Both the position numbers and the translations under genes were made by a program. A stretch of 28,079 bases of DNA. Source: a virus. The DNA lies in the IMG/VR virus record IMGVR_UViG_3300045008_000284, positions 1 to 28,079 of that record; one strand, 5' to 3'. A model generated the notes under the pieces. That model saw only the letters and a list, made by a program, of their open reading frames with translations. It was not told the origin of the DNA and made no database searches. Each line of letters starts with the position of its first letter. The stretch's first letter is position 1. Below, piece by piece: positions 1-28,079 of the stretch.

Positions 1-115
1 CCACCTCTACCGCAGAGTTATCCACGGCGCCGGGCGCCGCAGGTCCCTCTCTACCGAAGACGACCGGCGCGCTGGGTAACTCGTGTTCAACACTCACGGG
101 GTGGGAGGCGTCCAT
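1..115 (-). CDS. Partial unknown gene, cut by the left window edge
   Basis: An open frame runs leftward from an ATG at 115 off the window edge; only 38 codons are visible, beginning MDASHPVSVEHEL. An AGGAG ribosome binding site lies 7 bases upstream of this ATG. A second ATG at 120 in another frame ends after eight codons, so 115 is the better start. The frame begins 27 bases after the stop of the leftward gene at 143-391, so the two probably share an operon. The visible residues show no motif I recognise. It may be an early or regulatory phage gene, but that rests only on its position and strand. Confidence 0.4.
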   Translation of the reverse strand, partial: MDASHPVSVEHELPSAPVVFGREGPAAPGAVDNSAVEV

Positions 116-142
116 TCCATTTCTCCTGGTGGTGGGTGATGT

Positions 143-391
143 TCAGTCTTCGAGGACGATGCGGCCGTCAAGGGTGATCCAAAGGCGGGCGTCTTCTGGG
201 GTGGCCATTTCGCGCGTTTCGCGTCCGGTGGACATCCAGACGCCGTCCTTGCCGGTGTAGCTGTAGGCCTTGCCGTCGTGGATGACCTCGACCGGCAGGT
301 TTTTGTGAAACTCGACATCGACGTTCATCCAGCCGCGCAGGCGATGGTTGGTGTCGATGACTTTGGCCTCGATGGTCTGTTTGCGGTTCAT
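143..391 (-). CDS. Small hypothetical protein (82 aa)
   Basis: This encodes 82 residues starting MNRKQTIEAKV. I chose the ATG at 391 because a GAGGAAG ribosome binding site sits about 7 bases upstream. The frame also stays open to an ATG at 505, giving 120 aa, but that start has no visible binding site and would overlap the first codon of the rightward terminase gene. The protein is soluble, mixed alpha/beta in composition and has a Trp-containing middle (DGVWMS). I do not recognise the family. It is transcribed away from the packaging genes, so the roughly 110 bases between 391 and 504 probably hold divergent control signals, although I see no convincing -35/-10 pair there. Confidence 0.6.
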   Translation of the reverse strand: MNRKQTIEAKVIDTNHRLRGWMNVDVEFHKNLPVEVIHDGKAYSYTGKDGVWMSTGRETREMATPEDARLWITLDGRIVLED

Positions 392-503
392 GCTGTCTTC
401 CTCGCGTGTGGTGATGGTGATTGCATGAACGCGCTGTTCTGGAGGAAAGCCAAGCTCTGAATCGCAACGTTGGAGAACATCTGCGATCGGCTTGATGGTG
501 ATC

Positions 504-1052
504 ATGGGTCTGTCGATACGCGCCTACGCCCGACATCGCGGCGTCTCTCACGTGGCGGTCAAGAAGGCGATCGATAGCGGGCGCATCACGCCCGAGCCGG
601 ATGGCACGATCGAGCCGAACCGAGCCGACCTGGAGTGGGCACAGAACACGGTGTCCGCCCGGAAACCCGCCCCGACGAAGGCAGCACCCGCTGCAGTCGA
701 ACCGCCGCGCGCACGTGCGATCGAACCAGCGGAGCCGGCGGCACCCGTTCTCTCGACCGGCGGCACCTCGCTACTGCAGGCCAGGACGGTCAACGAGGTG
801 GTAAAGGCGCAGACCAACAAGGTCCGTCTGGCGCAGCTCAAGGGCGACCTGGTCGACAGGTCGCAGGCGATCGCGCATGTGTTCCGGTTGGCGCGCACGG
901 AACGCGATGCCTGGCTCAACTGGCCGGCACGCATCTCGGCGCAGATGGCGGCCAAGCTGGAGATCGATGCCCACGAACTGCATGTGGCCCTGGAATCCGC
1001 CGTGCGCGATCACCTGATCGAACTCGGCGAACTGCGCGCCCGGGTGGATTGA
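504..1052 (+). CDS. Terminase small subunit, Nu1-like
   Basis: This 182-residue protein matches the size of lambda Nu1 (181 aa) and lies directly before a GpA-type large terminase, so it is most likely the DNA-recognition subunit of the packaging enzyme. The N-terminus (about residues 2-25, LSIRAYARHRGVSHVAVKKA) looks like a winged helix-turn-helix of the kind that binds the packaging site. A Pro/Ala-rich linker follows (about 50-90), then a helical C-terminal part suited to contacting the large subunit. In-frame starts also exist at 492 (TTG), 495 (ATG) and 498 (GTG); 504 begins the conserved-looking part and has a weak GGTG upstream. The stop and the next start share one base (TGATG), indicating translational coupling. 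Confidence 0.8.
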   Translation: MGLSIRAYARHRGVSHVAVKKAIDSGRITPEPDGTIEPNRADLEWAQNTVSARKPAPTKAAPAAVEPPRARAIEPAEPAAPVLSTGGTSLLQARTVNEVVKAQTNKVRLAQLKGDLVDRSQAIAHVFRLARTERDAWLNWPARISAQMAAKLEIDAHELHVALESAVRDHLIELGELRARVD

Positions 1053-3028
1053 TGGAACTGGAAGAATACGAAGGCGCGCTCGACATCGAACGAGCCTGGC
1101 GAGAGGGGCTCGTCCCGGATCCGCTGCTGTCGGTGTCCGAGTGGTCTGACCGGCATCGGATGCTGTCCTCGAAAGCCTCCTCGGAACCGGGGCGATGGCG
1201 CACCAGCCGCACCCCGTACCTGAAGGAGATCATGGACTGCCTGTCGCCGACCTCGCCGGTCGAGCGCGTGGTATTCATGAAGGCGGCCCAGTTGGGCGCG
1301 ACCGAGATGGGATCGAACTGGATCGGCTACGTGATTCACCACGCCCCCGGTCCGATGATGGCGGTCTGGCCGACCGTGGAAATGGCCAAACGCAACTCCA
1401 AGCAGCGGATCGATCCGCTGATCGAGGAGTCGCCCATCCTCAAAGAACTGATCGCGCCGGCCAGGAGCCGCGATTCGGGCAACACCATCCTGGCCAAGGA
1501 ATTCCGGGGCGGCGTGCTGGTGATGACCGGGGCCAACAGCGCGGTCGGCCTGCGCTCGATGCCGGTGCGTTACCTGTTTCTCGACGAGGTGGATGGTTAT
1601 CCGCTCGACGTCGATGGCGAGGGCAATGCTGTAGCCCTGGCCGAGGCTCGCACCCGAACCTTCGCGCGCCGGAAGATATTCATCGTATCGACGCCGACGA
1701 TTGCCGGCGTCAGCACCATCGAACGGGAATACGAGGCCAGTGACCAGCGACGCTTCTTCGTGCCGTGCCCGCACTGCGGTCACCGGCAATGGCTGCGCTT
1801 CGAGCAACTGCGCTGGGAGCGTGGCGAGAACGGTAATTTCCCGGAGACAGCGGCCTACGTCTGCGAGTCCTGCGAGGTTCCGATCCCGGAGCATCACAAG
1901 ACCTGGATGCTTGAGCATGGCGAGTGGCGTGCGATGGCCGAGGGAAGCAACCGCACTGCGGGGTTCCATCTGTCGTCGCTGTACAGCCCCATTGGCTGGC
2001 GCAGTTGGAAGGACATCGCGATTGCCTGGGAGCGTTCCATCAGCAAGGAATCCGGATCGTCAGCCGAGATCAAGACCTTCAAGAACACCGAACTCGGGGA
2101 AACCTGGGTCGAGGAAGGCGAAGCGCCCGACTGGCAGCGTCTGCTGGAACGGCGCGAGGACTATCGCATCGGCGCCGTGCCGGTCGGTGGCCTGTTGCTC
2201 ACCGCCGGTGCCGACATCCAGAAGGATCGGATCGAACTCTCGGTCTGGGCCTTCGGCCGGGGCAAGGAATCCTGGCTGGTCGAGCACCGCGTGCTGATGG
2301 GCGACACCGCACGCGACGAGGTGTGGAAATCCCTGGCGGCGGTCATGCGCGAGACCTGGACGCATGAGACCGGTTGCCAGATGCCGCTGGCGCGACTGGC
2401 GCTGGATACCGGTTTCGCCACGCAGGAAGCCTATGCGTTTGTCCGGTCGGTGCGGGATGCCCGGCTGATGGCCGTCAAAGGCGTGGCCCGTGGCGCGGCC
2501 CTGGTCGGCACGCCGACAGCCGTGGATGCCACGACCGGCGGCAAGAAACTGCGCCGAGGCATCAAGGTGTTCTCGGTGGCGGGCGGCATTGCCAAGCTGG
2601 AGTTCTACAACAACCTGCGCAAATCCCCGGAAGTCGCCGAGGACGGTGTGACGGTTCGCTATCCGGCCGGTTTCGTGCATCTGCCCAAGATCGATGCTGA
2701 GTATCTGCAGCAGCTGTGTGCCGAGCAACTGGTCACCCGGCGTGACCGGAATGGCTTCGCCATTCGTGAATGGCAGAAGATGCGCGAACGTAATGAGGCG
2801 CTGGACTGCTACGTCTATGCCCGGGCAGCGGCGACGGCTTCCGGCCTCGATCGCTTCGAGGACCGGCACTGGCGCGAACTTGAACGACAACTGGGACTGT
2901 CTCCACCGGAGAACGTTACTCAACAACCTACCGAGGCCACCGAATCCGGTGGCCATGTTGTTTCTGGAGCTCGTGGAGGATCTGAACGACCGGCCCGTCG
3001 CCTGATCCGCAGCCGTTGGCTCACATGA
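1052..3028 (+). CDS. Terminase large subunit, lambda GpA family
   Basis: This is the 658-aa ATPase and nuclease that pumps DNA into the prohead and cuts concatemers. Visible motifs are a Walker A-like KAAQLGATE (residues 77-85), a Walker B YLFLDEVD (174-181) and a VSTPT coupling motif (212-216). A possible zinc-binding pair of CxxC motifs follows (CPHC 239-242, CESC 271-274). The C-terminal nuclease region has acidic residues in AGADIQ (D388) and ALDTGF (D452). The length agrees with lambda gpA (641 aa). The start overlaps the small-subunit stop by one base. An upstream extension of the frame exists, but it lies inside the previous gene and is not homologous-looking. Confidence 0.96.
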   Translation: MELEEYEGALDIERAWREGLVPDPLLSVSEWSDRHRMLSSKASSEPGRWRTSRTPYLKEIMDCLSPTSPVERVVFMKAAQLGATEMGSNWIGYVIHHAPGPMMAVWPTVEMAKRNSKQRIDPLIEESPILKELIAPARSRDSGNTILAKEFRGGVLVMTGANSAVGLRSMPVRYLFLDEVDGYPLDVDGEGNAVALAEARTRTFARRKIFIVSTPTIAGVSTIEREYEASDQRRFFVPCPHCGHRQWLRFEQLRWERGENGNFPETAAYVCESCEVPIPEHHKTWMLEHGEWRAMAEGSNRTAGFHLSSLYSPIGWRSWKDIAIAWERSISKESGSSAEIKTFKNTELGETWVEEGEAPDWQRLLERREDYRIGAVPVGGLLLTAGADIQKDRIELSVWAFGRGKESWLVEHRVLMGDTARDEVWKSLAAVMRETWTHETGCQMPLARLALDTGFATQEAYAFVRSVRDARLMAVKGVARGAALVGTPTAVDATTGGKKLRRGIKVFSVAGGIAKLEFYNNLRKSPEVAEDGVTVRYPAGFVHLPKIDAEYLQQLCAEQLVTRRDRNGFAIREWQKMRERNEALDCYVYARAAATASGLDRFEDRHWRELERQLGLSPPENVTQQPTEATESGGHVVSGARGGSERPARRLIRSRWLT

Positions 3029-3037
3029 GGATGAAGC

Positions 3038-3400
3038 ATGAGCCTGCAGTCGCAATTGAACAGCTTCGTGACGCGGGTGGCCGAGATGTTTCAGCAGGTG
3101 GAGACGCGCACAGGAGCCCTCGATCGACTTAATACCTCAGCCAAGTCTGATCTGGTCACCGCGATCAACGAACTGGCCGCCCGCGAGATCGGCGGCGGAA
3201 GCAGCGGCGTGGCCTTCACCCACAGCCAGGTGTCGGCCGCGACGCTGTGGACCATCAACCACAACCTGGGATTTCGACCGTCGGTATCGATCCTCGATGC
3301 CGGCGGTAACGAGATCGAGGCCGACGTCGTGCATACCGGCCCGAACCAACTGGTCATCCACTTTGCCGTCCCGGTCGCCGGGGTGGCCCGACTTACGTAG
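3038..3400 (+). CDS. Small tail-fibre-like protein (120 aa)
   Basis: It has a short helical, probably coiled-coil N-terminus (about 1-48), a glycine hinge (GGGSSG near 53) and a compact beta domain. That domain contains TINHNLGFRPSVSILDAGGN (about 72-91), a form common at the ends of phage tail fibres and appendages. The start has a GAGG site 7 bases upstream. It is the first of three appendage-like genes inserted between the terminase and gpW; in lambda these genes are adjacent. Its C-terminal domain resembles that of the next gene, so the two are likely related by duplication. Receptor binding or fibre attachment is inferred from composition and domain style. Confidence 0.65.
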   Translation: MSLQSQLNSFVTRVAEMFQQVETRTGALDRLNTSAKSDLVTAINELAAREIGGGSSGVAFTHSQVSAATLWTINHNLGFRPSVSILDAGGNEIEADVVHTGPNQLVIHFAVPVAGVARLT

Positions 3401-3420
3401 TCATCACACAGGAGAAACAC

Positions 3421-4212
3421 ATGTCCCGCAAGCAACTCTCGGATCTCGACTTTGGCGGCGTCGCCCGCATTCGCAATCTGCCGGCCCCGGTTAATCCGGA
3501 CGAGCCCGTCCGCCAGCAGGATCTCAACTCGGCCGTCGAAGGTCTGGCGTGGAAGGATTCCTGCCGCGTGGCCAGCCAGGCCAACGTCAATCTGTCCTCG
3601 CCTGGTGCGTCCATTGATGGCATCACGCTGACGGTTGGCGACCGTGTCCTGGTCAAGGCCCAGACGGTTGGCTCCGAGAATGGCATCTACATTTGGAACG
3701 GTGCGGCAGTCGCCATGACGCGCAGCCTCGATGCCTCGATCAGCAGCGAACTTGAACAGGCCGTCACGACCGTCGAGGAAGGCACGTCGGCCGGCACCAG
3801 CTGGCGGCAGTCGGTGGTCAATTTCATTCTCGATTCCGACGATGTGACCTGGCTGCAATTCGGTGCGGCGATCGGTGCTGCCTCGGAAACCAGTTCCGGT
3901 ATCGCCGAGATCGCCACGCAGGCCGAGACGGATGCCGGTACCGACGATCAGCGCATCGTCACGCCACTGAAACTGAATGCCTGGGCCAACAAGACGCGCC
4001 GGGCGCAGGCGACCATCGGTGATGGCAGCAGCACCCAGTTCGACGTCAATCACAACTTCGCCACGCGCGATGTGGTGGTCCAGGTCTATCAGGCTTCCGG
4101 CAACTATGAGCAGGTGACCTGCGATGTGAGCTTGCCCACCGCCAACACGGCTCGCCTGAACTTCGCCGCCGCACCTGCCAGCAACGCCTACCGTGTCGTG
4201 GTGATGGGCTAA
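3421..4212 (+). CDS. Tail fibre protein (263 aa)
   Basis: This 263-aa protein looks like a short tail fibre. The N-terminal half carries the RIRNLPAPVNPDEPVRQQDL segment often seen in phage appendage proteins. A beta-rich middle follows, with GDRVLVKAQTVGSENGIYIW (about 80-99). A linker, SSGIAEIATQAETDAGTDDQ (about 159-178), is typical of tail-fibre repeats. The C-terminus (about 205-263) holds a VNHNF...VVVQVYQASGNYEQV domain paralogous to the end of the previous gene. An AGGAG site is 7 bases before the ATG. It most likely forms part of the host-recognition apparatus. Its position between packaging and portal genes is unusual for a lambda-like phage. Confidence 0.75.
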   Translation: MSRKQLSDLDFGGVARIRNLPAPVNPDEPVRQQDLNSAVEGLAWKDSCRVASQANVNLSSPGASIDGITLTVGDRVLVKAQTVGSENGIYIWNGAAVAMTRSLDASISSELEQAVTTVEEGTSAGTSWRQSVVNFILDSDDVTWLQFGAAIGAASETSSGIAEIATQAETDAGTDDQRIVTPLKLNAWANKTRRAQATIGDGSSTQFDVNHNFATRDVVVQVYQASGNYEQVTCDVSLPTANTARLNFAAAPASNAYRVVVMG

Positions 4213-4215
4213 GGC

Positions 4216-4767
4216 ATGAAGGATCTCGCCTATCGGGCGGTGCCGGTCGTCACCGTGCTGCCGGCACCCTCGGTGTTCCTGGCGGGCGTCATCGCGCGCC
4301 TTGCTTCGGACAACAAGCCCTATTGGTGCGACGGCACGCAATGGGTCGATCTGTCCGCCAGTGGTGGCGGTGCACTGTCTTCGGCCACCGCTGCCCTGGC
4401 GGCGGATGTCAGCCTGACAACGAGCAACCAGTGGTACGACGGTCCTGCCGTGTCGCTGGCGGCTGGTACCTGGCTGGTGGCTACGACGATCACTCAGGTG
4501 CGCGCCGCCACCACAGCCGAAACCATCTACGGTCGGCTGACGACCGGGACGGTGCACTACGCCTCGACGCAGATGTACCACGCCTCGGCCAATGGCGCGG
4601 GCGTGACCCTGGGTCTCAACGCGCTGATCACCCTGGCGACGACCACCACGGTCAAGTGCCAGTGCGCGACCTCGGCCGGCAACACCAACAGCCGCATGAA
4701 GGCGGCCCTGACCGCCAATGGCAGCGGCAACAACGCAACGATGATCACCGCGCTCAAGGTGGGATAA
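4216..4767 (+). CDS. Putative receptor-binding appendage protein (183 aa)
   Basis: The N-terminal 50 residues contain NKPYWCDGTQWVDL, a pattern found at the start of many small phage fibre or tip proteins. The rest is rich in Ala, Thr and Ser with alternating hydrophobic residues, including VSLAAGTWLVATTITQV. It ends in MITALKVG, reminiscent of C1q/TNF-like jelly-roll tip domains. It starts 3 bases after the previous stop with only a weak AAGG, so translation is probably coupled. With the two genes before it, it forms a three-gene appendage cassette. Receptor binding is inferred; no catalytic motif is visible. Confidence 0.6.
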   Translation: MKDLAYRAVPVVTVLPAPSVFLAGVIARLASDNKPYWCDGTQWVDLSASGGGALSSATAALAADVSLTTSNQWYDGPAVSLAAGTWLVATTITQVRAATTAETIYGRLTTGTVHYASTQMYHASANGAGVTLGLNALITLATTTTVKCQCATSAGNTNSRMKAALTANGSGNNATMITALKVG

Positions 4768-4771
4768 ATCT

Positions 4772-4993
4772 ATGGCCTATACGGAAGAACAACTGACCCT
4801 GCTGGAAGCGGCGCTGGCCAAGGGCGAGAAGCGCGTCACCTTCGGCGACAAGACCGTCGAATATCGCTCGGTCGATGAACTCAAGGAAGCGATCCGGGCG
4901 GTGGAACGCGGGCTGGCCGAACAAGCCGCGAACACCGGTCTGATTCCGCCGCCGGCCCGGCAGATTCGCGTCGTCACGGGCAAGGGATTCTGA
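4772..4993 (+). CDS. Head-tail joining protein, gpW-like
   Basis: This 73-aa protein matches lambda gpW (68 aa) in size and in the pattern TEEQLTLLEAALAKGEKRVT followed by an amphipathic helix (SVDELKEAIRAVERGLAEQ). In lambda, gpW binds the portal after packaging and helps form the connector to which the tail attaches. Its place directly before a lambda-type portal gene, sharing a TGATG junction, is the canonical one. The short C-terminal tail (RQIRVVTGKGF) is probably flexible, as in gpW. Confidence 0.88.
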   Translation: MAYTEEQLTLLEAALAKGEKRVTFGDKTVEYRSVDELKEAIRAVERGLAEQAANTGLIPPPARQIRVVTGKGF

Positions 4994-6510
4994 TGGGCAT
5001 GTTTAAGACAATCCGGCGTCGCTTGTTCGGCGGCAATCCCACGTCGGCGATCTACGACGGTGCCGGCAGCGGGCGGCGTACCTTGGCCTGGGCGGTATCG
5101 AATCCGGGGGCGGTCGCCGCGCTGGCCTTCACCCAGGACAACCTGCGCGCCAAGAGCCGCGATCTGGTTCGGCGCAATGCCTGGGCAGCGGCTGGTGTCG
5201 AAGCCTTCGTGGCGAACTGCATCGGCACCGGCATCAAGCCGCAAAGCCTGGTGGCGGATCCCGCCCAGCGTGAAGCCATTCAGCGCCTGTGGTGGGACTG
5301 GTGCGAGTTTGCCGACGCCAATGGCCTGACCGACTTCTACGGGCTGCAAGCCCTGGCCACCCGGGCGATGCTCGAAGGCGGGGAAGCGATCATTCGCCTG
5401 CGCTGGCGGCGTCCCGAGGATGGCCTGCCGGTGGCGCTGCAGATTCAGGTACTGGAAGCCGAGCATCTGCCGCTGGCGATGAACCGAGAACTAGCCAACG
5501 GCAATGTGATCCGTGCCGGCATCGAGTTCGACCGCTTGGGTCGGCGGGTGGCCTACCACCTGTACCGCTCGCATCCCAACGATGGTGGCTTGGCACCGAT
5601 GTCCGGTGCAGGTGGTACCGACACAGTGCGGGTGCCGGCTGAAGAGGTGATTCATCTGTTCCGGCCGCTGCGTCCTGGCCAGATTCGTGGCGAGCCCTGG
5701 CTCGCGCGTGCCCTGGTCAAACTCAACGAACTCGACCAGTACGACGATGCCGAACTGGTGCGGAAGAAGACGGCAGCCATGTTCGCCGGTTTCATCACCC
5801 GTCTCACCCCCGAAGACAACCTGCTAGGGGAAGGCTCGGCCGACGCCAATGGCGTGGCCCTGGCCGGGTTGGAACCTGGCACCTTACAGATCCTGGAACC
5901 AGGAGAGGACATCAAGTTCTCGGCACCGGCGGATGTGGGCAGTTCCTATGCCGAGTTCATGCGCCAGCAGTTCCGCGCCGTGGCCGCCGCGATGGGCATT
6001 ACCTACGAGATGCTGACCGGCGATCTCACACAGGTGAATTACTCGTCGATACGGGCCGGGCTGCTGGAATTTCGTCGCCGCTGCGAAGCGATCCAGCATG
6101 GCGTGATCGTGCATCAGCTATGCCGGCCGATCTGGCGGGCGTGGATGGATCAAGCCGTACTCGAAGGTGCGCTGGCGTTGCCGGGCTACAGCCGCCGTCG
6201 TCGCGAGTATCAAACCGTCAAGTGGATTCCCCAGGGCTGGCAGTGGGTCGATCCGCAGAAGGAATTCAATGCCCTGAAGCTGGCCATCCGTGCCGGTCTC
6301 ATGAGCCGTTCGGAAGCTATATCGGCCTACGGCTACGACGCCGAGGATGTCGATCGTGAGATCGCGGCAGATAACGCACGGGCCGAAGCCCTCGGTCTGG
6401 TTTTCGATTCGGATCCACGGCACGACAAGGGTGCGCCCGTGGAAGCGGGGCACGCCGTGGATGCGAACTCAGCCGAGGCGCCTGCGGATGCCGAATCTAC
6501 TGGCGTTTGA
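4993..6510 (+). CDS. Portal protein, lambda gpB family
   Basis: This 505-aa portal forms the twelve-fold ring at one head vertex through which DNA enters and leaves. The family signature is clear: RGEPWLARALVKLNELDQYD (about 229-248), followed by the segment ending in KKTAAMFAGFI. Later comes GITYEMLTGDLTQVNYSSIR (about 335-354), leading into GLLEFRRRCE. The length is close to lambda gpB (533 aa). The start overlaps the gpW stop by one base. The last 14 bases overlap the 3' end of a toxin gene on the opposite strand, so the extreme C-terminus (about the last four residues) is shared DNA and may have been reshaped when that module arrived. Confidence 0.96.
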   Translation: MGMFKTIRRRLFGGNPTSAIYDGAGSGRRTLAWAVSNPGAVAALAFTQDNLRAKSRDLVRRNAWAAAGVEAFVANCIGTGIKPQSLVADPAQREAIQRLWWDWCEFADANGLTDFYGLQALATRAMLEGGEAIIRLRWRRPEDGLPVALQIQVLEAEHLPLAMNRELANGNVIRAGIEFDRLGRRVAYHLYRSHPNDGGLAPMSGAGGTDTVRVPAEEVIHLFRPLRPGQIRGEPWLARALVKLNELDQYDDAELVRKKTAAMFAGFITRLTPEDNLLGEGSADANGVALAGLEPGTLQILEPGEDIKFSAPADVGSSYAEFMRQQFRAVAAAMGITYEMLTGDLTQVNYSSIRAGLLEFRRRCEAIQHGVIVHQLCRPIWRAWMDQAVLEGALALPGYSRRRREYQTVKWIPQGWQWVDPQKEFNALKLAIRAGLMSRSEAISAYGYDAEDVDREIAADNARAEALGLVFDSDPRHDKGAPVEAGHAVDANSAEAPADAESTGV

Positions 6511-6778
6511 GGTCGCGGTAGAAGTTCTCGTGAGGTCCAACCGCCTCAAGATAGACGAGGCGAACCTCATCATCGACGGTGTAGCCGAGCAGGTAAAGCT
6601 GGTTCTGGCTGCGGAATTTGTAGACGAACAGGTCGGCCAGGTCGCCTTTCTTGTGCTCGCCCACCGTCGGGTCGGCAGCTACGACTTCCGTCGCGTCATC
6701 GACATCGGCAGCGAGGTTGTCGTGAAGTTTCTTATAGGCCCGGGCGAAGCGGCGGGTTTGCTTGAGTGCGTAGCTCAT
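6497..6778 (-). CDS. Type II toxin, RelE/ParE superfamily
   Basis: This 93-aa basic protein has the RelE/ParE fold pattern. A helical hairpin lies at about 5-33 (RRFARAYKKLHDNLAADVDD), followed by a GEHKKGDLADLFVYKF strand region (40-55), strands QLYLLGY and VRLVYLEAV, and a C-terminal HENFYRDLKR (83-92). Members either cleave mRNA on the ribosome or poison gyrase; the sequence alone does not tell me which. It starts inside the antitoxin stop (ATGA overlap), the usual antitoxin-first order. The gene runs against the phage late transcript and its end overlaps the portal gene by 14 bases. Confidence 0.88.
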   Translation of the reverse strand: MSYALKQTRRFARAYKKLHDNLAADVDDATEVVAADPTVGEHKKGDLADLFVYKFRSQNQLYLLGYTVDDEVRLVYLEAVGPHENFYRDLKRQ

Positions 6779-7008
6779 TCACGCCGGCTTCTTGGCACGA
6801 AGGGCGTGGCGTCCTCACGCGATTCGGCCATCGAGGCCAACGATTCGGCAATGAAGCTGACCGGTAGATCGGGATTGTCCAGGGCAGCACGGCCCACCTT
6901 GGCCCAGTACTCGACCTGGCCGGCAATGGTCCGATGCTCGGTCAAGGCCTCGTTGCGCGCCTGGTCGTAGAGCTTCTGGTCGATGCGGATGGAAGTCGAT
7001 GTCGTCAT
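6775..7008 (-). CDS. Antitoxin, ParD-like family
   Basis: This 77-aa protein pairs with the toxin immediately downstream. The N-terminus (TSIRIDQKLYDQARNEAL, about 5-22) resembles the ribbon-helix-helix start of ParD-like antitoxins. The following RTIAGQVEYWAKVGRAALDN (26-45) is the hallmark of the PF11903-type ParD_like family, and the C-terminal tail is the likely toxin-binding part. I chose the ATG at 7008 because an AGGTGA ribosome binding site lies 4 bases upstream. A longer frame to 7098 would run through the operator and the protease ribosome binding site. The dimer probably binds the palindrome at 7040-7057 to repress its own promoter. Confidence 0.88.
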   Translation of the reverse strand: MTTSTSIRIDQKLYDQARNEALTEHRTIAGQVEYWAKVGRAALDNPDLPVSFIAESLASMAESREDATPFVPRSRRE

Positions 7009-7039
7009 GGCGTCACCTGAGTCAGTCTCAATAAATACG

Positions 7040-7057
7040 TTACCACAAGTGTAGTAA
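7040..7057. promoter_or_regulatory. Palindromic operator of the ParD-like/RelE-type module
   Basis: TTACCACAAGTGTAGTAA is an 18-bp imperfect palindrome with 7 of 9 base pairs matching. It lies in an AT-rich island just upstream of the antitoxin, in otherwise GC-rich DNA. A TTTACT/TTTATT pair with 17-base spacing on the minus strand could be the promoter that it overlaps. Autorepression by the antitoxin is the usual arrangement; binding here is inferred. The ribosome binding site of the rightward protease gene starts only about 10 bases away. Confidence 0.6.
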
Positions 7058-7079
7058 ATCTCTCGCAGGAGTTCAACCC

Positions 7080-8300
7080 ATGCTGCCTCATCTTGCATCC
7101 CGCCTGTTCGGGACGCCGCTGCTCGTCCATCGCGCCAAGCTCGATGTGATCCTCGCTGTCCTCGGCGAGCGTTTGAACCTTCAGGCGCCTGCTGCCGAAC
7201 TGGCCGTGCCGCCGCCCCGTTCGACGCATGCCAGCGCTCCGACTATCGCCGTGATTCCGGTGCACGGCACGCTGGTCAAGCGAACTGCTGGACTCAATGC
7301 CGCCTCGGGCCTCACCAGCTACACCGAGATCGCCGCCATGCTCGAGGCGGCACTCGCCGATCCACAGGTCGGCGGCATCCTGCTCGACATCGACTCCCCG
7401 GGCGGTGAGGCGGCCGGCAGCTTTGAATTGGCGCGCACCATCCGGGCGGCCTCACAGAGCAAACCGGTCTGGGCGGTCGCCAATGACTCGGCGTACTCGG
7501 CCGCCTATGCCATCGGCGCTGCTGCCAACCGGCTGATCGTCTCCGAAACCGGCGGCGTCGGCTCGATCGGGGTGATCGCCCTGCATGTCGACCAGTCGGT
7601 AAAGGATGCCAACGAAGGTTATCGCTACACGGCGGTAACCGCCGGCAACCGCAAGAACGACTTCTCACCTCACGAGCGATTGACCGATGAAGCCAAGGCG
7701 GAACTGCAGGCCGAGGTCGATCGCCTCTACGGCTTGTTTGTCGATCACGTGGCTGCGATGCGCCGACTTGACGCCACCGACATTCGGAACACCGAGGCCG
7801 GACTGTTCTTCGGGGGTAATGCCATCACGGCCGGACTGGCAGATGCCGTCGGCACGCTCGACTCGGCCCTCACGGATTTCTCCCTGTATCTCAGCTCCCG
7901 AAGCCGCAAGTCGCCTCAGGCTCGGGCAGTGACTCGAACCGAGGCGGCGACTTCCAACAAGGAGATTGCAATGGAATACCACGAAGTAGTCCCTGAAACG
8001 ATCGGTGTCGATGCTGCCGCCGTCCTGGTCGCCGAGGCCCGGCGCGAAGTGACCCAGTCAGCCCAAGCCATCGCTGAACTGTGCCTGATCGCCAACGTCC
8101 CGGACAAGGCGGCCGAGTTCATCGCGGCCGGCAAGACCGAGGCCGAGGTGCGCCAGGCATTGATCGAGGCCAAGGCCGCGCGTTCCGATGCCACACCCAT
8201 CGCTTCGACGATCACGCCGGAGGCCGGCACTGGAGCGTCCGCTCATCCCGATGCCTCGCCGATCGTCCAGGCCGTCAAGAAACTCATTCACAAGGAGTAA
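7080..8300 (+). CDS. Prohead protease, S49 (lambda gpC-like), with C-terminal scaffold domain
   Basis: This 406-aa protein joins a serine protease of the SppA/S49 type to a scaffold-like tail. The ILLDIDSPGGE strand-turn is at 100-110. The probable catalytic Ser140 lies in DSAYSAAYAIGAAA, the GGVGSIGVI motif is at 158-166, and the probable catalytic lysine is K192 in AGNRKNDFSP. Residues from about 290 onward are Ala/Glu-rich and helical, as in scaffolding regions. In lambda, gpC processes the portal and scaffold inside the prohead. The start at 7080 has a GCAGGAG site 8 bases upstream. It follows the antisense toxin-antitoxin module, which separates it from the portal. Confidence 0.93.
   Translation: MLPHLASRLFGTPLLVHRAKLDVILAVLGERLNLQAPAAELAVPPPRSTHASAPTIAVIPVHGTLVKRTAGLNAASGLTSYTEIAAMLEAALADPQVGGILLDIDSPGGEAAGSFELARTIRAASQSKPVWAVANDSAYSAAYAIGAAANRLIVSETGGVGSIGVIALHVDQSVKDANEGYRYTAVTAGNRKNDFSPHERLTDEAKAELQAEVDRLYGLFVDHVAAMRRLDATDIRNTEAGLFFGGNAITAGLADAVGTLDSALTDFSLYLSSRSRKSPQARAVTRTEAATSNKEIAMEYHEVVPETIGVDAAAVLVAEARREVTQSAQAIAELCLIANVPDKAAEFIAAGKTEAEVRQALIEAKAARSDATPIASTITPEAGTGASAHPDASPIVQAVKKLIHKE
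7971..8300 (+). CDS. Nested in-frame scaffold protein (Nu3-like), alternative start
   Basis: Codon 298 of the protease gene is an ATG preceded by a perfect AAGGAG at 7959-7964 with a 6-base spacer, ideal for internal initiation. It would yield a 109-aa protein starting MEYHEVVPETIGVDAAAV that is identical to the protease C-terminus. This mirrors lambda, where scaffold Nu3 is made from an in-frame start inside gene C. The product is Ala/Glu-rich and predicted helical, which suits a head scaffold. The site is visible directly; its use and the scaffold role are inferred by analogy. Confidence 0.7.
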   Translation: MEYHEVVPETIGVDAAAVLVAEARREVTQSAQAIAELCLIANVPDKAAEFIAAGKTEAEVRQALIEAKAARSDATPIASTITPEAGTGASAHPDASPIVQAVKKLIHKE

Positions 8301-8303
8301 GCC

Positions 8304-8681
8304 ATGCCTGTCATGACCCTGAGCAAGAACCTCGGCGACGTCCTCAAGTACGAGGCGCCCAACCTGTATTCGCGTGAAGCGGCAGTCGTCGCCGCTGGAC
8401 AGAACCTCGCGATCGGCACCGTCCTTGGCCGCAAGACCGCCGACGGCAAGCTGCACGCCCTGGCGCCGGCCGCCAGCGATGGCACCGAATCCGCCATCGG
8501 CGTGCTGGCCACCGACACCGATGCCACGCTTATTGATCGTGAGGATGCATTGCTGATCGCCCGTCACGCCATCGTCGCCCGCAATGGACTGATCTGGCCG
8601 GCGGGCATCACCGCACCGCAGAAGGCTGCTGCCGAAGCCCAACTGACAGCGCTCGGCATCCTCGTGCGCGACTCGGCCTAA
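8304..8681 (+). CDS. Head decoration protein, lambda gpD-like
   Basis: This 125-aa protein has the features of the gpD family. An N-terminal segment is followed by AAGQNLAIGTVLGRKTADGK (31-50), then ESAIGVLATDTDAT and a C-terminal beta/helix part (PQKAAAEAQLTALGILVRD). Decoration proteins bind as trimers on the expanded capsid and stabilise it against internal DNA pressure. Lambda gpD is 110 aa. The AAGGAG binding site overlaps the protease stop, and the major capsid gene follows, which is the expected order. Confidence 0.92.
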   Translation: MPVMTLSKNLGDVLKYEAPNLYSREAAVVAAGQNLAIGTVLGRKTADGKLHALAPAASDGTESAIGVLATDTDATLIDREDALLIARHAIVARNGLIWPAGITAPQKAAAEAQLTALGILVRDSA

Positions 8682-8704
8682 CCCCATCACTCTGGAGATC
8701 CCAA

Positions 8705-9724
8705 ATGCAGAACCCTTTCGACAATCCAGGCTTCTCGATGGCCAGCCTCACGGCGGCGATCAACATCCTGCCGAACCGCTACGGCCGCCTCGAGCAACTC
8801 AACCTGTTCCCGGCCAAGCCGGTGCGTACCCGCCAGATCATCGTCGAGGAGTACGCCGGCAAGCTCAACCTGCTGCCGACCCGTCCGGTCGGCTCGCCCG
8901 GCACGGTCGGTGAGCGTGGCAGCCGCAAGCTGCGTTCCTTCATCATCCCGCACATTCCGCACGACGATGTGGTGCTGCCCGAGGAAGTCCAGGGCATCCG
9001 TGCCTTTGGCTCGGAAACGGAGATGGAAGCCATCTCCGGCGTTATGGCGCGGCACCTGGAGACCATGCGCAACAAGCATGCGATCACCCTGGAGCATCTG
9101 CGCATGGGGGCTCTCAAGGGCCAGATCCTCGATGCCGACGGCAGCACCATTTACGACCTGTACAGCGAGTTCGGCCTGTCGCAGACGACGATCGGCTTCG
9201 ACCTGGCCAATGCCAACAGCGACATCAAGGGGCATTGTTACGACGTGCTGGCCGAGATCGAGGACAAGTTGCAGGGTGAATTCATGACCGGTGTTCATGT
9301 ACTGTGTTCGCCGGACTTTTTCCGTGCGCTCACCACGCACAAGGAGGTCAAGACCGCTTACACCAACTGGCAGCAGGGCATCATGCTCATCAACGATATG
9401 CGCTCCGGCTTCTCCTATACCGGGGTGACCTTCGAGGAGTATCGGGGCAAAGCGGCCTATGTGAAGGCGGATGGCACGCTCGGCGTCCGTGACTTCATTG
9501 AACCCGGTGAAGCGCATGCCTTCCCGCTGGGCACGATCGACACCTTCGGGACCTATTTCGCACCAGCTGACTTCAACGAGACGGTAAATACCCTCGGTCA
9601 GTCGTTGTATGCCAAGCAGGAGCCACGCAAATTCGAGCGAGGTACCGATCTGCACACGCAGTCCAACCCGCTTCCGATGTGCCATCGTCCGAACGTCCTG
9701 GTGAAACTGACCGCAGCGGCGTGA
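8705..9724 (+). CDS. Major capsid protein, lambda gpE-like
   Basis: This 339-aa protein is almost the length of lambda gpE (341 aa) and lies directly after the decoration protein. Recognisable parts are NRYGRLEQLNLFPAKPVRTR (residues 27-46), the segment HDDVVLPEEVQGIRAFGSE, and a C-terminal ARGTDLHTQSNPLPMCHRP-type tail seen across the gpE family (here FERGTDLHTQSNPLPMCHRP). It builds the icosahedral shell with an HK97-like fold. A GGAG site is 7 bases upstream. The stop overlaps the next start (TGATG). Confidence 0.95.
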   Translation: MQNPFDNPGFSMASLTAAINILPNRYGRLEQLNLFPAKPVRTRQIIVEEYAGKLNLLPTRPVGSPGTVGERGSRKLRSFIIPHIPHDDVVLPEEVQGIRAFGSETEMEAISGVMARHLETMRNKHAITLEHLRMGALKGQILDADGSTIYDLYSEFGLSQTTIGFDLANANSDIKGHCYDVLAEIEDKLQGEFMTGVHVLCSPDFFRALTTHKEVKTAYTNWQQGIMLINDMRSGFSYTGVTFEEYRGKAAYVKADGTLGVRDFIEPGEAHAFPLGTIDTFGTYFAPADFNETVNTLGQSLYAKQEPRKFERGTDLHTQSNPLPMCHRPNVLVKLTAAA

Positions 9725-10008
9725 TGGTCTCGCTGACGGATCTCTATGCGGCCGCAGGACGGGCCGGGCTGCTAACGCCGGCGGCGATCGGGGGGGCGGA
9801 AGTGCTGGTCGACTTTCGCGCCCCCGATACCGAGGTGCTGGATGGTCTGGGCTTGAGTTCCGACTACGCGATTCGCTATCCGGCCAGTGACGTGATGCTG
9901 GATACCGGTCACGAACTCGTCATTGGCGGAGCCACCTATCGTGTCCGTGAGGTACGACTGGTTGGTGATGGCTCGGAGGCTCGGGCCACGCTGACGAGGT
10001 TGTCATGA
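9724..10008 (+). CDS. Head-tail joining protein, FII-like candidate
   Basis: This 94-aa, mainly beta protein contains YAIRYPASDVMLDTGHELVI (48-67) and TYRVREVRLVGDGSEARATL (71-90). That is the style of small connector proteins that cap the portal/gpW channel and provide the tail docking surface (lambda FII class). The assignment rests on this pattern and on its position just after the capsid gene. The start is fixed by the TGATG junction with the capsid stop. Its own stop overlaps the next start (ATGA). Confidence 0.7.
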   Translation: MVSLTDLYAAAGRAGLLTPAAIGGAEVLVDFRAPDTEVLDGLGLSSDYAIRYPASDVMLDTGHELVIGGATYRVREVRLVGDGSEARATLTRLS

Positions 10009-10433
10009 TCTCGCGGCGGGAATTGTTGATCCGTGCGGTCATGGGTTGCTGCCAGACAGCCGTCACACCGGCACCGGTGTTGCGGCAACCCACGACAGCG
10101 ATTGCCCGTGATCAGACGCCAGCACTCGTTCTGGCCATCGTGTCGGACGCACCGGTCAGGCGCAGCAACGACCGGATGGAGCGTGAGCTGGTGGTCCGCC
10201 TGACCAGTTACGTCCGCGATCCAACCGATGGCTATGCCGTTGCCGACGATCTATTGTGCAAGGCGCATTCGGCATTGCTGGCCGACACCACGTTTGGCGG
10301 ACTTGCTCTGAGTATGGCCGAGATGGAGGCCGACTACCAGGCGGAAGACGCCGACGTGGAAGCGATCGCCATCCCGGCCATCTACCGCATCACCTACCGA
10401 ACCCTCGTATCCGACATTTCTCAAGGAGGCTGA
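10005..10433 (+). CDS. Tail terminator/completion protein candidate (gpU/Z position)
   Basis: This 142-aa protein begins MISRRELLIRAVMGCC and has an alpha/beta composition. Strands include RELVVRLTSYVRDP and a C-terminal AIPAIYRITYRT strand, similar to tail terminators of siphoviruses that end tail tube growth and bind the connector. It occupies the place of lambda Z/U between head-tail joining and tail tube genes. I assign it mainly by order, size and fold impression; another minor connector role is possible. It overlaps the previous gene by 4 bases (ATGA). Confidence 0.6.
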   Translation: MISRRELLIRAVMGCCQTAVTPAPVLRQPTTAIARDQTPALVLAIVSDAPVRRSNDRMERELVVRLTSYVRDPTDGYAVADDLLCKAHSALLADTTFGGLALSMAEMEADYQAEDADVEAIAIPAIYRITYRTLVSDISQGG

Positions 10434-10434
10434 G

Positions 10435-10644
10435 ATGCCCAAGCTACGACTCAAGGTCACCCACACCCATGGTGGCGTGGCCTATCCCCCCGGCCACGTC
10501 ATCGATGTGGATGACCACACCGCACGCTGGCTCACCGAGCGCGATATTGGCACCCCGGCGAACAGCAACGTCCTGCCTGCGCCTGAAGTGCCGGCTGCAC
10601 GTACTCCCCGCACACCCCCGGCCGTATCAACCCCCAAGGAGTAA
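10435..10644 (+). CDS. Small phage protein of the connector/tail region (69 aa)
   Basis: The N-terminal part (KLRLKVTHTHGGVAYPPGHV, 3-22) followed by IDVDDHTARWLTERDIG is a short beta domain common in phage genomes next to tail tube genes, possibly the DUF7210 type. The C-terminal third is Pro/Ala/Thr-rich and probably disordered. A strong AAGGAGG site sits 5 bases before the ATG, so it should be well expressed. Its function is unknown. Confidence 0.65.
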   Translation: MPKLRLKVTHTHGGVAYPPGHVIDVDDHTARWLTERDIGTPANSNVLPAPEVPAARTPRTPPAVSTPKE

Positions 10645-10650
10645 TCGAGC

Positions 10651-11406
10651 ATGTCCTACTACGCATCCTTTCAAGGCCGGGTCTATCTCGGCGAACGCAA
10701 CGCCAATGGCGAGCCGATCAATGTCCGCACGCCGGGCAACGTGGCCGATCTGTCGCTGTCCCTCAAGACCGACGTGATCGAGCACTACGAGAGCCAGACC
10801 GGTCAGCGCGCCGTCGATCTGCGCCTGGTGAAACAGAAGTCCGCCACCGTTGCACTGACCATCGAGGAATTCACCAAAGAAAACCTCGCGCTCGCCCTCT
10901 ACGGCAACCACGAAACCGGTACCGGCGGCAGCGTCACCAACGAAGCCATTGGTGGTGCCACCCCTGTGGTTGGCGACCGCTACTTCCTCGCCCATCCCAA
11001 GGTCTCGGCCTTGTCGATTGTCGATTCAGCAGGCACGCCGGCTACATTGACGCTGGGCACGCATTACACGGCGGATGTGGATTTCGGCGCCATCCAGTTC
11101 CTTGATGTCACGGGCCTGACCGCTCCCTACAAGGCCAGCTATACCTTTGGCGCGGTGACCGAGATCGGCATTTTCACGCAGCCCTTGCCGGAGCGCTTCC
11201 TCCGTCTGGAAGGGGTGAACACCGCCGCCGGCAACGCCAAGGTGCTGATCGAACTCTACCGAGTGGCATTCGATCCTCTCAAAAAGTTCGACATCATCTC
11301 GAACGACCTCAACAAATTCGAACTGGAAGGTTCGCTGCTGGCGGATTCAACGAAACCATACGATGCGGTACTCGGCCAGTTCGGGCGCATCGTGCAATTG
11401 AGCTAA
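10651..11406 (+). CDS. Major tail tube protein
   Basis: This 251-aa protein is the probable tail tube subunit. It starts with SYYASFQGRVYLGERNANGE and contains DLSLSLKTDVIEHYESQTGQ, then LVKQKSATVALTIEEFTKEN. These are typical of the tube family that includes lambda gpV-like proteins, whose hexamer rings stack around the tape measure. The last third (KFDIISNDLNKFELEGSLLA) also fits the tube fold. An AAGGAG site lies 9 bases upstream. The tail chaperone genes follow, the usual siphovirus order. Confidence 0.85.
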   Translation: MSYYASFQGRVYLGERNANGEPINVRTPGNVADLSLSLKTDVIEHYESQTGQRAVDLRLVKQKSATVALTIEEFTKENLALALYGNHETGTGGSVTNEAIGGATPVVGDRYFLAHPKVSALSIVDSAGTPATLTLGTHYTADVDFGAIQFLDVTGLTAPYKASYTFGAVTEIGIFTQPLPERFLRLEGVNTAAGNAKVLIELYRVAFDPLKKFDIISNDLNKFELEGSLLADSTKPYDAVLGQFGRIVQLS

Positions 11407-11415
11407 GGGGCCGCC

Positions 11416-11850
11416 ATGACCGAGACTCGATTTGATGCCTTGCCGCCGGTGCCTACCGCGCTCGTGGTGGGCGGCGAAGCCCTGGAAATCACGCCGCTCA
11501 AGGTTGGCGAACTGCCGGCTTTCGCCAGGGCGGTACGTTCGATCGCCAGCAAAGTCACGTCCGATCCGGACTGGTTGTGTTTGCTCTCTGAAGACGGCGA
11601 ATCCGTCATCCTGGCATTGGCCATTGCCTGCCGCCGTCCGCCCGACTGGGTGGCCGCGCTGGCACTGGACGACGCGATTCGTCTGGCTGAAGCCATCTTC
11701 GGGGCGAATGCCAATTTTTTTATCCAGCGCGTGGTGCCCGCCATCACACAAATGAGCACGCGGGTCGGTCAGCAGATCCCGAGTCTGATCCCTGGGGTGA
11801 TGCCATTACCCGGCTCCTCGGGGCCGGACACACCTACGCTGACATCCTGA
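11416..11850 (+). CDS. Tail assembly chaperone, G product
   Basis: This is the unshifted product of the tail chaperone pair (144 aa). Its helical core (about 20-105) includes ITPLKVGELPAFARAVRSIA and the segment LALDDAIRLAEAIFGANANF. Such proteins coat the tape measure and recruit tube subunits. The reading frame contains a T-TTT-TTT slippery heptamer at codons 100-102, after which this short form continues for 42 residues rich in Pro, Gly and Ser. An AAGGGG site precedes the ATG. Position between tail tube and tape measure is diagnostic. Confidence 0.85.
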   Translation: MTETRFDALPPVPTALVVGGEALEITPLKVGELPAFARAVRSIASKVTSDPDWLCLLSEDGESVILALAIACRRPPDWVAALALDDAIRLAEAIFGANANFFIQRVVPAITQMSTRVGQQIPSLIPGVMPLPGSSGPDTPTLTS

Positions 11851-11999
11851 ACTACACGCTGGCGCAGGTGCGGGCCTTCCTTGCCGCCAGTGACCGTGCG
11901 GAGCGCGACCGTCTGGCGGTCCAGTTCGCCCTGATGCTGACCGCGACGCGCGGCGGTAGTGCCGAGATCAAGGCGGTGCAGAAGGAACTGGCATCATGA
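11416..11999 (+). CDS. Tail assembly chaperone, G-T fusion made by -1 frameshift
   Basis: Slipping back one base at 11715-11721 joins the first 102 codons of G to a second frame resuming at 11721 and ending at the TGA 11997-11999, giving about 194 aa. The shifted frame is open throughout and encodes a plausible helical domain: GDAITRLLGAGHTYADILNY, then LAQVRAFLAASDRAERDRLA and AEIKAVQKELAS. It has no good independent start codon with a binding site, which supports translation only as a fusion. In lambda, the GT fusion binds tube subunits through its T part. The next gene starts in the fusion stop (ATGA), which further supports use of this frame. Confidence 0.85.
11715..11721 (+). promoter_or_regulatory. 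Programmed -1 ribosomal frameshift site
   Basis: Seven consecutive T form an exact X-XXY-YYZ heptamer (T TTT TTT) in the G reading frame (AAT TTT TTT ATC). A possible stem follows: GTGGTG (11731-11736) can pair with CATCAC (11742-11747) around a 5-base loop, 9 bases downstream. An alternative longer-range stem is CGCGTG (11728-11733) with CACGCG (11757-11762). Spacing of 6-9 bases is normal for frameshift stimulators. Efficiency cannot be judged from sequence. Confidence 0.85.
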
Positions 12000-12649
12000 A
12001 GTTGTCACTGACCACCTCGGGACTGCTCGATCCGAAACGGCTCGACAGCTGGATTCCGGAGAAACGCCGGGCGATCCGCAAGGCCGTGGAGGCCGGCATG
12101 AAGTCGGCTGGCAAGGAGATTGCACAGACCGTGCAGGCGCGCATGCAAGCCGCGTTCAAGGTCAGGAAGGCCGGCTTCGTGCGCTCGATGCGGCACAAGC
12201 TCTACGCTGGCAGCCCGGAGAAGTTTCCGGCGCTGTTGATCGGCTCGAAGATCCCCTGGCTTGGCATTCATATGCGGGGCGGCACGATTGCCGGACGGAT
12301 GCTGATTCCCTTGCTGCCCGAGCATCAGCGCCTGGGCCGCAAGGCCTTCCGCCGCGTCATCGATGGCCTGATGCGCGCCGGCAACGCCTTCTTCATTCAG
12401 AAGTCTGGCCGCGTGATCCTGATGGCCGAAGCGATCAAGGAGAACACCTCTGAATTGCGCCGCTTCAAGCGAGCCGAGCGGGGGCGTACCGGTGCGAAGT
12501 CCATCAAGCGCGGCCAGGAGATTCCGATTGCCGTGCTGATGTCCTCTGTCACCTTGCGCGGCCGGCTGGATCTGAGCGGCATTGTCCGTTCACAACTACC
12601 GAAATTAACGACTTCCATCCTGCAGCAACTGAACACACAAGGTTTATAA
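11996..12649 (+). CDS. Minor tail protein, possibly DUF6441-type (217 aa)
   Basis: This basic 217-aa protein begins MKLSLTTSGLLDPKRLDSWI and has long amphipathic helices (KRRAIRKAVEAGMKSAGKEI, 22-41). A middle part, GSKIPWLGIHMRGGTIAGRM (about 83-102), then leads to LLPEHQRLGR. That layout recalls DUF6441-like proteins encoded between the tail chaperones and the tape measure in many phages; my match is from memory of the pattern and not certain. It starts inside the GT stop (ATGA). The role is probably structural in tail assembly. Confidence 0.65.
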   Translation: MKLSLTTSGLLDPKRLDSWIPEKRRAIRKAVEAGMKSAGKEIAQTVQARMQAAFKVRKAGFVRSMRHKLYAGSPEKFPALLIGSKIPWLGIHMRGGTIAGRMLIPLLPEHQRLGRKAFRRVIDGLMRAGNAFFIQKSGRVILMAEAIKENTSELRRFKRAERGRTGAKSIKRGQEIPIAVLMSSVTLRGRLDLSGIVRSQLPKLTTSILQQLNTQGL

Positions 12650-12652
12650 GCC

Positions 12653-15622
12653 GTGGCCTCTGACCGTGCCCAGATCCTGATCACTGCCGTCGACCAGACC
12701 CGGTCGGCGCTCGCCCAGGTCAAGGCCAACCTCGAAGGTCTGTCTGTCGCCGCCAGCAAGGTCAATGGCGTGCTGGCCGGCCTGGGTGCGGCGCTGTCGC
12801 TCGGTGCCCTGGTGGCTGCCGGCAAGGCGGCTCTCGACACCGCAGACAATCTCTCCAAGCTGTCGCAGAAAACCGGTATCTCGGTCGAGTCGCTGTCGCT
12901 GCTGAAGCCCATCGCCGAGCAGTCCGGCATCTCGTTGGAGGGACTGGCCAAGGGCATGCAGAAGCTGGCGACCGCGATGGTCGAGGCGGCAGGTGGATCG
13001 AAGGAACAGGTCGAGGCCTTCAGCCGGCTGGGCGTCTCGGTCAAGGATGCCGCCGGTCAGCTGCGCCCGACTGAAGATGTCTTGCTGGACCTGGCCGATG
13101 CCTTCGCCGCGATGCCGGACGGCGCCGAGAAGTCGGCACTGGCGGTGAAGCTCTTTGGCAAGAGTGGCGTCGAACTGATTCCCTTCCTCAACCAGGGGCG
13201 GGCCGGCATCGAGGAACTCAAGCAGAAGTTCAAGGAACTCGGCCTCGAGATCAGTGGTGATACCGCCAAGGCCGCCGAGAAGTTCAACGATACGCTCGAC
13301 ACCGTCAAGCAGGCCCTGTCGGCCATCGCCATGAAGGTCGCCGAGGCGGCGTTGCCAGCCTTGCAGTCTCTGGCCGATGGTCTGGTCAAAATCGCCAGTC
13401 ACGGCGAAGAAATCATGACCGTGCTGCGCGTACTCGGTGAAGTGATCGTCACGGTGCTGGCCGTGCGCGGTGTGGCGGCGGTCGCGGCCCTGGGTGGCGC
13501 GGTGACGGCATTGAAGACCGTCCTGATGCGCTTCCTGCCGGTACTTGCCGCTGTCGCCGTCTGGGAGATGGGCCGGGGCATCGTCAAGATGGTCGAGGAC
13601 ATCCGGGCGACCAACAAGGCGATAGATGATCTGAATCGGCAACGTCAGCAGTTGCAGCAGCTGACGGCGGCCATGGAGGAACTCGCCAACACCGGCACCC
13701 TGAGCGTCAAAACCCAGATGATGCTGGCGGCACAAGCCGCCGAACGCCTGAAGTCGGCACTGCCGGCTACGGCTGATGCACTGCGCGTCATCCAGGGTGC
13801 CGCCACCCAGGCCGGCGAAGCGATCCGGCAGGCGCTCGACGCCGAAACCAAGAAGGCCGCCGAGACGGTCAAGCAACTGTCGGCCAGCTACAAGCAGGTC
13901 GCCGCCGACATCAAGGCGATCTGGGATGCCCGCGTTGCCGAGATCGAGTCCAACTACAAGCGGCAGGAAGCGGCCGCGCAGAATGCGGCGCGCTCCGAGT
14001 CGGCGGCGATTCGCGAGTCCGCGCAGAATCTCCTCACCGCCGAGCGCGAAAAGCTCGCCGCCGTCGAGGCGGGTGCCAAGCAGATGGAGTCGGCCTGGAA
14101 GGCCACCTATGGCCAGGCCGTGGTGCTCGCCCGTGCCGCAGGCCAGGACATGCAGGCGATCGAGCGGCAGGCGGTCGAGGCGCGCATCGCCATCTACAGC
14201 CAGCTGGAATCGGCCTATCGCGCCACGGTCGATCGACTCATCGCCGAAGAGCAGCGCCATCTGCAGGCCGCCAAAGCAGCCGATGAGGCACGCCTCAACC
14301 TGCGCCTGTCGGTCGAGGATCGCATTCGTGAACTATCCCGCAAGGGCATGGATGAGTATGCGGCCTACCAGGACCGGCTGCGCCAGATCGATGAGAAGCA
14401 GGCACAGGCGCGTACCGCGCTTGCGGCCGGCAACTACGAGCAGGCCCGCAAACTGGCCGAGGAAGCGATCGCCCTGGCCGAACGCACCGCCTCGGCGGTG
14501 ACCCGACAGGTCGAGCAGAACGGCAAGACCGTGACCCAGACGGTGGTGTCCGAGGGCCAGGCCGCCGCCACTGCGATTGGTGAGATCAAGGAAGCAGCCG
14601 GCATTGCCGATGCGGCACTCAAAGGGTTGGGTGATGCGCACAAGCAGGCAGCAACCGCTGCAGGGGCCGGCGCCGATGAAGCCAAGCGTGCCCTGGCGTC
14701 CGTGTCCGATGAACTCGACAAACTGCGCCAGCAACTGCTCACCCAGGACAAGCTCAAGCTCGACGTCGATATCGAGGCCGCCAAGACCGGCATCGAGAAG
14801 ATCAAGGCGCTGACCGAGGCACTGGAACTGGTGGCCAAGATCCAGGCAGACACCAAGGAAGCACAGTCCTCACTGGAAAAGCTCAAGTCAGACGCTGACA
14901 ATCTGGAACTGCTGGCCAAGGTCGAAGCCGACACCAGCAAGGCGATCGCTGACATCGATCAACTCAAGAGCACGCTGGCCAGCGCCAAGGTCGACATTCC
15001 GGCCACCGTGTCCTTCGATCAACCCCGCCAGCAACTCGCTTCGTTTGCACAGGATGCCAAGACGGTGCTGTCGGCCCCGACCTCTGCCACCCACACCGTC
15101 CAGCCGGATCTGAATCAGTTTCGGGCAGCGGTCTCTGAACTGCTGCGGCCGACGTCTAGCAATCACACAATCTACGTCACCAAGGTCTATACCAATGCCC
15201 AGGGTGGCCTGATCCAGAAACTGGCGGAAGGTGGTCAGGCCATTTCAACCATGGCCACAGGCTTCCGCCGTATGGCCGGGCGGATTACCGGGCCTGGCAC
15301 GGAGACCTCCGACTCGGTCCCGGCCTTGCTGTCGCATGGCGAATTCGTCATCCGGGCCGCCAGCGTGCGCAAATTCGGCGAGAGTTTCTTTGCTTCGCTC
15401 AACGCCGGCTTCCTGCCGGCCGTGCCACGATTTGCGCTGGGTGGCGCGGTGGGCAATACGGTCAGCCAGGTCGCCATGATGGCGGGTGACTCGGGAGAAC
15501 CGACCCGCGATGTAATTGATCTGCGCTTCAACGTCGGCGGCAAGGCGCACACCGTACAGTCCTCGCGCCAGACGGCCATGCAACTGGCGCAGGCCCTGCG
15601 CGAACTGTCGCGGGGGGCGTGA
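12653..15622 (+). CDS. Tail tape measure protein (989 aa)
   Basis: This is the largest gene and encodes a mostly helical, Ala/Gln/Lys/Glu-rich protein that sets tail length and is ejected into the host. The N-terminal part (1-250) includes ADNLSKLSQKTGISVESLSL, typical of tape measures. A hydrophobic stretch (about 253-305) could insert in the inner membrane. The central region (about 310-690) is coiled coil. A tandem repeat lies near 724-777, and a Gly-rich C-terminal motif (SDSVPALLSHGEFVIRAASV) is common to the family. At roughly 1.5 angstrom per residue, the tail would be near 150 nm. The start is GTG at 12653; the stop overlaps the next ATG (TGATG). Confidence 0.95.
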   Translation: MASDRAQILITAVDQTRSALAQVKANLEGLSVAASKVNGVLAGLGAALSLGALVAAGKAALDTADNLSKLSQKTGISVESLSLLKPIAEQSGISLEGLAKGMQKLATAMVEAAGGSKEQVEAFSRLGVSVKDAAGQLRPTEDVLLDLADAFAAMPDGAEKSALAVKLFGKSGVELIPFLNQGRAGIEELKQKFKELGLEISGDTAKAAEKFNDTLDTVKQALSAIAMKVAEAALPALQSLADGLVKIASHGEEIMTVLRVLGEVIVTVLAVRGVAAVAALGGAVTALKTVLMRFLPVLAAVAVWEMGRGIVKMVEDIRATNKAIDDLNRQRQQLQQLTAAMEELANTGTLSVKTQMMLAAQAAERLKSALPATADALRVIQGAATQAGEAIRQALDAETKKAAETVKQLSASYKQVAADIKAIWDARVAEIESNYKRQEAAAQNAARSESAAIRESAQNLLTAEREKLAAVEAGAKQMESAWKATYGQAVVLARAAGQDMQAIERQAVEARIAIYSQLESAYRATVDRLIAEEQRHLQAAKAADEARLNLRLSVEDRIRELSRKGMDEYAAYQDRLRQIDEKQAQARTALAAGNYEQARKLAEEAIALAERTASAVTRQVEQNGKTVTQTVVSEGQAAATAIGEIKEAAGIADAALKGLGDAHKQAATAAGAGADEAKRALASVSDELDKLRQQLLTQDKLKLDVDIEAAKTGIEKIKALTEALELVAKIQADTKEAQSSLEKLKSDADNLELLAKVEADTSKAIADIDQLKSTLASAKVDIPATVSFDQPRQQLASFAQDAKTVLSAPTSATHTVQPDLNQFRAAVSELLRPTSSNHTIYVTKVYTNAQGGLIQKLAEGGQAISTMATGFRRMAGRITGPGTETSDSVPALLSHGEFVIRAASVRKFGESFFASLNAGFLPAVPRFALGGAVGNTVSQVAMMAGDSGEPTRDVIDLRFNVGGKAHTVQSSRQTAMQLAQALRELSRGA
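14822..14983 (+). repeat. Tandem 27-residue coding repeat in the tape measure gene
   Basis: Two adjacent 81-base units (14822-14902 and 14903-14983) encode LELVAKIQADTKEAQSSLEK... and LELLAKVEADTSKAIADIDQ.... They differ mainly by conservative changes. A third, more degenerate unit precedes them (LKLDVDIEAAKTGIEKIKAL). The period is divisible by three, so unit gain or loss would change tail length without breaking the frame. Confidence 0.75.
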
Positions 15623-18063
15623 TGCAGCAACCGGTCAAACTCAGCTACTTCGTCTGTACCTGGAGCGATGCGCAGGATGAAGTGCATCGCCAGCGCCCCT
15701 GCGACTGGTGGATCTATGACTGGCCGAGTACAGACTACTACTGGCTGTTCGGCAACTACTACTGGTGGATGCAGCCGATGCCGGCCCATAGTCCGCTGGC
15801 CCGGCGCTATTACGACCAGGTCACAGCCGAACTCAACAACGCGATCAGCCAGTCTGTCGGCAGTTGTGAAGCCAGGCGCTATGTCACTGACGCCAATACG
15901 CCGGGACTCAGCATCCGGGTGGCGTCACGTCTGGATGGCGGTGCACTGGGCTACTCCGATGCGAGTGGAAACACTGGCCTTGCCGCTCGTTTGCACGTCC
16001 CGTTCAATCCGAACAGTGGTTCCGGCAGCGGCAACAGCGATCCCTATGCCTGCACCGGCGGCACAGGGGGTGGTTCGGGTGGCGGAAGTGGCGGATCCGG
16101 TGGTGGTGGTTCAGGAGGCGGTACGCCTCCGATGGTGCCACTCGAACTCTTCATGGAGCCGATTGATTTCGGTTACGTGATTCATGGCCCTGGCGGCGGC
16201 AACTTTCGATGGGAATGGCGTGATCAGCCGAATCCCTTGCCGGCGGGGGATCCGTATTTCATCCACTACGAGCGCACCCTGCGCTTTACCGGTGGTAACG
16301 GTTATGAATTCCTGGGCGGTCTGCATCTGGTCATCGACAAACTGGCCGATCTCTGGGTGCGCTTCCAGCAACGGTCGATTCCTCCGGCACTGGCCAGTCG
16401 GGTCGATCCGAACCAGACGCTGCGCTACGAAGTCTCGAAGGGCGGTGGCTATTTCAATATCGCGGCGGCCATCGAAGTGCTGCACGTCGAGTCTGGCCAG
16501 ATCTACAGTACCAGCGTGCATGGCAACTATGCGCCGGGGTACATGCCGGGCTACGGCTGGTGGCCGAACGGTAGCGGCTGGGAAAACATGTCTCCGGACG
16601 CCAGCGGCGTCATCCGGCATTACAACGTCGATTGGTTCTACTGGATCAGCACTCTGGATCCGGGTGCCATCGGACTACCGACGACCGGCACCTACCGGAT
16701 GCGCTACATCCTGCTGGCGTATGGCTATCAAACCTACTCGCGCCAGGTGACCAGCAATGCGCTCGGGCTCTCCGGCGACACGCGCATGTCGTGGAAGTCG
16801 ATCTGGCTCTCGCACATGCCCTCCCTGATTACCTACACGCCGGGCATGACCGATGGCATCATCCCGCCGTTCGAATACACCTACACGCGCAGCCCGGTAC
16901 TGACCAGTGGCATCGTTTTCGATGCGGTGTTCGATATGAAGAACATCACGACCTTCCGCTGTGTGCTGAAGGTTGGCAACAACCACGACTTCGCCATCGG
17001 CGGCGTCGTCCAGGCGTCCGGCTGGCAATGCTGGATTCATCTAGAACCCGGCGAAGTGAAGTACCTGGCCGGTGCCGTATCGATTTCCGGGATGGCGAAC
17101 TGGAATGCCTATCCACTGCATCCCCTGGGCACGTACTACGGCTGGAATGGCAACTGGGGCAGCAGTTACATCTCGATGTACAACGGCCAGTGCAATATTT
17201 CCTTCAGCCTGTTCCTGACGGCGCCTACGGCTCCAGAAACCACACCGGCCAATTTGCCGAGCAAGAAAGCGACGCAACGCTGGTACTGGGATCTGGCCAG
17301 TTGGGGACCGCAATACGAACCGGAATGGGGGGCGATCAAGAAGTTCGCGACCGATGGGCGCTACGACTACGAGTTCGTTCTGAGTCAGTACAACCTGTCG
17401 GCCAATGCGCTGGCATCGATCACCCGGTCGATCACCAAGCCGGCCTACCAGACCCCGATTGACCCGACGAGCTATTTCGTGACCGGCTACAACACGGGCA
17501 TGTATGACTGGGGCGACCCCTGGCACAAGCGTCCCTGGCCAGGGTATTCCGGTTGGGGAGAGCTTTCGGCACCGATCAAAATCAATGGCGAACAGTTGAT
17601 CTGGAACGGATCGCAAAACGTCTGGGTGCCGGTCAGTGAAGTCACGATTTCGCTCACCCGCACCATGATGCGGCAGGTCGCAGCGCTGCTGGGCGTCACT
17701 GAGTACTGCGTGATGGATGGTGACGATATCCGCTGGTTCGTGCCGCACCCGACCACGGGCGCCTGGCACAACGTGTTGTGGATCGACCGCTTCTATACAC
17801 GCGGCGGCACGATGCTCGACCAGACGGCGATGCGCAACGCGTTCCAGACCGTGATCGCCAACAACGCCGGCAACTGGTCGAACTACCGCAACATCGTCAT
17901 TCATCCGTCAGTGCGCTTCGGCAGCTTTCTGGACAACGGTGGCTTCGAGGTCGGTGACTACCTTCTTGGCGAAAACGGTGAATTCACCGAGGTGTCGAGC
18001 CTGTCGGCCCTGAGTTCGGTCAGCACCAAGTTCCTGTACCACATCGCCACTACCTTCCAGTAG
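15622..18063 (+). CDS. Large Trp/Tyr-rich virion protein, unknown (813 aa)
   Basis: I do not recognise a family. The N-terminus is strikingly aromatic (DWWIYDWPSTDYYWLFGNYY, residues 28-47). It is separated from the rest by a Gly/Ser linker (about 132-168). The C-terminal 640 residues are beta-rich with many Trp and Tyr (for example YGWWPNGSGW and TQRWYWDLASWGPQYEPEWG), suggesting carbohydrate-contacting or fibre-like beta domains. It follows the tape measure directly through a TGATG junction, so a distal tail or tail-tip part is likely. A GTG three bases earlier is in frame, but the ATG at 15622 is the coupled start. No protease or hydrolase motif was seen. Confidence 0.75.
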   Translation: MQQPVKLSYFVCTWSDAQDEVHRQRPCDWWIYDWPSTDYYWLFGNYYWWMQPMPAHSPLARRYYDQVTAELNNAISQSVGSCEARRYVTDANTPGLSIRVASRLDGGALGYSDASGNTGLAARLHVPFNPNSGSGSGNSDPYACTGGTGGGSGGGSGGSGGGGSGGGTPPMVPLELFMEPIDFGYVIHGPGGGNFRWEWRDQPNPLPAGDPYFIHYERTLRFTGGNGYEFLGGLHLVIDKLADLWVRFQQRSIPPALASRVDPNQTLRYEVSKGGGYFNIAAAIEVLHVESGQIYSTSVHGNYAPGYMPGYGWWPNGSGWENMSPDASGVIRHYNVDWFYWISTLDPGAIGLPTTGTYRMRYILLAYGYQTYSRQVTSNALGLSGDTRMSWKSIWLSHMPSLITYTPGMTDGIIPPFEYTYTRSPVLTSGIVFDAVFDMKNITTFRCVLKVGNNHDFAIGGVVQASGWQCWIHLEPGEVKYLAGAVSISGMANWNAYPLHPLGTYYGWNGNWGSSYISMYNGQCNISFSLFLTAPTAPETTPANLPSKKATQRWYWDLASWGPQYEPEWGAIKKFATDGRYDYEFVLSQYNLSANALASITRSITKPAYQTPIDPTSYFVTGYNTGMYDWGDPWHKRPWPGYSGWGELSAPIKINGEQLIWNGSQNVWVPVSEVTISLTRTMMRQVAALLGVTEYCVMDGDDIRWFVPHPTTGAWHNVLWIDRFYTRGGTMLDQTAMRNAFQTVIANNAGNWSNYRNIVIHPSVRFGSFLDNGGFEVGDYLLGENGEFTEVSSLSALSSVSTKFLYHIATTFQ

Positions 18064-18099
18064 CTGCTCCGGCAGCCGCAGCAGCCGAGGACACTCGCC

Positions 18100-18480
18100 A
18101 TGATTACTTTGGACGGCATTGCACTGCCGGCAGGACTCCTATGGTCCGATGAATTTGCCGTCGCCCGCGTGGCCCAGACCGTGCGCCGCACCCTCGATGG
18201 CTCGGTGGTGGTGTTTTACGGCGAATTGCGCGCTGGCTTGCCGATCACCCTGGAGTCGGAACCGGATGCCGGCTGGCTGACCCGGGCACAGATCGAAGCG
18301 CTGGCCTTGCGGGCGGCGAGCCCGGGCGGCGTCTACACGCTCACCCTGCGTGGCCAGACCTGGACGGTGATGTTCCGCCATCAGGACGCGCCTGCCTTCG
18401 AGGCCAAGCCGCTGGTCTCGGTGGCCAATCCCCAAGCCGGCGACTTCTATCTCGCCACGTTGAAACTCATGACTGTTTAG
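18100..18480 (+). CDS. Tail-tip protein, unknown (126 aa)
   Basis: This is a compact beta protein starting MITLDGIALPAGLLWSDEFA, with repeated strand patterns (SVVVFYGELRAGLPITLESE and GVYTLTLRGQTWTVMFRHQD). Size and position after the tape measure suggest a small distal-tail or hub-adjacent part, similar in role to lambda M or L, but I see no family signature. A GAGG lies 9 bases upstream. A 36-base gap separates it from the 813-aa gene. Confidence 0.65.
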   Translation: MITLDGIALPAGLLWSDEFAVARVAQTVRRTLDGSVVVFYGELRAGLPITLESEPDAGWLTRAQIEALALRAASPGGVYTLTLRGQTWTVMFRHQDAPAFEAKPLVSVANPQAGDFYLATLKLMTV

Positions 18481-18490
18481 GAGCCACACC

Positions 18491-19501
18491 ATGCCCATAC
18501 TCGACAACGAAATCGTCTGGCGGCCTGCCGCGTTGATGTCGGACGTGATGCCCACCCAGAACGGCGGGCGGATGAGCTTTGCCCAGCTGGTGTCGGGCGT
18601 GAAGAACAATCTGTTCCCCGACGTCTCGCAATCCGAGCGTCTGGCCGGCGCAGTGAAGTGGCGCAAGGCTTTCATCCACATCAACAGCGCGCAGGACACG
18701 GCGCTGCTGAATGCCCGCTTGTTCCTCGATGCGCTGACGCCTGCCGGCGACTTCGTGACTTTCCATCCGGGCACGCAGACCGATACCGAGGATCAGGTGA
18801 GCAGCCGTCCGTATGGCGTCGGGACGCTGCACGCCGATGTCGGTGGCGGTGCTACCCAGATCCAGGTCGCCTGCGAAAACAACAGCCAGTACACGAGCCT
18901 GCAACCGTTTCGCACAGGCGATTTGGTGCGCATCTCTGATAGGCCCAGCACCGGCGGTGCCGGCAACGAGGAATGGGTGCAACTGACCAACGTGGTCTAT
19001 GCGGCAGACTTTGCCACGCTCGATCTGGCTGCACCGCTCGCCAATGGCTATGCGACGACCAATACCCTGGTGTCCACCGTTTATGAGCAGGCCAGTATCG
19101 TGGCGGTCGGGAACAACTTTGCCCTGACCAGCGGGACCGGGACGTTTGACTCGGCGACCGTTGGCAACTTCGTGGCGCACAACAAGGGCGCCATCGACGA
19201 ACACTGGACATTGTCTTTCTACAGTGACACCGGTTTCACAGTCTCTGGTGTCGTGGTGGGCGGTCTGCCCGAAGGCGGCTCCACCAGCGCCGATTACATG
19301 CCGATCAATCCGGTCACCGGCACGCCGTATTTCACGCTCAAGGCCTCGGCCTGGGCAGGCACTTTCCAAGGCGGCAACCAGGCCACGTTTGACACGATAC
19401 CGGCAGCCATTCCCCTCTGGTACCGGCGACAGGTCCCGGCAGGGACGTTCAGCCTGGCCAACGACTACGCCTCGCTGGCGATTCATGGGGAGAGTGCGTG
19501 A
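18491..19501 (+). CDS. Tail-tip structural protein, unknown (336 aa)
   Basis: The protein has an N-terminal part with helices (GAVKWRKAFIHINSAQDTAL, about 53-72), then GDFVTFHPGTQTDTEDQ. A long beta-rich C-terminal region follows with Gly/Thr/Ser content typical of virion proteins (IVAVGNNFALTSGTGTFDSA). I cannot place it in a named family. The AGGAG site overlaps the upstream TAG stop with a 7-base spacer. It shares a TGATG junction with the next gene, suggesting that the two products are made in similar amounts and probably act in one complex. Confidence 0.7.
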   Translation: MPILDNEIVWRPAALMSDVMPTQNGGRMSFAQLVSGVKNNLFPDVSQSERLAGAVKWRKAFIHINSAQDTALLNARLFLDALTPAGDFVTFHPGTQTDTEDQVSSRPYGVGTLHADVGGGATQIQVACENNSQYTSLQPFRTGDLVRISDRPSTGGAGNEEWVQLTNVVYAADFATLDLAAPLANGYATTNTLVSTVYEQASIVAVGNNFALTSGTGTFDSATVGNFVAHNKGAIDEHWTLSFYSDTGFTVSGVVVGGLPEGGSTSADYMPINPVTGTPYFTLKASAWAGTFQGGNQATFDTIPAAIPLWYRRQVPAGTFSLANDYASLAIHGESA

Positions 19502-20355
19502 TGGCACGCCTCGGCCTCAAGAAAACCTATCCCAACGGCAGCTTCGACAAGGCCGCCGTCGCGTCTCTGTACAGCCATCTGCGCAATAGCGTCGTCGATG
19601 CTGGTTTCGAAGTGGCGTTCGAGATACCGACCGCCATCGACTTTCTGCGCATGGGTTCGCCGGTTGGCACTGCCAATGATGATGTGCCGCATTGGGCCTT
19701 CGAGTATGTCGATCAGGGCAGTTACGGCGAGATCCGCGCCTATCCGGTCTACGGCAATCACTACCTGGACGAAGCCGCCTACAAGCACAGCTACACCGTC
19801 GTCAGCTCGAATTGGGTCTACAACGATCTCACGCTTTGGTTTGCCTGTGATGGCGCGGCCGGCTGGTGGTGGCTGCACGCCACCCAGATGGACACCAACA
19901 GTGCGACCGGCGTGTCGATGCGCTTCGCCGTGGCCGGCACCACCTCACGCCGCTACGCGTCCGATATGCACCAGGGCATCTGCTCCCGGTATGGCATCTG
20001 GGATGCCTGGGGTGACTGGGAGCCAGCCTATTCGATCACTGAGGAAGGACTGCTCGAACTGTGGCCCTGGACCGGCACCTGGTCGCCGTTTGGCGAAGGC
20101 TGGACCTTTAATGGCAAGCGCCATGCCGGTTCACCCATCCCGAAGATGGCCGTGCCGCAGTTTCCCAATCGGGATGGTGACATCAGCGCCTGCATCCTCG
20201 GCGAGTTCAACGAGATCCTGATCCTGACCGACGGCTACGCCCAGGAGGAAACCGTGATCCCGGGCTGGATCGCGATGACGGGCGATGAATGGGATCAACC
20301 CTATGCCGTGCCGGCCCCAGAGCAGTTCATCGATCCGGATGCAGAGCCGCTATGA
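19501..20355 (+). CDS. Tail-tip structural protein, Trp-rich, unknown (284 aa)
   Basis: This 284-aa protein starts MARLGLKKTYPNGSFDKAAV and is rich in Trp and Tyr, especially DLTLWFACDGAAGWWWLHAT (about 117-136) and WDAWGDWEPAYSI. It has no signal peptide, membrane segment or catalytic motif that I can see. The aromatic style resembles that of the 813-aa protein, so both may belong to the same distal structure. The ATG at 19501 is chosen over the GTG at 19498 because of the TGATG junction. It overlaps the next start by ATGA. Confidence 0.7.
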   Translation: MARLGLKKTYPNGSFDKAAVASLYSHLRNSVVDAGFEVAFEIPTAIDFLRMGSPVGTANDDVPHWAFEYVDQGSYGEIRAYPVYGNHYLDEAAYKHSYTVVSSNWVYNDLTLWFACDGAAGWWWLHATQMDTNSATGVSMRFAVAGTTSRRYASDMHQGICSRYGIWDAWGDWEPAYSITEEGLLELWPWTGTWSPFGEGWTFNGKRHAGSPIPKMAVPQFPNRDGDISACILGEFNEILILTDGYAQEETVIPGWIAMTGDEWDQPYAVPAPEQFIDPDAEPL

Positions 20356-21887
20356 CCCTGGGCATCTCGCTCGCCCTGACGTTTGGTGCCGGACTGTATG
20401 CCGACTCGGGACCGACGATACTCAAGCAGCGGTTCAGTGCGAACTGGGGCAAGACCGAGGTCTTCGTTCGCAATGCCTCGCCCTGGGATTTGATCCGCCA
20501 GCGCGCCAGGCAGCACGCTGAAAGTTGGTCGATCCGCTTTGCCTCGAATCACGTTGCACCCTATGGGCTTCGTCTGGAGGGTGGCCAGCGTGTGCTTTAC
20601 GGTGACATGCGGGTCAATCGCCAGCAGTTGGCACTGGCCTATGGCGATGCCCACCTTGCCCGGGCGCGGCATCAGATCGTCTATACCGACCTGGGGCGCT
20701 GCCAGAAGTCCTTCCGGATGCCGTACTGGCTCACGCAGCGCGTCGATGTTGCGCATCAGTTGGCCTATGCCGTCACCAACGTCGACCCGGTGATGAAACG
20801 GTTGATGGCCTCCTGGTCGCTGCTCGACGGAGCGCGTCTGCAGGCGGTGATGAACAGCCCGGAACTGATCTGGAACGGACAACGCATCCGCATCGTCCAG
20901 GCCACGCTCTCGTGCGACGAAGATAGCCCGGTCTGGATTGCACAGATCGAAGTCGCCGATGTCGCCGAGTTTGCGTTGATCGCGATTGGCGATGGCATCA
21001 CCTTGACTTTGGGTCTGGAAACCTTCGCCCTGGTCGTCGATGGCAAGACGCTGTCGCGCGAGAGCATCGATGATCAGCGCTGCAACCTGACCGCCGTGTC
21101 GCCCCTGGCCTTGCTCGATGCCCCATTCGCCGGCACCACCCGGTCTTACGAGTCGGTAGCCATCACCGCCGAAACCGCTGTCGAAAACCTGATCGGCCCG
21201 ATCGATTGGCAACTGCCAGCTTGGACCATTCCCGCCGGCCGCCTTCTTCTGGAAAACGTCACACCACTGGCCGCCGCCCGGAACATCGTCGCCGCCATCG
21301 GCGGCATCATCGAAAGCAATCCGGAGGGCTCGGTGGTGTGCCGACGCCGTCATCCGGTCAGCGTCCCGCAGTACGGCGCAACGAATCCTGCCGGCAGTCT
21401 GTTCGACGCCGATGTGCTCTCGGTGAGTTCGCAGATTGCGCCGATGCGCGGCTACAACCGGGTCACGATCGCCAACGAAGAGGGAGCGATCGGTTCGGCG
21501 TCCGACCGGATCGAGTATGTGGCTGACGCAGACGACCCATATCGCGGCACGGTGCGGGCGTATTTGTCCGTATCCCAATCTGTGGTGCTGGTGCATACCG
21601 GCCACGCCAGCACGGTGGTCGCCAGCCTCGGCGCGGTGACGCGCACGGAATCCGAGACGGTGGAGTTCATCGAGGGGCAATCCAGTACGCGCTATCCGAT
21701 CACCGCCATCACCAGCAGTGTCTGGCAACACAGCGCGCTGGGGGCGGTCGTTGCCGATGGGCAGGGTTTGGTAGCCGCCACACCCGGCTACAGCCTGCTG
21801 CGCATTACCTATACGACGACATCGCTCGACTGGCGCGTCGCACTTCCGGTCGATGAGGAAGTGCAGTTCGTCCTGGTCGACGCCTGA
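20352..21887 (+). CDS. Probable tail hub/baseplate protein (511 aa)
   Basis: This 511-aa protein has a beta-rich N-terminal half. The region after about residue 225 recalls tail hub proteins that sit under the tape measure: a segment DDQRCNLTAVSPLALLDAPF, then IPAGRLLLENVTPLAAARNI, then AAIGGIIESNPEGSVVCRRR. The pattern of a helix, a glycine turn, an ESNPEG-like turn and a basic strand is what suggests this. The C-terminal part is again beta. I chose the ATG at 20352 because it overlaps the previous stop (ATGA); upstream frame extension lies inside the previous gene. The hub role is inferred, not shown by a signature. Confidence 0.65.
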   Translation: MTLGISLALTFGAGLYADSGPTILKQRFSANWGKTEVFVRNASPWDLIRQRARQHAESWSIRFASNHVAPYGLRLEGGQRVLYGDMRVNRQQLALAYGDAHLARARHQIVYTDLGRCQKSFRMPYWLTQRVDVAHQLAYAVTNVDPVMKRLMASWSLLDGARLQAVMNSPELIWNGQRIRIVQATLSCDEDSPVWIAQIEVADVAEFALIAIGDGITLTLGLETFALVVDGKTLSRESIDDQRCNLTAVSPLALLDAPFAGTTRSYESVAITAETAVENLIGPIDWQLPAWTIPAGRLLLENVTPLAAARNIVAAIGGIIESNPEGSVVCRRRHPVSVPQYGATNPAGSLFDADVLSVSSQIAPMRGYNRVTIANEEGAIGSASDRIEYVADADDPYRGTVRAYLSVSQSVVLVHTGHASTVVASLGAVTRTESETVEFIEGQSSTRYPITAITSSVWQHSALGAVVADGQGLVAATPGYSLLRITYTTTSLDWRVALPVDEEVQFVLVDA

Positions 21888-21908
21888 TCACATTGAAGAG
21901 GATTTCCC

Positions 21909-22415
21909 ATGGCCAATGCCACCATTCGTGTCCAGTTTGGCAATCCGGACGGGTCCGAGGCTGCCGGCCACCTGTCGGCCGAGATCGATACCCGGCCTGG
22001 TGGGCTGAACGGCGGTCGCACCTCGTTTAACCCTGGCGAAACGGCCTACATCCTGGTCTACAAGTCCGACAACGTCAGCATTACCGACACCATCTGCTCG
22101 GCCGGATCATTGTCCAGCCAGGGCACGGCGGTGGTGAGTGTGACGGAGGAGATCATGTTCGAGGATGCCGACACGGCCAATCTGGGTAAGCCGGCGCGTG
22201 CCGGCATTTCGCAGACGGTCTGGTACGGCCGCAGTCTTGGTGGTCTCTCTTTGCAGTCAGATAAGGTGACGGTGAAAGCCGCAGCCAAAGGGGTGGGTGT
22301 GGCCAAGGTCACCTACGATGCGCTGGCAAGGGTTTATGCCTTGTCATCACCCTCGACGCTCAATGGGGAAACTGACTTCTCGATCCTGGCCCTGATCAAG
22401 GGGACAGCATCGTGA
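21909..22415 (+). CDS. Tail-tip protein, unknown (168 aa)
   Basis: This 168-aa beta-rich protein begins MANATIRVQFGNPDGSEAAG and contains SFNPGETAYILVYKSDNVSI, resembling an immunoglobulin-like or small appendage fold by alternation of hydrophobic residues. No known family was recognised. It starts 21 bases after the hub-like gene with GAGG about 8 bases upstream. Its stop overlaps the next gene's GTG start (GTGA). Confidence 0.65.
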   Translation: MANATIRVQFGNPDGSEAAGHLSAEIDTRPGGLNGGRTSFNPGETAYILVYKSDNVSITDTICSAGSLSSQGTAVVSVTEEIMFEDADTANLGKPARAGISQTVWYGRSLGGLSLQSDKVTVKAAAKGVGVAKVTYDALARVYALSSPSTLNGETDFSILALIKGTAS

Positions 22416-22708
22416 TCATCGAGGTGTATCGCCAGGACGGGGCGCGCGAGGGTTCGCCCATCGTCGAGCCATTGTTGGCAGACGAGGCGCTGATCCATCG
22501 CGGCACGGCAGAAATGGATGCCAACGCGCATGCCTTCAACCAGATCGACATGGCAGTGGTGTTCCGGCCCGGCTTCCGGCTCGGCCAGATCATCGAGGCC
22601 ACGGATCCATCGACCGCCAGACCGTACCGGGCCAAGGTGACCGGCATCCAGATCACGGTCTCTGAGGCTTCCATCGACGCCAATCTGACGCTGGAGCAAC
22701 CGCGATGA
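22412..22708 (+). CDS. Tail-tip protein, unknown (98 aa)
   Basis: This 98-aa protein starts at a GTG that overlaps the previous stop (GTGA) and ends overlapping the next ATG (ATGA). Its sequence has a strand-helix pattern (MIIEVYRQDGAREGSPIVEP; FNQIDMAVVFRPGFRLGQII) ending in SEASIDANLTLEQPR. The tight coupling implies that it is made with its neighbours and is probably part of the same tip complex. Function unknown. Confidence 0.65.
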   Translation: MIIEVYRQDGAREGSPIVEPLLADEALIHRGTAEMDANAHAFNQIDMAVVFRPGFRLGQIIEATDPSTARPYRAKVTGIQITVSEASIDANLTLEQPR

Positions 22709-22923
22709 CCTTTCCATTGAAGGCACTGACGCGACTGCTGGCCCCGGAATCGTCGGAAATCGGCTCGGTCGTCGCCATCGAAGGCAGCGTGATCCGGGTC
22801 GCGACCGCCCGTGGCGCGGTATTGGCGCGCACGGTGGATGCCTTGGTCGTCGGTGACCGGGTGCAGGTGCGCCATGGCATGGCCACCAAATCACCGGTGG
22901 CGCGGCAGATTTATCCCGTTTGA
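22705..22923 (+). CDS. Small beta-barrel-like protein (72 aa)
   Basis: After a short helix (MTFPLKALTRLLAPES), the remaining 55 residues alternate strands around glycines (IGSVVAIEGSVIRVATARGA, 19-38; VVGDRVQVRHGMA). This resembles a small OB- or SH3-like barrel. It overlaps the previous stop by ATGA. A role as a minor tip or baseplate component is guessed from position only. Confidence 0.6.
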   Translation: MTFPLKALTRLLAPESSEIGSVVAIEGSVIRVATARGAVLARTVDALVVGDRVQVRHGMATKSPVARQIYPV

Positions 22924-22933
22924 GGAGGATGGA

Positions 22934-23182
22934 ATGGCAACACAAGACACATTTCTGGAACGCATGCAGCCGGTGCTCGATGCGATGCCCGAAGGCCCCG
23001 ATAAGGAAAAGCTGCTCGCCCTGATCGAGTCGCAGGACACCGTTGAAAGACCGGACGTGCCGCCCAAGGATCGCGCCCGAGCACTACGCCGGCTCACGCA
23101 AATCGAGAACACGACAACTGCCAGTGATCGCACACCAGGTCATGGTCGCGGTCGCGGAAGTACTCAAGGTCGGCCGGCATAA
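22934..23182 (+). CDS. Small hypothetical protein (82 aa)
   Basis: It starts MATQDTFLERMQPVLDAMPE with a GAGGAGG site 5-6 bases before the ATG. The N-terminal 60 residues are charged and helical (PKDRARALRRLTQIEN). The last 20 residues are Gly/Arg-rich and probably disordered. No family recognised. It is the last gene before the lysis module, and a hairpin follows it. The frame extends further upstream, but that part lies in the preceding gene and lacks the strong binding site. Confidence 0.6.
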   Translation: MATQDTFLERMQPVLDAMPEGPDKEKLLALIESQDTVERPDVPPKDRARALRRLTQIENTTTASDRTPGHGRGRGSTQGRPA

Positions 23183-23205
23183 CCGGCATTCACGTCAAAC
23201 CCCGC

Positions 23206-23228
23206 AAGCCCACCCACGAGGTGGGCTT
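23206..23228 (+). terminator. Hairpin between tail-tip and lysis genes, possible terminator
   Basis: A perfect 9-bp stem (AAGCCCACC / GGTGGGCTT) encloses a 5-base loop and lies in the 68-base gap between the 82-aa gene and the DUF6127-like gene. The 3' flank (CGCATTTCTGG) has only a weak T tract, so termination may be partial. This would let some transcripts continue into lysis genes. Confidence 0.5.
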
Positions 23229-23250
23229 CGCATTTCTGGAGGATGCAAAC

Positions 23251-23544
23251 ATGGATGCAACCCAAGTGGAGCGGCGCAAGATGGTGACGTTGCCGCAGGA
23301 TGAATTCGAGGCGATGCTGGAACGTGCCGCCGAGCGCGGTGCACGGCATGCGCTACACGAAGTCGGGCTCGACGGCGAGGATGCGGCCCACGATATCCGC
23401 GAACTGAGAAATTTGCTCGATGCCTTCAACGAGGCCAAGAAGACGGCCGGCCTGACCATCATCAAGATGCTGGTGACCGGCATGGTGATGGCCTTGCTGG
23501 CAGGTGCTTTCGTCAAACTGAAGCTGTTCGGGGGCCAGCCATGA
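23251..23544 (+). CDS. DUF6127-like phage membrane protein (97 aa)
   Basis: The pattern VTLPQDEFEAMLERAAERGA (about 13-32), then HDIRELRNLLDAFNEAKKTA, then a single C-terminal membrane segment (about residues 66-90, IIKMLVTGMVMALLAGAFVK) is that of DUF6127-type proteins. These are found beside phage holin and lysozyme genes. The ATG at 23251 has a GGAGG site 8 bases upstream; an earlier in-frame ATG at 23221 lies in the hairpin and lacks a site. The role is unproven, perhaps holin-associated or regulatory for lysis. The stop overlaps the holin start (ATGA). Confidence 0.75.
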   Translation: MDATQVERRKMVTLPQDEFEAMLERAAERGARHALHEVGLDGEDAAHDIRELRNLLDAFNEAKKTAGLTIIKMLVTGMVMALLAGAFVKLKLFGGQP

Positions 23545-24014
23545 TCGAGACCTTGCTCGGTGGCCTGCTGGGCGGCGCCTTCCGGCTGGCACCGGAGATC
23601 CTCAAGTGGCTGGACCGCAATGGCGAGCGCAGTCATGAACTGGCGATGCAGGACAAGGCGCTGGAATTCGAGAAGCTGCGTGGCTCGCAGCGCATGGCGG
23701 AGATCAGCGCCAGTGCCGATGCGGCTTGGAATTCCGGGGCCATCGATGCTCTGAAGGAGGCCGTGGCAGCCCAGGGCCAGCGTTCCGGTGTGCGCTGGGC
23801 CGATGCGCTGTCGATCAGCGTGCGGCCGGTGATCACCTACTGGTTCATGCTGCTCTATTGCGCGGCAAAGACAGTTGCGTTCGCGGCGGCTGTCACTTCC
23901 GGGGCTGGTTGGGGCACGGCGATTCTGCATGCCTGGACGGAGGCGGATCAGGCGTTGTGGGCCGGAGTGCTGAACTTCTGGTTCCTTGGGCGCGTGTTTG
24001 ATCGGGTGCGGTGA
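23541..24014 (+). CDS. Holin, 3-TM gene-transfer-agent type
   Basis: This 157-aa protein fits the 3TM holin family also used by gene transfer agents. It has a small N-terminal segment (IETLLGGLLGGAFRLAPEIL) and a charged helical middle (KALEFEKLRGSQRMAEISAS). Then comes the typical SVRPVITYWFMLLYCAAKTV membrane segment (about 92-111) with a further hydrophobic region near the end (LNFWFLGRVF). Holins form inner-membrane lesions that release endolysin at a set time. The endolysin follows at a TGATG junction. Confidence 0.85.
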   Translation: MIETLLGGLLGGAFRLAPEILKWLDRNGERSHELAMQDKALEFEKLRGSQRMAEISASADAAWNSGAIDALKEAVAAQGQRSGVRWADALSISVRPVITYWFMLLYCAAKTVAFAAAVTSGAGWGTAILHAWTEADQALWAGVLNFWFLGRVFDRVR

Positions 24015-24475
24015 TGGCGATTCCCGAAGCCGCCATCGACCTGGCGAAACGGTTCGAGGGGTTTCATCGGGTTCCGAAGCATGATCCCCACCGTGCCTAT
24101 CCCTATGTCTGTCCGGCAGGGTTCTGGACGATCGGCTTCGGCCATCTGTGCGAACCGAACCATCCGCCGATCGACGAAGAGAAAGCTCAGAACTATCTGG
24201 TGCAGGATCTGCAGACGGCGCTGCGGGCGACCTTGCGGTATTGCCCAGTGCTGGACACAGAGCCGGGGCGACTGGCAGCGGTTGTCGATTTCACCTTCAA
24301 TCTTGGTGCCGGACGGCTTCAGACATCGACATTGCGGCGACGGATCAACCAGCGGGACTGGCAGGCGGCCGCATTTGAGCTCGGGCGGTGGGTGCGTGGC
24401 GGCGGACGTGTGCTGCCGGGACTTGTCGCTCGCCGACATGCTGAGGCCACGCTCCTGAAATTTCCTTCCGCATGA
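24014..24475 (+). CDS. Endolysin, GH24 lysozyme
   Basis: This 153-aa phage lysozyme cleaves the glycan strands of peptidoglycan. The active site pattern is visible: E15 in AKRFEGFHR, then C33-x5-T39 in CPAGFWTIGFGH, followed by the VVDFTFNLGAG motif near 90-100. Compared with the E-x8-C/D-x5-T spacing usual in this family, there are 17 residues between E15 and C33, an insertion of about nine (VPKHDPHRA region). There is no signal peptide or N-terminal anchor, so export should depend on the holin. Start chosen by the TGATG junction with the holin stop. Confidence 0.93.
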   Translation: MAIPEAAIDLAKRFEGFHRVPKHDPHRAYPYVCPAGFWTIGFGHLCEPNHPPIDEEKAQNYLVQDLQTALRATLRYCPVLDTEPGRLAAVVDFTFNLGAGRLQTSTLRRRINQRDWQAAAFELGRWVRGGGRVLPGLVARRHAEATLLKFPSA

Positions 24476-24489
24476 CGCGGTGGCGTCAT
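24472..24489 (+). other. Short hairpin overlapping the endolysin stop
   Basis: ATGACGC and GCGTCAT form a perfect 7-bp stem with a GGTG loop; the TGA stop lies inside the left arm. No T run follows, so it is not a clear intrinsic terminator. It may protect the 3' end of lysis mRNA or pause transcription. Confidence 0.4.
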
Positions 24490-24538
24490 TCTGATCGGGG
24501 TTATGATTGACGATCGGTTCTATGCCAGAGAGGCAGCG

Positions 24539-24730
24539 ATGATCAACTGGAAAGAAGCACCCAAGGGTGCGCGCTGGTGGGCCATGGATGCCAATGGACA
24601 GGCACATTGGCTACTGGCGCCGAACGTAGCGCCCTTTACCGACTTCTGGTACTCCGACCAGGTGCCTGCACCGACTTTCGGCTTCAGTGGCAATTGGAAA
24701 GACAGCTTGATAGAACGACCTGCGGACTGA
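24539..24730 (+). CDS. Small Trp-rich hypothetical protein (63 aa)
   Basis: The protein starts MINWKEAPKGARWWAMDANG and continues AHWLLAPNVAPFTDFWY, a form common among tiny phage proteins of unknown function. The start at 24539 has GAGAGG about 6 bases upstream; a start at 24503 is also in frame without a clear site. It ends 21 bases before the convergent end of the PIN-domain gene. It is the last plus-strand gene of the late region that I can see. No spanin features were seen in it. Confidence 0.6.
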   Translation: MINWKEAPKGARWWAMDANGQAHWLLAPNVAPFTDFWYSDQVPAPTFGFSGNWKDSLIERPAD

Positions 24731-24751
24731 CGGGTTCGCGGTTAGGACACA

Positions 24752-25180
24752 TCACCCCAACAACACCGCACAGGCTGATGCAGTGATGACAGTACTACCG
24801 ACACGAGGGTTGTCGAGCAACAGTGCATCACCCGTGACCAGAATGGCACCAAGCTCACTGCCGAGCAGTGCCCACAGATGATCATCGCCGGGATCCGGTG
24901 CCGACTCGTTCAGCGCTGCTGAGGGATCGCGCCACAAGGCATTGGCCGTCAGCTCCGTCAGTAATCGATCGATTTCGTCCTCGCTGAGTCCATGCAAGCG
25001 CATCAGTTTCGGGCGCAGCAGCACCTGCCGATATTCGCGTAGCAGCGCAGGAGAGAGCAGATAGATGAGACGCCCATCCAGCATGGCATCGAGCACCTGA
25101 GCGGTCGGACTCGACGGCTGCGAAGTGATCAGCCCGGCTACCAGCACGTTGGTGTCGATGATGAATAGGCGCGACGTCAT
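24752..25180 (-). CDS. PIN-domain toxin, VapC-like
   Basis: This 142-aa PIN-family protein has the expected metal-binding acidic residues: D9 in FIIDTNVL, E49 in LLREYRQVL, D99/D100 in PGDDHLW and D118 in VTGDALLL. Such toxins are Mg-dependent ribonucleases that cut tRNA, rRNA or mRNA. The length is typical of the subfamily annotated as putative toxin component, PIN family. The start overlaps the antitoxin stop (ATGA), and the partner is upstream, as in VapBC operons. It is convergent with the last late gene. Confidence 0.88.
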   Translation of the reverse strand: MTSRLFIIDTNVLVAGLITSQPSSPTAQVLDAMLDGRLIYLLSPALLREYRQVLLRPKLMRLHGLSEDEIDRLLTELTANALWRDPSAALNESAPDPGDDHLWALLGSELGAILVTGDALLLDNPRVGSTVITASACAVLLG

Positions 25181-25413
25181 CTCTTGCGCGCAGCGCAGGT
25201 TTCCCTCACCGCGATGTTGAGCGCCTCATCATCGTCACGGGCTGCATTGCGCCGGGCCCTCGCAACCAGCTGCCGCGCGCTCTCCATGGGTTTGATGCCC
25301 CGCAGGACCAAACCTTCCTCAATGATCTTGCCGATCGAACGCCCCTGGCGGGCAGCAGCTTCTTTCAGCGCTTGATGGATGGAATCATCCAGCGTAATCG
25401 TCAGTCGGCTCAC
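25177..25413 (-). CDS. Ribbon-helix-helix antitoxin, VapB/CopG-like
   Basis: The protein begins SRLTITLDDSIHQALKEAAA, the standard ribbon-helix-helix pattern, followed by RQGRSIGKIIEEGLVLRG and a charged C-terminal tail likely to bind the toxin. I chose the GTG at 25413 (78 aa) because a GGAG site lies 7 bases upstream. The ATG at 25452 would fall in the probable -10 element. It probably represses its own promoter through the dyad at 25428-25459. Pairing with the PIN toxin is supported by the 4-base overlap. Confidence 0.82.
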   Translation of the reverse strand: MSRLTITLDDSIHQALKEAAARQGRSIGKIIEEGLVLRGIKPMESARQLVARARRNAARDDDEALNIAVRETCAARKR

Positions 25414-25427
25414 AATCAGTCTCCGTG

Positions 25428-25476
25428 TGGTGCGTGGTAACTCTGTCACCATAGCACCAATACGCTAATTCATCAA
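25428..25476 (-). promoter_or_regulatory. Promoter and operator dyad of the VapBC-like operon
   Basis: On the minus strand, TTGATG (25476-25471) and TATGGT (25453-25448) are separated by exactly 17 bases, a fair sigma70 match. An interrupted dyad spans 25428-25459: outer arms TGGTGC/GCACCA and inner arms GGTnAC/GTnACC. The dyad covers the -10 and the likely start of transcription, as expected for autorepression by a ribbon-helix-helix antitoxin. Confidence 0.6.
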
Positions 25477-25506
25477 TGCCAGCCAGGGCAGACTGCAGCG
25501 AACGAA

Positions 25507-25920
25507 TTACTGCACCCCCAACTCCTCAATCCGTCTCCCCTCCGCCAACCACGTCATCACCCACCTCGGTCGTTTGCCCCGCCCGGTCCAGGTCAAGTCA
25601 TACTGCTGCGGATGGCGATATTTCACCGGCGGCGAACGCCGTTTCCGCCCTTGTGGTAACTGTGGCAATGAACCAATCGCCGGCCGTTGTGTGGGCAGCG
25701 CAGCGGGCTTCTGTTCCGCCAGCACCTCAGGCCTCTCCGCTGGTGCCACCTTCCCACCAATCAAATCCTCCAGCACAAACCCGCGGGCACGGGCCAGAGC
25801 CGACAACTCCTCCATTACCCGATCACGCTCTATACTGCGCCGCCGTTCGATCTCCACCGGCAGTTGCTGCTGAAGTTGCAGGAGTTCGCTGAGGGGAATG
25901 CGCGTGATATCCATCATCAT
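25507..25920 (-). CDS. H-NS family DNA-binding protein
   Basis: This 137-aa protein has the two-part H-NS plan: an N-terminal coiled coil (about 8-48) for oligomerisation and a C-terminal AT-hook-like DNA-binding motif, YRHPQQYDLTWTGRGKRPRW (101-120). A Pro/Arg linker joins them. Members bind AT-rich DNA and often silence foreign genes. It is the third gene of an operon with two ParB/RepB-like genes; its ATG overlaps the stop of the second (ATGA). Two more ATGs follow immediately and could also serve. It may regulate phage or host genes or help organise the partition complex; those roles are inferred. Confidence 0.82.
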   Translation of the reverse strand: MMMDITRIPLSELLQLQQQLPVEIERRRSIERDRVMEELSALARARGFVLEDLIGGKVAPAERPEVLAEQKPAALPTQRPAIGSLPQLPQGRKRRSPPVKYRHPQQYDLTWTGRGKRPRWVMTWLAEGRRIEELGVQ

Positions 25921-26894
25921 GCCGCCACCGCGATGTCATTCAGGCCATCGCCTTCATCGTCCTCCTGATCGTCGCCATCCTCCTGCATCGCTTCGAGCGC
26001 CCGGGCATCCAGCGCCTCGGTATCGACCAAGGCCTGAAATTCCTCCAGAATCTCCGGCTGATGTTGACCAAGGTAGCGTTTCACCGCCTCGTTGCCCAAC
26101 AGCCGGGCCAGATAGCCCTTGGCCACCGTCAGGTGCAGTAAGTCCGTGCCGTAAGTCTGTTCTGCCTGCTGGTATTGCCCCTGCACCTTGTCCATCTCCC
26201 GTTCCAGCTTCGCCATTTGTTCCGGCGTCACGGTCGGCTTCATCTTCGGCGGCCGGTGATCCGCCAGCTGTTCCCGCGGCGTGGCATTGAGCAAGGCTTC
26301 GACATAGGTTACGGTGATGGCATTGGCGGCGATCATCAGCTCGACTGCCTCCACCTGCCGTTCCGGCCGCATCTTGCGCAGCACTCGGGCGACTTCCGGG
26401 TTGAATTGCTGATCCCGTAGCAGAACGACGGCACCGGCTGTCACCCCTTCGAGCAGATTCACCCGTTTGTCGATTGAACTGATATCGAGATTGAAGGCCC
26501 GGGCCAGGCGTTCCTTGCTCACCCCGCGATCGATGGCCCGGCGCAGCATGTAATGCTCCTGGATCGTCGACAGCCGGTTGATCCGGTTGTTGTAGGTATA
26601 TGTCTCGTCATCCTTGGCAATCAGGCAGGGTGCTTCGGTTTCTCCGAGTTCCTTCAAGGCCAGCACCCGCATGTGGCCATCGAGTAGCAAATACTCATCC
26701 TTGTAGATATCCGGCTTGGCTACCGACAATGGCTCGATCAGACCGACTTCCTGAATCGAGGCCTTGATCTGGGCGAACTTGCGCGAGCTCATCGCGCCAT
26801 CCGGCACCTTCTTGCTCGGCAGCAGGGCATCCAGCGCCACCACCTGGGGTTCCAGGTCAAAGCCGACCAGGACATTCAAAAACGCCATTTCCAT
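25917..26894 (-). CDS. ParB/RepB-like partition protein, second of pair (325 aa)
   Basis: The N-terminal ParB-like domain (about 18-95) has LLLDGHMRVLALKELGE in place of the usual GERRxRA box. A following segment NNRINRLSTIQEHYMLRRAI leads to a helix-turn-helix (RGVSKERLARAFNLDISSID, about 123-142). The region to about 210 resembles the plasmid RepB partition domain. The C-terminus is acidic and disordered (DDQEDDEGDG). ParB-type proteins bind centromere-like sites or regulate DNA. The ATG at 26894 is preferred because AAGGAG is 7 bases upstream; a GTG at 26897 is closer. It shares a TGATG junction with the preceding gene. Confidence 0.82.
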   Translation of the reverse strand: MEMAFLNVLVGFDLEPQVVALDALLPSKKVPDGAMSSRKFAQIKASIQEVGLIEPLSVAKPDIYKDEYLLLDGHMRVLALKELGETEAPCLIAKDDETYTYNNRINRLSTIQEHYMLRRAIDRGVSKERLARAFNLDISSIDKRVNLLEGVTAGAVVLLRDQQFNPEVARVLRKMRPERQVEAVELMIAANAITVTYVEALLNATPREQLADHRPPKMKPTVTPEQMAKLEREMDKVQGQYQQAEQTYGTDLLHLTVAKGYLARLLGNEAVKRYLGQHQPEILEEFQALVDTEALDARALEAMQEDGDDQEDDEGDGLNDIAVAA

Positions 26895-27802
26895 CACACG
26901 GCTCCTTGCAGGTGAATGCGCTCGGCCAAGGGTGCTGGCAAACTGTCCAGCCCCTCGGCTCGCAGCAGATTGACGAAATTCTCATCGGCGAACAGCGAGC
27001 GCAGGGCTTCGATGACAAACAAGAGCTTGTTCTGCGAGTACTCCGCCTTGATCACCATCTTCTTCTTGCGCTCCACCTCCTTCTGGTAGGTGCGCACCAG
27101 GCTGGAAGGCGAAATCACTGGTGTTGCCTTTGGCACCGGTCCGTGGGACACGGCAGGCCCCAGCGATTCGCGCTTCTCCACCAGTCGCTTGGCCTCGATC
27201 AGCTGCCGGCCACGCAACTGGCCGGTCTCGTAGGCCGTCTGCAGTACCGTCCCGAGTTCCTTGTTGGTGTCGCCGGCCTTGGCGATCTCCAGGGCGGTGG
27301 TCAGCGGAATCTGTCCTTTCTGCACCCCCTCGATCAGCCGTTCCTCACCACGCTCCAGCAGGAAGAGAATGTTGTTCACGTACTGGGCCGATAGCCCGGT
27401 CTTGTGGGTGATGGATTCCGGCCCGTACCCCCGCTGGCGCAGGGATTCGATATCGGCCAGAATCTCCAGCGGCCGGTACTGCCGGCGGGCGATGTTCTCC
27501 GCCAGGCTCATGATGAAGGCGTCCTCCTCGCTGACCTCCACCACCAACGCCGGGATATGGGTTTCACCCAGCAGCTTGAAGGCATTGAGTCGGCCTTCGC
27601 CGCATACCAGCAGGTAGCGGAGTTCTCCACCGGGTCCCTCCGGCCCTTCCCGCTGGGTGACGGTAATCGGCTTCTTCAGCCCTATCGACTTGATATTGCC
27701 GACAATCTCCTCGAAGACCTTGGTATTGCGGTCTCGCGAGTTGAGCACCTCGATTCGGTCGATCGGGATCAGGCGCACGGCCTCGGGGGTATCGCGTATC
27801 AC
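26894..27802 (-). CDS. ParB/RepB-like partition protein, first of pair (302 aa)
   Basis: This 302-aa protein has a clearer ParB N-domain: LIPIDRIEVLNSRDRNTKVF (11-30), YLLVCGEGRLNAFKLLGE (box II-like, 63-80), and ENIARRQYRPLE (102-113). A helix-turn-helix (GYGPESITHKTGLSAQYVNN, about 125-144) follows. The C-terminal half is RepB-like, with a basic coiled coil (EVERKKKMVIKAEYSQNKLL). The start is GTG at 27802 with a perfect AAGGAGG 7 bases upstream. The two ParB-like proteins differ too much to be a recent duplication. No ParA gene is visible beside them, so DNA segregation is not established; transcription control is an alternative. Confidence 0.85.
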   Translation of the reverse strand: MIRDTPEAVRLIPIDRIEVLNSRDRNTKVFEEIVGNIKSIGLKKPITVTQREGPEGPGGELRYLLVCGEGRLNAFKLLGETHIPALVVEVSEEDAFIMSLAENIARRQYRPLEILADIESLRQRGYGPESITHKTGLSAQYVNNILFLLERGEERLIEGVQKGQIPLTTALEIAKAGDTNKELGTVLQTAYETGQLRGRQLIEAKRLVEKRESLGPAVSHGPVPKATPVISPSSLVRTYQKEVERKKKMVIKAEYSQNKLLFVIEALRSLFADENFVNLLRAEGLDSLPAPLAERIHLQGAV

Positions 27803-27981
27803 GGTGTTGCCTCCTTTCCAGGTAAAAAGTCTTGGCGGCGCCCGGCGCGCACATCGCTACGCCGGGCCAGGTCGTAGAAGAAATCCAGGTCGGTAAAGCG
27901 GAAACACTCGAATTCGGTGGCGTTGCGCTCCGTCACCGAAATCCGCTGACTAAAAGAGCCTCTTGCAAAACTCCCCGGCAA
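27799..27981 (-). CDS. Possible small ORF upstream of the ParB-like pair
   Basis: A 60-codon frame (TTG start at 27981; alternative GTG at 27936) ends inside the ParB-like start codon (GTGA overlap). That overlap favours a real, coupled gene. The clearest part is EFECFRFTDLDFFYDLARRS, an acidic/aromatic helix-like stretch. Neither start has a good ribosome binding site, and no family was recognised. Confidence 0.3.
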   Translation of the reverse strand: MPGSFARGSFSQRISVTERNATEFECFRFTDLDFFYDLARRSDVRAGRRQDFLPGKEATP

Positions 27982-28010
27982 TCCGGACTGACGGGGAGGT
28001 GATCGCTCTC

Positions 28011-28079
28011 ATGGAGCGCAAAAGTGGTTCGATTGAGGTCAATCGAGGCGTAGAGCTACGTGAATGGCATGATCTTCAG
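28011..28079 (+). CDS. Possible start of a rightward gene, cut by the window edge
   Basis: An ATG at 28011 opens a frame of 23 codons (MERKSGSIEVNRGVELREWH...) that runs to the edge. GGGGAGG lies 11 bases upstream, which is longer than optimal. It would be divergent from the ParB-like operon. The N-terminal style faintly recalls arm-binding domains of tyrosine recombinases, but 23 residues are too few to call. Confidence 0.3.
   Translation, partial: MERKSGSIEVNRGVELREWHDLQ
28029..28046. repeat. Perfect 18-bp inverted repeat near the ParB-like genes
   Basis: TCGATTGAGGTCAATCGA has two perfect 8-bp arms and a GG centre. It lies within the first codons of the possible rightward gene and about 230 bases upstream of the ParB-like GTG. 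It could be an operator or a partition site, or be chance. Only one copy was seen in the window. Confidence 0.45.

Follow-up and report, generated by a model that had tools for sequence, protein, structure and literature searches.

Translation of the tail assembly chaperone gene G very probably includes a programmed -1 frameshift at T_TTT_TTT, which, judging from the sequence, would make a G-T tail-chaperone fusion. We analysed one DNA stretch of 28,079 nucleotides, here called the window, together with its relatives. Observed directly were the frame geometry of the site, its conservation, codon and phase selection, the protein families and the gene order. The features of the window used below are as follows.

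10651..11406, + strand: tail tube (major tail) protein, directly 5' of G (phrog_807; NF052337, E 1.3e-59)
11416..11850, + strand: G, tail assembly chaperone, 144 aa, frame 0 (phrog_1442, E 5.4e-27)
11701..11704, + strand: Shine-Dalgarno-like GGGG, probable upstream stimulator, 10 nt before the slippery run
11715..11721, + strand: slippery heptamer T_TTT_TTT, in phase with G and conserved in relatives
11721..11999, + strand: T part, 92 residues, without a full-length start codon (phrog_13355, phrog_14432)
11722..11766, + strand: downstream stretch with alternative stems, unsupported as a conserved stimulator
11996..12649, + strand: next gene, DUF6441 (PF20039, E 1.5e-82)
12653..15622, + strand: tape measure protein, 3' (several tape measure families)

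The ORF of G (11416-11850, + strand) starts with an ATG at 11416, stops at 11848-11850 and gives a product of 144 aa. Its codons at 11713-11724 are AAT, TTT, TTT and ATC, which puts T_TTT_TTT (11715-11721) precisely in the phase of G. No stop interrupts the -1 frame between 11690 and a TGA at 11997-11999. After a -1 shift, reading would resume with TAT at 11721 and continue for 92 residues to this TGA, and the resulting G-T fusion of 194 aa would end at 11999. Within the window, the T frame contains no ORF of at least 60 aa with its own start, and all T-frame start codons lie within or 3' of the conserved core. The initial annotation had placed the heptamer in frame, had followed the shifted frame to 11999 and had considered the 92-residue T part to be without a usable start. 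All three statements agree with the codon phase of the 144-aa ORF, the extent of the -1 frame and the search of the T frame.

The heptamer is the sole T7 on both strands of the window. At least one T7 per 28 kb was obtained in 32 of 100 shuffles, and the chance of a T7 falling both in phase and into the stretch of about 160 nt that is open in two frames was inferred to be about 0.2% (160/28079 x 1/3). Since the site is kept in relatives, chance is removed altogether.

Relatives were gathered mostly via the T domain, so this sample was not selected for the T run. An in-phase run of at least six T was observed at the same codon position in 108 distinct loci of the T-collected sample; in these the -1 frame stays free of stops into a helical domain that is itself conserved. 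Reduced to less than 85% nucleotide identity, these loci gave 49 representatives, with the heptamer T_TTT_TTT in 31, T_TTT_TTC in 16 and T_TTT_TTG in 2. A second sample was collected by G alone. The run was found in 73/73 distinct genes of this sample, and the shifted frame extended for at least 94 residues in 71 of them, while the remaining two lie on short contigs that end within the frame. The textbook -1 frameshift and G-T fusion described in the initial annotation are supported by both samples, with one exception. To the question raised there, of relatives with stops in the shifted frame or with a broken T run, the answer was that run and shifted frame are kept together, and that L026 alone departs from this. 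In L026 (also L152), at 2633-3204, GAC TAT TTC replaces the run and the T domain is intact in the -1 frame, which counts against frameshifting at the run. There was no evident substitute for the run in L026/L152. An AAGGT element is still present 5' in these loci despite the broken run. Loci scored as having a -2/+1 shift turned out to be errors of ORF picking, save L026, which is without the run. Searches of cultured phages by tblastn gave no match for G of the window and distant Pseudomonas phages for T; a protein profile of all G was too diverse for scanning.

We observed selection on the nucleotides of the site as well. Across the 49 representatives the codon preceding the run always ends in T, for Asp, Asn, Ser, Arg and Gly alike; Asp in this position is encoded by GAT in 42/42 cases, compared with 36% elsewhere in these genes. 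The first Phe codon of the run is TTT in 49/49, while the background value is 27% and TTC is usual. Runs of six or more T occur elsewhere in these loci 5 times per 234 kb. In the two clades tested, variation falls on the third positions of frame-0 codons until about 40 nt past the site. Between 41 and 80 nt past the site neither frame is clearly constrained, and this stretch is a linker in both products. Beyond 80 nt it moves to the third positions of -1 frame codons, and this is clear past the stop of G.

A homopolymer run, such as the one at this site, could also make RNA polymerase slip, and the fusion would then be translated normally from mRNAs with one extra U. Nine T are present at the site in L025. 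However, 18/49 representatives have six T alone, and programmed transcriptional realignment was described for T runs longer than eight (PMC3711429), therefore the six-T members do not fit slippage by the polymerase. The fixed phase of the heptamer, the T at its first base and the Shine-Dalgarno-like element at a set spacing point to the ribosome, not to the polymerase. We consider slippage of the polymerase very unlikely, and -1 frameshifting by the ribosome is retained.

The protein families and neighbouring genes are those of a tail chaperone pair. The gene order is tail tube, G/T, DUF6441 gene, tape measure, and two overlapping ORFs sit between the tail tube and tape measure genes, as the G/GT type requires. 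A match of G to PF20336 (DUF6631) was under the family cut-off. The T part matched two families of unknown function, phrog_13355 (E 2e-13) and phrog_14432 (E 8.6e-6). Residues 47-192 of the fusion are collinear with positions 45-188 of 191 of phrog_14432, a sign that uninterrupted G-T proteins are already among the entries of that database. In the predicted model of G (mean pLDDT 79) helices follow a beta hairpin. The model of T is helical past its first 14 residues, which are of low confidence (mean pLDDT 76.6), in line with the helical domain that had been expected for T. The top hit of the G model in VIA-align was the HK97 tail assembly chaperone 2ob9, a weak one (Z 3.8 over 85 residues). 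We did not observe any significant match of the G model to PDB or any match of the T model to viral models with Foldseek, and PDB sequences searched with a profile of G gave no meaningful match. The next gene had been described as coupled to the shifted stop. Its ATG at 11996 does overlap the T stop (TGA, 11997-11999); but the gene has its own AAGGA at 11982-11986, nine bases 5' of the ATG, so coupling is possible and unnecessary.

T might instead be a separate protein initiated inside the overlap, with no fusion made. Records of three phages annotate T as a truncated hypothetical ORF, a short one in the T frame with an internal start, namely SM1 (L030:3055-3324), DLP_5 (L169:2154-2276) and QH16 (L171:2055-2204). 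In the pAN record (L031:2965-3231) T is unannotated. A 'tape measure chaperone frameshift product' is already annotated for HXX_Dennis and Summit. In the window such a start would lie within or past the conserved core, in a frame lacking an ORF of the length given above, and internal initiation explains neither why the T run is under selection nor why a fused family, phrog_14432, is collinear with G-T. We regard it as even less probable than slippage of the polymerase. An unrelated T run with a frame that is open by accident, or one gene split by a sequencing error, is the least credible explanation of all. In its favour, the window comes from a metagenomic virus record and one T7 per 28 kb is not rare. 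Against it, the same site recurs in cultured phages, in bacterial genomes and in metagenomes independent of each other, and there is codon-phase selection in both frames.

With the -1 frameshift as the preferred explanation, we compared candidate stimulators on both sides of the run. The initial annotation had included two alternative stems, 6-9 bases downstream, in the signal. Both can be drawn in the window sequence. The downstream RNA of the window did not fold better than dinucleotide shuffles (z 0.0, +0.96 and +1.1), therefore these stems are not above chance. The mean over the representatives was no lower than in control stretches (-0.14 and -0.38, respectively), and RNAalifold returned zero consensus pairs for the downstream region. 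Covariation in the single plausible stem of close relatives was not above shuffles, and two pairs of this stem are broken in the window. We found no support for the stems as a conserved stimulator, as they fold no better than shuffles and show no covariation.

On the upstream side there is a Shine-Dalgarno-like element that the initial annotation had overlooked; the window has GGGG where relatives mostly have GAGG, and the pairing of GGGG with the anti-Shine-Dalgarno sequence was calculated as -5.1 kcal/mol. Among the 49 representatives, anti-Shine-Dalgarno affinity peaks with its core 10 nt 5' of the run (mean -6.8 kcal/mol), compared with a mean of -1.4 kcal/mol (sd 0.57) elsewhere in the genes. 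Values of -4 kcal/mol or better were found in 40/49 representatives and at 19% of background positions. The codon at this site ends in G in 48/49, whichever amino acid it encodes. Resampling of synonymous codons at the site gave z = -4.9; control positions ranged from -3.1 to +3.5, so this test alone is of moderate weight. The position of the element is strongly conserved. The nine representatives with a weak element had a better downstream fold (p = 0.02, uncorrected for relatedness), and an exchange with hairpins is suggested. In HXX_Dennis (L168:1980-2013) a strong GC hairpin directly follows the T6 run and the Shine-Dalgarno element is weak. A similar GC-rich stem can be drawn in QH16 (L171:1911-1947), yet it folds no better than shuffles. 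It is possible that the stems of these two phages represent an exchange of one stimulator for another. As far as sequence alone can tell, the upstream element is a better candidate stimulator than the downstream stems. In this phage lineage the main stimulator of frameshifting may be an internal Shine-Dalgarno element kept 10 nt from the run, with a downstream hairpin in its place in branches that lost it; this is a tentative proposal which we judge to have somewhat less than an even chance.

Fusion of two tail chaperones by a -1 frameshift is conserved widely among tailed phages (review PMC5009743). A homologous T domain and a T6C or T7 run in the same place and gene position are present in Xanthomonas phage HXX_Dennis and Stenotrophomonas phage Summit, which are distant from the window in sequence. 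Lambda gpG/gpGT has the same gene order, a C-terminal T extension and a -1 shift close to the G terminus. As had been pointed out, its heptamer is different (G_GGA_AAG, compared with T_TTT_TTT in the window). We did not find a significant sequence match of the G and T of the window to lambda gpG and gpT, which does not exclude kinship because chaperones diverge too fast, or any Shine-Dalgarno-like element at 10-nt spacing in lambda.

The all-T run itself is not unusual, as similar runs are known from P2 and its relatives. P2 E/E+E' uses T_TTT_TTG (PMC3091744, PMC3931495), with no downstream hairpin reported (PMC3091744). Like the window, P2 E/E' has an all-T run, a -1 shift and a startless second frame just before the tape measure gene; unlike the window, in which no sheath gene was found among the genes searched, P2 has a contractile tail. 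Comparison of the window protein with P2 gpE by hhalign was not significant (probability 0.6%, E 0.089 over 20 columns); these columns cover the helix immediately 5' of the slip site in both. In P2 E/E' (L174:860-885) a Shine-Dalgarno-like AAGGTGG stands shortly before T6G. Smp131 and xanthomonad P2-like prophages reportedly have T7G or T7C in their tail assembly genes (PMC3931495), a seven-T run like that of the window; but they are P2-like myophages. The -1 frameshift of E. coli dnaX combines a homopolymeric site with an upstream Shine-Dalgarno-like stimulator (PMC3711429), like the window. Unlike the window, dnaX is a cellular gene with a run of A encoding lysine and with a downstream hairpin within the signal. 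In E. coli constructs U_UUU_UUU was reported to be less shift-prone than A_AAA_AAG (PMC5009743), which counts against frameshifting at this run.

The proposed sequence of events is as follows. A minority of ribosomes on G would slip back one base with the two TTT (Phe) codons in the P and A sites, and both Phe tRNAs would re-pair with TTT in the -1 frame. GGGG, 10 nt 5', would pair with 16S rRNA and probably promote the slip. The majority of ribosomes would make the 144-aa G, and the remainder the 194-aa G-T. By analogy with lambda, the tape measure protein may carry a coat of many G and a few G-T, and tail tube subunits may be recruited by the T part. We infer frameshifting itself, its efficiency, its stimulation by the Shine-Dalgarno element and the roles of G and G-T.

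In summary, the mechanism is already known from lambda G/GT, P2 E/E' and Smp131 T7G, and there is nothing new in it. What follows for this lineage is a correction of annotation, as records often lack the T half or truncate it, and names can now be given to phrog_13355 (the T part) and phrog_14432 (the G-T fusion). The lineage also offers a large natural set of sites in which to study the tuning of a required protein ratio by an upstream Shine-Dalgarno element. If this element is the main stimulator, pairing between mRNA and 16S rRNA would set the ratio of G to G-T.
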